A DNA stretch of 64,000 nucleotides, taken from contig NZ_CP119075.1 of NCBI RefSeq assembly GCF_029023725.1, positions 5,203,501 through 5,267,500 of the forward strand, written 5' to 3'. How positions within the stretch are numbered: position 1 is the first letter of the stretch; each line of letters opens with the position of its first letter. The position numbers and the translations under genes were made by a program. The notes beneath the pieces were generated by a model that was not told the DNA's origin, made no database searches, and saw only the letters and a program-made list of their open reading frames with translations. This DNA is from Synoicihabitans lomoniglobus (GTDB lineage: Bacteria > Verrucomicrobiota > Verrucomicrobiia > Opitutales > Opitutaceae). Shown here in pieces: positions 1-64,000 of the stretch.

Positions 1-2081
1 GCGACGGCGTCGACGCCAACTTCCGCGCTCAAGGCCAATACAGCGCATTGACCGGCGAATACTCGCCCAAGATCAACGGCATGTTTTCCACCCGCTTCGG
101 CGATGACAACCAGTTCGGTTTCCTCATCGCTCCGACCTGGCAGGTGCGCAGCTTCGGCTCGGTCAATGTCGAGACCGGCGGTGACTGGACCGACGAGGAA
201 TCCCCACAGGATGGCGAGGACTACTACTTCATCGAAGAGCTCCAGTATCGCGACTACATCGTGGAGCGTGAGCGCTACGGCGTGAACCTCGCGCTCGAAG
301 CCAAGCCCGACGACGCCTCCTACTACTACCTTCGCGCCGGCTACAACAACTTCACCGACACCGAGGATCGCCACCGCACCGTGATCGCGTTGGAAGACGG
401 TGACATCGACGCGCTCAACGGCAGCGGCGCGACCGTCACCTCCGAAGAAGACGACGGCGAATACGAAAAAATGTATTCCCGCGAACTGCGCATGCGCGAG
501 AAGGAGCAGGAAGTCTTCTCCGTCGTGACCGGTTTGGAAAAACGCCTCGGCCTGTGGGAGCTCAAAGCGCAGCTCGGTTACACCCTCGGCCGCGAGCAAC
601 GTCCCGACGAAATCTCCGTGGCCTATGAGCCGACCGATGAATTCGCCAAAACCTTCACCTACACGGTCAACACGCCTTACGACGTGACCCTCGCGCAGAC
701 TGCCGGTCCGAGCATCCTCGATGCCGGCAGCTACGAGTTCGACAAGATGGAAGTTGCCAACGAAAGCGGTGACGAAGAGGAGTTTGATCTCGGCGTCGAC
801 ATCCGTCGCGACCTCGAAACGAGCTTCCCGGCCTTCGTGAAATTTGGGGGCCTGCACCGCTCCAAGGAAAAGACCAGCGAGGTCGAACTGTGGGAATACG
901 AAGACGGCCCCGCCATCATCCAATCGCTTTCGGGTGCCAACATCGGCGCGGGTGATTATCCGTTCCTCGCCGTCCCGCGTATCTCGCCCGACGCGTTCCG
1001 CGATGCCTACTACAACCAAGTCGGCTCCTTCGACAGCGAACGCAATTTCGAGGACAGCGAATTCGACGACTGGGTGATCAACGAAGACGTGACCGCCGCC
1101 TACCTCATGGCCTCCGGCACCTTCAATCGCCTCAACGTCATCGCCGGTTCGCGCGTCGAACGCACCAAGTTCGATACCACCGGCCGTCAAATCACGTTCG
1201 ACGAAGACGGTGATCCCGTCGGGTCGACGCCCATCAGCGCCTCGCGCAGCTACACCAACTGGCTGCCCGGCGTGTTCCTGCGCTACGACCTGAGCGATCA
1301 ACTCGTGCTGCGCGCTTCCTGGTCCAACTCCATCGCTCGCCCGAGCTTTGGCGACAGCGCCTTCCGGCGCAACGTGAACAACGAGGACGAGGAAGTCACC
1401 GTCGGCAACCCGTTCCTCGAAGAGCTCAAGGGCACCAACTGGGACGCCTCCGTGGAGTATTATCTCCCGTCGCTCGGCATGCTCTCCGCCTCGGTCTTCA
1501 AAAAGGAAATCGAGAACTTCGCCTACGAGACCGAGATCGCCGCCGACCCGACCTACCCGGGCTACGAAATCACGTCCTTCGAAAACGGCAGTGAGGGCGA
1601 CATCACCGGACTCGAACTCGCCTACCAGCAGCAGTTCCGCTTCCTGCCGGGCGCGTTCAGCGGCCTCGGCTTCATGGCCAACGCGACCTTCCTCGATTCC
1701 GATGCGACCTATCCGACCCGTCCCGGCGAGCAGATCCCGTTTGTGGGCCAGTCCAACACCACGGCCAACTTTGCGCTCACCTATGACAAGGGCCCGCTCT
1801 TCGCTCGTCTCGCTATGAACTACCGCACCGCGCGACTCCGTGAAGACGAAACCATCGGCGGCGACGTGACCGAGGACCTCTACGTCGACGACTTCGCCCA
1901 ACTCGATCTCACCGTGCGCTACGAGCTCAATGACAACTGGGAGCTGTTCGGCGAGTGGATCAACATCACCGACGAACCCTTCCGCGTCTACCTCGACAGC
2001 GACAACGGCCAGGGCAAGCGACTCGGTCAGATTGAAATTTACGACTGGAGCGCCAACTTTGGCGTGCGCTGGAAGTTGTAA
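1..2081 (+). CDS. TonB-dependent outer-membrane receptor, C-terminal part (5' end outside window)
   Basis: The reading frame is open from base 3 with no start codon needed, so the gene begins upstream; about 690 residues are visible. They are rich in alternating aromatic/polar beta-strand segments. The C-terminal portion carries a typical receptor pattern (LVLRASWSNSIARPSF, then a YELNDNWELFGEWINITDEP segment near the end, finishing ...FGVRWKL). This is the 22-strand barrel of a TonB-dependent transporter; the plug domain is off-window. The next gene is an exported phytase, a pairing that suggests uptake of phytate-derived phosphate or inositol phosphates (inference). The family call is firm; the substrate is not shown by sequence. 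Confidence 0.9.
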   Translation, partial: DGVDANFRAQGQYSALTGEYSPKINGMFSTRFGDDNQFGFLIAPTWQVRSFGSVNVETGGDWTDEESPQDGEDYYFIEELQYRDYIVERERYGVNLALEAKPDDASYYYLRAGYNNFTDTEDRHRTVIALEDGDIDALNGSGATVTSEEDDGEYEKMYSRELRMREKEQEVFSVVTGLEKRLGLWELKAQLGYTLGREQRPDEISVAYEPTDEFAKTFTYTVNTPYDVTLAQTAGPSILDAGSYEFDKMEVANESGDEEEFDLGVDIRRDLETSFPAFVKFGGLHRSKEKTSEVELWEYEDGPAIIQSLSGANIGAGDYPFLAVPRISPDAFRDAYYNQVGSFDSERNFEDSEFDDWVINEDVTAAYLMASGTFNRLNVIAGSRVERTKFDTTGRQITFDEDGDPVGSTPISASRSYTNWLPGVFLRYDLSDQLVLRASWSNSIARPSFGDSAFRRNVNNEDEEVTVGNPFLEELKGTNWDASVEYYLPSLGMLSASVFKKEIENFAYETEIAADPTYPGYEITSFENGSEGDITGLELAYQQQFRFLPGAFSGLGFMANATFLDSDATYPTRPGEQIPFVGQSNTTANFALTYDKGPLFARLAMNYRTARLREDETIGGDVTEDLYVDDFAQLDLTVRYELNDNWELFGEWINITDEPFRVYLDSDNGQGKRLGQIEIYDWSANFGVRWKL

Positions 2082-2127
2082 GTCAAAAACCCGGTAACCT
2101 TGCGGTTGCCGGACAATTTATCGGAGC

Positions 2128-2165
2128 GCGCGCGACCTTCCCTGCGGTGGTCGCGCGCACTTTTC
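2128..2165 (+). terminator. Rho-independent terminator after the TonB-dependent receptor
   Basis: A perfect 10-bp GC stem (GCGCGCGACC, 2128-2137, pairing with 2149-2158) with an 11-nt loop is followed by ACTTTTCGTCTT. It lies 47 bp after the receptor stop. It also argues against the longest possible start of the phytase frame (2147), which would lie inside the hairpin. Confidence 0.75.
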
Positions 2166-2200
2166 GTCTTACCCGTCATCACCTCCCTTTCCTCTCTTTC

Positions 2201-3253
2201 GTGAATAAGATCTCTGCTCTGGTTTCCTTCCTGGCCGTGTCCGTTGCGCTCGTCGCCGAACCGGTGATCAACGCCCATCCGCTCGCACCGCGGGCGGTCA
2301 GCACCGTCGCCAAACACGACACCGACGACCCCGCCATCTGGATACACCCGACCGATCCTGCGCAAAGCCTGATCCTCGGCACCGACAAGGACGTCGACGG
2401 CGCGCTGCGCGTCTACGGCCTCGACGGCGTCGAGAAGGTGGAGCTGTCCGTGCGCGGCATCCTGCGACCCAACAACGTCGACATCGCCTACGGCCTGATG
2501 GTGGGCGGTAAGCCGGTGGATGTCGCGGTCGTAACCGAGCGTTTCGCGCACCGCCTGCGCGTTTACCGTCTGCCCGACATGGCGCCGCTCGACGGCGGCG
2601 GCATCCCGGTGTTCGAAGGCGAAGCCGCCCGTGATCCCATGGGCATCGCACTCTACACGCGTCCGACGGACGACGCGTTGTTTGCCATCGTGAGTCGCTC
2701 CGATGCGGGCGCACCGACGGAAGGCTACCTGCATCAATACCGACTCATCGACGACGGCGCGGGCACCGTGCGCGGGGTGTTCACGCGGGCCTTTGGCACG
2801 TGGAGCGGCCGCAAGGAAGTCGAGGCCATCGCGGTCGACCACGAACAGGGCCACGTCTACTACAGCGACGAGACGTATGGGATTCGCCAATACGAAGCCG
2901 ATCCGCTGGTCGAGGATGCCGATGATCAGCTGGCGGAGTTTGGGTTGACTGGTTTCGCCCGCGACCACGAAGGCATTTCGATCTATCCCACGGGGCCGGG
3001 CACCGGCTACATTCTGGTTTCCGACCAACAGGCCAACACGTTCCGCATCTTCGCCCGCGAAGGCACCGCGACCGATCCGTATGACCACCGCCTCCTCGGG
3101 GCGGTGCGGCTTTCAACGGATGAAAGTGACGGCAGCGACGTCACCGCCGCCGCCCTGCCGGGCTATCCCGGCGGTCTGTTCGTGGCCATGTCGACCGACC
3201 GCACGTTCCAGTTCTATGCGTGGGACGATTTGCTGAAGGCAGCGGGACTCTGA
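2201..3253 (+). CDS. Exported beta-propeller phytase (3-phytase)
   Basis: Predicted to hydrolyse phytate in the periplasm or outside the cell. The GTG at 2201 gives a good signal peptide (VNKISALVSFLAVSVALVA) and clears the upstream terminator, so I prefer it to the longer frame start at 2147. The mature part carries the two hallmark phytase propeller motifs: D-T-D-D-P-A-I-W-I-H near the N-terminus (calcium/substrate-binding side) and NNVDIAYG about 50 residues later. Length (about 350 aa) fits the family. It sits directly behind a TonB-dependent receptor, consistent with a phosphate-scavenging pair; a separate promoter is likely because a terminator intervenes. Confidence 0.9.
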   Translation: MNKISALVSFLAVSVALVAEPVINAHPLAPRAVSTVAKHDTDDPAIWIHPTDPAQSLILGTDKDVDGALRVYGLDGVEKVELSVRGILRPNNVDIAYGLMVGGKPVDVAVVTERFAHRLRVYRLPDMAPLDGGGIPVFEGEAARDPMGIALYTRPTDDALFAIVSRSDAGAPTEGYLHQYRLIDDGAGTVRGVFTRAFGTWSGRKEVEAIAVDHEQGHVYYSDETYGIRQYEADPLVEDADDQLAEFGLTGFARDHEGISIYPTGPGTGYILVSDQQANTFRIFAREGTATDPYDHRLLGAVRLSTDESDGSDVTAAALPGYPGGLFVAMSTDRTFQFYAWDDLLKAAGL

Positions 3254-3304
3254 GAATCGGACCGGCGTTTGCATTCGCCCGCGATGGTGGTCACCGTCCG
3301 GGCG

Positions 3305-3942
3305 ATGCGGCGTTTGTTTCGAGCCTGGCTTGCGGGTGCCCTCGTGTGGGTCACGAGCGGTTGTGCGTCGTTTGACTACCCGTCGGAGGAAGGGCCGTTG
3401 CCGCCGGACTTGGCGGCGAAGCGGTTGAGCTGGGATCGGTTCGATGACCAGCGGTTGGCGACGGCCATCTTTGCCGAAACCAACCGCGTGCGCCGGGAGC
3501 ACGATTTGCCGCGTTTGCGGGAGACGGCGGATTTACAGGCCTACACGGTCGCCGTCACGGGTGTGGCGACGCATCACAATCCCTTGGCGGGTCGCGCTGG
3601 ATCGAAGCGATTGGCATTCCCGTGGCGTTGGCGATGGAGAATGTGGCATCGACATTGGCGCGGGTGTCGCCCTCCGGTAGTTCAATTCGCGTGACACTGG
3701 ATCCGGATGGCACGCGCGTGCGGCGCGATGCGCACACCGGAGAGGAGGTGCCGTGGCCGACTTACGAAGAAGCGGCCCGTCGTATCGTGCAGCAGAGGAT
3801 GGACTCGCCGGGGCATCGGAATAATTTGCTCAACCCCGAAGTGCGGCGTCTGGCGTGTGGCACGGTTTTGAGCCGCAGCGCGCTCGGTGGTGAAGTGATT
3901 CACTCCGTCCAAGTTTTTGTTAAATTAGCCTCTCGCCGATGA
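3305..3942 (+). pseudogene. Frameshifted CAP/SCP-domain lipoprotein gene
   Basis: The first frame (start 3305) encodes a signal peptide with lipobox (WVTSGCASF) and the first half of a CAP domain (IFAETNRVRREHDLPRL, then THHNPLAGR). Near base 3590 the domain jumps to the +2 frame and continues WIEAIGIPVALAMENV, then AARRIVQQRMDSPGHRNNLL and VHSVQVFVK to 3942. Joining the two frames gives a full CAP domain, so a one-base indel has split the gene, or there is a sequencing error. The nearly invariant Trp before M.SPGHR..NL is Arg here, while the duplicated copy downstream keeps Trp. CAP proteins are secreted or surface proteins of varied function. Confidence 0.75.
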
Positions 3943-4099
3943 TGTCCCTCCCTTCAGACCCCATCAGACTTACTTGTTGGTTCAGTAGTTCCTAGGGTTG
4001 ATTCCGTGATAGCCAGCACCGGAAAAACCGAGGCGGTATTGTCAAGGCATCGTGAGTCCGATCGTCCACAGATCGAACTGAACTACAATTGTTTAAACC

Positions 4100-4135
4100 T
4101 GATCCATTTTTTGGACCTGACCCATTTTTTGGACC
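4100..4135 (+). repeat. Two 18-bp units of CCTGACCCATTTTTTGGA
   Basis: Two adjacent copies end in GGACC at 4117 and 4135. They close the first CAP-tail unit and join directly to CAP coding sequence at 4136. Confidence 0.85.
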
Positions 4136-4347
4136 CGCACACCGGAGAGGAGGTGCCGTGGCCGACTTACGAAGAAGCGGCCCGTCGTATCGTGCAGCAG
4201 TGGATGGACTCGCCGGGGCATCGGAATAATTTGCTCAACCCCGAAGTGCGGCGTCTGGCGTGTGGCACCGCCTTGAGCCGCAGCGCGCTCGGTGGTGAAG
4301 TGATTCACTCCGTGCAAGTTTTCGTTAAAGTAGCCTCTCGCCGATGA
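4136..4347 (+). pseudogene. Truncated second copy of the CAP-domain 3' end
   Basis: This encodes HTGEEVPWPTYEEAARR, QQWMDSPGHRNNLL and the VHSVQVFVK end of a CAP domain, without signal peptide or N-terminal half. The upstream in-frame codons are translated repeat DNA (LDLTHFLDP). It keeps the conserved Trp that the copy attached to the gene has lost, so the detached fragment looks closer to the ancestral sequence. Confidence 0.8.
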
Positions 4348-4502
4348 TGTCCCTCCTTTCAGACCCCATCAGTCTTACTTGTTCGTTCAGTAGTTCCTAG
4401 GGTTGATTCCGTGATAGCCGGCACCGGAAAAATCGAGGCGGTATTGTCAAGACATCGTGAGTCCGATCGTCCACAGATCGAACTGAACTACAATTGTTTA
4501 AA

Positions 4503-4597
4503 CCTGACCCGTTTTTTGGACCGAACTACAATTGTTTAAACCTGACCCGTTTTTTGGACCTGACCCGTTTTTTGGACCTGACCCGTTTTTTGGACCC
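4503..4597 (+). repeat. Array of 18-bp units (CCTGACCCGTTTTTTGGA), end-anchored
   Basis: GGACC ends fall at 4522, 4560, 4578 and 4596. The intervening unit lengths are 38, 18 and 18 bp: the 38-bp unit reaches further into the element (it includes GAACTACAATTGTTTAAA), whereas the short ones stop earlier. All units share the same GGACC end. A right-end fragment of a different element (ATGTCCCCTTCGG, 4599-4611) abuts the array. Confidence 0.85.
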
Positions 4598-4644
4598 ATG
4601 TCCCCTTCGGTTGGCCCAATTGCTTGGATTTGGGCAACAGCCCC

Positions 4645-5169
4645 TCAAGGATTGACCCCGTCCGGCTGTCCGCCCGTCTCATACCAGTTGCCTTTAATGG
4701 AATTGGGGACTCCCATAAAATTAAGTTCAGGACGACCCGGTATAGGCAAATTCACCATCCGCCACTTTTCGTCAATTTTCTCCAAGAACAAAACTAGAAA
4801 ATGATCATCCATACTGCCAATTACATTTAAGGAAAAGCGACACACAGCGTAGCCGCCATTTTCGAATTCAAATGTATGATGAAAATTTACGTAGTATTTC
4901 ACTATGTCGCGTTCCGACATTTTCTTGACAAATAGACTACGAGAATAGCCTCGAATATACTCCGGATGAAGAATATCATATATTTCCCCCCAGTTACCAT
5001 TTAATATTCCTAATGAAAAGCGCCTTTCAAGATCACTTATACTGCCCGGGTCTTCAACGATTTGATCGGAAGCGTTCAGGTTGGAATTTCCTACTTTTGG
5101 ATCCTTCGCGCACCCGAATGCCGATATGAACGCAAGCACTCCTACAAAAATATTAATGTGACGTTTCAT
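4645..5169 (-). CDS. Uncharacterised lipoprotein, AT-rich
   Basis: 174 residues with a signal peptide and lipobox (AFISAFGCAKDP), so probably membrane-anchored. The rest (ERRFSLGILNGNWGEIYDILHPEYI..., ending in a two-stranded EKWRMVNLPIPGRPE) resembles small NTF2/DUF4440-like folds only in layout; I do not recognise the family. It overlaps the 3' end of the next upstream gene by 4 bp (ATGA), so the two were one operon. Base composition is distinctly AT-richer than the core genes, suggesting transfer. Confidence 0.6.
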   Translation of the reverse strand: MKRHINIFVGVLAFISAFGCAKDPKVGNSNLNASDQIVEDPGSISDLERRFSLGILNGNWGEIYDILHPEYIRGYSRSLFVKKMSERDIVKYYVNFHHTFEFENGGYAVCRFSLNVIGSMDDHFLVLFLEKIDEKWRMVNLPIPGRPELNFMGVPNSIKGNWYETGGQPDGVNP

Positions 5170-5564
5170 GGTATCGGTTCCGTTATCACAATTCGGGTAA
5201 TCCTAGTATCCTCAATACTGTAAACACTTCGAATTCCCGCAATCTGTCGCTGCACGACACTGTCTTGAATAAATCTAGTCTCGACCGTTCCTCCCCTCCC
5301 TGGGCTGCTCACCAACCAACTTTCCGCGCCCAACGGCACCGAAAAACTTGGGTATCTGCTGACTTCAGCAGCCGGTTTCAATCTGTAATTTGTTTGTTCA
5401 ATAATTGGAATATCGTCAACGATTCTATGGTCTTGAGGAATTTGATTATCCCCCGATACGTGATAATTAATATTTTTTGTTGAAGGCAATCCATAGTCAT
5501 TGTAATGCGCGACTTCCAGGGAGCCATTAACAGACGTTGTAGCCGAATACCCATGAGGGGACAA
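5166..5564 (-). CDS. 5'-truncated hypothetical gene fused to a repeat array
   Basis: The only available start is a TTG (5564) inside a repeat copy: the first codons TTG-TCC-CCT are repeat sequence, after which apparently genuine coding sequence starts (HGYSATTSVNGSLEVAHYND). The original 5' end is therefore probably lost. The remaining text (YNDYGLPSTKNINYH...) faintly recalls YD/RHS-type repeats but is too short to claim. It is AT-rich and overlaps the downstream lipoprotein gene by 4 bp. Probably not expressed as a functional protein. Confidence 0.45.
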   Translation of the reverse strand: MSPHGYSATTSVNGSLEVAHYNDYGLPSTKNINYHVSGDNQIPQDHRIVDDIPIIEQTNYRLKPAAEVSRYPSFSVPLGAESWLVSSPGRGGTVETRFIQDSVVQRQIAGIRSVYSIEDTRITRIVITEPIP

Positions 5565-5716
5565 TTTAAGGGGACATAGGACAATTTAAGGAGCCAATTT
5601 AAGGGGACATAGCCAATTTAAGGGGACATAGCCAATTTAAGGGAGCCAATTTAAGGGGACATGGAGCCAATTTAAGGAGCCAATTTAAGGGGACAAGCCA
5701 ATTTAAGGGGACATTG
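5557..5716 (+). repeat. Left-end array: 7-8 variably truncated copies of GGAGCCAATTTAAGGGGACAT
   Basis: Units begin [GGA]GCCAATTTAAGG and stop at different places (after ...GGGGACATA, ...AAGG, ...GGGGACATG, ...AAG, ...GGGGACAA). Unit lengths vary between about 12 and 21 bp. The last unit runs on into the complete palindromic element at 5697. The start of the unit is constant and its far end is not. Confidence 0.85.
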
Positions 5717-5820
5717 TTTGACTCTTGACAGATTTACTTCAATTGCGTGTGCGAGATCTGGTTTTGGCGACCCCGCGGAATGTTTTGTCAAGAGTCAAAC
5801 AATGCCCCCTTCGGCTTATA
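5697..5820 (+). repeat. Palindromic repeat element, copy 1
   Basis: A perfect 19-bp inverted repeat (CATTGTTTGACTCTTGACA at 5712-5730 and its complement at 5786-5804) encloses 55 bp. The pairing extends outward with one mismatch through AAGGGGA/CCCCCTT. There is no coding content. The element is bounded by GCCAATTTAAGG on the left and CCCCTTCGGCTTATA on the right. Non-autonomous; no transposase gene is in the window. Confidence 0.85.
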
Positions 5821-5876
5821 AACAATGTCCCCTTCGGCTTATACTAGAGTCAAACAATGTCCCCTTCGGCTTATAC
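5821..5876 (+). repeat. Right-end array of the palindromic element
   Basis: Two extra copies of the right end follow the element: 5821-5844 (starting AACAATG) and 5845-5876 (starting further in, at TAGAGTCAAACAATG). Both finish with CCCCTTCGGCTTATAC. Here the outer end is constant and the inner end varies, mirroring the left array. Confidence 0.8.
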
Positions 5877-5941
5877 TGGCTACGGTCATAAGTGGGGCTG
5901 TTATGGCCAGTGCTACTAATATTGCTTTAATGATTTTCATG

Positions 5942-6769
5942 CTATGGGGATGGGGGTGGCGTATCTTTATTTTCTAGCACAAGCTCAACTCGAGCATTGC
6001 CGATAACTTGGCGTGCGAGATTGTAAAAATTTGTATTGAAGTCCCTGTTAAAAAGAGACTTATGTTCTTCGTAAGGCTTCATCTCCTCATTAAGGTCACG
6101 AACTTCTGATTCACTTAATCCCTCGAGACTTGCAGGGATTTTTGGGTAGGGCATCTTATCACCTCGGCTGGACAAGGCCTTCTGATTGGCTTCCATCAAT
6201 TCCAAAGTTTCATTTGGGCTTAGAGGCGCGCCTTCGGAAGCCAAAACATCCCACATGTCGATCAACACTATCTCGGCGGGATAAAGGGACATTACTGTTT
6301 TCAGCCTCTCGTAAATTTTATCGGAGAAATGCTCCGTAACGGCCGCTTTGAATTGTTGCTCCAATTCGGCCGGACTACCTCTAACCTCTTCATTTACGAT
6401 TTGAGCCTCAAAATCCATCCATATTAAAAGCAACTGATCTTCTTTCGCCTCAGTTAGACCGAGAGCATATAGTGATCGCTTTTTACATAATGCGAGGCGC
6501 AGTTGGGTCGGGTTGGAGGAGTAGTCTATCGTAATGGATTGTGTTTCGGTCTTCTTTTTTTCGTTCTGATATTCAGTAATCGGTTTCTTTAGTGCTTCGG
6601 ATGCTGCTGGCGCAGGCGAGGGTTTCGCATGTAGTGATTTGTTTGCAGTCGAGTTTGATTTTACCGCCTCCTGCCCGTGGGTAACTCCGCCAAAGTTAGG
6701 AGTTAATGAAATGACAATCAGGATTGTAATTATTAATATGAAAACGAGTGATATAATCTTATTTTTCAT
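5942..6769 (-). CDS. Uncharacterised signal-anchored protein, AT-rich
   Basis: 275 residues from ATG 6769; the longer frame would start at a TTG inside the adjacent repeat. An N-terminal hydrophobic segment (KIISLVFILIITILIVISL) acts as signal or anchor, followed by a low-complexity Ser/Pro/Ala/Lys linker and a helical domain with many Glu/Leu. The C-terminus ends in prolines (DTPPPSP). I recognise no family. It lies between two copies of the palindromic element and, with its AT-rich codon use, looks like acquired DNA. Confidence 0.55.
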   Translation of the reverse strand: MKNKIISLVFILIITILIVISLTPNFGGVTHGQEAVKSNSTANKSLHAKPSPAPAASEALKKPITEYQNEKKKTETQSITIDYSSNPTQLRLALCKKRSLYALGLTEAKEDQLLLIWMDFEAQIVNEEVRGSPAELEQQFKAAVTEHFSDKIYERLKTVMSLYPAEIVLIDMWDVLASEGAPLSPNETLELMEANQKALSSRGDKMPYPKIPASLEGLSESEVRDLNEEMKPYEEHKSLFNRDFNTNFYNLARQVIGNARVELVLENKDTPPPSP

Positions 6770-6775
6770 TTTTCT

Positions 6776-7053
6776 AGCCAATCTAAGGGGACATTGTTTG
6801 ACTCTTGACAGATCTACTTCAATTGCGTGTTCGAGGTCCGGTTTTGGCGACCCCGCGGAATGTTTTGTAAAAAGTCAAACAATGCCCCCTTCGGCTTATA
6901 ACATCCATGGGACTAAACAGATGCGGCGCCTCTTCGGCTCTTTAGCCTAAATTCAAATCGTAGCGGGCGCTGCGACCGGCACCGACGGGTTGGAGGGCGC
7001 CGAGTTGGGCCAGGGCCTGTAAATCACGCGTAGCGGTGGCCTTGGACGCGCGG
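6776..7053 (+). repeat. 278-bp perfect tandem duplication: palindromic element plus 3' end of the Fic gene
   Basis: 6776-7053 and 7054-7331 appear identical by eye over the full unit. Each begins with AGCCAATCTAAGGGGACATTG (element copy, 125 bp) and runs through the Fic stop codon into its last ~37 codons. The first unit ends abruptly at GGACGCGCGG and joins the next GGAGCCAAT end. The near identity suggests a recent event. Confidence 0.9.
6942..7053 (-). pseudogene. Detached C-terminal fragment of the Fic gene
   Basis: A duplicate of the last ~37 codons of fic (winged-helix end, ...RSARYDLNLG stop). It is isolated from any start codon by the repeat element and is a by-product of the 278-bp tandem duplication. 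Confidence 0.85.
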
Positions 7054-7178
7054 AGCCAATCTAAGGGGACATTGTTTGACTCTTGACAGATCTACTTCAA
7101 TTGCGTGTTCGAGGTCCGGTTTTGGCGACCCCGCGGAATGTTTTGTAAAAAGTCAAACAATGCCCCCTTCGGCTTATA
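7054..7178 (+). repeat. Palindromic repeat element, copy 3 (copy 2 at 6776-6900)
   Basis: Same element as at 5697-5820, with the spacer conserved (ACTTCAATTGCGTGT ... GGTTTTGGCGACCCCGCGGAA). The right arm carries two mismatches (TGTAAAAAGTC instead of TGTCAAGAGTC) shared by copies 2 and 3. It sits 41 bp beyond the fic stop and may act as a 3' stem-loop of that transcript. Confidence 0.85.
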
Positions 7179-7219
7179 ACATCCATGGGACTAAACAGAT
7201 GCGGCGCCTCTTCGGCTCT

Positions 7220-8314
7220 TTAGCCTAAATTCAAATCGTAGCGGGCGCTGCGACCGGCACCGACGGGTTGGAGGGCGCCGAGTTGGGCCAGGGCCTGTAA
7301 ATCACGCGTAGCGGTGGCCTTGGACGCGCGGGTGAGCGAGATGTATTTGCGGGCGTTCATCCCTCCTTCGAATCCGCCGGGACCTGCTTCCAGCATGCGT
7401 CGCATCACGCGGAGTTGGCGGTCATTCAGTCGGTCTTGGTGACGGTCAAAGAACCGGGCTTGGTTGAGCACGAACATGACCACGGTTTCCGCGTCGCGTT
7501 GCGCGGTGAGCACCGTGGACACGAAGTAGCGTAGCCACGGGGTGACTTCGTTCGAGCGCTGCGCTTGCTCCAAGGCGTTGTAGTAGTCCCGTCGATACGC
7601 TTCGATGGTGCGCGACAAACTGAGCGTCGCCGGTCGACCGAGCCCCTGTGACAGGGCCTTCTCCGCCAAAGCTCGGCCGATGCGCCCGTTGCCATCCTCA
7701 AAGGGGTGGATGGATTCAAAATACAGATGCACCAATGCCGCACGCACCGGGGCCGCCGTGATCGTGCTCCGGGACGCGTTGAACCAGGCAATGAAACGCG
7801 CCATTTCGGTCGGCACCGTGACTGACGGCGGGGCTTCAAAGTGCAGCTTCCCTTTGCCCACCGCTCCAGAGATGACCTGCATCGGTTCCTCATGCGTCCG
7901 CCACGCGCCGACCACAACCCGTTGATTTCCGGGCAACAGGGTCCGGTGCCAAGCGAACAGGGTGTCTTCATCCAAGTTCGCATCCCAGGACTCGCGCACC
8001 GCCACCATGAGCTCGCCCGCTCCGGCCGACGCACGATCCGTCGTCGCTGCCGGTGCATCCGCCAAATTAAGGCGATGCCGCACCGACGACATCACATCCG
8101 GCCGACTCAAATACTCTCCTTCGATCTCCGAGGTTTTCACCGCCTCGGCTACCATCAACTGCACCAGCGCGTTCATCTGGTCCCCCTTGGACAGTCCTTT
8201 CAGGAGCCCCGCCACTTGCCCCGCTTGATCCGCAAAGTCGCGCAACTCCAGCTCCACCGCCCCCTGATCGTAGCGGAAGTCTGGCCAGTCGGATTGCTGC
8301 CAATTGAAAGTCAT
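7220..8314 (-). CDS. Fic-domain AMP-transferase with N-terminal inhibitory helix and C-terminal winged helix
   Basis: Predicted to transfer AMP to protein hydroxyls. The Fic active-site motif HPFEDGNGRIGR is intact (about residues 201-212). The inhibitory motif T-S-E-I-E-G lies at about residues 59-64, N-terminal to the core, so this is a self-inhibited class II Fic. The start MTFNWQQSDWPDFRYD (8314) matches the usual beginning of the DUF4172-Fic family; upstream in-frame codons translate repeat DNA and are excluded. The C-terminal ~60 residues (ARKYISLTRASKATATRDLQ) form a winged helix-turn-helix, suggesting DNA binding. Two matched palindromes at and upstream of the start codon are probable operators, giving autoregulation (inference). 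Confidence 0.92.
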   Translation of the reverse strand: MTFNWQQSDWPDFRYDQGAVELELRDFADQAGQVAGLLKGLSKGDQMNALVQLMVAEAVKTSEIEGEYLSRPDVMSSVRHRLNLADAPAATTDRASAGAGELMVAVRESWDANLDEDTLFAWHRTLLPGNQRVVVGAWRTHEEPMQVISGAVGKGKLHFEAPPSVTVPTEMARFIAWFNASRSTITAAPVRAALVHLYFESIHPFEDGNGRIGRALAEKALSQGLGRPATLSLSRTIEAYRRDYYNALEQAQRSNEVTPWLRYFVSTVLTAQRDAETVVMFVLNQARFFDRHQDRLNDRQLRVMRRMLEAGPGGFEGGMNARKYISLTRASKATATRDLQALAQLGALQPVGAGRSARYDLNLG

Positions 8315-8342
8315 GAGCCGAATAAATCGGACAATCGGCTCA
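8314..8342. promoter_or_regulatory. Operator-like palindrome 1 at the fic start codon
   Basis: TGAGCCGA-N13-TCGGCTCA, perfectly symmetric, extendable to 10-bp arms (8312-8321 and 8335-8344). It overlaps the fic ATG (8312-8314, minus strand). Same arms and the same 29-bp length as palindrome 2. Confidence 0.7.
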
Positions 8343-8358
8343 TGTAAAAGCGGATTCG

Positions 8359-8387
8359 TGAGCCGATTAATAGCCTGAATCGGCTCA
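8359..8387. promoter_or_regulatory. Operator-like palindrome 2 upstream of fic
   Basis: TGAGCCGATT-N9-AATCGGCTCA, centred 45 bp upstream of palindrome 1 and sharing its 8-bp outer arms and spacing. Two identical-geometry sites over a start codon and its promoter region are typical of an autorepressor; the winged helix at the Fic C-terminus is the obvious candidate ligand. Confidence 0.7.
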
Positions 8388-8450
8388 GACCCGAAATCCG
8401 AAAAAGGAAGAAGGACGGGAAATGAGGTCAGCTGGGAGACGGACGGTGCC

Positions 8451-8698
8451 GGAGCTGAAAAAGGAGCAGGAAGGGGTCTAGGAGCTGAAAAGAGGAGCTG
8501 AAAAGGGTCTGGTTTAAACCTTTGTAGTTCTGAGTCGTTCGTAGACTGAGTCATCGATCTCTCGACGCTTCAGGCGACCGTTGTGCGTGCTGACCGCTTC
8601 GGGCGCAGGTCGCAGAGAGCGCGGAGGCTCGGGTAGCGGGGCCGAGCTGGAGCTCGGCGTTCCCGGGGAGGGCCTCATCGAGGAGCTGAAAAGGGTCT
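8451..8698 (+). repeat. End-anchored array of GGAGCTGAAAAGGG units
   Basis: Consecutive units all begin GGAGC: 8451-8462 (12 bp), 8463-8480 (18 bp, diverged), 8481-8493 (13 bp), 8494-8681 (188 bp, running through GGTTTAAACC and TTTGTAGTTC into DNA that lies upstream of the oxidoreductase gene), and 8682-8698 (17 bp). The start is fixed and the far end varies. The 188-bp unit includes a REP-like palindrome, GCCGAGCTGGAGCTCGGC, at 8641-8658. Confidence 0.85.
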
Positions 8699-9861
8699 GG
8701 AGCTGAAAAGGGTCTGGTTTAAACCTTTGTAGTTCTGAGTCGTTCGTAGACTGAGATCATCGATCTCCCGACGCTTCAGGCGACCGTTGTGCGTGCTGAC
8801 CGCTTCGGGCGCAGGTCGCAGAGAGCGCGGAGGCTCGGGTAGCGGGGCCGAGCTGGAGCTCGGCGTTCCCGGTGAGGGCCTCATCGGGCGGGGAGGACCA
8901 GCGAGATGGGCTGGACGGGATTAGGACGTGCAGCGACTTGAGTTGGTTCGCATACGTTTGGTCCATGGTATCGAGAATGAACCCGTCAGCCCGCTTGCGT
9001 TGGGGCATCGTTTCCACCGGTCACATTGCTGGCGTTTTTGCGCGGGGGTTGCGATCGTCGCGCGGCGGGGAGTTGGTCGCGGTCGGCAGTCGGAAGATCG
9101 AGTCGGCGCAGGCGTTTGCGGCGGAACACGGCATCGCGCCGGAGCGGGCGCATGGCAGTTGGGAGGCGTTGTTCGCCGACCCCGAGGTCGACGCGGTTTA
9201 TGTGGCGACGCCGCATCCGCATCATGCGGGGGCGGTGGTGGCGGCGTTGGCGGCGGGGAAACACGTGCTGTGTGAAAAGCCTTTCGCGATGAGTTTGGCC
9301 GAGGTCGATGCGATGCAGGCGGCGGCCCGTGAACATCAGCGCACGCTGATGGAGGCGTGGATGTATCGGTGTCATCCGCAGACGGCCAAACTGGTGGCGA
9401 TGGTGCGGGAGGGAGCGATCGGCGAACTCCGGCACGTGCAGGCGGCGTTTAGTTTCAATGCGCCGTTTGATCCGGCGGGGCGGTTGTGGAACAAAGCCCT
9501 CGGTGGCGGGGCGGTGCTTGATGTGGGCGGCTACCCGTTGTCCTACGCGCGGTTGTTGGCCGGGGTGGCACAGGGTAAACCGTTTCTCGATCCGGAAGCG
9601 TTGCACGCCGTGGGCCATGTGCATCTCGAGGCGGGCACCGACCTGCGGGCGTGCGCGGTGGTGCGGTTTGCGGGCAATATCACGGCGGAGTTGTCGTGCG
9701 GCACCGATGTCTCGCAGCAAAATGTGGTGCGGGTTTATGGCAGTGCGGGCATGATCGTGGTGCCTTCGCCGTATGTGATTTCCCGCGATGCCAGCCCGAC
9801 CACGTTGGAGTGGCATCGTGAAGGCCGGGAGACCGAGGTGATCACGATCACGCCCGATCGG
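8699..9861 (+). repeat. 1163-bp tandem duplication unit: element end, upstream region and truncated oxidoreductase gene
   Basis: The stretch starting with GGAGCTGAAAAGGGTCTGG at 8699 recurs from 9862 onward with about 98-99% identity. The first unit breaks off inside the coding region (after CGCCCGATCG) and joins the next GGAGC end at 9862. The second copy continues to the intact gene end. Confidence 0.9.
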
Positions 9862-9885
9862 GGAGCTGAAAAGGGTCTGGTTTAA
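8977..9885 (+). pseudogene. 3'-truncated copy of a Gfo/Idh/MocA oxidoreductase gene
   Basis: The first ~295 residues are nearly identical to the full gene at 10140, including the N-terminal Rossmann part (WGIVSTGHIAGVFA) and the EKPFAMS motif. The frame then runs into repeat DNA, ending ...TPDRGAEKGLV and stop, and lacks about the last 50 residues. A cluster of coding differences (SRKIESAQ here, SRGVDSAQ in the full copy) stands out against otherwise sparse changes. Confidence 0.85.
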
Positions 9886-10046
9886 ACATTTGTAGTTCTG
9901 AGTCGTTCGTAGACTGAGATCATCGATCTCCCGACGCTTCAGGCGACCGTTGTGCGTGCTGACCGCTTCGGGCGCAGGTCGCAGAGAGCGCGGAGGCTCG
10001 GGTAGCGGGGCCGAGCTGGAGCTCGGCGTTCCCGGGGAGGGCCTCA
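9862..10046 (+). repeat. Third copy of the GGAGCTGAAAAGGG element, upstream of the intact oxidoreductase gene
   Basis: It starts at 9862 with GGAGCTGAAAAGGGTCTGG and carries GGTTTAAACA, TTTGTAGTTC and the same REP-like palindrome (10010-10027). It matches 8494-8681 and 8699-8886 apart from a few substitutions and a one-base indel. Confidence 0.85.
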
Positions 10047-10139
10047 TCGGGCGGTGAGGGCCAGCGAGATGGGCTGGACGGGATTAGGACGTGCAGAGAC
10101 TTGAGTTGGTTCGCATACGTTTGGTTCATGGTATCGAGA

Positions 10140-11177
10140 ATGAACCCGTCAGCCCGCTTGCGTTGGGGCATCGTTTCCACCGGTCACATTGCCGGCGTTT
10201 TTGCGCGGGGGTTGCGATCGTCGCGCGGCGGGGAGTTGGTCGCGGTCGGGAGTCGGGGCGTCGATTCGGCGCAGGCGTTTGCGGCGGAACACGGCATCGC
10301 GCCGGAGCGGGCGCATGGCAGTTGGGAGGCGTTGTTCGCCGACCCCGAGGTCGACGCGGTTTATGTGGCGACGCCGCATCCGCATCATGCGGCGGCGGTG
10401 GTGGCGGCGTTGGCGGCGGGGAAACACGTGCTGTGTGAAAAGCCTTTCGCGATGAGTTTGGCCGAGGTCGATGCGATGCAGGCGGCGGCCCGTGAACATC
10501 AGCGCACGCTGATGGAGGCGTGGATGTATCGGTGTCATCCGCAGACGGCCAAACTGGTGGCGATGGTGCGAGAGGGTGCGATCGGCGAACTGCGGCACGT
10601 GCAGGCGGCGTTTAGTTTCAACGCGCCGTTTGATCCGGCGGGGCGGTTGTGGAACAAAGCCCTCGGTGGCGGGGCGGTGCTTGATGTGGGCGGCTACCCG
10701 TTGTCCTACGCGCGGTTGTTGGCCGGGGTGGCACAGGGTAAACCGTTTCTCGATCCGGAAGCGTTGCACGCCGTGGGCCATGTGCATCTCGAGGCGGGCA
10801 CCGACCTGCGGGCGTGCGCGGTGGTGCGGTTTGCGGGCAATATCACGGCGGAGTTGTCGTGCGGCACCGATGTCTCGCAGCAAAATGTGGTGCGGGTTTA
10901 TGGCAGTGCGGGCATGATCGTGGTGCCTTCGCCGTATGTGATTTCCCGCGATGCCAGCCCGACCACGTTGGAGTGGCATCGTGAAGGCCGGGAGACCGAG
11001 GTGATCACGATCACGCCCGATCGGGACGTTTACGCCTACGAGGCCGATGCGTTGGCTGAGGCCGTGTCGGCGGGTAAACTCGAGGTGGCGGCCTGCCCTT
11101 GGGCCGATACGCGAGGCAACATGGCGGGCTTGATTGATTGGCATGAGCAAATTGGGGTGAATTACCTATTTTCTTGA
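10140..11177 (+). CDS. Gfo/Idh/MocA-family NAD(P)-dependent oxidoreductase (intact copy)
   Basis: 345 residues from ATG 10140 (an in-frame ATG at 10128 is an alternative; neither has a clear ribosome-binding site). N-terminal Rossmann fold with WGIVSTGHIAGVFA, the family EKP lysine motif (VLCEKPFAMS, about residues 95-104), a substrate domain with the GGGAVLDVGGYPLSYAR segment, and the C-terminal strand region. The likely role is oxidation or reduction of a sugar or cyclitol; substrate unknown. It is preceded by two truncated versions of its own 5' region, which may separate it from its original promoter. Confidence 0.9.
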   Translation: MNPSARLRWGIVSTGHIAGVFARGLRSSRGGELVAVGSRGVDSAQAFAAEHGIAPERAHGSWEALFADPEVDAVYVATPHPHHAAAVVAALAAGKHVLCEKPFAMSLAEVDAMQAAAREHQRTLMEAWMYRCHPQTAKLVAMVREGAIGELRHVQAAFSFNAPFDPAGRLWNKALGGGAVLDVGGYPLSYARLLAGVAQGKPFLDPEALHAVGHVHLEAGTDLRACAVVRFAGNITAELSCGTDVSQQNVVRVYGSAGMIVVPSPYVISRDASPTTLEWHREGRETEVITITPDRDVYAYEADALAEAVSAGKLEVAACPWADTRGNMAGLIDWHEQIGVNYLFS

Positions 11178-11253
11178 ACTTTCCGGCTGCAATTAGCGAT
11201 GGTTCGGCTTTTGATCCGACCGGTCCCGGTCACGAAATTTTGGTAGCTCCATC

Positions 11254-12465
11254 ATGAAACGTTTCATTCCGCTCATCGCTTTCACGCTGCTTTTGTCCGT
11301 CATCACCCTGCCGTTGTGGTCGGCGACGAGTGCCAGCACCGGTTCCGCCGCGGACCGTTCCCCGGCGGGTGGCGTGGCCACCGCGATCACGGCGGTGACG
11401 GGGATCGCGATTTCGCCGTTGTTGGGCACCGGGGCTTACGGGGCTTACCAATATTTTCAAACCCCGGCCGAACACCGGGCGGAGCTGCCGTGGTTTGCGC
11501 AGATGAGTTTCTGGCTACCGGCGCTGGCTATCGTCGGCGCTTGCGCGGCCAAGGACGCGGCGGGCGCGGCGTTGCCCCCCGGTTGGAAAAAGCCGCTCGA
11601 TGTGCTGGAGACGATTGAAAACCAGGCGACCGGGCTGGTGGCCGCGGGTGCGGTGGTGCCGTTCACCATGGCGGCGATGTCCAAGATGATCCTGGGCTCC
11701 GGTGAAGCGGCGGCGGCGGCCGGTGAGACCCTCAACCTGGGCGGCGTGGGCATGATCCATCTCGCCGCGATCGACTGGTCCTGGTTGCTCAACATCATCA
11801 CGGTGCCGTGTGGCATCGCGATCTTTGCGGTGGTGTGGATGGGTTCGCACGCGATCAATGGTCTGATCCTGCTCAGCCCGTGGGGGGCGATCGACGCGGC
11901 GCTCAAGGGCGCTCGCACGAGCCTGCTGGGTCTGTTGGTGATCGCGAATCAGTTCGATCCGTGGGTGAGCGCGGGGATCTCGATCGTCGTCATCATCTTC
12001 GCCTATTTCATTGCCGGGTGGTCGTTCCGGCTGTCGGTGTTCAGCAGTGTGTTTTGCTGGGATTATTTCACGATGCGCAAAGGGCGCTACAAGGTGCAGT
12101 TCAACGACAACAAGGTCTTTGCCGGCACGGGACTGGGCACGGCTCCGCAACGCACTTACGGACGTCTGCATCGCACGGAGGACGGCACGTTGCAGTTCAC
12201 CTACAAGCCGTGGCTGGTGCTGCCGGAAAAGCGCGTGGAGGTGCCGCCGGCGCAGCAATTGGCGGTGGGTTGCGGCGCATTCTTTTGCAACGTCACGGAC
12301 GGTCGGGCCGAGGTGTTTGTGCTGCCTCCGCGGTATCGTTCGCATGAGGAAGAACTGGCCGAGGCCTATCATTTGGGTTTGGGCGTCACGCCGATTGGCT
12401 TCAACAAGGCGTGGAGTTGGTTGCGCGGGGCGGTGGGGGGCAAACCTGTTGCAACCCCGGTTTGA
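11254..12465 (+). CDS. Polytopic membrane protein of unknown function
   Basis: 403 residues with an N-terminal signal/transmembrane segment (FIPLIAFTLLLSVITLPLW). Further hydrophobic stretches lie near residues 50-70, 90-105, 130-150, 185-205 and 240-275, and the C-terminal ~130 residues are soluble (MRKGRYKVQFNDNKVFAG...). I do not recognise a named family. It is followed 53 bp later by the FIST gene on the same strand, so cotranscription is possible. Confidence 0.7.
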   Translation: MKRFIPLIAFTLLLSVITLPLWSATSASTGSAADRSPAGGVATAITAVTGIAISPLLGTGAYGAYQYFQTPAEHRAELPWFAQMSFWLPALAIVGACAAKDAAGAALPPGWKKPLDVLETIENQATGLVAAGAVVPFTMAAMSKMILGSGEAAAAAGETLNLGGVGMIHLAAIDWSWLLNIITVPCGIAIFAVVWMGSHAINGLILLSPWGAIDAALKGARTSLLGLLVIANQFDPWVSAGISIVVIIFAYFIAGWSFRLSVFSSVFCWDYFTMRKGRYKVQFNDNKVFAGTGLGTAPQRTYGRLHRTEDGTLQFTYKPWLVLPEKRVEVPPAQQLAVGCGAFFCNVTDGRAEVFVLPPRYRSHEEELAEAYHLGLGVTPIGFNKAWSWLRGAVGGKPVATPV

Positions 12466-12518
12466 TTCCCGCCCCCACGCTTTTTACCCCGCTGCTCGTT
12501 GATCTTCCTCCAAACCCC

Positions 12519-13649
12519 ATGAAATCCTCCACTCTGCATTGGCGCGACGGCGCCTGGGTGGCGCCGGACGATCTTGTCCCGTCGCCGCAATTGATCCTCG
12601 TTTTCGGAGCGGGAGACGTGCTGCGCCATGCGGCCGCTCGCGCGGAATTGCGGTCGCGGTTTCCCGGGGCGGAGATCGCGGGATGCAGCACGGCGGGTGA
12701 AATCGCCGGACGCGTGGTGAGCGATGGAGGCGCGGTGGCTTTGGCGGTGGAGTTTGGTTCCACGCGGGTGCGCGGGGTGTCGCAGCGCATCAGTCAGGTG
12801 CAGGACAGCGAACGCGTCGGAGAGGAACTGGCCGCATCGTTGCGGGCGGATGATCTGGCGCACGTTCTCATTCTCAGCGATGGACTGCAGGTCAATGGTG
12901 CGGCGCTCGCCCGGGGTTTGCGGGCGGGATTGCCGGCGGCCGTCAGCGCCACGGGTGGTCTGGCGGGCGACGGGCCGCGTTTTGCCGAAACCACCGTCCT
13001 GTATGGTGACGAAGCGTCGACGGGATTGGTCGTGGCGATCGGATTATACGGGTCGAACTTGGAGGTCCGGTGGGGATCGGCTGGAGGATGGGAAGCGTTT
13101 GGCCCGAAACGCCTCGTCACGCGGGCGGAAGACAACGTGCTCTTTGAGTTGGACGGCCAACCTGCGCTGGCGCTCTACAAGACCTATCTGGGAGATCGGG
13201 CTGACGGATTACCAGCCACGGGCTTGTTGTTCCCGCTCGAACTTTTGCCCGAGACCGACGCTGAGCCCAGCGTGGTGCGCACGATTCTCGCCATGGATGA
13301 AGCCGCGCAGTCGCTCACCTTTGCCGGCGACGTGCCCGAGGGGCGTCAGGTGCGGCTCATGAAGTCCACCATCGACAAACTCATCTGGGGCGCCGAGCAG
13401 GCCGCCGAAGTGGTCGAACCGACCTGCCCGGTCGAGGTCGCGCTGTTGGTGAGTTGCGTGGGTCGTCGCTTGCTGCTCGATCAGCGGGTCGAGGAGGAGA
13501 TCGAAGCTGTGATGACCGAACTGGGCAACCCGCGCGGCGCGGTCGGTTTCTATTCCTATGGTGAAATTGGCCCGGCGGGTCTTGCGCATGGGTGTAATTT
13601 GCACAATCAAACCATGACGCTTACGACGCTCGCCGAGCGCTCGATCTGA
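12519..13649 (+). CDS. FIST-domain sensory protein
   Basis: 376 residues from ATG 12519. The N-terminal FIST_N part shows PQLILVFGAGD, the characteristic GCSTAGEI motif and the ATGGLAGDGPRF segment; the C-terminal FIST_C half follows (CPVEVALLVSCVGRRLLLDQRVEEEIEAV, then GFYSYGEIGP and NQTMTLTTL). FIST domains bind small ligands, probably amino acids, and act as sensor inputs for kinases or cyclases. The next gene, 28 bp downstream, is a hybrid histidine kinase, the classic partner, so this is probably a two-protein sensor system. Confidence 0.92.
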   Translation: MKSSTLHWRDGAWVAPDDLVPSPQLILVFGAGDVLRHAAARAELRSRFPGAEIAGCSTAGEIAGRVVSDGGAVALAVEFGSTRVRGVSQRISQVQDSERVGEELAASLRADDLAHVLILSDGLQVNGAALARGLRAGLPAAVSATGGLAGDGPRFAETTVLYGDEASTGLVVAIGLYGSNLEVRWGSAGGWEAFGPKRLVTRAEDNVLFELDGQPALALYKTYLGDRADGLPATGLLFPLELLPETDAEPSVVRTILAMDEAAQSLTFAGDVPEGRQVRLMKSTIDKLIWGAEQAAEVVEPTCPVEVALLVSCVGRRLLLDQRVEEEIEAVMTELGNPRGAVGFYSYGEIGPAGLAHGCNLHNQTMTLTTLAERSI

Positions 13650-13677
13650 GTCTGGTTCATCCGCTGTTTTTGGTCTC

Positions 13678-15414
13678 ATGCATCCTCTGCTCGCCCGTCA
13701 GATAAAAAAGAAACTGCCCGGAAAGGATATCAGCTCCGGCCCCTGGGCGGATTTTGTGGCGGCGGTGGACGCGGCTTATCAACAAGCGGATCAGGAACGT
13801 GAATTCGTCGAACGCACGCTCGATGTCGTGTCGGGCGAGCTCACGCAGGCGAACGAACAAATTCGGCGCGATGCGGACAACCGCCTGCGTGATCTGTCGC
13901 GTTATTATGAGCAGACGCTCGAACTGCAGCAGGGCATGATCGTGTGTTTCCGCAAGGAAGCCGGAGTGTTCGTGCATACGTTGTGCCGCGGCGTGCTGGC
14001 GACGCGGTTGGGCTGGACGGCCGAGAAGGTGGAGCACCATCAGCTGGGTGATTTTCTTCCACCCGAGCGGGTGGCGGAATTGAGCAAAGTCTACGAGCAG
14101 GCCTGGTCCGGCGAGGCGGTTACCTGGGAAGGCGTCGGGGCGAATGAAGACCTGTGGTATCTCGCCCAACTGCAGCCGCGGTTTCAGGACGGTGCCGTCA
14201 CGGAAGTCATTTTGTCGGCGGTCGAGAGTTCGGAGCTCAAGCGCTCCGAAGCGGCCTTGCGTTTGGCGAAGGAAAAGGCGGAGAGCGCAGACCGCGCGAA
14301 GAGTGATTTTCTCGCGGTCATGAGTCACGAGATTCGCACGCCGATGAACTCCGTGATCGGGTTCACCAGTCTGTTGCGCGAGACCCCGCTCAACTCCGAT
14401 CAGGAGCGCTACGTGCACATGATCGAAAACTCCGGAGAAGGGTTGCTCGATATCATCAATGACGTGCTCGACATTTCCAAAATCGAGGCCGGGCGGCTGG
14501 AGTTGTCGATGGAGCCGGTCGACGCGGTGCTGGTGGCCAACGACGTGGTGGAAATGATGCGCGCGCGCGCCGATACCAAGGCGGTGCAGTTGTCGGTCAC
14601 CACGCTGACGCGAATCCCGCACTTCGTGCATTGCGACCGCGCGCGCCTGCGCCAGGTGCTGGTCAATCTGGTGGGCAACGCCGTCAAGTTCACGTCGCAG
14701 GGATCGGTCCGGGTGGAGCTGAGTTATGCCCACGAGGGTCATGTGTTCACCGGCCGGGTGGTCGATACCGGAATCGGCATACCCGAGGACAGTATTGAAC
14801 GCCTCTTCAAACCATTCAGCCAGGTCGACTCGTCCACTACGCGCAACTACGGCGGCACCGGTCTGGGTCTCGTGATCTGCCGACGCTTGTGCGAAGCGCT
14901 GGGCGGTGGAATCACCGTGACCAGCACACCCGGGGAGGGATCGAGCTTCGAATTTTCCATGCGGGCGGAGGAAGCGGCCGACCCGATTGCGGCGATTCAA
15001 CAAACCGCGGCGGCCCCGGCGCGCGATGCCGCCGACGATCCTCTCATTTTGGTGGTCGACGACAATCCCACCAACCGCCGGGTCGCCGGGCTGATGCTCG
15101 AAACCAGCGGCTACCGGCGGCTGGATTTTGCGGTGACGGGCGAGGAGGCGGTGGAGAAAGCCAAGACCCAGTCGTATGATCTCATTTTCATGGATATTGA
15201 AATGCCGGGCATGGATGGCGTGGAGACCACCGGGATGATCCGCGCCCTGCCCAGGGTGACCGCGACCAAGCCCTGGATCGTGGGACTCAGTGCCAACGTG
15301 ATGAAGGAAACACGCGAACGCGGAGCCCACGCCGGCATGAATCGCTTCCTGTCCAAACCCGTCAAGCGCGACACCGTTGTTGAAGCCGTGGCCAGTCGCG
15401 GTAATTCGGACTAG
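13678..15414 (+). CDS. Cytosolic hybrid histidine kinase with C-terminal receiver (FIST partner)
   Basis: 578 residues with no transmembrane segment. The order is: N-terminal helical region with coiled-coil character (residues 30-85), a PAS-like domain (about 85-190), HisKA with SHEIRTPM and phospho-His near residue 217, HATPase (N-box VNLVGNAVKF, G1 DTGIGIP, G2 GGTGLGL), then a receiver with phospho-Asp near residue 506 (FMDIEMPGMDG) and the conserved Lys in FLSKPVK. There is no DNA-binding output. It is adjacent to the FIST gene and lacks its own sensor, fitting a role as that protein's kinase (inference). Confidence 0.92.
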   Translation: MHPLLARQIKKKLPGKDISSGPWADFVAAVDAAYQQADQEREFVERTLDVVSGELTQANEQIRRDADNRLRDLSRYYEQTLELQQGMIVCFRKEAGVFVHTLCRGVLATRLGWTAEKVEHHQLGDFLPPERVAELSKVYEQAWSGEAVTWEGVGANEDLWYLAQLQPRFQDGAVTEVILSAVESSELKRSEAALRLAKEKAESADRAKSDFLAVMSHEIRTPMNSVIGFTSLLRETPLNSDQERYVHMIENSGEGLLDIINDVLDISKIEAGRLELSMEPVDAVLVANDVVEMMRARADTKAVQLSVTTLTRIPHFVHCDRARLRQVLVNLVGNAVKFTSQGSVRVELSYAHEGHVFTGRVVDTGIGIPEDSIERLFKPFSQVDSSTTRNYGGTGLGLVICRRLCEALGGGITVTSTPGEGSSFEFSMRAEEAADPIAAIQQTAAAPARDAADDPLILVVDDNPTNRRVAGLMLETSGYRRLDFAVTGEEAVEKAKTQSYDLIFMDIEMPGMDGVETTGMIRALPRVTATKPWIVGLSANVMKETRERGAHAGMNRFLSKPVKRDTVVEAVASRGNSD

Positions 15415-15446
15415 CGCCGCTCGATGGCGGGGCCCATGGTGGTGCC

Positions 15447-16448
15447 ATGCCCGGAGTATTGAAGCTTCACGTGCTTGGCGCGCTCGGTGCCCTGCTTATG
15501 GCGGTCGGCGAGGTCGGGGCGGCTCCGCATCCCACCGTGCTTTCAACTGACATCGGTGGGGACATCGATGATACTTGGGCGCTCGCCCACCTGTTGCGAT
15601 CGCCGGAACTGGATCTCGATCTGGTGCTGACCGAAACCGGGGAATCGCGCTACCGGGCGATGGTGGCGGCGAAGTTCCTCGAAGTCGCGCAGCGCACGGA
15701 CGTGACGGTGGCCTTGGGCGTGGATTTCGGCGTGATGAGCGACGCGGACCGCCACCAGGGACCGTGGGTGCAAGGCTACGATCTCGACGCCTATCCGGGT
15801 CAAGTGGCTGAGGACGGCGTGCAGGCATTCATCGACTACGTGCGGGCGGCCGAGGGCACGGTCACCGTCATTGCCATCGGCCCCGCGCCGAGCGTGGCGG
15901 CGGCGGTGCAGCGGGCGCCGGACATCGCGCGGAAGTGCCGTCTGCTGGGCATGCACGGCAGTTTCGATATCGGTTACGGCGGTAAGCCGCATCCGGATGC
16001 TGAATACAACGTCAAGGCGGATGTGGCCGCGTTTCGGGCGCTCATGGCCGCTCCGTGGCAGTCGATTGCACTCACCCCGCTCGATACGTGTGGATTGGTC
16101 GCCCTCGACGGTGAAAACTACCACCGCGTGTGGAGGGCGACGGATGATCCGCTGGCCCGGGCGGTGATTGAGAACTACTGTCTCTGGGCACCGCGCCAGA
16201 CGTGGCTGAACTGCGATTTTTTTGCGGTCCGATCCACCACCCTCTTCGACAACGTGGCGATCTACATGGCCTACGCCGACGCGTTTCTTGAATACGAAGA
16301 GATCGCCTTCGAGGTGACGGATGAAGGCTTCACCGTGCGCGACCCGGACGGCCCCTATCGCGCTCAAGTCGCGGTGCGCTGGCGTGATCTGCCGGGATTC
16401 TATCGTCACCTCACGCAACGATTGGTGGAAGATTCAACCGCGCGTTGA
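15447..16448 (+). CDS. Exported inosine/uridine-preferring nucleoside hydrolase family protein
   Basis: 333 residues with a signal peptide (LHVLGALGALLMAVGEVGA). Right after it comes STDIGGDIDDTWAL, which matches the calcium-binding D-x-D-x-x-x-D-D motif of nucleoside hydrolases. It should split N-glycosidic bonds of nucleosides in the periplasm. The remaining family landmark N-V-K-A-D/E-a-a (EYNVKADVAAF) is also visible. Bacterial relatives with signal peptides often sit in carbohydrate clusters, as here beside oxidoreductases; the exact substrate is open. Confidence 0.88.
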   Translation: MPGVLKLHVLGALGALLMAVGEVGAAPHPTVLSTDIGGDIDDTWALAHLLRSPELDLDLVLTETGESRYRAMVAAKFLEVAQRTDVTVALGVDFGVMSDADRHQGPWVQGYDLDAYPGQVAEDGVQAFIDYVRAAEGTVTVIAIGPAPSVAAAVQRAPDIARKCRLLGMHGSFDIGYGGKPHPDAEYNVKADVAAFRALMAAPWQSIALTPLDTCGLVALDGENYHRVWRATDDPLARAVIENYCLWAPRQTWLNCDFFAVRSTTLFDNVAIYMAYADAFLEYEEIAFEVTDEGFTVRDPDGPYRAQVAVRWRDLPGFYRHLTQRLVEDSTAR

Positions 16449-16505
16449 ACCTGAAAGCGTCGGGCTGAATTGCATTGGCCGCCATTGATTCACATAGTCC
16501 CGACC

Positions 16506-17615
16506 ATGCCCCATGAAATTTCGACTCCGGTCTCTCGTCGCTCCTTTATCCAGCACACCATGATCGGCGCGGCCGGCATGGGTCTGGGGCTCACCGCCAT
16601 GGGGCAGAGGGAGCGTCGCAAACTCGGCGTGGCACTCATCGGTCTCGGCGGTTACTCGACCGGGCAACTGGGGCCGGCGCTGCGCGAAACCAAGTTCTGT
16701 GAACTCCGCGGGGTGGTGACGGGAGATGCCGCCAAAGGCCGCCGGTGGGCGCGCGACTATGGATTTCCAGAATCGAGTGTCTACCACTACGACACCATGG
16801 CTGCGATCGCGGACAACCCGGAGATCGACATCGTTTACAGCGTCACGCCGCCGGGTTTGCACCTGCGCGATGTGTTGGCGGGAGCGGTGGCGGGCAAACA
16901 CGTCATCTGTGAAAAGCCCATGGCCGTCAGCGTCGAGGAATGTGATCAGATGATCGCCGCTTGCGAGGCCGCCGGGGTGCAGCTGTCGCTGGGTTATCGC
17001 CTGCATTTTCATCCGTATCACCAGCAAGTGAAGACCTTTGCCGCCGAGCAGGCGTGGGGTGGCCCGATCAAGATGAGCGGTGGGTTCGGTTACCGTATGG
17101 GCTCGGCGTGGGAATGGCGCGTGGACAAGGCCCTCGCCGGTGGCGGCCAACTCATGAACACGGGCATCTATGTCATTCAATCGGCGCTCATGGCGAAGGG
17201 GGAGATGATGCCGGTGGCCGTCACCGCGCACGAACCGCCCAAAACGCGCCCCGAGTATTTCAACGAAGTGGAGGAGACGATTAACTTCACCCTCGAATGG
17301 GCGGACGGTTCGCGCCTCGAAGGCACCAGCAGCGGTGTGCAGGGTTCGAACGATTTCGAAGCCGTGGCACCGGATCATCGGGTTCGGATGGCCCCCGCCT
17401 ATTCCTACGACCGGCTGCGCATGGAACTCGACCGTGAGCCGCAGCCACCGCTGGACGGCTTCTTCCAGCAGGCGGCGCAGATGGATGCGTTCGCCGCGTC
17501 CCTCCTCAACGGTCAGCAGACGATCCTGCCCGGCGCGATGGGACGCCGCGACATGCAGATCATTACCGCCATTTACGAAGCGTCTCGCACGGGGAAACGT
17601 GTGACGCTCACGTGA
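16506..17615 (+). CDS. Tat-exported Gfo/Idh/MocA oxidoreductase
   Basis: 369 residues from ATG 16506. The N-terminus carries a twin-arginine signal (SRRSFIQHTMIGAAGMGLGL), so the protein is exported folded, presumably with bound nicotinamide cofactor. The Rossmann motif is GVALIGLGGYS, the EKP motif is VICEKPMAVSVEECD, and the substrate domain contains the GFGYRMG and GGGQLMNTGIY stretches. It resembles glucose-fructose oxidoreductase-type enzymes. The convergent neighbour begins 6 bp after its stop codon. Confidence 0.92.
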   Translation: MPHEISTPVSRRSFIQHTMIGAAGMGLGLTAMGQRERRKLGVALIGLGGYSTGQLGPALRETKFCELRGVVTGDAAKGRRWARDYGFPESSVYHYDTMAAIADNPEIDIVYSVTPPGLHLRDVLAGAVAGKHVICEKPMAVSVEECDQMIAACEAAGVQLSLGYRLHFHPYHQQVKTFAAEQAWGGPIKMSGGFGYRMGSAWEWRVDKALAGGGQLMNTGIYVIQSALMAKGEMMPVAVTAHEPPKTRPEYFNEVEETINFTLEWADGSRLEGTSSGVQGSNDFEAVAPDHRVRMAPAYSYDRLRMELDREPQPPLDGFFQQAAQMDAFAASLLNGQQTILPGAMGRRDMQIITAIYEASRTGKRVTLT

Positions 17616-17621
17616 GCGGAG

Positions 17622-18326
17622 TCACGGTTCGTCGGCAAATGAGCGCGCGGCGGAAGCCACCGGTCCCGGGAACGCGACGCCCCAGAGCATGGGGTGATCG
17701 ACGGCGGCGCGGTCGGCGTGGGATGCCAGCAGATCGAACACATAGCTGAAACGCAGACTGCATTGCAGCCGACGTTGCCCACTCGAACCGACCTTGGGAT
17801 TGAGCGTGATGAGTGACTCCGTAAACGGATACTCCCGCTTGAGCGCCTGCGCCTGCCGGCGCGCCTCGCGATAATCGAGCCCCCGGTCTTTAACGAGAGC
17901 ATCGAAACGCTCCAGATCCGCGCGGGTGACGGGTCCCCACAACATGCGCCACGTCTCAGGGTGGATGGTCACGGGGGTGATGTTGACGAACCGTTTCACC
18001 GCACCGTCCTGCTGCCAAAAACCGAGCAGCAGGATGAAGGGCTCGGCGATGTCGTATTGCCGCAAGGCATCGCCCAGGCCGATCGCACTGCCGTATTTGG
18101 TCGCCTTGGGGTTGACGGGCAGGCCACGAAATCGCCGATTGGCGGCCCCGGGAATGTCCCATTTCTGAGTGTAGCTGGCCGGTTCATAGCCATCAAAAAA
18201 TTCCTGCCGAATCCACTCCTCGAATACGACACCGTGAAGCTGCACCTCCTGCGCCGGCGCGGCGAGGGCACTGCACCACAGCAGGATGATCAGCCGGAGG
18301 GAGGCGAGGAAACGGGTGGCCGACAC
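17622..18326 (-). CDS. Exported protein of unknown function
   Basis: Using GTG 18326 gives a clean signal peptide (MSATRFLASLRLIILLWCSALAAPA) and 234 residues; the frame is open up to 18368. The body (VVFEEWIRQEFFDGYEPASYTQKWDIP, ...KATKYGSAIGLGDALRQYD..., ...KVGSSGQRRLQCSLRF) is strongly patterned and looks like a conserved family that I cannot name. Acidic and Lys residues around QKWDIP could suit a nuclease-like fold, but this is speculation. It is convergent with the Tat oxidoreductase gene. Confidence 0.65.
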   Translation of the reverse strand: MSATRFLASLRLIILLWCSALAAPAQEVQLHGVVFEEWIRQEFFDGYEPASYTQKWDIPGAANRRFRGLPVNPKATKYGSAIGLGDALRQYDIAEPFILLLGFWQQDGAVKRFVNITPVTIHPETWRMLWGPVTRADLERFDALVKDRGLDYREARRQAQALKREYPFTESLITLNPKVGSSGQRRLQCSLRFSYVFDLLASHADRAAVDHPMLWGVAFPGPVASAARSFADEP

Positions 18327-18376
18327 CCGGTTAGTCAAACAGGAGCAGGCGTTCCCGCAAGGGTTCACCCCATCGC

Positions 18377-18760
18377 GGCCAATCGCGCGGAGATCGCCCG
18401 GCGTTCGCTGGCGAGCGGAGCGAGCTGCATGGCCCGCGCGTAGGCGTCGCGCGCGGTGGGAATTCTCCGGCCTGGTGGAGCAGCTCGCCGCGCACGGCGT
18501 GGTAGAAGGTGGTAGCCGTTCAAGCTGCCCGCCGTCGCCCGATTGAGCGAGGTGATGCCTGCCTTTCGCTATGAGGCGGCGGTCTCATGTGCTGGGGTCC
18601 TGATCGATCAGCAACAAGGCGTCTCCATCGGGGGGGCAGTGTGTCCGGGCCGGCGGGCGTCACCGGCATCTGGGGGCGACGAGCTCAAGTCACCATGATC
18701 GGTCGGACTTCGACCGACATTCCGTTGGGCAATCCGGGGGTGGTTTCACTCATGATGTTT
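18377..18760 (-). pseudogene. Decayed ECF-type sigma-70 gene (C-terminal half) with possible upstream partner remnant
   Basis: On the minus strand the text reads DALLLIDQDPST, stop (TGA where Trp is expected), DRRLIAKG, then after frame changes YHAVRGELLHQAG and ARDAYARAMQLAPLASERRAISARLAA. This order matches the C-terminal region of SigJ-like sigma factors with a DUF6596/TPR-like tail (LLEDQDRSxWDRxLI... then AxADLLRRLGR...AYxRAL...AERR). Further upstream, GMSVEVRPIM resembles the C-terminus of a YCII-like protein, the usual neighbour. Several stops and frameshifts make it non-functional. The identification rests on motif memory. Confidence 0.5.
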
Positions 18761-18862
18761 TGAGGAGTGTTCGTAGGCTAAACGAATTACTCGTGCGGTT
18801 GAGGACATGCCGGGGAAATTATTTTGGCCATGAACCCGATGGGGGCCAAGCGTGACTCCGCC

Positions 18863-20485
18863 ATGTCTCGTTTGCTCCTCCCCTTTTATCTCACCGTTGG
18901 ACTCGTGCTCGGCAGCGTCGGGACGGTTGCGGCGAAGCCGCTCCCCTATGTCGCACATGTGGAGCTGGCCGACACCGTCCTGGAAATCAGCGAAGTCGCG
19001 GGTGGGCTCGACGGACCGTGGGAACTGGCCTGGGGACCGGACGACTTTCTGTGGCTCACGCAACTGCGCGGTGTGATCAGTCGGATCGACCCGACGACGG
19101 GCGCGAAGACCGACATCGGTGCGATTCCCGACGTCTTCCACCGCAAGTCCCATGGGCTGCTCAGCATGACCTTCAGCCCCGACTGGGCGGAGTCGCCGTA
19201 TGTGTATCTCCACTACGTTTACCAGGTGCCCCGTGATGATCGGCGGGAGGAGGTGCGGTCGCGCGTGGTGCGGTGCCGGTGGGACGGCGCGCGGTTGGGA
19301 GCTCCGGAAGTGGTTTTTGACCACATTCCCGGTCAGACCTATCACAACGGTTCGCGCATGGCGTTTGGGCCCGATGGCAAACTCTACCTCACGACGGGCG
19401 ACTCCGGCCGAGGTGGCACGCAGGACCCGACGAAATTGAATGGCAAAGTATTGCGGTTGAACCCGGATGGATCGGTCCCGGCGGACAACCCGATCCCGGA
19501 TAATCCGACCTGGTCGATGGGGCATCGCAACGCCCAGGGTTTGGTATTCGCGCCGGACGGTCAGCTCTACGCTTCCGAGCACGGGCCGAACAACGACGAC
19601 GAGTTGAACCGCATTGTCGCGCTGCACAACTACGGTTGGCCCGACGTCGCGGGGTTCATCGATGGTGACGACGAGAAAGCCTACGCCGCTAATCACGACA
19701 TCACCGAGCCGCTTGTGGCGTGGACGCCGACCATCGGCGCCGCCGGTCTCGATTACTACGCGGCGGACGCGATCCCGGAATGGCGGGGCAGCTTGCTGCT
19801 GGTCGCGCTCAAAGGGCAGGCGTTGCGTGTGCTCGAACTCGACGCGACGGGCGGTGCGATCGCCATGGAGCGCATCTATTTTCAAAAAATCTTCGGCCGC
19901 CTGCGCGATCTCTGCCTCTCGCCCGGAGGCGATGTTTACGTGATCACGAGCAACACCGATTGGCATCCGCGGTTTCAACCGTGGATGTATGAAGGCCTGC
20001 CCGCCGGACCGGATCGTATCCTGCGACTGCGACGGGCGGATGCGGCGTCGCTGGCGCGCATCGCGGCCCTGGGATCGGCGGCGATGCCACTGCGGGAAGA
20101 CCCGGAGCCGTTGCCGCTGATGAGTGAAGACTGGAGTTTCCCGGCGACCAGCGAAGACCTGTTGGTGGGGCAGGGACTTTATGCGATCCATTGCGCCGCG
20201 TGTCACAGCCCGACGGGTGAAGGCGCGGGTGATTTGCTGCCGCCGCTCGTGGGCACGGCCTGGGTGACGGGAGACAAGGGCCGGTTGATCCGGGCCGTCA
20301 TGGGCGGGTTGTCGGGCGAAATCGAAGTCAATGGCGTGACCTACAACCAAGAGATGCCGGCGTTCAAACATCTGCCCGACGACGAACTCGCCGCCGTGCT
20401 CACCTTTATTCGGCAGAGCTGGGGTAACGACGCGAACGCGGTTATCCCGGGTGAAGTTTACGAAGAGCGCAAGGGGTTGCGTTGA
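18863..20485 (+). CDS. Periplasmic PQQ-dependent sugar dehydrogenase fused to cytochrome c
   Basis: 540 residues from ATG 18863 (signal peptide LLLPFYLTVGLVLGSVGTVAA; in-frame ATGs at 18830 and 18824 are alternatives). A soluble-glucose-dehydrogenase propeller follows, with KSHGLLSMTFSPDW, GSRMAFGPDGKLYLTTGD, GHRNAQGLVFAPDGQLYASEHGP and EPLVAWTPTIG, the regions that hold PQQ and the catalytic His. The C-terminal ~100 residues form a c-type cytochrome with one haem motif, CAACH, and a distal Met candidate in NQEMPAF. Electrons probably pass straight from PQQ to haem. PQQ synthesis genes are not in the window. Confidence 0.9.
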   Translation: MSRLLLPFYLTVGLVLGSVGTVAAKPLPYVAHVELADTVLEISEVAGGLDGPWELAWGPDDFLWLTQLRGVISRIDPTTGAKTDIGAIPDVFHRKSHGLLSMTFSPDWAESPYVYLHYVYQVPRDDRREEVRSRVVRCRWDGARLGAPEVVFDHIPGQTYHNGSRMAFGPDGKLYLTTGDSGRGGTQDPTKLNGKVLRLNPDGSVPADNPIPDNPTWSMGHRNAQGLVFAPDGQLYASEHGPNNDDELNRIVALHNYGWPDVAGFIDGDDEKAYAANHDITEPLVAWTPTIGAAGLDYYAADAIPEWRGSLLLVALKGQALRVLELDATGGAIAMERIYFQKIFGRLRDLCLSPGGDVYVITSNTDWHPRFQPWMYEGLPAGPDRILRLRRADAASLARIAALGSAAMPLREDPEPLPLMSEDWSFPATSEDLLVGQGLYAIHCAACHSPTGEGAGDLLPPLVGTAWVTGDKGRLIRAVMGGLSGEIEVNGVTYNQEMPAFKHLPDDELAAVLTFIRQSWGNDANAVIPGEVYEERKGLR

Positions 20486-20535
20486 CGGCAGACGTTCGAC
20501 TGGACCTTGATCGTTGCAATGCTCTTCCTCGGACC

Positions 20536-21585
20536 ATGGCCCACAACCCCATTGGATTCGCGATCGTAGGCACCGGCATGATTGCCGGGGTGCATGCTCA
20601 AGCCATCAACGCCGTCGACGGTGCCCGGCTCGTCGGGGTCGTCAGCCGCTCGCCGGACAAGGCGGCGGCGTTTTGTGAGCAACATGGAGCCGAAGTGGTC
20701 ACGGCCACGGCGGCCGAGATGGCGGCCCGATCCGATGTGCAGGTGCTCAATATCACGACGCCGAGCGGCGCTCATCTGGAGCCGGCGTTGGCGGCGATCG
20801 CGGCGGGGAAACACGTGGTGGTCGAGAAACCGTTGGAGGCGACGACCGCCCGAGCCGACCAGATCATCGCGGCCGCGCAGGTTGCAGGCGTGCATCTGGC
20901 ACCGATTTTTCAGAACCGCTTCAGTGCCGGGGCGCGCACCGTGAAGGCCGCGATCGAGGCCGGTCGTTTGGGGCGATTGGCCACGGCCGGTTGTTACGTG
21001 AAGTGGTTTCGAACGGAAGCGTATTACCAAGGGTCGCCGTGGAAGGGGACGCTCAAGCTGGACGGCGGCGGGGCGGTGATGAATCAGGCGATTCACGGCG
21101 TGGACCTGTTGCAATGGTTTGCGGGGTTGCCCGAGGAAGTCAGCGCGATGACCACCCGGCGCGTGCACACCGGTATCGAGGCGGAGGATACCGCCGTGGC
21201 GATCATGCGGTTCCCTGACGGCGCGCTCGGCACGATCGAAGCGACGACGGCGGCCTGGCCCGGTTGGTCGCTGCGCATCGAGTTGTGTGGTGAGAACGGC
21301 TCGATTCGGCTGGAGGATGGTGTGATCACCGAGTGGCAGTTCCGCGAAGAGCTGCCCGAAGACGCGGCGGTGCGGGCGGGGGGCGATGCCTCCCTGGGCT
21401 CGGGGGCGGGTTCGCCCGGGGGGATTTCAATCGAAGGTCACAAACGCCAGATCGAGGATCTGGTGGCCGCGATTCGCGAAGATCGTCCACTGACCATCAG
21501 CGGCCCGGAATCCCGTCGCTCCGTGGCGCTCATCACCGCGCTTTACGAATCAGGCAATACCGGCCAACCGGTGCGCATCGGCTAG
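20536..21585 (+). CDS. Gfo/Idh/MocA-family oxidoreductase (cytosolic)
   Basis: 349 residues from ATG 20536. The Rossmann N-terminus reads GFAIVGTGMIAGVHAQAI, the EKP motif is VVVEKPLEATTARAD, and the substrate domain has KWFRTEAYYQGSPWKGT and GGGAVMNQAIHGVDLLQWF. The last segment follows the UDP-GlcNAc-3-dehydrogenase/inositol-dehydrogenase-like pattern. It starts 50 bp after the PQQ dehydrogenase stop and is likely cotranscribed, perhaps handling the next step of the same sugar. Its stop overlaps that of the convergent lipoprotein gene by 4 bp. Confidence 0.9.
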   Translation: MAHNPIGFAIVGTGMIAGVHAQAINAVDGARLVGVVSRSPDKAAAFCEQHGAEVVTATAAEMAARSDVQVLNITTPSGAHLEPALAAIAAGKHVVVEKPLEATTARADQIIAAAQVAGVHLAPIFQNRFSAGARTVKAAIEAGRLGRLATAGCYVKWFRTEAYYQGSPWKGTLKLDGGGAVMNQAIHGVDLLQWFAGLPEEVSAMTTRRVHTGIEAEDTAVAIMRFPDGALGTIEATTAAWPGWSLRIELCGENGSIRLEDGVITEWQFREELPEDAAVRAGGDASLGSGAGSPGGISIEGHKRQIEDLVAAIREDRPLTISGPESRRSVALITALYESGNTGQPVRIG

Positions 21586-22520
21586 TTGGCGTGATAGCGC
21601 TGCACGGGGGCGTCGCCGCGCTCCGTGGTGACGATCAGGTCGTAGCTGTCGGGGACGAAGCACACCGCTTCGGCCTGCGGCAGATCGCGCACGGGAATGC
21701 GATGGGGGGGGCGCTGAAACGCCTGACTCCAGTCTTCACTGCCCTGTCTTTCAAAGACCCAGATGTTGCCGTAGGTCAGAGCCGCAGCGCGGCGACCGTC
21801 GGTGGAGATGTCAAAGGCGGTGACCTGGGAGCGATACTGACCGAGTCGGCCCGGAATGGCGCGTTCGGCTGCGGTCGGAGGGATAATGCCGGACAGGGGC
21901 ACGACGCGTTGCGCCACGCGGGCGATGCCGGACCGGGCGGGGTCGAGATCGAGCGGGACCTCGTAAAGCACCGGCGGCTCGGTGCGTTTCGAGATCATCA
22001 TGATTTTTCGCGAGCGGGGGCAGACCGTGACGCCTTCGCAGTCGCGGGGGCCGTCGACGAAGGAGAGGGGTTGCACGACCTCAGCGTTGACCACGGAAAC
22101 GGCGTCGGGAGAGAGCTGTGACAGGTCCGGTTCGCGCACGAAGTAGAGTTTGAGGTTGTGGCGCACGGCGAAGTTGTCGCCGACATCGGCGATGAGCAGC
22201 CAGGACTCGCCATCGAGGGTGAAGCTGGCGATGTCCTCCCAATCCACGGCGGTGGCGTTGGCGATCGCGATGGTGCCGACGCGGCGGCCGGTGCCGTCGA
22301 TGGCGAAGAGGCGAGGGGAGTCGCCACTATCGTTGTGGGTCCAGTAAATGTCGGGATTGAGACGTGATGCCGTGATGCCGCTCAGCTCCGTCATGTCGGG
22401 CTCTCGGACCGTCGCAAATTGCTGGGGGGCTGCGTAGGCCTCGGACGGTTGGGGAAGCGTCGAGCATCCCGAGAGTAACAGGAATGCGAGGAAGTAGGCG
22501 GTGCAGAGAGAGCGGGACAT
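21582..22520 (-). CDS. Beta-propeller lipoprotein of unknown role
   Basis: 312 residues with lipobox FLLLSGCSTLP. The body has propeller-like repeats: ELSGITASRLNPDIYWTHNDSGDSPRLF, WEDIASFTLDGESWLLIADVGDN, VDGPRDCEGVTVCPRSRKIMMISKR and QVTAFDISTDGRRAAALTYGNIWVF. These are the landmarks of the SdiA-regulated/esterase-like propeller group found in many Gram-negatives. It is membrane-anchored on the periplasmic side; the ligand is unknown. Confidence 0.75.
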   Translation of the reverse strand: MSRSLCTAYFLAFLLLSGCSTLPQPSEAYAAPQQFATVREPDMTELSGITASRLNPDIYWTHNDSGDSPRLFAIDGTGRRVGTIAIANATAVDWEDIASFTLDGESWLLIADVGDNFAVRHNLKLYFVREPDLSQLSPDAVSVVNAEVVQPLSFVDGPRDCEGVTVCPRSRKIMMISKRTEPPVLYEVPLDLDPARSGIARVAQRVVPLSGIIPPTAAERAIPGRLGQYRSQVTAFDISTDGRRAAALTYGNIWVFERQGSEDWSQAFQRPPHRIPVRDLPQAEAVCFVPDSYDLIVTTERGDAPVQRYHAN

Positions 22521-22757
22521 AAGGTGGAAACGGCTGACGCCATCCCAAACGGTGAGTTATCGAAGTTTCAGCAGCAGAACCCAATGGACCGGTGATGCAA
22601 GTCGGCATTCGCCGGGGAGAGCAGGGGGTCCGAGGGAAACCGCCGGGTTGGGGCGCGGGAGAGCGGTCGCGTCGTGGGGTTGATGGCTTGCCTATTTCAA
22701 GCAATGGCGTGAGTTTGCGTCCGTCATGGGACTGGCGCTTGAGCGAAGTTTGCCGCG

Positions 22758-23219
22758 ATGATCCGACCCATCTCCACCGTGTCCATCACCTCCTCCCCAT
22801 CCTCCCCGCGTCGTGTCAGGGCGTCAGGATTCACCCTGCTCGAGGTTGCCTTGGGCATCATGGTCATGGCGGTGGTGTTTGCCGGCGTGATGTCGGCGGC
22901 GGTGCAGATTCGTAAATTGGCGGTGATTTCGCAGGCCACGGCCCGGGCCAACACGGTGCTGAATTCGACGGTGGAAGAGTTGCGGGCGCTCAGTTTCGAG
23001 CAGTTGGAAACCCGTTTCGGCACGCCCGCCAATCTGGGAGGCACGCTGGCCGCGACGAGCGTGGCGGGGTTTTATCCGATCACGTGGCAGGTGACGCCGG
23101 AAGCGCTCAACGATGATTATTACCGGGTAACGGTGACGGTTTCGTGGGCGATTGAAGATCATCCTTATAATTTGGCCGCCGTGACCGATTTCTATCGGAA
23201 CGGCATAAACAAACGATGA
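22758..23219 (+). CDS. Type II secretion/type IV pilus minor pilin-like protein
   Basis: 153 residues. A short basic leader precedes the prepilin peptidase site and hydrophobic helix ASG|FTLLEVALGIMVMAVVFAGVM, with Glu at mature position 5. The C-terminal globular part is small and ends in a strand-rich region (YYRVTVTVSWAIEDHPYNLAAVTDFYR). It is the first gene of a three-gene run joined by 4-bp ATGA overlaps, as in GspI/J/K or PilV/W/X operons; by position it corresponds to PilV/GspI. Confidence 0.85.
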   Translation: MIRPISTVSITSSPSSPRRVRASGFTLLEVALGIMVMAVVFAGVMSAAVQIRKLAVISQATARANTVLNSTVEELRALSFEQLETRFGTPANLGGTLAATSVAGFYPITWQVTPEALNDDYYRVTVTVSWAIEDHPYNLAAVTDFYRNGINKR

Positions 23220-23767
23220 CGCGTCCTTCTCAAACCAGTGGCTTCACTCTCTCGGAGCTGCTCATTGCCACCACCATCGGCTCGTTCGCGATGGCGGGCA
23301 TCCTGACGGCGTTTCTCTCTTTGCAGCGGAGTTATGCGGCCACGAGCGACAGTATCATGGAAACGAGTCGGTTTGTGGTGGTGCAGGATCAGTTGGGCGT
23401 GGATTTGCGCAGCGCGCTGGCGGTCACGACAGCCCAGCCGCAGCAGCTGGGCCTGCGGGTGCGTTATTACAGCGACTCCGAGGCGGAGGACCACGTGGTC
23501 ACGTTCCGATTTGATCGGGGAACAGGGGAGTTGACGCGAGAGCGGGAGGGCAATCGCTACGTGCTCATGGCGCAGTTGCGCGATGCCACTTTCACCTATT
23601 ATCGTCGTTCCAGCAGTGGCCAGACGGAGGAGACCTCGGCCGCCGCGGAGGTCAACGCGGTGCGGATCAGTGTCACGCCCGACCAGGATCGGGTGGGTGG
23701 ACTGCAGCGACGTCAGTCGGTGTTTGCCTCCAGCTTGTTTCAACTTCGTCGCATCGCTTTCCCATGA
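23216..23767 (+). CDS. Minor pilin-like protein, PilW/GspJ position
   Basis: 183 residues with leader TSG|FTLSELLIATTIGSFAMAGILTAF, the Glu at position 5 of the mature form, and a C-terminal globular domain with ELTREREGNRYVLMAQLRDATFTYY. It overlaps both neighbours by 4 bp, indicating translational coupling. Probably part of a minor pilin/pseudopilin tip complex with its neighbours. Confidence 0.85.
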   Translation: MTRPSQTSGFTLSELLIATTIGSFAMAGILTAFLSLQRSYAATSDSIMETSRFVVVQDQLGVDLRSALAVTTAQPQQLGLRVRYYSDSEAEDHVVTFRFDRGTGELTREREGNRYVLMAQLRDATFTYYRRSSSGQTEETSAAAEVNAVRISVTPDQDRVGGLQRRQSVFASSLFQLRRIAFP

Positions 23768-25224
23768 ACATGCGCTCCGAACGAGGATCAGCCCTGCTGG
23801 TCGCCCTCATCATCGCCGCGGTGCTGCTCACCGCCACCGCGCGCCTGTATAACACGGCTTACACGGAGCAACGCAGTGCCTACCGTTCCTACATGCGCAG
23901 CGCGGCCTTTTATCTGGCCGAAGCCGGCATGGAAGATGCCGCCCAACGCATTGAGAACGGTGAATTCAACGTCGATCCCGATGCGGAGAACGCAGAGGAA
24001 TTGCTGACCAACTACCACCGCGAGGAAGATATTTTCCTCGGCGGCGGGCGCACCGGTGAAAAGCACGTGATTATTCGACGGGATGTCGGCACAAACTTTT
24101 ACACCGTGCAGGCCCTCGGCCGGGTGCGCCATCCCGATGGTCTCACGACGGAGCAGGCCGTGCAGGCCGGTTTCGAATTGATCGGTGGCTTGGGCGAGGA
24201 ATCGACCTCTTCAGGCGGTGGTCCCGGCTATTCGATTTCGGCCGGCAACAACGTGCGATTTGGGTTCAATGGTGGTAACAACCGGGTGCGCGTCGCGAGC
24301 TACGACAGCAACCTCAACTTTGGCGTCCCGGACTGGGACACCAATTCCGGCTTTGATGCGGCTGTCGGGGTGGCCTCGTCCCAGGACAACCGCATGGATC
24401 TGGGCAATGCCCTGATCAAGGGCACCCTGCGCACCGGTGGTGGTAACCCGCGTATCACCACCAACAGTCACGACGAACGGGGCAACACCCAGTTGTATGG
24501 ACCCGATACCGAGGACGGCGTGACGTTCGATACCAACCGGGTCGCCAAGGATTTTGCCGAGGACATGCCGGTGCCGACCCTGCCTGAACTCGATGGGACC
24601 TGGAACCAGATCGAGGTCGACCAGAACGATAACAGCTACCGGAATCAACGGGTTGTCGCCCTCGGGGCGGTGGGAGAGAAAACCTATATTCACCTGCCCT
24701 ACGCGTTCGACACGAAGAACAACTCCACCATCACGGTGGCAGGCGACGTGATCCTGAATTTGGATCGCAACATGAATCTCAATGGCCGTTTGGAGCTTCT
24801 GCCCGGGGCCACGCTCACTATTTTCGTGGTGGAAAATGCCTCCGTCAGTTTGGAGGGCGGCGATTGGCCTCCGGCCGATTTTCGAATCAACGCCACCGGG
24901 GGGCGTGACGTGCAGTTCAACAATTTCGACGTGTTCACCGGCATCGTCAATGCGCCCAACTCGACCGTGCGGGTGAGTGGTAGTGGTGGACTGGGTCGGA
25001 CGCAGTTTCGTGGAGCCATCACCGCCAACCAGCTCGAGACCACCAACTCGATTGATTTCTTTTATGATGTGCAGACCGACGGCGGCAGTTCGTCTTCGGT
25101 GGCCGATCCCGAGGGGGCGGGCGAAGTGCTGGAGCTGCGCATGGAAGGGTGGAAACAGATCCTGCCTTCCGACATGGGAGGGCTGGTCGACAGCCTCGAT
25201 CCAATTATCGATACCGTTCTTTAA
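23764..25224 (+). CDS. PilX/GspK-like protein with large beta-rich C-terminal domain
   Basis: 486 residues. The N-terminus RGSALLVALIIAAVLLTATARLY...YLAEAGMEDA is the PilX-type start (no classical Glu5), and the AEAG motif is typical. The rest is a long beta-rich region with repeated Asn/Gly (SAGNNVRFGFNGGNNRVRVAS, VAGDVILNLDRNMNLNGRLEL, TGIVNAPNSTVRVSG), resembling a beta-solenoid or choice-of-anchor domain. It is the third gene of the pilin run. The large solenoid suggests adhesion or surface exposure rather than a simple pseudopilin (inference). Confidence 0.75.
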   Translation: MNMRSERGSALLVALIIAAVLLTATARLYNTAYTEQRSAYRSYMRSAAFYLAEAGMEDAAQRIENGEFNVDPDAENAEELLTNYHREEDIFLGGGRTGEKHVIIRRDVGTNFYTVQALGRVRHPDGLTTEQAVQAGFELIGGLGEESTSSGGGPGYSISAGNNVRFGFNGGNNRVRVASYDSNLNFGVPDWDTNSGFDAAVGVASSQDNRMDLGNALIKGTLRTGGGNPRITTNSHDERGNTQLYGPDTEDGVTFDTNRVAKDFAEDMPVPTLPELDGTWNQIEVDQNDNSYRNQRVVALGAVGEKTYIHLPYAFDTKNNSTITVAGDVILNLDRNMNLNGRLELLPGATLTIFVVENASVSLEGGDWPPADFRINATGGRDVQFNNFDVFTGIVNAPNSTVRVSGSGGLGRTQFRGAITANQLETTNSIDFFYDVQTDGGSSSSVADPEGAGEVLELRMEGWKQILPSDMGGLVDSLDPIIDTVL

Positions 25225-25273
25225 ATGAACGGATGATCAACCTTGCCGGCCACGCCGCGAAAATTTGCCGGGT

Positions 25274-26989
25274 TCAGGACGTGAACTCGGTCATGGTCTG
25301 GGACTCGATTTCGTCGATCGTGGTCAGGCCCAGGAGCACTTTTTTAAGCCCGTCGTAGCGGAGTGGTTTGTAGCCCACCCGGGTGGCCGCCGCGATGACT
25401 TCGCGCTGGCTGGCATGGTCGGAAATTTTGGCCCGGACTTCCTGATTGACCAGAAACAGTTCGTGGAACGCGACCCGGCCCTTGTAACCGGTCTGGTTGC
25501 ACACCCGGCACCCCGTGCCGCGGTAAAACGTCACGTCAGGCAGCACCTCATCGTCAAAGAACCGGCGGAGCACCGATTCGGCCGGCTTGTAGGGTTCCTT
25601 GCAGTTTTCGCAGATACGGGCGGCCAGACGTTGCGCCAGCACGCCGATGACGGAAGGCGCGATCATGTAGTGATCCACCCCGATGTCTTCGAGGCGGATG
25701 ATGGCTTCGGGAGCGGAGTTGGTGTGCAGCGTGGCGAGCACGATGTGGCCGGTGAGGGCGGCTTCGGTGGCGATCTTGGCGGTTTCCTTGTCCCGGATTT
25801 CGCCGATCAATATCACGTCGGGGTCCTGACGCAGCAGCGATCGCAGCATCAGCGCAAAGCTCAAGTCGATGTGGGAGTCGACCTGGGACTGGGTAATCCC
25901 TTCGAGCTGCATTTCGATCGGATCCTCGATGGTCGAAATGTTGATGCTCGGGTCGTTGAGTTCGGCGAGGGTCGAATAAAGGGTCGTGGTTTTACCCGAT
26001 CCCGTGGGACCCGTGACAAAGATAATGCCGGAAGGATTTTTGATCATCCGGCGGAACGGATTGAGCACGGTCTGGGACATCATCATCCGATCCAGGGTGA
26101 TGATCGACTTCATCCCGGTGTTGCCCAAAACGCGCAGCACCACTTTCTGGCCATATTGGGATGGGATGGAGGAAAAGCGGAAACTGGCCTTGGTGGTGCC
26201 CAGCATGAGCGAGAACCGGCCGTCCGAAGGGAAGCGACTCTCGGCGATGTTTTGGTTGGCCAGGATCTTGAGCCGGGTGACGACCGATTTGTGGATCTTG
26301 CGCGGATACTCCAGCACCTCGCGCAGAATGCCATCGATGCGGTAGCGCACGATGACCTTCGTCTCGTGGGGCTCGATGTGGATGTCACTGGCGTCGCGGC
26401 GCAGGGAGAAATAGATGATCGATTCGACGAACTCCACCAGTTGCTCGGACTCGGCCTGGCGGGCGATCTGCTCGCCGCCCTCATCGAGATCGATGTCTTC
26501 ATTGAAGAGGGCGTGATTTTCGAGGCTGGCGAGCGATTCCTCGATCGATTCTTCCGTGCAGTATTGGATCTGCACGGCGTCGAGAATATCGCCACGCAAC
26601 GCGAAGACCGGACTGACCGGCATCTTGGCGATCTTGCTCAGCCGGGCGACGAGCACGGTATCTTCCGGATGCGCCATGGCCGCGGTGAGACCGTCGCCCA
26701 GCTTATACAGCGGCATCACGCAGGCCTTGGTGGCGATCTCGGCGGGGATGGCCTCGCGGGCTTCATCCGTTACGACCGAAGAAAAGGGGTCGACATAGGC
26801 GACGCCGACCTTGTCCGCTAGGTAGCGACAAGCTTCCTCTTTGCGGACTTGGCTGCCGCGCACGAGGAGCTCGATCAGCGCGGCCGGGGTGTCGACGGTT
26901 TTGGACAGGGAGTCCAGATCGCAGCCGGCGTCGAATGAGCTCAACGTCCGGATTTCATCCAGAAATTCAGAGTTAAGAATTGGAGTCAC
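25274..26989 (-). CDS. GspE/PilB-type secretion or pilus-assembly ATPase
   Basis: 571 residues from GTG 26989. The order is: N-terminal T2SSE_N domain (to ~residue 150), then the ATPase core with Walker A GPTGSGKTTTLY (about residue 322), Asp box TIEDPIEMQLEGITQSQV, Walker B DPDVILIGEIRD, His box TGHIVLATLHTN, and a zinc-binding pair CENC...CRVC. It powers assembly of a type IV pilus or type II pseudopilus, matching the pilin genes that converge on it. Its start overlaps a small upstream gene by 17 bp, and a two-component pair precedes that, so assembly may be under signal control. Confidence 0.95.
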   Translation of the reverse strand: MTPILNSEFLDEIRTLSSFDAGCDLDSLSKTVDTPAALIELLVRGSQVRKEEACRYLADKVGVAYVDPFSSVVTDEAREAIPAEIATKACVMPLYKLGDGLTAAMAHPEDTVLVARLSKIAKMPVSPVFALRGDILDAVQIQYCTEESIEESLASLENHALFNEDIDLDEGGEQIARQAESEQLVEFVESIIYFSLRRDASDIHIEPHETKVIVRYRIDGILREVLEYPRKIHKSVVTRLKILANQNIAESRFPSDGRFSLMLGTTKASFRFSSIPSQYGQKVVLRVLGNTGMKSIITLDRMMMSQTVLNPFRRMIKNPSGIIFVTGPTGSGKTTTLYSTLAELNDPSINISTIEDPIEMQLEGITQSQVDSHIDLSFALMLRSLLRQDPDVILIGEIRDKETAKIATEAALTGHIVLATLHTNSAPEAIIRLEDIGVDHYMIAPSVIGVLAQRLAARICENCKEPYKPAESVLRRFFDDEVLPDVTFYRGTGCRVCNQTGYKGRVAFHELFLVNQEVRAKISDHASQREVIAAATRVGYKPLRYDGLKKVLLGLTTIDEIESQTMTEFTS

Positions 26990-27173
26990 GGCGTTTACGG
27001 GGACGTTTCTTGAACATCTTGCCGATGTCCTGTTGTCGGAGTTTCTCCATGCCGAACGATCCGGAATCCTGCTCGGAGGCCACTTCCTTGAGCAGGTCGC
27101 GCAGGGAGTAGCGCACCTCTTTAAGTTCCCAGTTGGCCTTGGGGGCGGGGGTGGGGGATTCGGGGTCCATCAT
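26973..27173 (-). CDS. Small basic hypothetical protein upstream of the GspE-like ATPase
   Basis: 66 residues (MMDPESPTPAPKANWELKEV..., ending IGKMFKKRPRKRRDSNS): an acidic/proline-rich N-terminus, one amphipathic segment (RYSLRDLLKEVA) and a strongly basic end. It overlaps the ATPase start by 17 bp and lies 23 bp after the response-regulator stop, all on one strand, which supports it being a real coupled gene. No family recognised. Confidence 0.6.
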   Translation of the reverse strand: MMDPESPTPAPKANWELKEVRYSLRDLLKEVASEQDSGSFGMEKLRQQDIGKMFKKRPRKRRDSNS

Positions 27174-27196
27174 GGTGCTGGGGAGGGGGTGGGGGA

Positions 27197-27586
27197 TCAG
27201 TCCTCACCGAAAATCTCATCGGCCAATTCCAGCAGGGAATTAGAGATTTCTTCGCGGGGGGTGTCCTTCAATATGTAGCCGGCGGCGCCCAACGCGGACG
27301 CCTTTTCCACGGCAGAGCGGGTTGAGACCGAGGTGAGCATGACGATGACGGCATCCTCGTCTATCGCCATGAGATCTCCCAGGGTTTCGATGCCGTCTCG
27401 CACGGGCATGTTGATGTCCATGAGCACCAGGTCGGGCTTTTCGGTTTCGTAAATTTCCGTCGCCTCATGGCCGTTGGAGGCGTCGATCACAGTCACGCCC
27501 GGGAACGCGGATTTGACCACGAGGCCGATGTATTTGCGAATATGGACTTCATCATCCACCAACAGGACTTTGTTTACGAGAGGCAT
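27197..27586 (-). CDS. Stand-alone response-regulator receiver
   Basis: 129 residues, a single receiver domain: acidic pair VDDE, phospho-Asp in LVLMDINMPVRDG, Thr/Ser in MLTSVS and Lys in ILKDTP. There is no output domain, so it must act by protein contact; the kinase gene is immediately upstream and the small basic protein and GspE-type ATPase are downstream. Confidence 0.9.
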   Translation of the reverse strand: MPLVNKVLLVDDEVHIRKYIGLVVKSAFPGVTVIDASNGHEATEIYETEKPDLVLMDINMPVRDGIETLGDLMAIDEDAVIVMLTSVSTRSAVEKASALGAAGYILKDTPREEISNSLLELADEIFGED

Positions 27587-27673
27587 GGATACAGTGCGGT
27601 TCGAGGGGAAAAGATCAGGAGCTACACAAGCGGAGTGACGAAGTGCTGCAACAGGGAATCACGGTCGCGGGAT

Positions 27674-29245
27674 TCAGCCATTGAGCAGCGGGAGTTCGAT
27701 CCAGAAGCAACAGCCCGCGCCCAATTGTGATTCGCAACCCACTCTGCCGTCATGCATTTCGGCAATCGTTTTGACGATGGAAAGACCGAGCCCGGTGGAG
27801 GATTCGCCGTCGGTCGGCACGGAAGACAGGCGCTGAAACTTGCCGAAGAGCTTGGCCTGGTCGGCGGCGGAAAGTCCCGGGCCTTGATCAGTGACGGAGA
27901 AACGCGCGTGACGGCCCAGGTGTTCGAGGCGCACGTGAATCTCCTTCTCCTCGGCCATGGGGGTGTATTTTACAGCGTTGCTGACGAGGTTGTCGAAGGC
28001 CTCCTGGATCCGGGTGGGATCGACCTGGCAACGCATGCCCCGCACGATTTCAGTCGTGATCGTGATGCCTTTGTTTTCCGCCCGTTGCGCGTTGAACTCG
28101 ACGACTTTTTGCACGAGTGGCGCCATGTCGAATGGCGTCGGGTCGAACGTCAGCCCGTGCGCTTCCAAACCCTCGTTGGCGAGAATCTGATGGACCAGTT
28201 TCGCCATGTGGCTGGCGCCATCGCGCACCGTTTCGAGGATTTCCATTTCCTGCTCATCCTGCCTTTCCGGGGGAAGGGATTTGCGTTGCGCGATGAGAAT
28301 TTCCGTGAGGCCGGTCACGGCATTGAGCGGGTTCTTCAGGTCGTGGGCGGCGATGGCCAGTAGTTCACTCTTGGCCTTGCTGAGGTTTTCGGCGCGATCC
28401 TTTTGCTCCCAGAGCACCGATTCCGCCGCCTTGATTTTCGCGAGTTGGCGCATGCTCTGCAGGCGCATGCTGTAGGCGAGGCGAGCCAGCAGCAGGCTCA
28501 TCAGCGTGGTCAGGGCGAGGGCCAGGAGACCGCTGAAACGCATCTGGTCCATGCGGGCGTCAAAAGACTTCAGGTTGTAGTCGATCGCCACGTAGCCCAC
28601 GTAACGTCCGTTCTGATCGATCAGGGGCGAACGGGCACCGAGATAACGGCCGTAGAAGTCCGCCCGGGGCTCGGGGAAGATGTAAGTCTCGCCCGAGGCC
28701 ATGGTGATATCAAAGGCGGCGTTTTCGACGGTTTCATCGTGGGACTCCATCAGCGGTGAGAGGCGCACCGGGCGTTCGGACTGCTCGGCGATCGCCGCGA
28801 TACGCGGGTCGTTGATGGTATCAAGCACCAGATATTGGTGCTCATCCTCGATCGCGTCCCGCACGGTGTAGAGATAGACGATGTCCGGCAGGAGCAGATG
28901 AAACTCCACCAGCGGGGCGAGCGCGGCCTGGTAGGAGGCTGCTCGCATCTGCTCACGGGACGTCAGCGACTCATGTTGTGCCACGTCGATCTGACGGGCC
29001 GCCAGACGACTCAGGTTGCGCAGCTGATCGTGGATCGACTCCTCGACGCGGGCGCTGGCCTGCACGTAGAGCAGGCCGAGCACGGCGCTGGACGAGCCCA
29101 GGAGAATGGCGAACACCACCCAGCCCAATGCGGTGGGCGACAGCTTGTGCAGGAGATTCGACGGTTGGATTTCCTTGGTTCTCACGGCGAGGCGGACAAA
29201 AGGTTTGAAACAGCGGGGGCGACTGTCGGGTTCATCCTTCGACAA
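27674..29245 (-). CDS. Membrane-bound sensor histidine kinase
   Basis: 523 residues. Two transmembrane helices (about 36-57 and 240-258) flank a periplasmic sensor of ~180 residues that looks Cache-like (PDIVYLYTVRD..., ...GRYLGARSPLIDQNGRYVGYVAIDYNL). Then come HisKA with AAHDLKNPL, and HATPase with DNLVSNAVKYTP, DQGPGLS and STGLGLSI. The sensor's final strand is the usual dCache/sCache ending. It is followed by a lone receiver and the pilus/secretion ATPase on the same strand. Confidence 0.92.
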   Translation of the reverse strand: MSKDEPDSRPRCFKPFVRLAVRTKEIQPSNLLHKLSPTALGWVVFAILLGSSSAVLGLLYVQASARVEESIHDQLRNLSRLAARQIDVAQHESLTSREQMRAASYQAALAPLVEFHLLLPDIVYLYTVRDAIEDEHQYLVLDTINDPRIAAIAEQSERPVRLSPLMESHDETVENAAFDITMASGETYIFPEPRADFYGRYLGARSPLIDQNGRYVGYVAIDYNLKSFDARMDQMRFSGLLALALTTLMSLLLARLAYSMRLQSMRQLAKIKAAESVLWEQKDRAENLSKAKSELLAIAAHDLKNPLNAVTGLTEILIAQRKSLPPERQDEQEMEILETVRDGASHMAKLVHQILANEGLEAHGLTFDPTPFDMAPLVQKVVEFNAQRAENKGITITTEIVRGMRCQVDPTRIQEAFDNLVSNAVKYTPMAEEKEIHVRLEHLGRHARFSVTDQGPGLSAADQAKLFGKFQRLSSVPTDGESSTGLGLSIVKTIAEMHDGRVGCESQLGAGCCFWIELPLLNG

Positions 29246-29368
29246 TCAGCCACGGTGGCGACGTAAATCAAAGTGGTTGCCGGTTTTAGCGTTCGACCGG
29301 GACAGGGGAATCGGGCGCCCGCCGGCTGAAACCCAATCGGCCCAAGCGACCGTGAACGCAGCGCTCAT

Positions 29369-29533
29369 TCACGGTTTTCGAGTGAGCACATAGAAGGCAT
29401 GAATCACGCCGCCGATTCCCAGCAGCAACACCCAGAGCAGAAGGTTGATCACGAAGTCCTTGCCCGCTCCTTTGTTGAGAAACACGGCGAGCGGGGGGAT
29501 GAAGATGGCGAGGATGATATCGAGAATGCTCAT
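29369..29533 (-). CDS. Pmp3/YqaE-type small membrane protein
   Basis: 54 residues from ATG 29533: MSILDIILAIFIPPLAVFL, then KDFVINLLLWVLLLGIGGVIHAFYVL. Two transmembrane helices with the IPPLAVFL motif of the Pmp3 family, proteolipids linked to salt and membrane-potential stress. The longer open frame has no family match and is rejected. Confidence 0.9.
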   Translation of the reverse strand: MSILDIILAIFIPPLAVFLNKGAGKDFVINLLLWVLLLGIGGVIHAFYVLTRKP

Positions 29534-29676
29534 GGGAGACGTAAGGTTGGCGACTGGCACGACGATGGAGGGAGGCCTCTCGGTAATCAAGAAGCGCTTG
29601 GCCACGGTCGAATGGGGGGGGGCGGGTCGTCATCTTTGCGTTTGGCTTCGGCGAGCGAATCGGCGATGGTCCGCGA

Positions 29677-30615
29677 ATGCCTCTCGGAGCCCCTGTAGCC
29701 CTTCGCCGGTTGTTTGATGAGATCGGAACGGTTGACGCCGTCGGTGTGGAGGAGCGCGTGGCCAAATACGCCACACGTTCCATCAAAACCGGCTCCAAAG
29801 TCGTCGGCCTCAAACTCGCCACGACCATGGTGGATTTGACCACACTTGAAGGCAAAGACACCCCCGGTAAAGTTCGCGCGCTGTGCGTGAAGGGTCTGCA
29901 TCCCCATGACGATCCCGACATTCCGCCCGTGGCGGCCGTCTGCGTTTACCCGGCCATGGTGAAGCATGCGCGCAAAGTGCTGGGTTACGATTCGCCCATC
30001 AATATAGCGTCCGTGGCCACCGCTTTCCCCAGTGGTCAGGCGCCCCTGCGCACGCGTCTGGCCGAAGTAAAGGCGGCGGTCTCCGACGGGGCCGACGAGA
30101 TCGACATGGTCATCAACCGCGGAGCCTTTCTCGCCGGCGAATTCGGCCGCATGCAGGACGAGATCGCGGCGGTCGTCGAGGCCTGTGGTCCCGCCACGCT
30201 CAAGGTCATTCTCGAGACCAGTGAGCTCGAGACTTACGACAATATCCGCGCCGCCTCCTTCCTCGCCATGCGCGTGCTGCGCGAAGGTGACTTCATCAAG
30301 ACGTCCACCGGCAAGACCTCGTCCAACGCCACCCTCGGCAACAACCAGGTCATGCTCGACGCCATCCGTGATTATTATCTGGATACGGGCACCGCGATTG
30401 CGATGAAGCCCGCCGGCGGCATCAAGTCCGCCAAGCAGGCGCTCACCTTCCTCGTTGCGGTCAAGGAAACCCTCGGCGACGCCTGGCTCACCAACAGTCG
30501 CTACCGCTTCGGTGCGTCGTCCCTCCTCAACGACCTTCTCCGCCAGCTCGTGAAGATGAAAACCGGCACCTACCCGGCCCCTTACGTCTTCAGCGAAGCC
30601 GCCGGCACCTACTAA
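29677..30615 (+). CDS. deoC: Deoxyribose-phosphate aldolase
   Basis: 312 residues, cleaving 2-deoxyribose-5-phosphate to acetaldehyde and glyceraldehyde-3-phosphate. The Schiff-base lysine is in DFIKTSTGKTS; the second conserved lysine is in AMKPAGGIKSAKQAL. The length and the GASSLLNDLLRQL ending follow the long, eukaryote-like DERA branch rather than the shorter E. coli type. Downstream aldehyde dehydrogenase genes on the same strand would oxidise the acetaldehyde, so this is a deoxynucleoside catabolic operon. Confidence 0.95.
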   Translation: MPLGAPVALRRLFDEIGTVDAVGVEERVAKYATRSIKTGSKVVGLKLATTMVDLTTLEGKDTPGKVRALCVKGLHPHDDPDIPPVAAVCVYPAMVKHARKVLGYDSPINIASVATAFPSGQAPLRTRLAEVKAAVSDGADEIDMVINRGAFLAGEFGRMQDEIAAVVEACGPATLKVILETSELETYDNIRAASFLAMRVLREGDFIKTSTGKTSSNATLGNNQVMLDAIRDYYLDTGTAIAMKPAGGIKSAKQALTFLVAVKETLGDAWLTNSRYRFGASSLLNDLLRQLVKMKTGTYPAPYVFSEAAGTY

Positions 30616-30627
30616 ACCCAGATTTTC

Positions 30628-30740
30628 AACCACAGATGGACACAGCTAAATCCAGATCCGATTTAAGTCGGGTGGTAATTCGGTTCGACGACTTCTCCGA
30701 TTACATCGCGTCACGGTAGTGAAGCCATCTGTCGTTTTAA
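30628..30740 (+). repeat. Internally deleted remnant of the GxxExxY cassette
   Basis: It begins with the same AACCACAGATGGACAC (30628-30643) that starts the intact cassette at 32288 and ends with a stretch (TCACGGTAGTGAAGCCATCTGT) clearly related to the cassette's right end. The GxxExxY coding part is missing. It lies between deoC and the first aldehyde dehydrogenase gene. Confidence 0.65.
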
Positions 30741-30770
30741 ACAACTGACCTGACTCCCCGTCCCTTTCCC

Positions 30771-32267
30771 ATGCCTGTCGCCTCTCAGAAGAAAACCGCC
30801 GCGCGCCGTCGTCCTGAACCCGAACTGATCTTCGGTGATTTGTGGGCGTTCGATCCCGCGCCCGAATCGGCCGACCCCAAACTGCAGTCGCGTTACCAGC
30901 TGTTCATCGGGGGCAAGTTCGTCGCGCCGAAAAGCCGACGCTACTTCGAGTCCATCAACCCGGCCACCGAGAAACCTCTCGCCGAGATCGCGTTGGCTTC
31001 CGCCAAGGACGTCGATGCCGCCTACGCCGCCGCAACCAAAGCCGCGCCCGCGTGGTCCGCTCTGCCCGGTGCCGAGCGGGGCAAGTATCTCTACCGGCTG
31101 GCGCGCCTGCTGCAGGACCGCGCCCGGGAATTCGCCGTGGCCGAGACTCTCGACGGCGGCAAACCCATCAAGGAGTCGCGCGACTTCGACGTGCCGATGG
31201 CCGCCGCCCATTTCTTTTACCACGCGGGATGGGCCGACAAACTCGCCTATGCTTTCCCGGGGGCCACCCCGGTGCCCCATGGGGTGGTGGGTCAGGTGAT
31301 TCCGTGGAACTTCCCGCTGCTCATGCTGGCGTGGAAAATCGCGCCGGCGCTGGCCACCGGCAATACGGTCGTGCTCAAACCCGCCGAAACCACGTCGATC
31401 ACCGCGCTCAAGTTTGCCGAGATCGTGATGGAGGCGGGCGTGCCCGCCGGCGTGATCAACATCGTTACCGGCGCGGGCGAGACCGGTGCCGCCGTCGTCA
31501 ATCATCCGCAGGCGGCCAAGGTTGCCTTCACGGGCTCGACCGATGTCGGCAAACACATCATGCGCTCGACTGCCGGCACGGGCAAAAAGCTCACCCTCGA
31601 ACTTGGCGGCAAGGCGGCCAACATCGTCTTCGACGACGCGCCGATCGACCAGGCGGTCGAAGGTATCGTCAACGGCATCTTTTTCAACCAAGGCCACGTG
31701 TGTTGCGCGGGCTCGCGACTGCTCGTGCAGGAAAGCGTAGCCGCCAAAGTGCTCACGCGACTGCGTCTGCGGGTGAAGAACCTCCGCGTGGGCGACCCGA
31801 TGGACAAGAACACCGACATTGGTGCGATCAACTCCAAGGCCCAACTCGACAAGATCACCGAACTCGTCGCCGCCGGCGTCGACGAAGGCGCGGAGATCTA
31901 CCAGCCCGAGTGCACGCTGCCGTCCCCGGGCTGGTTTTTCAAACCGACGCTCTTCAGCGGCGTCGAGCAAAGTCACCGCATTGCGCGCGAGGAAATCTTC
32001 GGCCCGGTGTTGTCGATCCTGACCTTCCGCACCACGGAGGAGGCGATCGAGAAGGCCAACAACTCCGCCTACGGTCTCAGCGCCGGGGTGTGGACCGACA
32101 AGGGCTCGCGTATCCTGAAAATGAGCACGGCGCTCAAGGCGGGCGTGGTCTGGGCCAACACCTACAACAAATTCGATCCCGCGTCACCATTTGGCGGATA
32201 CAAAGAGTCCGGCTTCGGCCGCGAGGGCGGCAAGCAGGGCCTCGCCGACTACGTCAAACTCACCTGA
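30771..32267 (+). CDS. Aldehyde dehydrogenase, catalytic subunit-like
   Basis: 498 residues, NAD(P)-dependent. Key elements are visible: GQVIPWNFPLLMLAWKIAPAL and LKPAETTS (cofactor site), FTGSTDVGKHIM, LELGGKAANIVF with the general-base Glu, FFNQGHVCCAGSRLLV with the catalytic Cys, and EEIFGPVLSIL near the end. It follows deoC, so acetaldehyde is the likely substrate. The truncated paralog downstream makes the pair resemble a split ALDH16-type enzyme. Confidence 0.95.
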   Translation: MPVASQKKTAARRRPEPELIFGDLWAFDPAPESADPKLQSRYQLFIGGKFVAPKSRRYFESINPATEKPLAEIALASAKDVDAAYAAATKAAPAWSALPGAERGKYLYRLARLLQDRAREFAVAETLDGGKPIKESRDFDVPMAAAHFFYHAGWADKLAYAFPGATPVPHGVVGQVIPWNFPLLMLAWKIAPALATGNTVVLKPAETTSITALKFAEIVMEAGVPAGVINIVTGAGETGAAVVNHPQAAKVAFTGSTDVGKHIMRSTAGTGKKLTLELGGKAANIVFDDAPIDQAVEGIVNGIFFNQGHVCCAGSRLLVQESVAAKVLTRLRLRVKNLRVGDPMDKNTDIGAINSKAQLDKITELVAAGVDEGAEIYQPECTLPSPGWFFKPTLFSGVEQSHRIAREEIFGPVLSILTFRTTEEAIEKANNSAYGLSAGVWTDKGSRILKMSTALKAGVVWANTYNKFDPASPFGGYKESGFGREGGKQGLADYVKLT

Positions 32268-32287
32268 GCCGCAGCCGCTGTTTTTTC

Positions 32288-32780
32288 AACCACAGATGGA
32301 CACCGATAAACACAGATCTGAATTTGTAGCAGGAGAGCTCACGCATTCGATTGTCGGAGCCGCGTTCGAGGTAGTGAACGCACTCGGGCACGGACTTCAT
32401 GAGAAGCCGTATGAGAATGCGATGGTGGTGGAACTCGTGGATCGGAATTTCAAAGTCGAGCAACAGGCGGTCTATGAAATCGATTACAAAGGCACCTCCG
32501 TCGGCACGTTTGTTCCCGATCTCATCGTGGAAGACGAGGTGATCGTGGATACCAAGGTCATCGATAAAATCACTGATCACGAACGGGGTCAGATGCTGAA
32601 TTATCTCCGCATCACCGGCCTGAAAATCGGCCTCATCATCAATTTCAAAAATCCCAAACTCCAGTGGGATCGAGTAATTCTTTAAGTCAGAAACAACCCA
32701 AGACAAAGGCAGATCGAAACTCCCTCCTTCAAGGTTCCGTCGCGTAACGGCAGTGGAGCCATCTGTGTCCATCTGTGGTT
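32288..32780 (+). mobile_element. GxxExxY cassette bounded by 16-bp terminal inverted repeats
   Basis: AACCACAGATGGACAC (32288-32303) is the exact reverse complement of GTGTCCATCTGTGGTT (32765-32780). Inside each end the 7-mer CACAGAT/ATCTGTG is repeated once more, and both ends are flanked by runs of T or A. The unit holds only the GxxExxY gene. A remnant with the same ends lies 1.7 kb upstream, which supports mobility. No transposase is encoded, so movement would need one in trans. Confidence 0.75.
32296..32685 (+). CDS. GxxExxY-family protein
   Basis: 129 residues; the ATG (32296) lies inside the cassette's terminal repeat. The family signature is GHGLHEKPYENAM (G..E..Y), followed by the conserved strands QQAVYEIDYKG, GTFVPDLIVEDEVIVDTKVI and INFKNPKLQWDRVIL. 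The D-x(n)-E-x-K-like spacing (PDLIVEDEVIVDTK) is nuclease-like in layout, but the family's biochemistry is not established to my knowledge. It is often found in many copies per genome near repeats, as here. Confidence 0.9.
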   Translation: MDTDKHRSEFVAGELTHSIVGAAFEVVNALGHGLHEKPYENAMVVELVDRNFKVEQQAVYEIDYKGTSVGTFVPDLIVEDEVIVDTKVIDKITDHERGQMLNYLRITGLKIGLIINFKNPKLQWDRVIL

Positions 32781-32820
32781 AAAAAACAATCCTGCCGCAC
32801 CGTTCATCGCTCCGAATCCC

Positions 32821-33696
32821 ATGTCTCGTCTTTCTATTTCCAAGACTCCCAAGTGCTACGTTGGTGGTAAGTTCATTCGCTCGGAAAGTGGCCGCACGTT
32901 TCCGCTGGCCGATGCCGCCGGGGAATTCTTCGCGCATATCCCCCAGTGCACGCGCAAAGACGTGCGCAACGCCGTCGAGATCGCCGCCAAGGCGGGGGCG
33001 GGGTGGGCCGATCGCTCCGGCTACAACCGGGGGCAGATCCTTTACCGTCTCGCCGAGATGATGGAGCCGCGTGCCGCCGAGCTCGAAGCCGCGCTCAAAC
33101 TTTCCGGTGCGACCCCGGCGGCCGCCGCGAAGGAAGTCTCGGCGACCATCGACCGCACCGTTCATTTCGCGGGCTGGACCGACAAATACGAACAGCTGCT
33201 CGGCAGCGTGAATCCCGTCGCTTCGCCGCACTTCAACTTCACCGTCACCGAGCCCACCGGCGTGGTGGCGATTGTCGCGCCCGACGAGGCGCCGCTGCTC
33301 GCTTTGATCACCCTCGTCCTGCCTGCCATCGTCTCGGGCAACAGTGTCATCGCCCTCGCTTCCGAGACCGCGCCTTACCCCGCCATCGTGTTGGGCGAGA
33401 TGCTGGCCACCAGCGACCTGCCGGGTGGCGTGGTCAATCTGCTCACGGGCTTGCGGAAAGAGATCATCCCGACCTTCGCCACCCACGCGCACATCCGCGC
33501 CGTCAGTGGGGCGGTCAATGCCGCCGACCGTGAGACCTTGGAGCAAGGCGCGGCCGACAGCGTCAAACGCGTCAAACTGCTCACCGGCAATGCGACCGAT
33601 ATTGATTGGCTTGCTGGTCACGGTCCGACGCCGTCGCTCTACGCCATCCGCGACCTGCTCGAGTTCAAGACCACCTGGCATCCGGTCGGAGCGTAG
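32821..33696 (+). CDS. Short non-catalytic aldehyde dehydrogenase paralog
   Basis: 291 residues, aligning to the first ~60% of an aldehyde dehydrogenase: CYVGGKFIRSESGRTFPL, TVTEPTGVVAIVAPDEAPLLALI, LPGGVVNLLTGL. The catalytic Cys region and the C-terminal dimerisation part are absent, and the frame ends cleanly, so it is a shortened family rather than an accident. Vestigial second ALDH domains of this kind occur in ALDH16-type proteins; here it would be a separate subunit of the upstream enzyme (inference). Confidence 0.8.
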   Translation: MSRLSISKTPKCYVGGKFIRSESGRTFPLADAAGEFFAHIPQCTRKDVRNAVEIAAKAGAGWADRSGYNRGQILYRLAEMMEPRAAELEAALKLSGATPAAAAKEVSATIDRTVHFAGWTDKYEQLLGSVNPVASPHFNFTVTEPTGVVAIVAPDEAPLLALITLVLPAIVSGNSVIALASETAPYPAIVLGEMLATSDLPGGVVNLLTGLRKEIIPTFATHAHIRAVSGAVNAADRETLEQGAADSVKRVKLLTGNATDIDWLAGHGPTPSLYAIRDLLEFKTTWHPVGA

Positions 33697-33740
33697 TTAA
33701 CTTGGTTCGTTAACGCGGGTGATTACGTCCGAGTCACGCT

Positions 33741-33764
33741 CATGGCGGCGACACCGCCGCCATG
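33741..33764. terminator. Perfect hairpin downstream of the deoC-aldehyde dehydrogenase operon
   Basis: CATGGCGGCG-ACAC-CGCCGCCATG, a 10-bp perfect stem with a 4-nt loop, 45 bp after the last operon gene. There is no T-run, so it is either a weak terminator or an RNA-stabilising element; it also lies just upstream of the next gene. Confidence 0.45.
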
Positions 33765-33812
33765 TTCGCGCTTGTCCTTCCCGGGGGGATTGCGTCTGAG
33801 TCGTGGCATCCG

Positions 33813-34322
33813 ATGATCTCACCGAACAAACGCATCTTGATCGTGGACGACAATCCGGCGATTCACGCGGACTTCCGGAAGATATTTGCCGTTACCGCCC
33901 GGGACCCCGCGGTGGATATGATGGAGGCCAAACTTTTCGGGGCGGAGCCCGTGACGCCGACGGCCGTCGATCGGTCGTTTGACCTCGACTCGGCCTATCA
34001 AGGCTCGGAGGCCGTGGATATGGTGCGCGAAGCCCGCGACGCGGGGCGGCCCTATGCGATGGTTTTCATGGATGTGCAGATGCCGCCCGGATGGGACGGG
34101 ATCAAGACGACAGCCAAAATCTGGGAAGTTGACCCGGAATTGCAGATCGTGATCTGCACGGCCTACACGCGGCATTCCTGGACCGAGACGCTGGATAAGC
34201 TCGGCCACGCCGACCAAATTTTGATCCTGAAAAAGCCGTTCGATAACATCGAGGCCCAGCAGATGGCCGTGGCCCTGAGCAAAAAGTGGAATCTGGTGCG
34301 CGAGCTGACCGCGCGCCAATAG
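33813..34322 (+). CDS. Stand-alone response-regulator receiver
   Basis: 169 residues from ATG 33813. Receiver landmarks: LIVDDN with the acidic pair, phospho-Asp in MVFMDVQMPPGWDG, Thr in ICTAYTRHSW and Lys in LKKPFDN. An insertion of about 35 residues between helix 1 and strand 2 (MMEAKLFGAEPVTPTAVD...) is typical of the NPAIHADF subgroup that usually pairs with large hybrid kinases. No kinase is adjacent. Confidence 0.88.
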   Translation: MISPNKRILIVDDNPAIHADFRKIFAVTARDPAVDMMEAKLFGAEPVTPTAVDRSFDLDSAYQGSEAVDMVREARDAGRPYAMVFMDVQMPPGWDGIKTTAKIWEVDPELQIVICTAYTRHSWTETLDKLGHADQILILKKPFDNIEAQQMAVALSKKWNLVRELTARQ

Positions 34323-34374
34323 CGGTTGGCGGCGGTCCGCGGTTCGGCGGTGCCGAGCTCGGTTCTGACGGCAC

Positions 34375-35412
34375 TTAAAGCGCGACCGGAAACGGATTGC
34401 GCTCCGTGAAGTTGCGTTGGTGGAAGTAAGGGTAGGCCAGCGGTGTTGCGCTGGCGGCGTCGAGTTGGGCCACCTGTTCGGCCGTCAGGTTCCAGCCAAC
34501 CGCACCGAGATTTTGGTGCAATTGTTCTTCGGTGCGCGCGCCGATGATCACGGTCGAGACGGACGGACGTTGGAGCAGCCAGTTGAGTGCGACCTGAGGC
34601 ACCGACTTGCCGGTCTCGGCGGCGATTTCGTCGAGCGCGTCGACCACCCGGTAAATGTATTCGTCGTCGATGGGCGGTCCGGCCTTGTTCGACGCTTCGC
34701 CATGCAGGCGGCTGACTTCGGGCAATGGCTGGCCGCGGCGGATCTTGCCTGTGAGGCGGCCCCAACCGAGGGGGCTCCACACGACGGTGCCCACGCCTTG
34801 ATCGAGCGCGAGGGGCATGAGCTCCCATTCGAAGGAGCGGCCGATGAGCGAATAGTAGGCCTGGTGGGCGACGTAGCGGCTCCAGCCCTGTTTCTCGGAT
34901 ACGGCGAGTGACTTCATCAGGTGCCAGCCGGAGAAATTGGACACGCCCAGGTAGCGAATCTTCCCGGCACGCACGAAGTCGTCGAGGGTGGCCAGGGTTT
35001 CCTCGATCGGAGTCTTGGCGTCGAACGCATGGAGTTGAAAGAGGTCGATGTAATCGGTGCCGAGACGTTGGAGTGCGCCGTCGATGGCCTGAGTGAGATG
35101 CCAGCGCGATGAACCGACATCGTTCGCCCCTTCGCCGAAGCGGAAGGTGGCCTTGGTCGAGATCAGGACTTTGTCCCGGCGGCCTGCGATGGCTTGTCCG
35201 AGGATCTCCTCGGCAAGACCGCCCGAGTAGCCATCGGCGGAGTCGAACATGTTGAGTCCGGCATCGAGGCAGATATCGACCATGCGTTTGGCGTGGGCCA
35301 CATCGCTGCCGCCCCAGGCTTTGAACAAATCACCTTTGCCGCCGAAGGTGCCGGTGCCGAGAGTGAGGGCCGGGACTCTGAAGCCCGACCGACCGAGAAA
35401 ACGCTGTTCCAT
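34375..35412 (-). CDS. Aldo/keto reductase
   Basis: 345 residues from ATG 35412 (MEQRFLGRSGFRVPALTLGTGTFGG). Catalytic tetrad regions are visible: Asp/Tyr in NMFDSADGYSGGLAEE, Lys in DKVLISTKATF, His in FQLHAFD. The cofactor-binding end is WLLQRPSVSTVIIGARTEEQL. It belongs to the AKR group acting on sugars or aldehydes; the substrate cannot be told. The longer frame upstream lacks a signal or conservation. Confidence 0.93.
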   Translation of the reverse strand: MEQRFLGRSGFRVPALTLGTGTFGGKGDLFKAWGGSDVAHAKRMVDICLDAGLNMFDSADGYSGGLAEEILGQAIAGRRDKVLISTKATFRFGEGANDVGSSRWHLTQAIDGALQRLGTDYIDLFQLHAFDAKTPIEETLATLDDFVRAGKIRYLGVSNFSGWHLMKSLAVSEKQGWSRYVAHQAYYSLIGRSFEWELMPLALDQGVGTVVWSPLGWGRLTGKIRRGQPLPEVSRLHGEASNKAGPPIDDEYIYRVVDALDEIAAETGKSVPQVALNWLLQRPSVSTVIIGARTEEQLHQNLGAVGWNLTAEQVAQLDAASATPLAYPYFHQRNFTERNPFPVAL

Positions 35413-35580
35413 GATGAGAATGGGTTGAAGAAGGAAGAGGGATCGAGGCGAGTTCGCCCGTCCGATGCAACGCAACGGCAGCCCCTGCGATCTGCAAGCG
35501 GGGGAACGGGTTTTCATTCCGGGCCAGCCACAGTCATCGTCGTTGTGGTCTGGGGCCTGGCCCGGTCGGATGGCGGCAAA

Positions 35581-36321
35581 TCAGAGCGCCGCTTTCGTCA
35601 GCATCCAGATGGCGAGCGCCATCATCATGAGATTCTCGGTGAGCGAGATGAATCCCAGGGGCACGCTGCTGCCGCCGCCCACGCAGGCGCAGTTGAGATC
35701 TCGTTTTTCCACGTAAACCGCCTTGAATACCGACACCGCCCCGATGGTGCTGACAATGAGCGCGGCCGGGGCGACGACCCAGCTCCACAAGCCGGCGATC
35801 ATGGCGACACCCGCGCCCGCCTCGACGAAGGGATAGACGCGCGAGTAGGGCACGTAGCGGCGGGCGACCAAGTCGTATTGCACGAAGCCGGTCGAAAACG
35901 ATTGCAGGTCCTGCAGCTTGAGGATGCCCAGCACGCACATGCTGAAAGCGACAAACAGCTCCAGCACGCGAATGATCGGCAGACTGCCATGGATCGCCCA
36001 GGCCGCCGCCAGCGCCATGAACAACGCCACCGCGAAAACCGCGATCACGGGCTGGTAGGTGTCGCCCTCCTTGGGGTCGGGGGCCAGCCCGAGATGTTCG
36101 CGCAGCTGATCGTAGCCTCCGAGAGGCTTGCCCTCGATGAAGATCTGCGGCGTTTCATCCACGCCATGTTCCCGTTTGTAGGACTCGTTTTTTTCCTGAG
36201 TGGGAATGTGAAGGTCGTCGACCTCGTAGCCGTGTCGCTTGAGCAGGTCCAGGCCCTTCACTCCCCACGGGCAGAGGTGCGTGGGGGTCACCATGCGGTG
36301 TATCGTCGCGTGTTTTTTCAT
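35581..36321 (-). CDS. Glutaredoxin-MauE/DoxX fusion membrane protein
   Basis: 246 residues from ATG 36321. The N-terminal ~75 residues form a glutaredoxin domain, but with a single Cys (LCPWGVKG instead of CPxC) and the TPQIFIEGKPLGGYDQL substrate loop. Four transmembrane helices follow, with the MauE/DoxX pattern and a CAC cluster (LNCACVGGGSSVPLGFISLTEN). Such fusions relate to disulfide or thiol redox in the envelope. The missing second Cys points to a monothiol mechanism. Confidence 0.85.
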   Translation of the reverse strand: MKKHATIHRMVTPTHLCPWGVKGLDLLKRHGYEVDDLHIPTQEKNESYKREHGVDETPQIFIEGKPLGGYDQLREHLGLAPDPKEGDTYQPVIAVFAVALFMALAAAWAIHGSLPIIRVLELFVAFSMCVLGILKLQDLQSFSTGFVQYDLVARRYVPYSRVYPFVEAGAGVAMIAGLWSWVVAPAALIVSTIGAVSVFKAVYVEKRDLNCACVGGGSSVPLGFISLTENLMMMALAIWMLTKAAL

Positions 36322-36503
36322 GGCAGGTTCTCCACGAGAAGTGACCACGATGGGCGCCAACGGTTCGAATTCGCATCGATCCCCGTCTTCGAACTCATGG
36401 ACCGGGCCGATCGTGGTTGGGGTTGAGAGCGTTGGTCTCGAACGGTCTCCGACCGGCTGCGATCGCAGTTGCACCGGTCGCACGGCTGAGTGTCTTTTTA
36501 CTC

Positions 36504-36914
36504 ATGAGTGACGACTGGTGGATCTGGGGGGTGCGAGCGGCGGGGTGTTTTCATTTTGTCACGCTGGCCCTTGCCCATCGAACCCCGATCCCGCGCGGAT
36601 GGGACGAAAACTTGGCGAGGTTGCCCGGAATTCATCGGCGATTTGCCATCGCGCAGAATGCCGCGGTCGGCGGTGTGATCGCGTGGCTCGGTTTGGTGTG
36701 CGTGGGCTTCGCGCCGTTGTTGGTGGGCGGCGAAACGATGGCGCGACTGTGGTGCGCGGCGATCGCGTTATGGTGGGGCGGGCGGCTGGCGTTGCTGCCA
36801 TGGCTGGCCATCAAGCCGGAGCTCACGTCGCCGCTTCTGCGGTGGGGGTTCCGGGCTTTGCGGTTGCAGTGCGGAATCTACGGCGTCGCGTTTGGGTGGC
36901 TGGCAATCCGCTAG
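36504..36914 (+). CDS. Small polytopic membrane protein
   Basis: 136 residues from ATG 36504 with about four hydrophobic segments (WGVRAAGCFHFVTLALA, NAAVGGVIAWLGLVCVGFAPLL, LWCAAIALWWGGRLALLPWLAI, LQCGIYGVAFGWLAI). I recognise no specific family. It is divergent from the glutaredoxin-MauE gene. Confidence 0.65.
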   Translation: MSDDWWIWGVRAAGCFHFVTLALAHRTPIPRGWDENLARLPGIHRRFAIAQNAAVGGVIAWLGLVCVGFAPLLVGGETMARLWCAAIALWWGGRLALLPWLAIKPELTSPLLRWGFRALRLQCGIYGVAFGWLAIR

Positions 36915-36938
36915 CGTCGGGAACCCGCCGACCCGTAG

Positions 36939-37730
36939 TTACGGTTGATAGGTGCTCAACACGAAGGGCGTGGGCGCGGTGAAGACAGACTCCGGCAGCG
37001 TGTCCAACACGGCGACATCGGTGTGACGGTTGTTCCCGCGGTTGTCGGAGAGGAGAATGTTGCCGTGGGATTGCCAGTTGGCCCAGACGCCGAGTGAACG
37101 GGGCTCGTCGACGGCGGCATCGGCCCAGTAGGTCCATTCCGTCACCAGCCGTGGGGATTTGCCCACATAGACATGGTATTTGTTCTGCGGCGTGCGGCCG
37201 ACGCCGGCGAAGGTGAGTTGCAGCACATCGCAAGGCGCCCCGGCGCTGTTGGGTTTCTCGCCGAGATAGGTGAGCGTCACGCCGGAGTCTTTCAATTTGT
37301 AGGGCATGACCAGCCAGTAAGAGTCGTTGATCCAGGCACCCTTGGCCCCGGCCAAGGTCTTCGTGAGTTCGGCGGGGTCCGTGATGGGTTGGCCGGCGCG
37401 CCACGCCTGACCCTGCTCGGTGTCGAGATTCATGAGCACCACGAGGTCCTTGTCTTCGTAGCGCAGTTTACCCGTGAACTTGTCCCAGACGTGCAGCCGT
37501 CCGCCGAAGAAACGCCACGTGATGAAGCGCGTATTGTCCCACGCCTGGCGGCCACCCATGGCGATCATCGTTTCATCGGCCACCGCCATCGCGGCGGCGT
37601 CCGAGCCCGCCGCATTGAAACCCTCGGCCGGAGGATTGGCGTCTTCGGGGGCCGCGCATCCGGACCCGATAATCAAACCGACCAAACCAGCCAAGCCTGC
37701 CCCCACCGCGAGAAGTCGACGATTTAACAT
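36939..37730 (-). CDS. Lipoprotein of unknown function
   Basis: 263 residues with an N-terminal hydrophobic stretch and a lipobox-like site (GLIIGSGCAAPED). The body (AMGGRQAWDNTRFITWRFFGGRLHVWDKFTGKLRYED..., YWLVMPYKLKDSGVTLTYLG, YHVYVGKSPRLVTEWTYW) has the outline of LolA/LolB-like or DUF6503-like half-barrels that bind lipids. It probably sits in the periplasm or on the inner face of the outer membrane. Confidence 0.7.
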   Translation of the reverse strand: MLNRRLLAVGAGLAGLVGLIIGSGCAAPEDANPPAEGFNAAGSDAAAMAVADETMIAMGGRQAWDNTRFITWRFFGGRLHVWDKFTGKLRYEDKDLVVLMNLDTEQGQAWRAGQPITDPAELTKTLAGAKGAWINDSYWLVMPYKLKDSGVTLTYLGEKPNSAGAPCDVLQLTFAGVGRTPQNKYHVYVGKSPRLVTEWTYWADAAVDEPRSLGVWANWQSHGNILLSDNRGNNRHTDVAVLDTLPESVFTAPTPFVLSTYQP

Positions 37731-37830
37731 GAGTCGAGGTTACGAACCGCCGGAGGGAGATGTCGATCCATGGGCGCGTAACTTTCGGCAGACGTAAACC
37801 ACCCGCGCGCAGGGCTGCTGCGACGGGGGT

Positions 37831-38385
37831 TTACTGGGACTGGGCTTGGAGCGCTTGCGCGAGTTGCCGAATTTCGCCGGTGAGAATCATCATGGCCTCG
37901 CCTTCAAAGTCGCGGGTGGAAACGACCGCGAGCTTCTCGATCTCGACGCCGCGCATGTTGAGATGCATGCGCGTGACCACGTGGTCGATATCGCCTTCCT
38001 TTACGTGTCCGATGATGTCCCAGCTGGCGTTGTTCAGAGCCTCGGCTGCCCCGGGTTGCATGGACTGCACCCAAGCGAGAAACAGCTGCATGAATTCCAC
38101 CGGGGAGAGCTCGCGCGGTTGCGTGGAATCCTCCGGTTCGGCGAATTCGGCGAAGAGACCCTCCATTTCCGGGTCTTGCAGGGACAGGTCGATCACGGGC
38201 TGCATCATGGTCTGAAATTTCCGGAGTTCATCCGGATGCATGAGACCGGCGATACTGCCCAAACCTTCGGTTTTCATCTTCTCCAAATAAACGCCGACGG
38301 TTTCCTCCGGCGTGCGGGCGTTGACGAGGGGCACGAGCAGGGCGAGGCCGAGAGCGAGGTGGGTAAGGAAGCGCATGGTCGCCAT
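37831..38385 (-). CDS. Exported helical protein of unknown function
   Basis: 184 residues (in-frame ATGs at 38385 and 38376). A signal peptide (MRFLTHLALGLALLVPLVNA) is followed by a mostly helical domain (PEETVGVYLEKMKTEGLGSIAGLMHPDELRKFQTMM...) and a strand-rich end (IDHVVTRMHLNMRGVEIEKLAVVSTRDFEGEAMMILTGEI). The layout resembles small NTF2-like periplasmic proteins; not assigned. Confidence 0.65.
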   Translation of the reverse strand: MATMRFLTHLALGLALLVPLVNARTPEETVGVYLEKMKTEGLGSIAGLMHPDELRKFQTMMQPVIDLSLQDPEMEGLFAEFAEPEDSTQPRELSPVEFMQLFLAWVQSMQPGAAEALNNASWDIIGHVKEGDIDHVVTRMHLNMRGVEIEKLAVVSTRDFEGEAMMILTGEIRQLAQALQAQSQ

Positions 38386-38433
38386 TCAGACGACGGATGC
38401 CTCCGAGGGCAATCGGCGTTGCGCCCCGCGGGT

Positions 38434-40362
38434 TCAGAGTGTTTTGAAGTCGCCGAGAGTGAGCGGGAAAATCGGTCGGCCCAGGCGCTGCGAGCTGACG
38501 CGCTCCAACTCCAGGGCCACCGTATGGTTGTGGGCCACAAAACGCAGAAACTCCCGGCGGCCAATGCGGAGGCACCGGGTGGGCTCGCTGGCGGTGACCT
38601 GGGCGGTCGTATCGCTGTTTTGCAGCAGTCCGATCTCTCCCAGAAAATCGCGACCGCGCACGGTGCCCACTTGCATGCCACGCTTCGAGATGCGGGCCGA
38701 TCCTTCCAGCACGATGAAGAAGAACTCACTGAAAAACTCGTCCCGCAGGATGATTTCACCGGGGTCATAGTCGACGATCTCCGCGTAGTCGGCGAAGCGC
38801 CGGATCGCTTGAAAATGCCAATGGCGACAGAGCTCCATGCGCGCGAGAAACGGGGTCTTGATCACGAGGCTCACCAACGATTTCGGCGGCAGGTGAGGTA
38901 GGAGCAGTTCCCGGGCGTCAGCCCACTCCAATTGCAGCAGGGTGAGCGGCGTCAGTGCTCGGTAGGAGAATTGTGGATACTTCGGATCCGCCGCCGCGTG
39001 CAGGCCGGCCAGCTCCTCCTCACTCAACTCCTGCATCAACCGGGGCTTGCCGTTCGGTGCGCGCCGATAGACGCCGATCTTGCCCGCCTGAATGAGGGAA
39101 ACATGGCCGGGGTCCTCGTCGAAGTCGGTCAGGGTTTCACCGGGGCGAATCCGCACCGTCCGCAGACGTTTGGCGATGGTCTGCTGCACCGCCACCGGCA
39201 GTTGCCGGAGCAGGGGCGACCGTCGCACGGCTTGCAGGCATTCGCGTCGACTGAAGGTTTCCGGCGTCGCGGCCAGCCAACGACGATACCACAATTCAAA
39301 GGCGACGGCGGCGTTCGACGCTCGTTCCAGCGTGAATACGTAGGACTCCACGAAGGCGTAGATCAGGATCACCGCTGCGACGATGCTGACGAAACCCAGT
39401 CCGACGCTCCAGCCGTGGGTCTCCCAGAATCCGAGCGTGCGCAGGGGCATATCGCTGAGCATTCCCAAGGTGTAGCCCGTCAGCGCGATCCAGCAGACGC
39501 CGTAGAGAATTTCCCACCAAGTGGTCCGGCGACGAAAGCGGGCCTGCAGTGATTGCTCGCGTGCGGACGGACTGCGGTTGGGTTGAAATGTGAAGTGGTG
39601 TTCGGCGTCGCTGAGCCGGTTGCGCGCTCCGATGCGGAGGATGCGATTCACCGGTCCCCCGCCAACGGGCCGCAGTTGCACCAGCAAGCCGACCACGGGA
39701 AACAGGGCCCACGCGGGATGCAGCCAACTCACCAGTCCGGCCGTGGCCGCCGCCACGGCAATCGGCGCTCCGGCCACGCTGCGCTGCACGCCGGCCGCGT
39801 GCATGACGACGTCGCTGCGGCGGACGAAGAATTTGCGATCCAGATAGAGGGTTCCGCCCGCGCCTCGCAGCAGGGCGTTGGCCACAACTTCTCCGAGCCC
39901 GGCGGCCAGGCCCGCGATGGCCAGGCTGAGGCCCGCGTCGAGCCACGTGTCCGGCAGCGCCGGACGCAGCGCCACGGTGGCGCCCCAGCCCAATACCCCC
40001 ATCAAGATGATGAGCACGCGCCAGGTGTGCGCTTTCAGCGCGATCGGCCAGTTCAGGGTCGGTCGGGAGATTGGCTCGTAGTCTTCCGCGACGAGGATGC
40101 GTTCCCGCACCGCTTTGATGATCAGTTCATAAAATTCGCCGAGCGCGGGGCAGACCCGTTCCTGGATGATGGCTCCGAGCACCGGCGGCACCATTCGCGG
40201 TTCGGTGAATCGATTGAGCAGCGACCATTGGTGCGGCGTGATCGCGAGATGCGTGCCTTCGACGGTGTTCTTCACCACCATCACGCCGCCGATGATCCCG
40301 GAGCATTTCAGGGTCGGGGCGAGTTGCCACCGCTGCGCGGTCAGGGCGAGGTTGTCATCCAT
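38434..40362 (-). CDS. Membrane protein with PqqD-like N-terminus and two cyclic-nucleotide-binding-like domains
   Basis: 642 residues. Residues 1-95 look like a PqqD-type winged helix followed by an RVREIL-type linker. Residues ~100-370 hold about seven hydrophobic segments. The C-terminal third has two cNMP-like beta-barrels (about 395-500 and 515-630): FDEDPGHVSLIQAGKIGVYRR, and YDPGEIILRDEFFSEFFFIVLEGSARIS...GRDFLGEIGLL. The membrane part is laid out like M50-type peptide zinc proteases fused to cNMP domains, but no HExxH is present, so it would be catalytically dead. Role unknown. Confidence 0.75.
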   Translation of the reverse strand: MDDNLALTAQRWQLAPTLKCSGIIGGVMVVKNTVEGTHLAITPHQWSLLNRFTEPRMVPPVLGAIIQERVCPALGEFYELIIKAVRERILVAEDYEPISRPTLNWPIALKAHTWRVLIILMGVLGWGATVALRPALPDTWLDAGLSLAIAGLAAGLGEVVANALLRGAGGTLYLDRKFFVRRSDVVMHAAGVQRSVAGAPIAVAAATAGLVSWLHPAWALFPVVGLLVQLRPVGGGPVNRILRIGARNRLSDAEHHFTFQPNRSPSAREQSLQARFRRRTTWWEILYGVCWIALTGYTLGMLSDMPLRTLGFWETHGWSVGLGFVSIVAAVILIYAFVESYVFTLERASNAAVAFELWYRRWLAATPETFSRRECLQAVRRSPLLRQLPVAVQQTIAKRLRTVRIRPGETLTDFDEDPGHVSLIQAGKIGVYRRAPNGKPRLMQELSEEELAGLHAAADPKYPQFSYRALTPLTLLQLEWADARELLLPHLPPKSLVSLVIKTPFLARMELCRHWHFQAIRRFADYAEIVDYDPGEIILRDEFFSEFFFIVLEGSARISKRGMQVGTVRGRDFLGEIGLLQNSDTTAQVTASEPTRCLRIGRREFLRFVAHNHTVALELERVSSQRLGRPIFPLTLGDFKTL

Positions 40363-40381
40363 CGCGGGAAGCTTCCGGAAG

Positions 40382-40798
40382 TTACTCTTCGAGCAGATCA
40401 GCGCGGGCTTCGTCCACCAAAGTGCGCAGCGCCTGCAGGGGAAAAGGCTTGGTCAGGAAGGCGACGTCCCGCAGGTCGTCGGGCCACCAGGAGTCTTCGG
40501 TCAAGTGGCCACTCATCACCGCGATTTTGGTGCGGGGGAGTTGCGCACTGAACCGGCGGGCCAACGTGAGCCCGTCGGTGCCTGGCATCATCACGTCCAG
40601 CAATACCAGTAGCGGCGCGTGGGCGCGGTGCGCGATCTGGTCCATGGCGAGCTGGGCGCTTTGCGCGGTCGCCACTTCCATTCCCATGCCTTCCAAACCA
40701 ATTTCCAGCATGCGGAGCATCGAGGCTTCGTCGTCGACCAGTAACACCCATTCCTGAGGTGAATCAGCATCATCATTTAGGGATATGTGCCTAGTCAT
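40382..40798 (-). CDS. Stand-alone response-regulator receiver
   Basis: 138 residues from ATG 40798. VLLVDDEASMLRML, phospho-Asp in LVLLDVMMPGTDG, Ser in VMSGHLTED and Lys in FLTKPFP. No output domain. It lies 19 bp upstream of the cNMP-domain membrane protein gene on the same strand, so the two are probably one operon. Confidence 0.9.
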   Translation of the reverse strand: MTRHISLNDDADSPQEWVLLVDDEASMLRMLEIGLEGMGMEVATAQSAQLAMDQIAHRAHAPLLVLLDVMMPGTDGLTLARRFSAQLPRTKIAVMSGHLTEDSWWPDDLRDVAFLTKPFPLQALRTLVDEARADLLEE

Positions 40799-41041
40799 AT
40801 GTCGGACACGAAAAGGGATGACCACCGGCCGTCTTTCAACGCTGGAAACTACGAATTAGCCCTAAGCGAATTTCGTTAACCGTGCCGTCGCGCTTCGTTT
40901 GGCGTGCGCCGTCGAAGCGGCATCCAGAAGACGTGCGCGCAGGGAATATGGCCCGGCGTGACCCCTTTGTGACGTCATTTTCGCTTGCTTGATCAGGAGC
41001 TGAAACGAATCGGCCCCGCACCCAAATCAAAACCTCCGATC

Positions 41042-41206
41042 ATGTTCACATCGCAAACTCTCTTCGAATTCGCCGTCATCGCCGGGACCATTTTTGGCGC
41101 CATGACCCTGGTGGCGTGGAGCATTCACCGGAAACAATGTCCACCCGAACTACGTTGGCCCAAACCGCGCCGACAGTGGCTTCAGCGCACGACGGGTCGG
41201 CGTTGA
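41042..41206 (+). CDS. Small single-helix membrane protein
   Basis: 54 residues: a hydrophobic helix (LFEFAVIAGTIFGAMTLVAWSI) followed by a basic, Pro/Trp-rich tail (RKQCPPELRWPKPRRQW). No family known to me. Composition and helix make it plausible; there is no other support. Confidence 0.4.
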   Translation: MFTSQTLFEFAVIAGTIFGAMTLVAWSIHRKQCPPELRWPKPRRQWLQRTTGRR

Positions 41207-41321
41207 GTCCTTCGTATCCGGGGACACCCGGAGCCCTCCGGGCATGGGCGTGCGGTAACGCCTTGCGTGGGACCACTGTCAACCGGCTGCGCCGGAGACC
41301 CGGCGGGGGTCGGATACCCTC

Positions 41322-41356
41322 AAAAACCCCGCTGGCCACGAGATGGCCGAAGCGGG
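41322..41356 (-). terminator. Rho-independent terminator closing the kinase/tail-protein operon
   Basis: On the minus strand: CCCCGCTTCGGCC-loop-GGCCAGCGGGG followed by TTTTTGAGG. It lies about 25 bp beyond the stop of the last tail-protein gene (41381), marking the operon end. Confidence 0.8.
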
Positions 41357-41380
41357 GCGAGAGGGCCGCTGGTGCAACAA

Positions 41381-41824
41381 TCAGTTTTCGTTGGGATTGT
41401 TAATGATGCCGGGATCAATCTCGCCGATCGCCCCGTCGCTCACGCGCTGGACCAGGATGCGCAGCGGGAAGGTTTTGGATTTCGGCCCGTTCTTGGCGTA
41501 GTCGTTGGTCACGACCAGCGTGCTCGACTCATCCGTGCGGGTGACGGCGATTTTCGGGAAAATGGTTCGGCCGGCTTTGACCACGCCTCGCTTGGGCGTG
41601 AACGCGAGGCCGGCCAGAATGTATTTCGAGTCCTCCAGGAAAAATGTGATTTTCACCCGGGGGGTTTGCTCCGCGGCGCTGATCGTCAGCACGCCCGTGG
41701 TGCAGTCGAAACTGAAATCGCGAGGTGGCCTGGCTTTGGCCAGTCCGAGGCTGGCCGTCGAAAGATGGGGTAGCTTTTTGAAAACCACCTTGGACAAGAT
41801 GAGGGTGGCGTGGGGGATGCGCAT
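41381..41824 (-). CDS. Small beta-rich protein with C-terminal IDPGIINNPNEN tail (paralog 1)
   Basis: 147 residues without signal peptide or membrane segment. A predicted all-beta body (RIPHATLILSKVVFKKL, RDFSFDCTTGVLTIS, VKITFFLEDSKYILAGLAF, KIAVTRTDESSTLVVTNDY) ends in FPLRILVQRVSDGAIGEIDPGIINNPNEN read in two parts: a strand, then the tail. About half of the residues match the next gene. Last gene of the operon sigma/kinase/three tail proteins. I cannot assign a family; the identical tail suggests a recognition or docking signal (inference). Confidence 0.8.
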   Translation of the reverse strand: MRIPHATLILSKVVFKKLPHLSTASLGLAKARPPRDFSFDCTTGVLTISAAEQTPRVKITFFLEDSKYILAGLAFTPKRGVVKAGRTIFPKIAVTRTDESSTLVVTNDYAKNGPKSKTFPLRILVQRVSDGAIGEIDPGIINNPNEN

Positions 41825-41950
41825 GATGGGCGGGGGACGATGGTTTGCGGGCGGGGAAGGTTGCGGGTGCGGATTCGGAGGGGGGGCGGTGACCAGTCGG
41901 GGCAGCGAGCGCCGACGCGTTCGCGGGCATGGTCAACCTGCCAGAAACGG

Positions 41951-41975
41951 GGCGGAGCCCGCCGGGGGCTCCGCC
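41951..41975. terminator. GC-rich hairpin between tail-protein genes
   Basis: GGCGGAGCCC-GCCGG-GGGCTCCGCC, a perfect 10-bp stem 14 bp beyond the stop of the middle tail-protein gene. Read on the minus strand it is followed by CCGTTTCT, so termination would be partial at best. It could set the expression ratio between paralogs. Confidence 0.5.
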
Positions 41976-41988
41976 GGGCCTCGTGGCC

Positions 41989-42429
41989 TCAGTTTTCGTT
42001 GGGATTGTTGATGATGCCAGGATCGATGCCGCCGACGTGACCATCGGACACGCGCTGGATCAGGAGCACGAAGGGGAACGTCTGCGCCACGGTTCCGTTC
42101 AGGGAGTAGTCATCGGTGACGACCAAGGTGCTGCAGGTGGTGGAGCGGCTGACTGCAATGTCGGGAAACGCTCTGCGGCCCACCTCGGCTGATCCATCGG
42201 GCATGAAGGCCAGTCCGGTCAGGATGTGGTTGGCATCATCCAGCACGAACGTGATCTCAACCTGGGCGGTGGTGGATGCGGCCTGGATGGTCAGGGTGTT
42301 GCCGACGTTATCGAACGAAAAATCGGCGGTCGGGTCGGAGCTGGTAAGGCTGAAGGTGGCGGTCGAAAAGGTCGGGAGGGTGTGGAACACGACGTTCGAC
42401 AGGGTAAGCGTGGCGGTGGGAGTGGACAT
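41989..42429 (-). CDS. Small beta-rich protein with C-terminal IDPGIINNPNEN tail (paralog 2)
   Basis: 146 residues, no signal peptide. The body matches paralog 1 along its length (ATLTLSNVVF, ADFSFDNVGNTLTIQ, VEITFVLDDANHILTGLAFMPDG, STLVVTDDY) and ends LIQRVSDGHVGG then the identical tail. Located in the same transcription direction, 60-170 bp from both sister genes. Probably the product of tandem duplication followed by divergence of the body only. Confidence 0.8.
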   Translation of the reverse strand: MSTPTATLTLSNVVFHTLPTFSTATFSLTSSDPTADFSFDNVGNTLTIQAASTTAQVEITFVLDDANHILTGLAFMPDGSAEVGRRAFPDIAVSRSTTCSTLVVTDDYSLNGTVAQTFPFVLLIQRVSDGHVGGIDPGIINNPNEN

Positions 42430-42493
42430 GTGGAATAATGTAGTTATTAATTAAATACGACAGGAAGTCGAGTAGGGCGATCCGCCGGGCGGG

Positions 42494-42934
42494 CTAGTTT
42501 TCGTTGGGGTTGTTAATGATGCCGGGATCGATGTATCCGATCGCCTGCGACGCCACATCCTGCACGATGATGAGGTATTGGTAGGCCACGACATCGTCCC
42601 CGGTTTCGGAACCGATATCGGTCACCTTCAGTGTTTCCGTGGTATGGTCCACCGTGCTGGTGTAGAACGCATTGTTCCCGGCGGTGCCCTTGTTTGATTT
42701 GAGGGCGATCCCGATGAAAATAATGCCCTCCGAGAGCATTTTGAAAATGATGTCGCCCCCGGCGGTTCCCGTATTTGGAACGGTCAACCATTCACCGTTC
42801 ATGGTCGCGTTCAGCGTGTTGGGTTCCGCGGTGTCGATCGCGATGGTGGCCGGCATGCAGTTTGATTCGGTGGTCGATTGGAAGCTGGGGATGGTTACCG
42901 AGAGCGTAACGGAAGGGAGTTGAGTCGAGTTCAT
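42494..42934 (-). CDS. Small beta-rich protein with C-terminal IDPGIINNPNEN tail (paralog 3)
   Basis: 146 residues. The body is only weakly similar to paralogs 1 and 2 (SVTLSVTIPSFQSTTESNCMPA, NGEWLTVPNTG, GDIIFKMLSEGIIFIGIALKS), but the C-terminus again reads YLIIVQDVASQAIGY then IDPGIINNPNEN. It starts 9 bp after the kinase stop codon, so it is in the kinase operon and most directly coupled to it. No family recognised. Confidence 0.8.
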   Translation of the reverse strand: MNSTQLPSVTLSVTIPSFQSTTESNCMPATIAIDTAEPNTLNATMNGEWLTVPNTGTAGGDIIFKMLSEGIIFIGIALKSNKGTAGNNAFYTSTVDHTTETLKVTDIGSETGDDVVAYQYLIIVQDVASQAIGYIDPGIINNPNEN

Positions 42935-42943
42935 ACTGATTAA

Positions 42944-45769
42944 CTAACGAGGGTTTGGGTTGGTGCCTTGCGGCGGGGAGACGATGTCCAAAGTGGACGC
43001 CGCCAAGGGATCGGTGGCATGGTAGCCGAAGCGGGCCAGACGTTCGAGAAGGGGGCGGGCGCGAGCGGTTTCGCCGGTGAGGACCAGCGCCTGGGCGGCG
43101 GGATCGAGAAACCGCCAGTCGTGCGAGTTTTCCCAACGCGAACCGAGAATCCCGATCGCCTCCTGCCAGTGCTGACGCGCCTTGGCGTCGTCGCCGCTCG
43201 CGTGGGCGATGCGCCCGGCGAGCAGTTGAGCTTGGGCGAACTCTCCGACCGCCCAGCTGTTGGCTCGGTCCTGTTGGATGAGACCGTTGCCCAGGGCGAT
43301 GGCGCGATCGATGGCGGCCCGGGCGTCCGGCGGCTGCGTTGCCATTTGCAGGCGGGCTTCCAAGCGCCACGCGGTGGCCAGGCGACGGGTAAATTCGTGT
43401 GAGCCCGGTTCGGCCGCGACGAGGGCTTCGAGCTGTTCGCGCACCGGCGGGAGCAGCTCATGCGCGGTGTCCGTCTCGCCGGCGGCCAGCAGGAGCGTGA
43501 TGCGCTGCAGCTGCAGGTTGAGCGAAACGACGAGCCACCGTTGGTTGTGGGGATCCCGGGCGACGAGCGCGTCGAGGAGTTGCATCGCACGATCATACGA
43601 CGCCATGGCGCGATCGGGTTGCGCGGTCATGGCCTGAAGGTTGCCGGTGAATGTGACGCTGGCGGCGAGGCGTTCCTGCCACAGCACGACATCGGGTTCG
43701 CGGGCCATGAGTGTTTCGATACCGGACGACATTTCGGTGTAGCGCTCGACGGCTTCCAGATAGGCGCCGTCGCGTTCGGCCACACTGCCGAGCCAGGATG
43801 CGATGTCGGTCATGCGCGTCTGCAGTTCCAGATCCCCCGGGTTGGCGGCGAGCAGTTCGGCGATGGCGTGTCGTTCGCTCAGGAACCCGGCCCGGGCGGC
43901 CTTCAGGTCCCCGGCCTCGAAGTCGAGCACCGCGAGATTGTGGTATCCGTAAGTCAGTTCGTTTTGCGACCGCAGCGTCTTGCCTTCGATCTCGTTCAGC
44001 GCGATTGCCGAATCGCGGTAACGCATGAGCCATTCCCGTTCCTCGGCGAATTCACCCCGACGGCGGGCGACGAAGCCGATCCAGAACTCGGCCTGGGCCC
44101 GCTCGAAAAGCATGTCGGCATTACTGGGATGTCGTTCGCACAGGGCGGCGGCGCGATCGTAGGCGGTGGTAAAGGCGGCGGCCGCTTCGGGATAGCGGGC
44201 TTGGTCGATGCGCGTCTCGCCGATCTGGGTGAGCGCTTTGGATTGGCGCACCAGCGCGGTGTCGGTGAGGTCGCGGGCGTTGAGTCCGGCAAAGTAGTCC
44301 ATGGCCTTCTCGCCGACGGCATCGAGCAGGTTGAGGCGGCCGATCTTTTGGAGCTCGGTGCGAAAGTCCCCGAGCATGAAGGTGAGCAGATCCTCCGCTT
44401 GTTCCTGGCGGCGTTGGGCATCGGCGCGGGCGAGGGCTTCGGCGCGTCCGGCCGCGGTGGCCGCGTCGCGTTCGGCGGTGGCGGTTTGTTCGGCGGCGGT
44501 GGCGCGCACGGCTTGGCGCACACTCACGATCGTGCCGCCGACGAGCGTGGCGGTGATGGCGGCGACGCTGAGGCAGGCGAGCTGGTTGCGCGCGACAAAT
44601 TTTTGGATGCGATAGGCGGTGCTTTGCGGGCGCGCTTCCACCGGTTCGTGACGCAGGTGACGGCGCACGTCGTCGGCGAGTTCCTGCGCGGTCCCGTAGC
44701 GTCGGGTCCGGGGCTTTTCGAGGCAGCGCATGACGATGGCGTCGAGATCGCCGCGGAGTGCGTTGCGCAAGTGCGGGGGGGGGACGCGACGGGTTTGCGC
44801 GATCGCTTTACACGCGTCTGCGGACAGGGCGGCGATCCGGGCGGAAGGCCGCGGCGGATCGACTTCGCGGATGACGCGTCGCACTTCGTCGATGCCGCCG
44901 CGCACGAGCTCCTGCGGATCAAAGGGCGGTTGCCCGGTCAACATTTCGTAGAGCAGCACGCCGAGTGAATAGACGTCGCTGCGGGTATCGATGTCGAAGT
45001 CGCGCAGCTCCGCCTGTTCCGGGCTCATGTAAGCGGGGGTGCCCATGAACTGGCCCACGCCGGTGAGCAGCGTTTCCTCGGTGAGGCGACCTTGCGTGGC
45101 CTTGGCGATGCCGAAGTCGATGACCTTGGGCGTGGGCACGCCGTCGGAGCGTGCTACGAGGATGTTGGAGGGTTTTACGTCGCGGTGAATGATGCCCTTT
45201 TGGTGGGCGTGTTGGATGGCGAGACACACGCGGGCGAACAATTCCAGCCGTTCGTGCAGCGACAGGTTGTGCTCGTCGCAAAACTCGGTGATGCGCACGC
45301 CGTCGACGTATTCCATCACAAAGAACGGGCGCCCCGCCTCGGTGGTGCCGGCGTCGAACACCCGGGCGATATCGGGATGGTCCATCATGGCCAACGCCTG
45401 CCGCTCGGCAGTGAAGCGGGCGATGACGGCGTTGGTGTCCATGCCGAGTTTGATGACCTTGAGCGCGACATGCCGGCGCACGGGTTCCTTTTGCTCGGCG
45501 AGGTAGACCACGCCGCAGCCCCCGTCACCGATGCGGCGCTGCAGCGCGTAACGGCCGATGACGTCGCCGATTTTCTCTTCGGGCGGCAACAGCGGGCGTT
45601 CGATCGGAGAGTCTTCGAGAAAACTGTCCGCCGCTTCATAACCGGCGATCAGTGCCTCGACTCGGGCGCGAAGGGCGTCGTCGTTGCCACAGGTCTCGAG
45701 CAAAAATGCTTCCCGGGCGTGAGTCGGCATGTCGAGCGCCGCAGAGAAAATTTGCTCGTCGCGATTCAT
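42944..45769 (-). CDS. Membrane-anchored Ser/Thr protein kinase with helical-repeat C-terminus
   Basis: 941 residues. An N-terminal helical cap (1-65) precedes the kinase domain (about 70-345): glycine loop RIGDGGCGVVYLAE, catalytic Lys in VALKVIKLG, HRDVKPSNILV, DFGIAKA, and MGTPAYMSPEQAELRDFDIDTRSDVYSLGVLL. One transmembrane helix lies near residue 400 (LACLSVAAITATLVGGTIVSV), followed by ~520 residues of TPR-like helical repeats. The paired ECF sigma gene lies upstream and three tail-protein genes lie downstream. Kinase signalling that controls the sigma factor, or phosphorylates the tail proteins, is the natural hypothesis. Confidence 0.93.
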   Translation of the reverse strand: MNRDEQIFSAALDMPTHAREAFLLETCGNDDALRARVEALIAGYEAADSFLEDSPIERPLLPPEEKIGDVIGRYALQRRIGDGGCGVVYLAEQKEPVRRHVALKVIKLGMDTNAVIARFTAERQALAMMDHPDIARVFDAGTTEAGRPFFVMEYVDGVRITEFCDEHNLSLHERLELFARVCLAIQHAHQKGIIHRDVKPSNILVARSDGVPTPKVIDFGIAKATQGRLTEETLLTGVGQFMGTPAYMSPEQAELRDFDIDTRSDVYSLGVLLYEMLTGQPPFDPQELVRGGIDEVRRVIREVDPPRPSARIAALSADACKAIAQTRRVPPPHLRNALRGDLDAIVMRCLEKPRTRRYGTAQELADDVRRHLRHEPVEARPQSTAYRIQKFVARNQLACLSVAAITATLVGGTIVSVRQAVRATAAEQTATAERDAATAAGRAEALARADAQRRQEQAEDLLTFMLGDFRTELQKIGRLNLLDAVGEKAMDYFAGLNARDLTDTALVRQSKALTQIGETRIDQARYPEAAAAFTTAYDRAAALCERHPSNADMLFERAQAEFWIGFVARRRGEFAEEREWLMRYRDSAIALNEIEGKTLRSQNELTYGYHNLAVLDFEAGDLKAARAGFLSERHAIAELLAANPGDLELQTRMTDIASWLGSVAERDGAYLEAVERYTEMSSGIETLMAREPDVVLWQERLAASVTFTGNLQAMTAQPDRAMASYDRAMQLLDALVARDPHNQRWLVVSLNLQLQRITLLLAAGETDTAHELLPPVREQLEALVAAEPGSHEFTRRLATAWRLEARLQMATQPPDARAAIDRAIALGNGLIQQDRANSWAVGEFAQAQLLAGRIAHASGDDAKARQHWQEAIGILGSRWENSHDWRFLDPAAQALVLTGETARARPLLERLARFGYHATDPLAASTLDIVSPPQGTNPNPR

Positions 45770-46140
45770 CCTATGCCCGGTCGGTCGAGGGGGGGTGAAG
45801 GGGGGGCGAGGGGGGAGCGGGGGCGCGTGCGACCGTCGCGGTCTCGTGCTCCGGTCGCCGACTCGCGGGGTTCATCGTGTGGCGGCGCGTTCGTGCCTTG
45901 CGGAGGTGCCATGGGCGACGGGTTCGGGTGGGGAGGACGGGACCGAACGGGTGGGCCGCGAGGGGAGAGAACCCACGTTCAGCGGTGATCCGTCCGCGGT
46001 GAACTGGAGCAGGTCGAGTGGTCGCACCGAAGGCATGGCGAAGCGGGGGCAGCACACATTTTCAGAGCGAAGTTTCGCGAATCTTGGGGCCATGCAATCG
46101 CGGGATTTTCCGAAAAAAGGAGGGGATGAAGTAGGGCGGC
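45770..46140. other. 371-bp intergenic region between kinase and sigma genes
   Basis: No credible gene. The first 60 bp are extremely G-rich on the plus strand (runs of 5-7 G). It probably carries the kinase promoter, which the sigma factor might recognise, but I cannot point to a -35/-10 pair with confidence. Confidence 0.5.
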
Positions 46141-46728
46141 TCAGACTTTGTCCGCCGCGCGCAGGCGCTGCACCTCATTGAACAACCACGCCCGGGCATA
46201 CGCCCAGTCACGCTTGGCCGTGCGGTGGGAAATTTCCAAAACCTCGGCCGCCTCTTCCAAGGTCAGCCCGGCGAAGTATTTCTGCTTCACCAACTCGGCC
46301 TTGCGGGCGTCGTGCTCCGCGAGGGCGTCGAGGGCGTCGTTGAGGAGCAGTAACTCATCGTTGGTGTCGATGTTGTCGGGGAGGTCAAAGCCGGTGGAAT
46401 CGGCGCTGATTTTTTCGACCCCGCCACCGTGGCGTTGGGCGCGCTTGCGGCGGGCGTTGTCGATCAGGATGCGGCGCATGCTCTCTGCGGCCGCGCCAAA
46501 GAAGTGCGCGCGATTGCCCCACACCGGTTGTTGATCGCCGCCAAGTCGCAGCCATGCCTCGTGCACGAGTGCGGTGGGCTGCAACGTCTGGCCCCCCGAC
46601 TCGCGGGCCATCTTGGCCGCCGCGAGACGTCGCAGTTCCTCGTAAACGAGGGGAAGGAGCTGAGCGTGGGCTTCGGGGTCGCCCTGCTCAATCCGCCGCA
46701 GAATGAGGGTCATGTCGCCATCGGTCAC
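46141..46728 (-). CDS. ECF sigma factor of the kinase-associated (Sig-70_X6-like) type
   Basis: 195 residues from GTG 46728 (TTG 46737 and ATG 46713 are alternatives). Region 2 reads DPEAHAQLLPLVYEELRRLAAAKMARE...LQPTALVHEAWLRL, region 4 reads LEEAAEVLEISHRTAKRDWAYARAWLF. The LVYEELRRLAA and ALVHEAWLRL signatures are those of the ECF group usually found next to Ser/Thr kinases with TPR tails, as here. No anti-sigma gene is visible, so activity may be set by the kinase. Confidence 0.93.
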   Translation of the reverse strand: MTDGDMTLILRRIEQGDPEAHAQLLPLVYEELRRLAAAKMARESGGQTLQPTALVHEAWLRLGGDQQPVWGNRAHFFGAAAESMRRILIDNARRKRAQRHGGGVEKISADSTGFDLPDNIDTNDELLLLNDALDALAEHDARKAELVKQKYFAGLTLEEAAEVLEISHRTAKRDWAYARAWLFNEVQRLRAADKV

Positions 46729-46943
46729 CGCTGCCAAACGTGGTGGTCTCGCGGAGTGACTGAAAGCGGAATCTCGCTGAAATCGAAGGAGTTTGCGCCC
46801 CGATTAGTATGTTTGGGGGATGTTTCTGGGGGGTTTTGCCAACGGCTGGCGTTATCTCGCAAAAAATTGGCGATCCGTGACCCTTCTGCGCGGCGGAAAT
46901 CGCTCGTTGAGTTGTCGGGTCTCGTGCCCGGCCTGCTGCCCTT

Positions 46944-47387
46944 ATGATCACCATGCCAACTCCCGTGCCTACGATCACTTTCGAGCTGACGCTCGAAAAA
47001 ACGCTTACCGACAAGTGCTGTCCGTCCGCCGTGAAAAACGCGGTGTGTCAGTTCCGCCACGAGTTTGACCACGTGCACAAAGCCGGCCGGGTCGTGCTTG
47101 AGCGTTTCAACGGCATGCCCACGGAAATCCTGCTCAATCCCCTCGGACCGACCATGGCTCACGCCTTCATGTCCGATGGCAGCCCCACGAGTTTCGAGAT
47201 CAATGACGAGGAGGTCATCGTGGATCTGCTGGTGGTCAATCTGGACATGTCCGGCGCCCATGCCGCGGCCATCATGTTTGGGCTCGATGGAGCCTGCGTC
47301 GAAGCCACCACCAACTTCATTGGGAGCCAGATTGATCTCGTGGCGCGCACCGCCCCGAACGTAAGAGTCCGGGCGGGAAGGTATTAA
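46944..47387 (+). CDS. Small beta-rich protein, possible tail-less relative of the IDPGIINNPNEN proteins
   Basis: 147 residues (ATG 46944, or 46953 giving MPTPVPTITFELTLEK). Same length class as the three tail proteins, a similar start (PTPVPTITF versus TPTATLTLS) and a matching central stretch (LDMSGAHAAAIMFGLDG versus LDDANHILTGLAFMPDG). The end is different (LVARTAPNVRVRAGRY) and lacks the tail. Divergent from the sigma gene across ~215 bp. The relationship is suggested by eye only. Confidence 0.55.
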   Translation: MITMPTPVPTITFELTLEKTLTDKCCPSAVKNAVCQFRHEFDHVHKAGRVVLERFNGMPTEILLNPLGPTMAHAFMSDGSPTSFEINDEEVIVDLLVVNLDMSGAHAAAIMFGLDGACVEATTNFIGSQIDLVARTAPNVRVRAGRY

Positions 47388-47683
47388 AAAGTGACCGGCG
47401 CGGGCCGGAGCCTCGCGGCAAGTCCGCGTCGCCCGCGGTCACCTCGGGACGCGCTGCCACAGCGGCCTGCGGCCACCGCGACCGCCTTGGTATCGTGGTC
47501 GACATCCGGGCCCACCGAGCGTTGGGTCCATGGCATGTGTTTGTCCTGGAGTTTGGTTGTTTCGCGACCACCCGCCATCCATGCGGATAGGCGCTCTGCA
47601 TGGAGCGTCACCCGCGATTTCCTGGGGCGGGCACCCGTCTTGTTCCGCGACTCTTCGTCGCACCCATAGTGCCTAGGATTAAA
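47388..47683. other. Intergenic region of 296 bp without a credible gene
   Basis: High-GC DNA with no frame showing protein-like composition. I see no repeat or RNA gene in it. Confidence 0.5.
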
Positions 47684-48070
47684 ATGTCACTGCGCTACGA
47701 AATCCCGGAAAATGATGCGGACGAAACCCGCCGAAAAAACACGGATCAAGCGGCGGAATGGAAGGCTTTAGCGAAGGAAGTCACCGATTCCGATCCTGGC
47801 TTCAAGCGATGGAAGATCCGGCTCTGGACGATTACTTGGGTATGCGCGGCGCTGGCTTTTGCGGGTATGGCATACTTTGCATACACTGCCTACAATCCCG
47901 GCCTCACTCGGGCGGGCGGACGACACGTCAATCCGTATTCGGCTCCGTTCATAGTAGCTGGCATGGTTTTAGCCGCCGGACAGTATGTTTACGCCAAACG
48001 AATTAAGAGTATCGGATTGGAAGTCTGGTCGAAAAAACGTGATGAAGAATTCAGAACCCAGAAGTCCTAA
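47684..48070 (+). CDS. Small membrane protein of unknown function
   Basis: 128 residues from ATG 47684 (MSLRYEIPENDADETRRKNTD...). Charged N-terminal third, two hydrophobic helices (LWTITWVCAALAFAGMAYFAY and APFIVAGMVLAAGQYVYA) and a basic C-terminus. AT-richer than the core genome, as is the surrounding 47.7-50.1 kb region. No family recognised. Confidence 0.6.
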   Translation: MSLRYEIPENDADETRRKNTDQAAEWKALAKEVTDSDPGFKRWKIRLWTITWVCAALAFAGMAYFAYTAYNPGLTRAGGRHVNPYSAPFIVAGMVLAAGQYVYAKRIKSIGLEVWSKKRDEEFRTQKS

Positions 48071-48133
48071 CAGTTTGCCGGAGAGGAGGACCGCAAGTGG
48101 TCCTGTCTCATTTTAAGTGATAGGCAAAGTAAG

Positions 48134-48289
48134 ATGAAGCGTATCCCTGCCGTCCTTGGTCTCGTTGGCGTCTGTGTCGCTTTTTTCGCCCCCGCTTGCG
48201 GTCGCACGATTGGCGGACTAACCAGGCCAGTTGAGACCAATCCGGCCGCTCCGCGGCCGCGGGCTCCGTCTCTGATCTCAAACGTTTGA
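48134..48289 (+). CDS. Small lipoprotein-like peptide
   Basis: 51 residues: MKRIPAVLGLVGVCVAFFAPACGRT..., a signal segment with a Cys at the expected lipobox position, then a Pro-rich tail. Weak but plausible; next to another short lipoprotein-like gene. Confidence 0.35.
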   Translation: MKRIPAVLGLVGVCVAFFAPACGRTIGGLTRPVETNPAAPRPRAPSLISNV

Positions 48290-48300
48290 CGGAAATGGCG

Positions 48301-48501
48301 ATGAATCGGAATGCATTGATGGCGGGGATTGCAGTCATTTTTCTTACCGCGTGCATGCGAAATGATCACGAGTTTCGAGGTAGTTATGTCTGTGCCGAGG
48401 GTTACATCCTGAAGTCGTCCGAAAGATGGACGTTTACCCCGTTGAAATCGAACATCGAAACCGTCACCGCAGACAGCCGGCCAGAGCGCGCCGCGCCGTG
48501 A
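48301..48501 (+). CDS. Small lipoprotein-like peptide
   Basis: 66 residues from ATG 48301 (MNRNALMAGIAVIFLTACMRND), a good lipobox (LTAC) followed by ~45 residues with two Cys. Start could also be ATG 48295. No family recognised. Confidence 0.45.
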   Translation: MNRNALMAGIAVIFLTACMRNDHEFRGSYVCAEGYILKSSERWTFTPLKSNIETVTADSRPERAAP

Positions 48502-48538
48502 CTCGTCGGCATCACTTGATGCGGTCGACCGCAATAGC

Positions 48539-49048
48539 ATGACAGACGAAGACGCCCCGATTCAAATCGTCGCCCACGATGCGCAGTGGGTTCGGCTTTT
48601 TCTTGAAGAGCGGGAAGCCCTCCGCCGCGTGCTTAGCCCCTGGCTCAAGGGGCCCATCGAGCACATCGGTAGCACCTCCGTTCCGGGTCTGGCGGCGAAG
48701 CCCATAATCGATATTATGGCAGCGATTGGGTCGCTCGAGGAATCAAAGGGATCGATCCCGGCGGTGCGAAGTTTGGATTATCTTCATGCACCTTATCGTG
48801 CGGAGGTGATGCACTGGTTTTGTAAGCCGCATCCCTCGGATCGGACACATCATTTGCACCTCGTGCCTTACGGGAGTCCGTTGTGGGCCGCTCAAATCAC
48901 GTTCCGCGACCGCCTGCGTGAAGACCCCAATATCACGGCGGAATACTCAGCCCTTAAGCAGAACCTCGCCGCTTCCTTTCGGCATGACCGCGAGAGGTAT
49001 ACGGATGGTAAGAGCGAATTCATGGCTCGAGTTCTCGAATCACGGTGA
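48539..49048 (+). CDS. GrpB/UPF0157 family nucleotidyltransferase-fold protein
   Basis: 169 residues. The family signature EHIGSTSVPGLAAKPIIDIMAAI is near residue 40, followed by HHLHLVPYGSPLWAAQITFRDRL. The fold is nucleotidyltransferase-like; the cellular role of GrpB-like proteins is poorly known and some act on CoA or nucleotides. Isolated gene among hypotheticals. Confidence 0.92.
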   Translation: MTDEDAPIQIVAHDAQWVRLFLEEREALRRVLSPWLKGPIEHIGSTSVPGLAAKPIIDIMAAIGSLEESKGSIPAVRSLDYLHAPYRAEVMHWFCKPHPSDRTHHLHLVPYGSPLWAAQITFRDRLREDPNITAEYSALKQNLAASFRHDRERYTDGKSEFMARVLESR

Positions 49049-49157
49049 TCGGGCCTGAAAAAATGGACACGCGAAACTATTGGAAGGAGAAACCCATAGT
49101 GAAAAGAGACCGGCACCGCGCTGACCCACCTCGTAGGGGAAGGCAAACGTAGGGGAA

Positions 49158-49595
49158 ATGAGCTCACTCGCGAAACCACCCGCAACCGACACCGGCTACC
49201 ACAGGCACCTGTTCAAGATGCTGGTGCTTCTCGCCGTAATCTTTGCCGTAGTGTTCTGCCAGCCATACGTAGCGCTGGCCCTGCAAGAGGAAGAAGCGGT
49301 TACCAGAAGAGCCCTTGAGGAATCGTCCCTTCTTCAGGAAGACTTTGCGTGGATTCGAAGTATCGAGCCTCTCACCAACCAAGCGCGTAGGCGCTATGAA
49401 AGACGGCCGAAAATTGCCATGTGGAGGACTTCGGGAGATGACGGATATTTTACCTATGAAGTCCGAGGTCTTTCCGATCGATTTGGGCGAATGTCTTCTC
49501 GAAGAGAGAAGTATCGAGTTTATTACAACCACAACGGGATAGACGAAATTCAGATCTACTTGATTGAGCGAAACCCGGCCGAATACCGCCGATAA
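49158..49595 (+). CDS. Signal-anchored hypothetical protein
   Basis: 145 residues: one N-terminal hydrophobic helix (LFKMLVLLAVIFAVVFCQPYVALAL) followed by a charged domain with an Arg-rich stretch (RRRYERRPKIAMWR) and a C-terminal strand pair (YRVYYNHNGIDEIQIYLIER). AT-richer than the core. No family recognised. Confidence 0.5.
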   Translation: MSSLAKPPATDTGYHRHLFKMLVLLAVIFAVVFCQPYVALALQEEEAVTRRALEESSLLQEDFAWIRSIEPLTNQARRRYERRPKIAMWRTSGDDGYFTYEVRGLSDRFGRMSSRREKYRVYYNHNGIDEIQIYLIERNPAEYRR

Positions 49596-49823
49596 GACCC
49601 CATGTCATCGCGGGAGACAGCGATCACTCTTACCGCCTAAGCTTCATTGGTCGGTCGCGGTTCGTCTTCGCTCCTGAGCGCCAATGGGGTGATCACCAAG
49701 GTCTGGATTGCAAGATGGCCGGCGGGCTCACATGCTGAAATCTTGGCTCAGTTAGAATTTCGCCGGCGGCTCAAGGCCGAGGCTGACGGTGCTTCCCCAA
49801 GTCAATCATAGGCCGCTACGCAT

Positions 49824-50069
49824 ATGGATCATGACAAAGACAAAATCGACGAAGATGTCCTCGCGCTGCTTTTCCTGAATGCATTCCGCGAGAAAAAGGA
49901 TTGGCCTTGGAAAACGTGGAAATCGCACGACTGGGAGGTTCTCGATCGTTTGTGTGAAAAGGGCTATATCTCCGACCCCAAGAGCAAAGCGAAGTCCGTC
50001 GTGTTTACAGACGAGGGGCTGAAGATGGCGAAGCAGCTCTTTGAGGCGAAGTATGTGCAAAGAAACTGA
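49824..50069 (+). CDS. DUF6429-type small protein
   Basis: 81 residues: DKIDEDVLALLFLNAF...TWKSHDWEVLDRLCEKGYISDPKSKAKSVVFTDEGLKMAKQLFE. The DWEVLDRL..KGYI.DP..KAKSV.FTDEG pattern is the family hallmark and looks like a winged-helix end. Function unknown. Confidence 0.85.
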   Translation: MDHDKDKIDEDVLALLFLNAFREKKDWPWKTWKSHDWEVLDRLCEKGYISDPKSKAKSVVFTDEGLKMAKQLFEAKYVQRN

Positions 50070-50172
50070 CCCTGGGCCGAAATGGCGTCGTTTCTGGAGC
50101 GGTCACGGTGTTTGATTTCAACTTTGCTGGTTGCCGTCGGGCATGGCGCCGCGTCGGTTTCCAGCGTCACCC

Positions 50173-50874
50173 ATGCATAAGGAAGAGATTACGGAATTAT
50201 TCGATCAGCACGCGTCATCGTATGACCAGAAGTGGCGCAGCACGGCGCCGCTCAATGCGGCGCTCCATCTGCTGACCCGGGCGGTGCTCGCGCAACTCCC
50301 GGCGGCGGCCCGAATCCTGTGCGTGGGGGCGGGAACCGGAGAAGAGATTCTGTCTCTGGCCCCAGTGTATCCGGATTGGCACTTCACGGCCGTCGAGCCG
50401 TCGGCCGCGATGTTGGGGGTCTTCAAGGACAAGGCGGCGGTGGCGGGCGTCGCATCGCGATGTGTGTTCCACTCCGGTTATCTCGAGTCGTTGCCGCCGA
50501 GTGCGCCATTTGATGCGGCCACGGCTTTTTTGGTTTCGCAATTCATCACGGAACGGAAGCAGCGCATCGAATTTTTCCAACGGATGGCGGATCGTTTGGT
50601 CCCGGATGGCGTGCTTGTGAGTGCGGATCTGGCGGGAGACCTGGGTAAGCCCGAGGATCGTAGCCTGCTCGAGGTTTGGTTTCGGGTGACCAACGCCGAG
50701 GGGCCTTCACCGGAAGGGATCAAGCGCATGCGGGAAGCCTACTCGCGGGATGTCGCCGTGCTGCCGTCGGGTGATGTCCAGGAGATCATTCGTCGGGGCG
50801 GATTTAACACCCCGGTGCCGTTTTATCAGGCGGGATTGATTCACGCCTGGTATGCGAAACGATCACCGACCTGA
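50173..50874 (+). CDS. SAM-dependent methyltransferase
   Basis: 233 residues from ATG 50173. Class I methyltransferase fold: ARILCVGAGTGEEILSLAP (motif I), FTAVEPSAAMLGVFKDKA (motif II), FDAATAFLVSQFI and RLVPDGVLVSADLAGDL. It resembles the group near trans-aconitate/tRNA methyltransferases; the substrate cannot be named. Confidence 0.9.
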   Translation: MHKEEITELFDQHASSYDQKWRSTAPLNAALHLLTRAVLAQLPAAARILCVGAGTGEEILSLAPVYPDWHFTAVEPSAAMLGVFKDKAAVAGVASRCVFHSGYLESLPPSAPFDAATAFLVSQFITERKQRIEFFQRMADRLVPDGVLVSADLAGDLGKPEDRSLLEVWFRVTNAEGPSPEGIKRMREAYSRDVAVLPSGDVQEIIRRGGFNTPVPFYQAGLIHAWYAKRSPT

Positions 50875-50974
50875 AGCGGTAGCCCCGAGCGCGATGAGGG
50901 CGTTTCCCCCCGCACCGGATACCGCGGTTCGATGGCTTGCGATGGCCGCAAAGTGCGGCCACCTTGATCGACTT

Positions 50975-51631
50975 ATGAAGTCCCTGCGTGTCCTGCTTTT
51001 CGCCTTGTTCGTCGTTGGTTGTTTGGGCGGTTGCTCGTCGGTTTACTACAGTGCTCTCGAAAAGGTGGGCATTCCCAAGCGCGAGGTGTTGGCTGATCGC
51101 ATCGAGGAATCCCAGGAAGCGCAGGAGGAAGCGAAGGAACAGTTCAGCAGTGCGTTGGAGCAGCTCCTGGCCCTGAGCGCGAGTGATGGCGGTGACCTCA
51201 AGCTCCATTACGACCGGCTTTCCACCGAGCTCGACCGCAGCGAGGCCCGGGCCAGCGCCGTGCGGGAACGGATCGCCGCCGTGCGCGATGTGGCGGAGGC
51301 TTTGTTCGACGAATGGGAGCGTGAGCTCGAACAGTATACCAGTGCCAGTTTGCGGCAGCGCAGCGCCGACCAACTTCACACCACCCGTCGCCGTTACGAT
51401 CGTCTGGTGTTGTTGATGCAGCGCGCCTCCGACCGGATGGAGCCCGTGCTCGGCACCCTGCGCGACCAGGTGCTTTTCCTGAAGCATAACCTGAACGCGC
51501 AAACCATCGCCGGTTTGGACAGCACGGTAAGCGACCTGGAAACGGAAGTGGGCGCACTCATCGCCGATATGGAGAAATCCATTCGCGAAGCTGATGCGTT
51601 CCTCGCCGATTGGACGGGCGGGTCGAACTGA
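50975..51631 (+). CDS. DUF2959-type coiled-coil lipoprotein
   Basis: 218 residues from ATG 50975 with lipobox VGCLGGCSSVYYS. VYYSALEKVGIPKREVLADRIEESQEAQEEAKEQF is the characteristic start of the DUF2959 family. The rest is long helices with heptads. Probably inner-face outer-membrane anchored; function unknown. The tail of envelope-related genes downstream suggests a stress context. Confidence 0.88.
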   Translation: MKSLRVLLFALFVVGCLGGCSSVYYSALEKVGIPKREVLADRIEESQEAQEEAKEQFSSALEQLLALSASDGGDLKLHYDRLSTELDRSEARASAVRERIAAVRDVAEALFDEWERELEQYTSASLRQRSADQLHTTRRRYDRLVLLMQRASDRMEPVLGTLRDQVLFLKHNLNAQTIAGLDSTVSDLETEVGALIADMEKSIREADAFLADWTGGSN

Positions 51632-51684
51632 CGGGGGAGATCGGAACTGCGAACCGATGTTTAAATCGGAGGTCAGTGCACCGC

Positions 51685-51858
51685 ATGGCTACTAACAAAC
51701 CTACTGGAGACAACGCGCGCGTTGGCGCGGTTCGCAAACGTTCCCAAACCCTCAACCCCACGAACGATCGTTGGACCAAGCGTGATGCTGAGTCCGGCAA
51801 GTTCATGGATCAGAAAGCGGACGCCAAGCCCTTCAAGGGCGTGCGGAAAGAGTCCTGA
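51685..51858 (+). CDS. Small conserved hypothetical protein
   Basis: 57 residues: MATNKPTGDNARVGAVRKRSQTLNP..., highly charged with no hydrophobic segment. The GDNARVGAVRKRSQ stretch is a pattern I have seen in many short bacterial proteins of unknown function; it is preceded by GGAGGT about 14 bp upstream. Confidence 0.7.
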   Translation: MATNKPTGDNARVGAVRKRSQTLNPTNDRWTKRDAESGKFMDQKADAKPFKGVRKES

Positions 51859-52214
51859 CTTCACCCTGATCCGCCTCGCTTCTCCGCAAGCGAAACGCCG
51901 CCTCATCGCCGTGCTCTCATGCGCGGTGGGGGCGGCTTTTTTGGGTCTGGATTCCAACGGGGCGAGCGCAATGGGCCGGTCGGGGCGGGGCCGAGGCTGC
52001 GGGTGGCGGTTATCCCGATTGAAAGGAGCGAAACGTCTCTTACGGCATCGGGCATTATGCGCGATACGTCAAAACAACGTCATGCAAATTGCGCTGATTT
52101 AATAATCTAAAGTTTTTTCTAAATTACGTAAGATGCTGATAAATAATGCAATAAAGTCCGAAGGCGCAAGCTTGGCATGGGATAGGCAAAGGTAGGGTGC
52201 AACTCCTCTCAATT
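51859..52214. other. Intergenic region with AT-rich promoter segment
   Basis: No gene seen in 356 bp. The last ~130 bp before the DUF3185 gene turn AT-rich (TTTAATAATC, AAGTTTTTTCTAAATT, GATAAATAATGCAATAAAG), unlike the surroundings, as expected for a strong promoter. Confidence 0.5.
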
Positions 52215-52412
52215 ATGAATAAAATCACCTCCATCGTTATCCTCATCATCGGCATCGGTCTGCTTGTTTACGGGATCGAAGCCTCGGACTCCGTGGGCTC
52301 GGCCGTTTCGGAAGTCGTGAACGACGCGCCTTCCAACAAGAGCATCGTTCTCGTCGTCGCGGGTCTTCTCGCGACCGTCGCCGGCGGCGTCGGCCTGATC
52401 AAGCGCCGCTAA
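52215..52412 (+). CDS. DUF3185-type small membrane protein
   Basis: 65 residues: SIVILIIGIGLLVYGIEASDSVGSAVSEV...NKSIVLVVAGLLATVAGGVGLI. Two transmembrane helices with the EASDSVGSAVS motif between them are the family's hallmark. First gene of an envelope-stress-like run. Confidence 0.9.
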   Translation: MNKITSIVILIIGIGLLVYGIEASDSVGSAVSEVVNDAPSNKSIVLVVAGLLATVAGGVGLIKRR

Positions 52413-52497
52413 GTCGTCACTTTTCACTCTCTGCCTCGGTCGGCGAATTTTGGCCGAACGGGGCGATCTCCCAAACCACCCAAGTATCCAAAATATT

Positions 52498-52815
52498 ATG
52501 ACTACCAAAGCTGATCCCAAATTGAAATCCACCGCCGACGAGCTCAAGGCCCTGGTGCGCGACGCGGAAGCGTTGCTCGCCGAAGGCGGTGACGAAGCCA
52601 ACGACAAGATTTCCGAACTCCGTGGCCGCCTGCGCACTGCGGTCAAGGACGGCCGCAAGACCGTCGATGAGACCGTTGATCGCGTGAAGGTCGCCGCGAA
52701 GGAGCAAGCCGAGCATGCCGACCAGTATGTGCGCTCGCACCCTTACCACGCCGCGGGAATCGCCGCCGGTGTCGGTGCCTTGGTCGCGCTGTTGGTCTCG
52801 CGTCGGATCGCCTGA
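52498..52815 (+). CDS. DUF883/ElaB-YqjD-type ribosome/membrane-associated protein
   Basis: 105 residues: an amphipathic helical body (ADELKALVRDAEALLAEGGDEANDKISELRGRL...) and the C-terminal VRSHPYHAAGIAAGVGALVALLVSRR anchor typical of YqjD/ElaB. In E. coli such proteins bind stationary-phase ribosomes to the membrane. Next gene is the YqjE-like holin-family protein, matching the yqjD-yqjE order. Confidence 0.92.
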   Translation: MTTKADPKLKSTADELKALVRDAEALLAEGGDEANDKISELRGRLRTAVKDGRKTVDETVDRVKVAAKEQAEHADQYVRSHPYHAAGIAAGVGALVALLVSRRIA

Positions 52816-52828
52816 ACCGGAAACCGTC

Positions 52829-53272
52829 ATGGTTTCACCGCAACACGATTCCGAGTCTGATACGGCGGCCCCGTCGCCTGATGACGACGAGCGTCTTTCC
52901 AGCGTCCGCATCGCCATGCGGGCGCTGGATCATCGTGCCCGGCTCGCGGCCCTGGAGTTCAGGGAAGCCCGCTCGGAGCTGATGCGTTTCAGCGTGTTGG
53001 CCATCGTGGCGATTGGCGCCTTGCAACTCGCCGCGATGATGGGTCTGGCTGCATTGATGGCCGCGACCTGGGACACCGAATGGCGGGTCTGGGCGCCGAT
53101 CATGGCCGCAGTCGGATTGGCCGGCGGTGGCGTCGTCACCATTTTAGTCATACGTTGGCGCGCCGGGCAGTGGATGCCGTTCGGCGACGTGCTCGGGCAG
53201 GTTTCGCGTGATGCGCAAAGCTTGCATGCTCTGTTCAACCCCCCGCCTCCAAAGGAGGATTCCGATGGATAG
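52829..53272 (+). CDS. YqjE-like (phage holin family) membrane protein
   Basis: 147 residues from ATG 52829. RIAMRALDHRARLAALEFREARSELMRF, then two hydrophobic helices (SVLAIVAIGALQLAAMMGLAALMAAT and WAPIMAAVGLAGGGVVTILVIRW). This is the Phage_holin_3_6/YqjE pattern; despite the name it is a normal chromosomal stress gene. The next gene starts within its last codons. Confidence 0.88.
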   Translation: MVSPQHDSESDTAAPSPDDDERLSSVRIAMRALDHRARLAALEFREARSELMRFSVLAIVAIGALQLAAMMGLAALMAATWDTEWRVWAPIMAAVGLAGGGVVTILVIRWRAGQWMPFGDVLGQVSRDAQSLHALFNPPPPKEDSDG

Positions 53273-53486
53273 AAACATTGAGAAAAAGCTCCTCGTGATC
53301 GCCTGCACCTGTGACCGACTGGAGTGGGAACAGAAATGGCGCCCGCGGCTCTCCCCGAGCCATGGTCACGCATGGTGGCGGCAGGTTGGCACCTGGGCGG
53401 GATGGGCCTCAAGTTTGATGGTGCCGTTTTTACCGCGGTGGGCTCGTCTGGGCGCGCGCTTGATGCGCATCATCTCGAAACGTTGA
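53265..53486 (+). CDS. YqjK-position small basic protein
   Basis: 73 residues from ATG 53265 with a strong ribosome-binding site (AAAGGAGG, spacing 6) lying inside the upstream gene, and an 8-bp overlap. Arg/Trp-rich with one hydrophobic stretch (GTWAGWASSLMVPFLP). By position it equals yqjK; the sequence is not clearly similar. Followed by a strong terminator. Confidence 0.75.
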   Translation: MDRNIEKKLLVIACTCDRLEWEQKWRPRLSPSHGHAWWRQVGTWAGWASSLMVPFLPRWARLGARLMRIISKR

Positions 53487-53539
53487 TGACGGCGCCGGGC
53501 GATGCGCGACGTGCGTGCACCCCATTCACCTTAACGACA

Positions 53540-53572
53540 AAGGCGACCACGTGACGCGTGGTCGCCTTTTTT
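53540..53572 (+). terminator. Rho-independent terminator of the YqjDE-like operon
   Basis: AAGGCGACCACG (53540-53551), loop TGACG, CGTGGTCGCCTT (53557-53568) and a run of six T. Perfect 12-bp stem. Confidence 0.9.
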
Positions 53573-54143
53573 GGGTTCATGCCGATCGACCGCATGCGGC
53601 GCGGGGAGCGGACCACCCGGATCAAAGTTTGGTGGGGGCGGATCTGCGGAAGGCTGTGCGGGCACGGCGATGGTCGAAACGGTGGAAACAGGGCAGCGTT
53701 GGGCGGGCGCGAAAAACCCGTTCTTCGGACTGGAATGTAGTGCGGAAGCGCGAAGCGTCATCGCGAGGAATGCGGGGAGGTGGGCGGGCAAGACGGAGCC
53801 GAGGAAGCAGCGCCTTGCGGCACTGCCTCTCGGCCACGTTGTCATAGGTTGGCTGTGCGCGTTTCGTTTCCCGTCCACGCTGAAACCACGTGGAGCCAAC
53901 CCCCTGGTAGAAGTAACACTGGATTATTCGTGGAGTCAGCGTCGGAACGAGCAACGATCCTGTAAGTTGTCGTAGCGCTGGGTAGGGTGTTCGCTTGCGA
54001 ATACCGCAGCGTGATGGATGCGGTCGTCGCAAGCAACGACCTACACCTATCCGAACTCTTAGGCGTTACACACTACTGGCGAACGGAATACGCGTCGCGG
54101 TATGCCACCGCAGTTGGAGCGAGCGGACTCGTGCGCCCGGCGA
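53573..54143. other. 571-bp region without a credible gene
   Basis: Several open frames exist on both strands, but none has protein-like composition, a signal or a recognisable family. It may contain degraded DNA; I see no repeat shared with the rest of the window. Confidence 0.5.
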
Positions 54144-56456
54144 TTATTCGCACTGGGTGAATCGATCGATGAGGCAACCCTCGGCTTGCACGGGTTCGAG
54201 CACGATGTCGTAGGACGCGGCGTCGGTGTCGACCGGTTGGAAGCCCGGGATTCGGATCTCCAGGTGCGGAGCGTATCCGTGCCAATGGGCCTCGATACGC
54301 AGCACCCACCTGTCGTCATGCGAGCGGCGCTCAACATGCACGGTGATCGGTCCCCAACTGGTCGCCGTGGGCCCGTAGTGGATGGTATTGCACTCCGGAT
54401 CGTTAAACCAATGTTCGGGCAAACCCGCACCGATGACGAGGTGGTTGGCTTCTTCGCGCACGAAGAGGGCGCGGATCATCAAAATCCACTCGGCGGCGGC
54501 CCAGGCGTGTTGCCCGTCGCCCATGCAACCTCCGCCGGTGCGGGGGTGAATGGCTTCGGGCCATTGACCCGTAGGGGACGCCGCCGTGGCGACGGCGTCC
54601 ATCAGATCAAGATAGCGGGAGTCGCCGGCGCGCAGTAAAGTCTGCGCCAGATCCAGCGTGAGGTAGGCGTTGATGCCGGAGTGGATCATGTCCTGGAAGA
54701 ACCCACCTTCATGCAGGCAGTGCTGCGCCAGCCAGTCGGCGGTCTTTTGAAAGCGTTCGGGCCCGAGTTCGTCCAGTTGCAGGGGATAGTCGGCGACCAT
54801 CGACCCGATGGCACCCGAGTCCATGCGCCGATAGGGCGAGGCGGGCACGCCTTGCGCGGTGACCGAGGCGGGCAAGGCCTTGAGGCTCTCGCGGATGGCG
54901 TGCGAAAACTGGTTGGCCTCGCGGTGCCAGCGTTGGCTGTCCTCGTTTTCACCGCGACGTTGAGCCATGCGGGCGGCGGCCCGCAGGCCGGCGAGTCCCC
55001 AAAAATCGTCCCAGTAGTAAAAGTCGTTGGGGCCGAGGTGTTCCGCGCTGAAGCCCGGCGGCAGTAAGCCGTCGTGTCGGGCTCCGATTTCCTGGACCCG
55101 TTTTTGCGTGATCCATTGGGCCCCTTTGGAGAGCGCCTTCCACAACGAAGTGGAGAGCAGTTTTCCGTCGGCGCGCTCGATTTTGTCGGCGATCCACAAA
55201 ATCTGGCCGTTGGCATCCCACTCGCCTTCCTGGGAGTGGAAATACCCGTCGCGTTTTTGGCGTTCGGGGAACGCGGCCAGCAGCTCGCGAGCGAGCTTGA
55301 ACTGGTTGGCGGCGACGAGGGCATTGAGAATCAGGCAGGCATCGCGAAACCAAAACCGTCGATAGGTGTAGGGCCCCGGGTAGATGTCGTGCGGTGAGAG
55401 CAGCAGCAACGTGCGGGTGGCGGCATCGTGCAGAAACTGCCAGTGCGAATCCGGAGCGGTGAAGGTGGGCGTGCCTGCGAGTGCATCCGGCCAGGAGCGG
55501 GTCGTGACCGTGGTCTGGCGGGAATCCGGTCCGCGGGCCGGCACCGGCATGCTGGCGGTGACCGTTTGCTTTGCGCCGCGCGCGGCGACTTCAAACAAGG
55601 CTGCACCCGTGGCGAGTCCGGCCCGGCAGGTTACTTCCGCGGCAGGGGGCGTGGACCGATCATGCAGATGATGGGCGATGTCGCCGTGGGCATAGGTCGA
55701 GGCCGCCCAGTGGGTGGGCGAGCGATCGAAGCGGATCGGGCCGTCTTTGTTGACGTGGATCTCACCGTCGGTGAATCCCAGCGAATCGATGAAACTCACG
55801 CCCTCGGGATTGGCCGGGCGCACGGCGAGGGCCAATACTCCGGGCACATCGGATTCGATGGACGCCTGCAGTTGCAGCGTCGGTTGATCGGAGGCTGTGG
55901 CGGCGGCCGTCACCCACGCAGACGTGACGAGTCGCAGATGATCAGTTCGCAGCGAAGTGACCACGCGCAAACCGTCCTCCAGTTCGAGCCGTTGTTCGGC
56001 ATTGATGCACTGGGAGGGAAGTGTGGGGGCGGATCCATCCGCGGGCGCGAACCACCAATCGAGCGACCATGCATCGAGCAGCGGCGTGATCATGCCGCGA
56101 GGATCGACGATGGGATACACCTCCATGCCGGGCAAGCCGAGCGCAGTCCAGTTGCGGTGGGTGAGATTGACGTGGGTGATCGAAAAGGCGCGGGGCAGAA
56201 AGGAAGCGTCGGACGGGTCGAACTGACGCGTAGCCCAATACGGCCAGACCCAGTCGAGATTGTTTTGCAGCACCTTGGTGTTGACTAGGCCGCGGGCATG
56301 AAACGCCGCGCCGGCCCGAATCAGTTCGATCGGTTCCTGCACCTCGGAGGGTTGGGAAAATTGACGCAGCCGGGCCATGACCGTGAACGGGTCCAAAAAC
56401 CCTTGGCGGCGAGCGATGCGGCTGACGAGGTAACGCCAGGGAAGCCAAGATTTCAT
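54144..56456 (-). CDS. Glucoamylase/debranching-like (alpha/alpha)6-barrel protein
   Basis: 770 residues, cytosolic (no signal peptide). The N-terminal ~350 residues are beta-rich; the C-terminal ~400 form a six-hairpin toroid: YTYRRFWFRDACLILNALV, DANGQILWIADKIERA, DFYYWDDFWGLAGLRAAARM, GVPASPYRRMDSGAIGSMVADYPLQL, GQWPEAIHPRTGGGCMGDGQHAWAAAEWILMIR. Acidic residues in RFWFRDA and in QWPEAIHP are catalytic candidates. It is probably a glycoside hydrolase on an internal glucan or glycoconjugate; nearby endonuclease-fusion and glycosyltransferase genes suggest a common pathway, but this is inference. Confidence 0.8.
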   Translation of the reverse strand: MKSWLPWRYLVSRIARRQGFLDPFTVMARLRQFSQPSEVQEPIELIRAGAAFHARGLVNTKVLQNNLDWVWPYWATRQFDPSDASFLPRAFSITHVNLTHRNWTALGLPGMEVYPIVDPRGMITPLLDAWSLDWWFAPADGSAPTLPSQCINAEQRLELEDGLRVVTSLRTDHLRLVTSAWVTAAATASDQPTLQLQASIESDVPGVLALAVRPANPEGVSFIDSLGFTDGEIHVNKDGPIRFDRSPTHWAASTYAHGDIAHHLHDRSTPPAAEVTCRAGLATGAALFEVAARGAKQTVTASMPVPARGPDSRQTTVTTRSWPDALAGTPTFTAPDSHWQFLHDAATRTLLLLSPHDIYPGPYTYRRFWFRDACLILNALVAANQFKLARELLAAFPERQKRDGYFHSQEGEWDANGQILWIADKIERADGKLLSTSLWKALSKGAQWITQKRVQEIGARHDGLLPPGFSAEHLGPNDFYYWDDFWGLAGLRAAARMAQRRGENEDSQRWHREANQFSHAIRESLKALPASVTAQGVPASPYRRMDSGAIGSMVADYPLQLDELGPERFQKTADWLAQHCLHEGGFFQDMIHSGINAYLTLDLAQTLLRAGDSRYLDLMDAVATAASPTGQWPEAIHPRTGGGCMGDGQHAWAAAEWILMIRALFVREEANHLVIGAGLPEHWFNDPECNTIHYGPTATSWGPITVHVERRSHDDRWVLRIEAHWHGYAPHLEIRIPGFQPVDTDAASYDIVLEPVQAEGCLIDRFTQCE

Positions 56457-56579
56457 AGCAGTAAAATGGGTCGCAGATAGTTGGATACAAACAAGCCGGG
56501 CGAGGCGTCGAAGCCTCGACCGGTCTTGGTGTGATGGAGAGCTGGGTGGCGGGGCGGTCGCACCGCCCTTCGGCCGACG

Positions 56580-57029
56580 TTAGCTCATCACGTCGTGATA
56601 GGCGGCTTCGACGTTGTTCCAGGCATCGGCCACGCGATCCTTGGCGTCTTCCCAGGTGTCGGCGGTGGCATCGCCGAGATCGTCGAGCGAGTCGGCCAGT
56701 TCCGCCCGGGCGTTACGGAGCTTGTCCATCGCCTCGTCGGAGGCGTCGGCGGTTTTGTCTCCGAGAGCTTCGGCTTTTTCTTCCAACTTGGCCGCCATGT
56801 CGCTTACGCCGTCCTTGAAGGACTCGCGTTCGTCATAGGTGGCGTCGGAGAGATCGGCCCAGGCGGATTGAGTGGCTGCCTTGGTGTCCTGCCAAGTTTC
56901 CTTGGTCGCTTCCTTGGCGTCAGCCAGCGCGTCTTTGGTATTTTCCTGTTGGCGCTCTGAACACGCTCCGAGCGTGAAAGCGAGTGCGCCGATGAGGAGA
57001 GGTTTGGTGAATTTGGAATACGTTTTCAT
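56580..57029 (-). CDS. Helical lipoprotein with apolipophorin-like 11-mer repeats
   Basis: 149 residues with lipobox LAFTLGACSERQ. The remainder is a continuous amphipathic helix made of Ala/Asp/Lys/Glu 11-residue-like repeats (DALADAKEATKETWQDTKAATQSAWADL...), with Trp at regular spacing. Such proteins are often induced by osmotic or envelope stress. A Pmp3-like and a DUF1328 peptide occur in the same window. Confidence 0.75.
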   Translation of the reverse strand: MKTYSKFTKPLLIGALAFTLGACSERQQENTKDALADAKEATKETWQDTKAATQSAWADLSDATYDERESFKDGVSDMAAKLEEKAEALGDKTADASDEAMDKLRNARAELADSLDDLGDATADTWEDAKDRVADAWNNVEAAYHDVMS

Positions 57030-57079
57030 GAGATGAAAGGTGTCAGGGGGTCGAAGATTCGAACGGGTTCAGGTCGCGA

Positions 57080-57256
57080 TCAGACCGGTGGATTTTTGCC
57101 TTTGGCGGCTCCGACCAGGGCCGAGACGATCAACAGAATGAGGAAGACGAAGAACAGCACCTTGGCGATGCCGGCGGCCGCTCCGGCGATGCCGGTGAAG
57201 CCAAGAACGCCCGCGATGAGGGCGATGATGAGAAAGGTGAGGGACCAACTTAACAT
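57080..57256 (-). CDS. DUF1328/YtjA-type small membrane protein
   Basis: 58 residues: [20 protein letters not shown], then [19 protein letters not shown] and [14 protein letters not shown]. Start ATG 57256 with a GGAG ribosome-binding site 9 bp upstream. The [20 protein letters not shown] pattern is the family signature. Small stress-associated proteolipid; 50 bp downstream of it on the same strand is the helical lipoprotein gene, so cotranscription is likely. Confidence 0.93.
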
Positions 57257-57647
57257 GATATTTATCTCCAGTTTTGAGTTATGGGTTGAGTGACGCTTCC
57301 CCTTATAACTCGAACCATGCCAACTTGATTGAGGAATATCATAAGTAACTAAATAGCAGTTCTATAAGAAATAATACCCGTTTGGGTAAATTCCTGAATC
57401 GGGCATAATGCTCTGCTCAATTTTTAGCCAAATTGCACATTGCAACGCGGTGAAGTGGCGCGTGTGGCCCGTCTGGTCCGGGGGTTTAGGGTGGGTTTTG
57501 GAAATCAGCCCGAAGGGGGGAATGGGCAATGAGGCTGGCGCGGCGTTGTCCGCGACGGCATGGCCCGCTGGGTCACCTCCGTCGTGGCCGCCTGGCGTGA
57601 GCCCCAGGTCGCGCTCACGCTGGTGCCTTCTATTTCCTAATCACACC
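57257..57647. other. Intergenic region with AT-rich promoter and a motif shared with the kinase promoter
   Basis: No gene. 57290-57420 is AT-rich and carries TTTGGGTAAAT-TCCT-GAATCGGGCATAATGC (57381-57411). A closely related string lies upstream of the hybrid kinase gene at 61031-61061 in opposite orientation. Confidence 0.5.
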
Positions 57648-58775
57648 CTAGGCCGCAGACTCGGGCAGCTCGACCCAGAAGGTCGCGCCCCCGCCGGTGG
57701 TATCCTCACAGCTGATACGGCCGGACATTTTAAGCACCAGATCGTGAGCAATGCTCAGGCCCAGTCCGGTGCTGCTTTCGCCTCCGGTGGGTTTGGCACT
57801 CAGGCGATGATAGGGCTTAAATAAGTCCCGCCGATCGGCCTCGCTGCAACCGGGGCCGTGATCGACGACCTTGATCCGTATGCAGCCGGGTGATCCGGGG
57901 GCGCCGCACTCGATGCTCACTGTTTTGCCGCGGGGCGAGAACTTGATGGCATTGGAAACGAGATTGTCGAAAATCTGGGCGGTGGCGTGGTAGTCGCCCT
58001 GGATGTTCAATTCCGTATCGAGGGGCAAATCCAGATCCAGGGTAATGTCCTTGGCGTGGGCAATGGGTCGGTTCTGTTGGGCGACCGATTGCAGGAGGTT
58101 GCGTAGGTTGATCGGACTCAAGCTCAGCTGGGCGATCGCGGCCTCGCGGGCGTTGCGGCTAAGGCGATCCTCAATCAACGACAGCAGTTCATTGCATGAA
58201 TCGACGATGACATTGGCCATCTCGAGCTTGGGGTCGCCGACCAAGCCATCGCGCAAAACGTTGCCGGCAATCTGGATGGAAGTGAGGGGGTTTTTAAGGT
58301 CATGGGCCACGGCGGCCATGAGGTCATTCTTTTCCGTGATGACCTGTCGGTTGCGGTCACGCGCGTGTTTGAGGGCGACGTGGGTGGAGACGCGGGCCAA
58401 CAGTTCGGCGGCGTGAAAAGGTTTGGTCACGTAGTCGACCGCGCCCTCGGTGAAGCCTTTGACCGCGGTCTCGGCGTCGTGGGTCGCGGTGACAAAAATC
58501 ACCGGAATGCTCTGCGTGAGCGGGTTGAGTTGGAGACGTTGGCAGACCTCGATGCCGCTCATACCGGGCATCATGATGTCGAGCAGGATCAGATCAGGTT
58601 GCGCGGCTTCGGCCCGTTCCAAGGCGGTTTTGCCGTTGGTGGCGAAGAGCACTTCATAGCGCTGCTGCGTGAGGAGTTCACCCACGACCTGCAGGTTGCG
58701 TTCGACGTCGTCCACTACGAGGACCACACCATCGCGACCGCTGGCGGACAAGAGGGGCGGAGTCGTATTGCTCAT
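57648..58775 (-). CDS. Receiver-histidine kinase hybrid
   Basis: 375 residues: an N-terminal receiver (VVDDVERN, phospho-Asp in LILLDIMMPGMSG, FVTATHD, VTKPFHA) then HisKA with AVAHDLKNPLTSIQIAG and HATPase with DNLVSNAIKFSPRG, DHGPGCS and STGLGLSIAHDL. No membrane segment. It starts inside the last codons of the upstream CHASE3 kinase (4-bp ATGA overlap), so it likely receives phosphate from it. Confidence 0.92.
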   Translation of the reverse strand: MSNTTPPLLSASGRDGVVLVVDDVERNLQVVGELLTQQRYEVLFATNGKTALERAEAAQPDLILLDIMMPGMSGIEVCQRLQLNPLTQSIPVIFVTATHDAETAVKGFTEGAVDYVTKPFHAAELLARVSTHVALKHARDRNRQVITEKNDLMAAVAHDLKNPLTSIQIAGNVLRDGLVGDPKLEMANVIVDSCNELLSLIEDRLSRNAREAAIAQLSLSPINLRNLLQSVAQQNRPIAHAKDITLDLDLPLDTELNIQGDYHATAQIFDNLVSNAIKFSPRGKTVSIECGAPGSPGCIRIKVVDHGPGCSEADRRDLFKPYHRLSAKPTGGESSTGLGLSIAHDLVLKMSGRISCEDTTGGGATFWVELPESAA

Positions 58776-60976
58776 TTTGCTGAGGCCATTTGTTCGCTGA
58801 GACCGGAAACCAATTGGGGGAAGTGTTGGAGGGTGGATTCCATGGCGGAAACTTGGAAGCGTTCGACTTGTTCGGTGAGTTTTTGGCCGTAGGCCATCAC
58901 GGCGGGGCAGGCGGCCGCTTCTCCGCGGTTAATGAGATCGTGCGCAAACGCGGCGGTTTCGCGAGCACCCATCGATTTACTCAGGGCGCGCCACCGGCCT
59001 TCTTCCAACGCCTGCAAATAAGCGAGCAGGGCCGGCCATTCCGGTCCCGGGGCGGGAGGCGGTTCGGTCAACTCCGGGGTGGGTTCGGGCGCGGCTGCGG
59101 CCTGCTGCTCATCGGGCGGCAGCAGCCGTGACATTTCCTTGAAGAGGTGGGCGCTGGTGAACGGCTTGCGAATGTAGCCATCGAAGTGGGCCCGCAGTTC
59201 CTCTTCTTCGTCCAACATCGACGAGGCGGTGACGCTGACGACCGGCACGTCCTGCAGGTCGGGGTCCTGGCGTAGCTTTGACAGGGCCTCCCGTCCGTCC
59301 ATCACCGGCATGCGAATATCGAGCAAAATGAGATCCGGATCGTGGATATGGGCTTGGTTCAGGGCTTCCTCGCCATTGGCGGCGTGGACCACGCGGTGGC
59401 GGGAGTTTTCGAGGAACCCGGCGACGAGGTCCCGGTTCAAGGTCACATCGTCGGCGACCAGAATGACGCTCGGTTTGAGTTGGTCGAAATTCTCCGCGCT
59501 GGAATCACTCGATTCCATGGCGGGAGCGGCGGCGGAGATGGCCACTTGGGGAAAGGCAAAGCGGAAGGTGGTGCCCTGGCCTTCGATGCTCTCGAGTTCC
59601 ACCTGACCGTTGAGGAGAGTGGTCAGTCGCTTGGTGATACTCAGACCCAGGCCGGTGCCGCCGTGGCCGCGGGCGGGCCCGTCATCGACCTGCCGAAACG
59701 GTTCGAAGATGGCGGTCTGGTGCTCTGGCGAGATGCCGATGCCGGTGTCGGCCACGGTGAGAAATAGCGTGACCTTGGTCTCGTCACTGGTGCACAGGCG
59801 ACACGATGCATGGACGGTGATCTGCCCTTGTTCGGTGAACTTGAGGGCATTGCCGACAATGTTGAACAGGATCTGACGCAGGCGGGTTTGGTCGAACAGC
59901 AGGGAAGGGGGCAGGCTCGGATCGACCGTGATGACGATCTTCAGCCCGCGCGCTTCGGCCTGCGGACAGAACACCTGTCTGATTTCATCCAGCAGGCGTT
60001 CGACGGAGATCGGCCGGTAGTTCAGCTCCAGTTTGCCGGCTTCGATTTTGGACAGATCGAGAATGTCGTTGATGAGCGAAAGCATCGCGCGGCCGCTGCT
60101 GTTGATCGCATCGACGTAGTGGCGCTGCTTCGGTGTGGTCACCGCCCCGGAGAGTAATTCGGCGAATCCGAGCACGGCGTTCATCGGCGTGCGAATCTCG
60201 TGGCTCATGTTGGCGAGGAATTCGCTCTTTTCGCGGTCGGCGGATTCGGCGGATTCCTTTTCTCGCAGCAGTTCGGCCTCGCGTTCCAGGGATCGCAGCG
60301 AGCGGCGGAGGAGAAAAAAGGCCTGGCCACCGAGGATGAGGGCGAGTCCGCCCGAGCTTAGCACGGTGAGGGTCGCGACCTGGAGCTCGGTTTTCATCTC
60401 GCTGCTGCGCTGGGCCAGGAGCGTTTGCTCCGCGGCGGTCATGGCCGAATGAATCTCGCGGATGCGGGCCATCACGCGCAGTTCGGATTCGTCGCCCAGC
60501 ATCTCGCGCAGATCGCGGATGGAGCCCCGTCGCATGAACTGGGCGGTGCCCCGCAACTCCGTGAGGCGCTCGTAGATCGCGTCCCGCAAATTGCGCGCTC
60601 GTCTGGATTGCAGCGGGTTTTCGGCCACCAGGATAATCAAGTCCTCCAACGCCTCGTCGAGTTCCTCGGCATACTGTTCGGCGGCTTTTTCGTAGCCCTC
60701 GCTGCTGGTGATCAGGAAACCGCGTTGTTCGCTCTCGGCGTTACGCAGCAACGCCACCGCGCGGTCGATCTGGGCGAGAACCGCATGGGAGTGATTCACT
60801 CGTTGCATGCGCATGGCGGTGCTCCTCGAGGTGTAGAGGCCGACCGCCAGGGCCACCAGCAATAGAATACCGGCGGCAAACACGATTCCGCGATGCCACG
60901 TTGCGATAGATTGGGTGAGTCGCCGCAGCGCAGTCATCGTTCGGCTTACCTTGTTATCCCCTACATCCAGGTCCAT
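58772..60976 (-). CDS. CHASE3-domain hybrid sensor kinase with receiver and Hpt-like C-terminus
   Basis: 734 residues (start 60976, or ATG 60937 just before the first membrane helix). Two transmembrane helices (about 30-48 and 200-220) flank a CHASE3 helical sensor (NAESEQRGFLITSSEGYEKAAEQY). HisKA SHEIRTPM, HATPase NIVGNALKF, DTGIGIS, GGTGLGLSITKRL; receiver with LILLDIRMPVMDG and IRKPFTS; and a C-terminal helical region (~100 residues) without an obvious phospho-His, possibly a degenerate Hpt. Operon with the downstream receiver-kinase. Confidence 0.92.
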   Translation of the reverse strand: MDLDVGDNKVSRTMTALRRLTQSIATWHRGIVFAAGILLLVALAVGLYTSRSTAMRMQRVNHSHAVLAQIDRAVALLRNAESEQRGFLITSSEGYEKAAEQYAEELDEALEDLIILVAENPLQSRRARNLRDAIYERLTELRGTAQFMRRGSIRDLREMLGDESELRVMARIREIHSAMTAAEQTLLAQRSSEMKTELQVATLTVLSSGGLALILGGQAFFLLRRSLRSLEREAELLREKESAESADREKSEFLANMSHEIRTPMNAVLGFAELLSGAVTTPKQRHYVDAINSSGRAMLSLINDILDLSKIEAGKLELNYRPISVERLLDEIRQVFCPQAEARGLKIVITVDPSLPPSLLFDQTRLRQILFNIVGNALKFTEQGQITVHASCRLCTSDETKVTLFLTVADTGIGISPEHQTAIFEPFRQVDDGPARGHGGTGLGLSITKRLTTLLNGQVELESIEGQGTTFRFAFPQVAISAAAPAMESSDSSAENFDQLKPSVILVADDVTLNRDLVAGFLENSRHRVVHAANGEEALNQAHIHDPDLILLDIRMPVMDGREALSKLRQDPDLQDVPVVSVTASSMLDEEEELRAHFDGYIRKPFTSAHLFKEMSRLLPPDEQQAAAAPEPTPELTEPPPAPGPEWPALLAYLQALEEGRWRALSKSMGARETAAFAHDLINRGEAAACPAVMAYGQKLTEQVERFQVSAMESTLQHFPQLVSGLSEQMASAK

Positions 60977-61030
60977 CCAAATGTCCTAGGGGATTATATT
61001 TAAGTGATTCGTGCGTAAAAAGATAGCATT

Positions 61031-61061
61031 GCAGTATGCCCGAATCGGCAGATTCACCCAA
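61031..61061 (-). promoter_or_regulatory. Putative regulatory motif upstream of the CHASE3 kinase
   Basis: On the minus strand: TTGGGTGAATC-TGCC-GATTCGGGCATA, containing the inverted repeat GAATC-N4-GATTC. The related sequence at 57381-57411 keeps TTGGGTAAAT and GAATCGGGCATA. Located ~55-85 bp before the kinase start. Confidence 0.45.
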
Positions 61062-61100
61062 GTGGTTCAGGTTAAATATCATAGCATACCTCTAAAATTA

Positions 61101-61136
61101 AACCACCCCGCCGCAGGAACGACGGAGTGGGTTTCA
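61101..61136 (-). terminator. Imperfect hairpin after the phosphodiesterase-endonuclease gene
   Basis: AAACCCACTCCGTCG...CGGCGGGGTGGTTT followed by AATTTTAG on the minus strand. The stem has mismatches but ends in a T-rich tract, about 50 bp beyond the gene's stop. Confidence 0.55.
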
Positions 61137-61186
61137 CGAAATGGGAAAACATGGAGGGAGGAGGGACGGGTTGGACCGGGCATGAC

Positions 61187-63616
61187 CTAGGCGTGCTGAG
61201 CCATGGCGGGTGATGTGTTCTCTGCGGGGGCGGAAGCGGCCGCGGAGTCGGTCGGAAGTGCGAGGGTGGCGATCAAAGGCAGGTGATCCGAACTCAGGCG
61301 GGGGAGTTCGCCCTGCCCGACATCCACGTCCTCGATGTTGAAGTGGGGCGAGACAAAGATGTGGTCGAGGCACCGCACCGGCAGAAACGACGGGAAGGTC
61401 GCCTGGCTGACGTGATCGGGACAGTGCGCCTGCACGTCATGCAGCCGCGAGGCGAGCCGACGGTAGGGAATCGAGCCGGGGCTGGTGTTGAGATCGCCGC
61501 AAAACAAAACCGGTTCGTCCTCCGCCGTGGCCCCGAGCCATTCGTCCCCCAGCAGGGTGTCAACCTGTTGCAGGCGCTCGGTGCGCGTGAGTCCCAGGTG
61601 AGTGGATACGACGGTGACGGGACGGCCGTGCCAATCAAGTCGGGCCATCAAAGCCGCGCGTGGCTCCAGGCGGCCCCAACCAGGCAGCTCGCCGTAACGT
61701 GACTCGATGATGGGAAAGCGCGTGAGCAGCCCGTGGCCGTAGTGCCCCTGCGGACCGGAGACGGCCGGACAGAAGGTGGCGTGAAAGCCCAATTGATCCG
61801 CGATGACTTGGAGTTGGTCCTCTTCCCGGGAACGGGCGCGACCGCAATCGAGTTCCTGCAATGCGATGACATCGGCGTCACAATCAGCGAGCACGCGGGC
61901 GATGCGATGGGGCGAACAGCGACCGTCGAGACCGAGACAGGCGTGGGCGTTGTAGCTGACGACCCGCAAACGTTCCGCGGACGAAGTCGCAGGAGGTGAT
62001 GCCGTGACGGCATCGTGGCGGCCGAGATGAGTCAGGGCGAGACGCCGCAGGTCCGCCGGTCGGAACGGCGCGGGCCCCGTCGGGAGTCGGACATGTCCGG
62101 GCAGCAGGAGAAACGGATGGGTTTCTTGGGGGGAGCAGCCGGCATGGGACCCGTTTTCGTCGGCAAAGGTGTAGGACGTGCCGTCACAATCCCAGCCCAG
62201 CGCGATCAAGTCGCCCGCGTGCTCATTGTGGGCGAGGCGGGTGAGATCCTCCGCGATGGTGGCGCGACGGGATTCCGCGTGGGGCAACTGGTCCGTGTGA
62301 TCGGGCAGCACGAACTCGCCGGTCGAGGTGATCCAGTCCACCTTGCCGTCGTCTCGTCGGAGCAGCACGCCCGGCACGCCGTCGGCGATGAGATTGGTCG
62401 CCAAATGGCGGATACGTTCGGGCGGCAGCGGTTCGGCCAGGTAGATGTTTCCGACCGGTCCCATGGCGGCGAGAGCAAAGGGTTCGTCGCCGAAGGCGGA
62501 AGTCACCTTGTCGTCCGGACCTTCGGCGCGATCACGCCAGCGCGGGGCGTGGGAGGAAGACCAGGACGGGGCGGCGGCGGATTTCTGGGGCGAGGAGGAG
62601 CCCGTGGCGTGGGGCATATGGCGACCCACCACGCCTTCCAGCCCGCCGTCGACCACGCGGCCGAAGGGGGTGGCGCGAATCTGACCGTGATCGGAAAAGA
62701 TCCAAACCTCGTAGTCGCGCCGACGCGAACGACGGGCGGAGCGGTGCAGGATGCCAATGGCGCGGTCGATGCCTTTGAGCGTCCAGTGGGCGAACAACGA
62801 GGACGGGCCCCGGCGATGGGACTGTTCATCGTAGCCGAGAAAGTTGACGTGGATGATCGGCAGGCCGCGAGCGAGGTCGATTTTGGTGCCCAAGGTGATC
62901 AACTCCCGCAGTCCGACGCAGACGAGCACCCGGGCGAAAACGAAGATGATTTCGCGCATCCACGACTGGCGTCGAGCGACGATGCCACGCCCGGCGTCGA
63001 CCAGCGCCAGCACGAGCTCCACCGGCAGCAAAGCCAGCAGACGCAGGATCGATCCGACGTGCAGCAGGGCGAACAGCAGCAGCTTCCGCCATTGCGTGCT
63101 GCGCAAGGTGTCGCCGATGCCGATGCTGGCACCGCAGAAGTGACTCTCCTTTTGGTCGGCACCGCCGGTGTAGACGTTGGACCATGAACTGCCGCCTTTG
63201 AGCAACCCCTCGGCCTGCTCGGCGAGGTCGGCTTCGATGCGTTTGGCCGCACTCGGCTGCATCATCATGTCGATGCGACCGGAGCGCCGATCCAGAAAAC
63301 TGAACGTGGGCACGGCGGTGCGCACGCCGTAGTGCAATTCCCCCTGCACCGCCGGGGTGCTGGCGGGCAGACCCGAATAGAAGTCGTGCACGCGATAACC
63401 TTGCTTGCGCAACAGCCGACGCAGCCAGGGCAGGCGTTGGTGATTGAGGGCGCGCTCCAGCTCCTGCCGGGAAAGGCCGTCGATTTGAATCATCAACAAA
63501 CCGGGCGCATGATCGGAGCCGGTATCGGCTTCGAGATTGAACCAGCGGACAAACCATTCGGAACGGCTGAGGCGCCGCCGCCAATGGCGGAAGCGGGCGT
63601 GGAGACGAAAGAGCAT
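61187..63616 (-). CDS. Alkaline-phosphatase-superfamily phosphodiesterase fused to endonuclease/exonuclease/phosphatase domain
   Basis: 809 residues in two modules. Residues ~35-480: a type I phosphodiesterase/nucleotide pyrophosphatase-like domain (GLLMIQIDGLSRQELERAL, ASTPAVQGELHYG with the nucleophile region, VNFLGYDEQSHRRGP, WIFSDHGQI), interrupted by hydrophobic segments near 185-235. Residues ~550-790: an EEP domain (LRVVSYNAHACLG, DVIALQELD, VTVVSTHLGL, FCGDLNTSP, LDHIFVS, SSDHLPLIATL) with all metal and catalytic residues visible. Fusion of the two hydrolases points to a single glycolipid or nucleotide-sugar pathway; a glycosyltransferase gene is directly upstream. Confidence 0.88.
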   Translation of the reverse strand: MLFRLHARFRHWRRRLSRSEWFVRWFNLEADTGSDHAPGLLMIQIDGLSRQELERALNHQRLPWLRRLLRKQGYRVHDFYSGLPASTPAVQGELHYGVRTAVPTFSFLDRRSGRIDMMMQPSAAKRIEADLAEQAEGLLKGGSSWSNVYTGGADQKESHFCGASIGIGDTLRSTQWRKLLLFALLHVGSILRLLALLPVELVLALVDAGRGIVARRQSWMREIIFVFARVLVCVGLRELITLGTKIDLARGLPIIHVNFLGYDEQSHRRGPSSLFAHWTLKGIDRAIGILHRSARRSRRRDYEVWIFSDHGQIRATPFGRVVDGGLEGVVGRHMPHATGSSSPQKSAAAPSWSSSHAPRWRDRAEGPDDKVTSAFGDEPFALAAMGPVGNIYLAEPLPPERIRHLATNLIADGVPGVLLRRDDGKVDWITSTGEFVLPDHTDQLPHAESRRATIAEDLTRLAHNEHAGDLIALGWDCDGTSYTFADENGSHAGCSPQETHPFLLLPGHVRLPTGPAPFRPADLRRLALTHLGRHDAVTASPPATSSAERLRVVSYNAHACLGLDGRCSPHRIARVLADCDADVIALQELDCGRARSREEDQLQVIADQLGFHATFCPAVSGPQGHYGHGLLTRFPIIESRYGELPGWGRLEPRAALMARLDWHGRPVTVVSTHLGLTRTERLQQVDTLLGDEWLGATAEDEPVLFCGDLNTSPGSIPYRRLASRLHDVQAHCPDHVSQATFPSFLPVRCLDHIFVSPHFNIEDVDVGQGELPRLSSDHLPLIATLALPTDSAAASAPAENTSPAMAQHA

Positions 63617-63631
63617 GGCGGCGGTTTCCGG

Positions 63632-64000
63632 TTAGCTGGTCGCGGCGGAGGACGGCGCGCCGAGAAAGGAGTGGCTGAGGGCGCCGGCGGCGGCGCCGAC
63701 CTTGTCGGCCACGAGTTGAGTTTCGATGCTGATGCGGTCGACCAACCGCGCCCACCGATCGGCGAATGAGTCGGATGGCGCGTGATCATGCGCCGCGATC
63801 ATTTCTTCATAGAAGGCGAGGGCGTCGCGGGCACTGACCTTGCGGTCGAACGCGGCGGCGTCCTGCCGGGCCTGGGCGGTCCAGCGCTGGCGGGCGTCGT
63901 GATTGCGCACGAGTTGACTCAACGCGCGGGCGCAGGCTTCCGGCGTGGCGTCGCCGTGGAGCAAGCGACCGTTGGCGTTGTCGCGCACCACCTCGCGCAC
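63632..64000 (-). CDS. Glycosyltransferase, C-terminal fragment (gene continues beyond window)
   Basis: 122 residues with the frame open to the window edge. VREVVRDNANGRLL.....TPEACARALSQLV...RQRWTAQARQDAAAFDRKVSARDALAFYEEMI is the usual GT4-type ending: sugar-nucleotide-side E..DN.NG, then helix and a final long helix. Fifteen bp separate it from the phosphodiesterase-endonuclease gene downstream, so they are one operon. Confidence 0.75.
   Translation of the reverse strand: MREVVRDNANGRLLHGDATPEACARALSQLVRNHDARQRWTAQARQDAAAFDRKVSARDALAFYEEMIAAHDHAPSDSFADRWARLVDRISIETQLVADKVGAAAGALSHSFLGAPSSAATS

Follow-up and report, generated by a model that had tools for sequence, protein, structure and literature searches.

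The closest described relatives of the elements considered here are the TIRtrons and their enzymes, the TIRYTs. In the excerpts consulted of Di Nocera et al. 2013 (PMC3733652), the enzyme is a Y1 HUH transposase whose C-terminal part is long, the inverted repeats carry a GGGGWSAS-like motif, and fragments of the ends occur scattered, dimeric or clustered; the present elements are alike in all of this. TnpAY1 subclass 2.1 is, in the part consulted of Quentin et al. 2018 (PMC6006769), considered by its authors probably to correspond to TIRYT. It is the second largest of their subclasses, occurring in 14.9% of the strains analysed, and the TIRYTs described below probably belong to it. What sets the present loci apart from the TIRtron/TIRYT accounts, which in the sections consulted speak of dimers and clusters, are duplications anchored at one end, a cut distance and duplicated host genes.

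Other systems are more distant. The RAYTs of REP and BIME sequences are related enzymes, 4er8 being the closest solved fold for a predicted model, and REP clusters are said to be tandemly reiterated with flanking DNA of variable length (PMC3733652, same excerpts). Unlike RAYT/REP systems, the ends studied here form no stable hairpin (z-scores +1.1, +1.1, -0.2 and -1.5 for four ends folded as DNA), and four of four proteins score 61-74 bits against the NCBIfam model REP_Tyr_transpos, below its cut-off of 80. Nor do they resemble IS200/IS605: four of four score 20-31 bits against the NCBIfam IS200 transposase model (cut-off 55), and no fixed target lies beside the cut left end, the information content being at most 0.09 outside position -17 (133 ends). 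In contrast to the IS91 family, Y1_Tnp is the only Pfam family to pass E 0.001 and there is no IS91-type (Y2) transposase. By analogy, the duplication pattern nevertheless resembles the one-ended rolling-circle mode of IS91: one-ended transposition of IS91/IS801 likewise gives a fixed end and variable ends able to take host DNA, although IS801 inserts elsewhere and halts at a tetranucleotide (PMC3189936, consulted in part), whereas here the copies are tandem and in place, with no stop motif recognised. Tandem arrays are also formed by Helitrons, eukaryotic Rep/helicase elements in which they are attributed to bypass of the termination signal during rolling-circle transposition (PMC4067079, excerpts); here only the start is constant, and units are as short as 12 bp.

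The whole stretch of DNA analysed, referred to as the window, is 64,000 nt of Synoicihabitans lomoniglobus NZ_CP119075.1 (5,203,501-5,267,500, forward strand). A preliminary description had claimed that tandem units at its CAP, Fic and oxidoreductase loci share one fixed boundary and one orientation while the other boundary varies, and this arrangement was recovered in the window and extended to related loci. The features, assigned to two element families (F1 and F3) with autonomous copies L009 and L015 elsewhere in the genome, are as follows.

3731-4135, minus strand: upstream copy of the CAP-spanning 387-bp unit (405 bp when one additional 18-bp tip unit is counted); its tip is at 4135 and its free end at 3731; CAP Pfam matches
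4080-4135, minus strand: left end of F1 type (AATTGTA) carrying two tip units of 18 bp; end type that of the left end of autonomous L009
4136-4522, minus strand: second copy of the 387-bp unit; fixed end (tip) at 4522, junction 15 nt from the core
4485-4596, minus strand: F1 left-end array of one 38-bp and further 18-bp units, start GGTCCAAAAAACGGG (tandem detection, lag-run list)
5556-5714, plus strand: F3 tip array of 13-19 bp units, most with start AGCCAATTTAAGGGG (tandem detection, lag-run list)
5696-5875, no strand assigned: non-autonomous F3 element with repeats of 23/32-bp units at its right end, near 5797-5875; autonomous relative L015
6776-7053, plus strand: 278-bp unit, first copy, comprising the F3 element and the 3' end of the Fic gene; 278/278 identical, Fic Pfam match
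7054-7331, plus strand: second copy of the 278-bp unit (tandem detection, lag-run list)
8451-8510, plus strand: F1 right-end tip array of about 12-18 bp units, start (A)GGAGC (tandem detection, lag-run list)
8493-8680, plus strand: 188-bp unit, first copy, comprising the F1 right end, a remnant of a TIRYT C-terminus and flank; junction 15 nt
8681-8886, plus strand: 188-bp unit, second copy, lengthened by a 17-bp tip unit (tandem detection, lag-run list)
8699-9861, plus strand: 1163-bp unit, first copy, comprising the F1 right end and the larger part of a GFO/IDH/MocA oxidoreductase gene; 1145/1163 identical, Pfam match
9862-11024, plus strand: 1163-bp unit, second copy, which continues into the complete oxidoreductase gene (tandem detection, Pfam match)

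Unit sizes span 12 to 1163 bp. Those of 13, 14, 17, 18, 19, 23, 38, 278 and 1163 bp were recovered directly by tandem detection. The 387/405 and 188/206 pairs, which are interrupted by later small units, were selected from a longer lag-run list whose other rows were shorter, nested or out of phase; the distinct junctions in both lag-run lists (window and TIRYT arrays) were chosen by eye from longer lists. The copies are unequally alike (372/387 in the CAP unit, against 1145/1163 and 278/278 in the oxidoreductase and Fic units), which indicates duplication events of different age. In the related genome G002 the Fic gene has a single 3' end and lacks the element, and the syntenic region holds the oxidoreductase in one copy.

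Judged by their sequence, the window elements represent termini of TIRYT-type transposons, which use Y1/HUH enzymes. At CAP lies the left end of F1 and at the oxidoreductase its right end; the autonomous F1 copy L009 (genome positions 3176152-3177123) has the same ends on both sides; the TIRYT remnant in the 188-bp unit matches the 3' end of the L009 gene. The Fic element, which had been grouped with them, is of a second family, F3, with an F3 end on both sides of L015 (1620675-1621670). The search for an HUH/RAYT-like transposase gene flanked by the same ends, proposed at the outset, was successful in L009 and L015, where GGGGWSAS-like terminal inverted repeats flank the gene on both sides. 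All 18 Y1_Tnp places of the genome are outside the window, in agreement with the earlier suggestion of action in trans. Among the 80 related loci surveyed (the best of 313 found), a GGG[TA]C[AT] motif was present at the left end in 72 cases, in 59 of them 45-65 nt before the gene, and at the right end in 63; some single motifs may be chance. No DNA relatives of the element were found on plasmids, and the protein relatives there are distant (11 records, each below 60% identity).

The transposase proteins score above the cut-off for PF01797 (Y1_Tnp) in a Pfam profile search, and H60/H62 and Y119 are invariant in 7/7 and 23/23 aligned proteins (alignments A1 and A2); we take H60/H62 to be the HUH pair and Y119 the catalytic tyrosine of the family. 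A sequence search of solved structures gave no match at E 0.01; the best fold match for the model of a relative is the E. coli REP transposase 4er8 (E 4.6e-6). The C-terminal part, where TIRYTs carry a helix-turn-helix or DnaA-like domain, has no Pfam match at E 0.001 and is helical in the predicted model of a relative. The machinery had been put forward as a candidate for something undescribed, but the enzyme family fits the known TIRYT/TIRtron group as characterized in the excerpts of PMC3733652.

A fixed point exists, as the preliminary description held, but it is not the GG tip: what stays constant is how far it lies from the GGG(G)TCA/GGGGACA core. The Fic unit opens with AGCC, and the preceding GG is part of the other side. 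In the window, the junction lies 15 nt from the [T/A]C of the core for the 387, 278, 188 and 38 bp units, and at 13-14 nt for the 1163-bp unit, owing to one shared base. More generally, 85 tandems (mismatch limit 12%, shared stretches at the junction longer than 5 left out) gave 170 tandem-by-orientation rows, 73 of which have a core no more than 27 nt from the start of the second copy. With a GGG(G)TCA-type core in that copy, the start range includes 15 nt before the core TC in 55 of the 73 and touches 14-16 nt in 69, despite differing tip sequences; position -15 itself is little conserved (information content 0.15, 133 ends). TIRYT genes also occur in tandem arrays with truncated before full copies, having junctions 14-16 nt from the core (G000, G170 and G202). 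In the lag-run list for these arrays, only 12 of 35 rows end 13-16 nt from the core, and we read the others as mismatch breaks or nested units.

In loci held out from the same order, the distance was 14-16 nt in 11 of 15 rows, with exactly 15 nt in range for 3; in other lineages most cases lie 8-10 nt from the core. A universal 15-nt rule was dropped, since the held-out loci keep the anchoring while the number varies. This hold-out, at the same 12% limit, omitted five overlapping loci and scanned whole loci as against the planned 600 bp around the gene. One tandem (L249, 26 bp) is present twice among its 27 rows, once per strand, and another (L257) is entered at 6 nt since a chance motif comes first; the following core stands at 15 nt. 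The second hold-out set was picked once the 9-nt class had been seen, and some of its genomes are common with the first. A fixed cut point is well supported by these distances.

Tandems are concentrated at the transposase genes: across the 80 loci (mismatch limit 10%; units of fewer than three base types were left out of tandem counts throughout) there are 48 in 135 kb at TIRYT genes and 10 in 425 kb of flank, or 35.6 versus 2.4 per 100 kb, the anchored repeat being absent from 59 of the 80. Positions 12-64 kb of the window gave none with the same detector at a 15% limit, while Tandem Repeats Finder reports a single weak repeat of 2.1 copies in that part. In 800 kb sampled systematically from the genome (10% limit) there were nine, two of them at element tips, and the other Y1 families of the genome gave one in nine loci (121-bp unit, with no core motif in the part inspected). 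In favour of a transposase-free origin, through slippage of replication or unequal crossing-over at short repeats, it can be said that short tandem units are classically produced by slippage, and that once two units exist later changes in copy number could be ordinary. Such an origin is strongly disfavoured and, in our view, very improbable: tandems are far fewer in evenly sampled DNA of the same genome, and the start-to-core distance is kept in 69/73 rows though the tips differ in sequence.

Microhomology bears on the same question. For units of up to 60 bp its mean was 1.08, as against 1.22 at alternative far ends (P 0.61), which disfavours it as the general determinant of the far end, in keeping with the earlier expectation. 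Slippage can draw on an excess of two-base microhomology (17/69 versus 7.3 expected under equal base use; 16/66 versus 12.5% for alternative far ends), which we tentatively read as reflecting GG at both places, but it would not be expected to leave the mean no higher than at alternative far ends.

The far ends do vary, as had been claimed, but not uniformly: 55 of 69 fall within -3 to +5 nt of the core, and 55 of the 69 anchored units are 12-20 bp long. Read on the opposite strand, boundaries repeatedly coincide with the inner edge of TCA (18/41). Since the far ends cluster near the core and this edge recurs, a second cut there would also fit. The TIRYT might cleave single-stranded DNA at the tip and at a second site, and join the tip of a sister or circle to the 3' OH there, a one-ended transfer that needs no synthesis from the nick and is comparable with IS91/IS801. 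The recurrent TCA edge would suit this, as would the cleavage and strand transfer, including at discrete distant sites, ascribed to E. coli RAYT (PMC8266576, excerpts) and the one-ended IS801 insertions with one end fixed and the other variable (PMC3189936, excerpts). We think it unlikely, because the far ends of long units have no established sequence preference (a G precedes the junction in 6 of the 12 cases that are unambiguous; P 0.12, not significant) and the tetranucleotide at which IS801 ends, according to the same excerpts, has no counterpart recognised here. It has equally to be considered that a tip nick by the TIRYT is accompanied by a second break of the other strand, by TIRYT or host, near or inside the core, with fill-in and joining. 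Units of 12-20 bp would be a natural stagger, and filled staggers give small tandem duplications in mouse cells (PMC8355091, consulted in part); against this, these mouse events fall strongly without Ku80, and units of 278, 387, 836, 931 and 1163 bp would require very long melted staggers. We judge such a staggered break rather improbable.

A nick by the TIRYT, followed by 3' extension and rejoining to the tip, is the origin of the repeats that we hold to be moderately likely. The enzyme, a Y1 HUH single-strand nuclease/ligase, would work in trans, both at its own ends and at dead relatives, binding the GGG(G)[T/A]CA core of the inverted repeat and nicking the inward-reading strand outside it, at about 15 nt in this order and at some 9 nt in other orders. 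The tip would stay bound to the TIRYT tyrosine by its 5' end and the outer flank would gain a free 3' OH, from which strand-displacement synthesis would proceed, mostly halting near the enzyme-bound core and occasionally passing through the element and reaching host genes after hundreds of bases; the TIRYT would then join the freshly made 3' end to the tip, so that the stretch between tip and stopping point stands twice in tandem. HUH enzymes, including E. coli RAYT, leave a 5' phosphotyrosine and a free 3' OH on cleavage, and this 3' OH primes synthesis in other HUH enzymes; for REPs such priming is only suggested (PMC8266576, excerpts). The fixed start with its core distance, the varying far end, the link to the TIRYT gene and the single-copy relatives can be read in the DNA itself. 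The preliminary description spoke of a replicative process; the data give a fixed start and variable joins, and we infer the copying, as we do the rejoining and the identity of TIRYT as the nicking agent.

The transposon family is a known one, and its anchored duplication behaviour is without description in the literature searched: no account of one-end-anchored duplications at Y1 transposon ends was recognised in a search that left most subscription journals and bioRxiv uncovered and so is no proof of absence. We know of no experiment on DNA cutting by a TIRYT. The duplications are a fossil record of the cut, the position of which they predict to about one base within a lineage, and the mechanism is therefore directly testable. 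More tentatively, and with some doubt, TIRYTs may be ruler-guided replicative nickases, in which the cut is set by the distance from the core, not by a guide sequence or hairpin, and which prime and then re-close strand-displacement synthesis on the chromosome, amplifying their own ends and adjacent host genes in place; if true, a Y1 enzyme would here work in a rolling-circle mode that is one-ended and in place. Should the reading of a nick with extension and rejoining hold, these enzymes would be a homology-free source of short repeats, of partial gene copies (CAP, Fic and oxidoreductase) and of tandem transposase arrays in bacterial genomes.

At three host loci between 3.7 and 11.0 kb of the window, in a genome that is a single contig of 5.93 Mb, there are tandem units whose lengths range from 13 to 1163 bp; the host genes there are, by Pfam, those for CAP, Fic and GFO/IDH/MocA oxidoreductase proteins. 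The copies are of unequal age, as judged by their identities (278/278 for the 278-bp unit, 1145/1163 for the 1163-bp unit and 372/387 for the 387-bp unit), and the 387/405-bp and 188/206-bp units, selected from the list of lag runs, are broken up by later small units. The partial oxidoreductase copy (window 8872-9885) retains both GFO/IDH/MocA Pfam domains and an open frame and, on this reading, could still give a protein product. A GC-rich short palindrome-like repeat around GGCCGAGCTGGAGCTCGGCGTTCCC occurs at window 8636-8681 and at many other sites of the genome. The detector used for the three loci found no tandem in the 52 kb of the window past 12 kb; Tandem Repeats Finder reports one weak repeat there (window 44862-44905; 21-bp unit, 2.1 copies, 78% matches). 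In G002, a genome of the same genus, there is a single Fic gene with a single 3' end, without an adjoining element, and the syntenic region has one oxidoreductase; matches to the elements and to the CAP gene were absent from that oxidoreductase region. Because Fic and oxidoreductase are single-copy in G002, their duplications are most simply explained as gains in the S. lomoniglobus lineage.

The Y1_Tnp domain (PF01797) is found at 18 places in the genome, none of them inside the window. One, L009 (genome 3176152-3177123), is bounded on both sides by ends of the CAP/oxidoreductase type: its left end, GGGTCAGGTTTAAACAATTGTA, is the same as at CAP, its right end, GGGTCAGGTTTAAACATTTGTA, is one or two bases off the oxidoreductase ends, and a remnant at the oxidoreductase locus matches the reversed C-terminal end of its gene. 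At another, L015, the Fic-type end GGGGACATTGTTTGACTCTTGAC flanks both sides. A Y1 gene flanked by the end types of the window, as envisaged in the preliminary description, thus exists at both places, and the matching ends indicate that the elements of the window are dead ends or small relatives of two autonomous transposons. These fit the TIRYT/TIRtron family as portrayed in the available parts of two papers (PMC3733652; PMC6006769). An AlphaFold model of the relative L122 (mean pLDDT 86) has the E. coli REP transposase 4er8 as its best match. Invariant in the aligned proteins (7/7 and 23/23) are H60 and H62, which we take to be the HUH pair, and Y119, presumably the catalytic tyrosine. A third small element (L075:6638-6690, genome about 4361640) bears AGGCAGCCATCGGGGTCA as its tip, with an 18-bp anchored duplication of its own. 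G056, G059, G068, G143, G250, G261 and further genomes of group f19 g52 have a single listed TIRYT match each, which in these six single-contig genomes lies at 2.40-2.58 Mb, a placement that would suit a domesticated gene better than a mobile one.

Most units start at a set distance from the core of the element's inverted repeat. The discovery set (the window, its own genome and the best 80 of 313 related loci, the latter from Opitutaceae and other Verrucomicrobiota) gave 85 tandems and 170 rows, each tandem being positioned against the nearest GGG[TA]C[AT] core within its second copy, with the start given as a range that allows for shared bases. A core was present ≤27 nt away in 73 rows. The range contains exactly 15 nt before [T/A]C in 55 of these and touches 14-16 nt in 69 (52 distinct tips), which bears out the earlier claim of one constant unit boundary. 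Eight other motifs tried as anchor gave no comparable peak, setting aside those (GG[CG]G, AAAA) that overlap the core or the sequence adjoining it; for TGACC, the core as read on the reverse strand, the peak is at offset 0 (18/41) because the preferred far end sits just inside TCA. Among 133 ends picked regardless of duplication there is almost no conservation beyond -9, apart from a weak excess of purine/G at -17 to -14 (IC 0.11-0.15). The distance peak and the nearly unconserved tip together argue that the start is mainly set by distance from the core.

The hold-out prediction was fixed in advance. The first hold-out, made up of another 44 loci (213 kb), yielded 44 tandems, and a core was present in 27 rows. 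Anchoring held but the exact number did not generalise: same-order rows (n=15) included exactly 15 nt in three cases and touched 14-16 nt in 11, and of the 11 distinct tandems belonging to the phylum's other lineages, 9 had 8-10 nt within their start range. A second hold-out (19 loci, 86 kb), selected after this result, gave nine tandems and five rows with a core, four at 8-10 nt. As a general number 15 nt is rejected, most other-lineage cases having 8-10 nt; from both hold-outs, the distance looks lineage-typical.

As far as their junctions can be read, the distance rule also fits tandem TIRYT genes. In the own genome, a truncated copy, a shortened one and a full one follow each other in that order; their clean junctions lie 14-16 nt from the core, and the other junctions are masked by nested units or divergence. 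In G170 (one contig), two copies of an 836-bp unit with truncated genes, starting 16 nt from TC, precede a full gene, and the start of a 931-bp unit in G202 (two contigs) is at 15 nt. L257 (G202:C1 2601635 and 2603851) comprises two TIRYT genes of equal score, spaced by ~2.2 kb on one contig.

Among the best 80 of 313 loci, tandems number 48 over the 135 kb that surround TIRYT genes (35.6 per 100 kb), only part of them core-anchored, against 10 in 425 kb of flank (2.4 per 100 kb), of which four, all at L176, also resemble element tips. Units that are anchored and ≤600 bp from TIRYT genes number 31, in 21 of these 80 loci. Twenty stretches of the own genome, chosen for elements or transposase genes (one being merely a neighbouring stretch), hold 35 tandems in 182 kb; 40 evenly spaced 20-kb stretches hold nine in 800 kb, two at element tips.

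Anchored units of the discovery set span 12 to 1163 bp. The far end, previously described as free, does vary, but 55 of 69 cluster at -3 to +5 nt of the core (14 lie farther off), with modes directly before TC and directly after TCA. Long junctions were chosen out of a second lag-run list, in which some rows are one junction against several copies: those with lags of 119, 219, 836, 931 and 2192 end 14-16 nt from the core, and for a sixth, of lag 1159, the distance is 26 nt, a small unit being nested at that point. In all, 12/35 rows of that list end 13-16 nt from the core; the remainder are read as mismatch breaks or nested units. That microhomology sets the unit boundaries, one of the findings that would have told against the preliminary description, is not favoured: for 66 units ≤60 bp, mean microhomology was 1.08, against 1.22 at alternative far ends from the same elements (P 0.61), although two-base matches are over-represented (16/66 against 12.5%; also 17/69 against 7.3 expected). 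Slippage is disfavoured. A base preference before the junction was not established (G in 6/12 long units, P 0.12, and 12/34 short units, P 0.29).

HUH enzymes, as the available part of one paper describes them, cut single-stranded DNA, keep the 5' end on the tyrosine and leave a free 3' OH, which primes replication in some of them and, its authors suggest, might do so in REPs (PMC8266576). A nick at the measured point outside the core would be followed by extension of the 3' OH up to a varying stop, mostly near the enzyme-bound core, and the extended end would be rejoined to the held tip to give a tandem unit. Nicking, extension and rejoining would yield short and long units alike and would need no homology. 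A second cut followed by fill-in, or a strand transfer that is one-ended, would account nearly equally well for the short units or for features of the junctions; we regard both as unlikely, the second marginally more so.

The TIRYT/TIRtron family itself is already known. In the literature searched, we recognised no report of the anchored duplication, the cut distance or host genes duplicated in this way. Di Nocera et al. (PMC3733652), in the portion available, noted TIR clusters and described REP clusters that recur in tandem together with variable lengths of flanking DNA; these may reflect the process described here, observed without its anchor.
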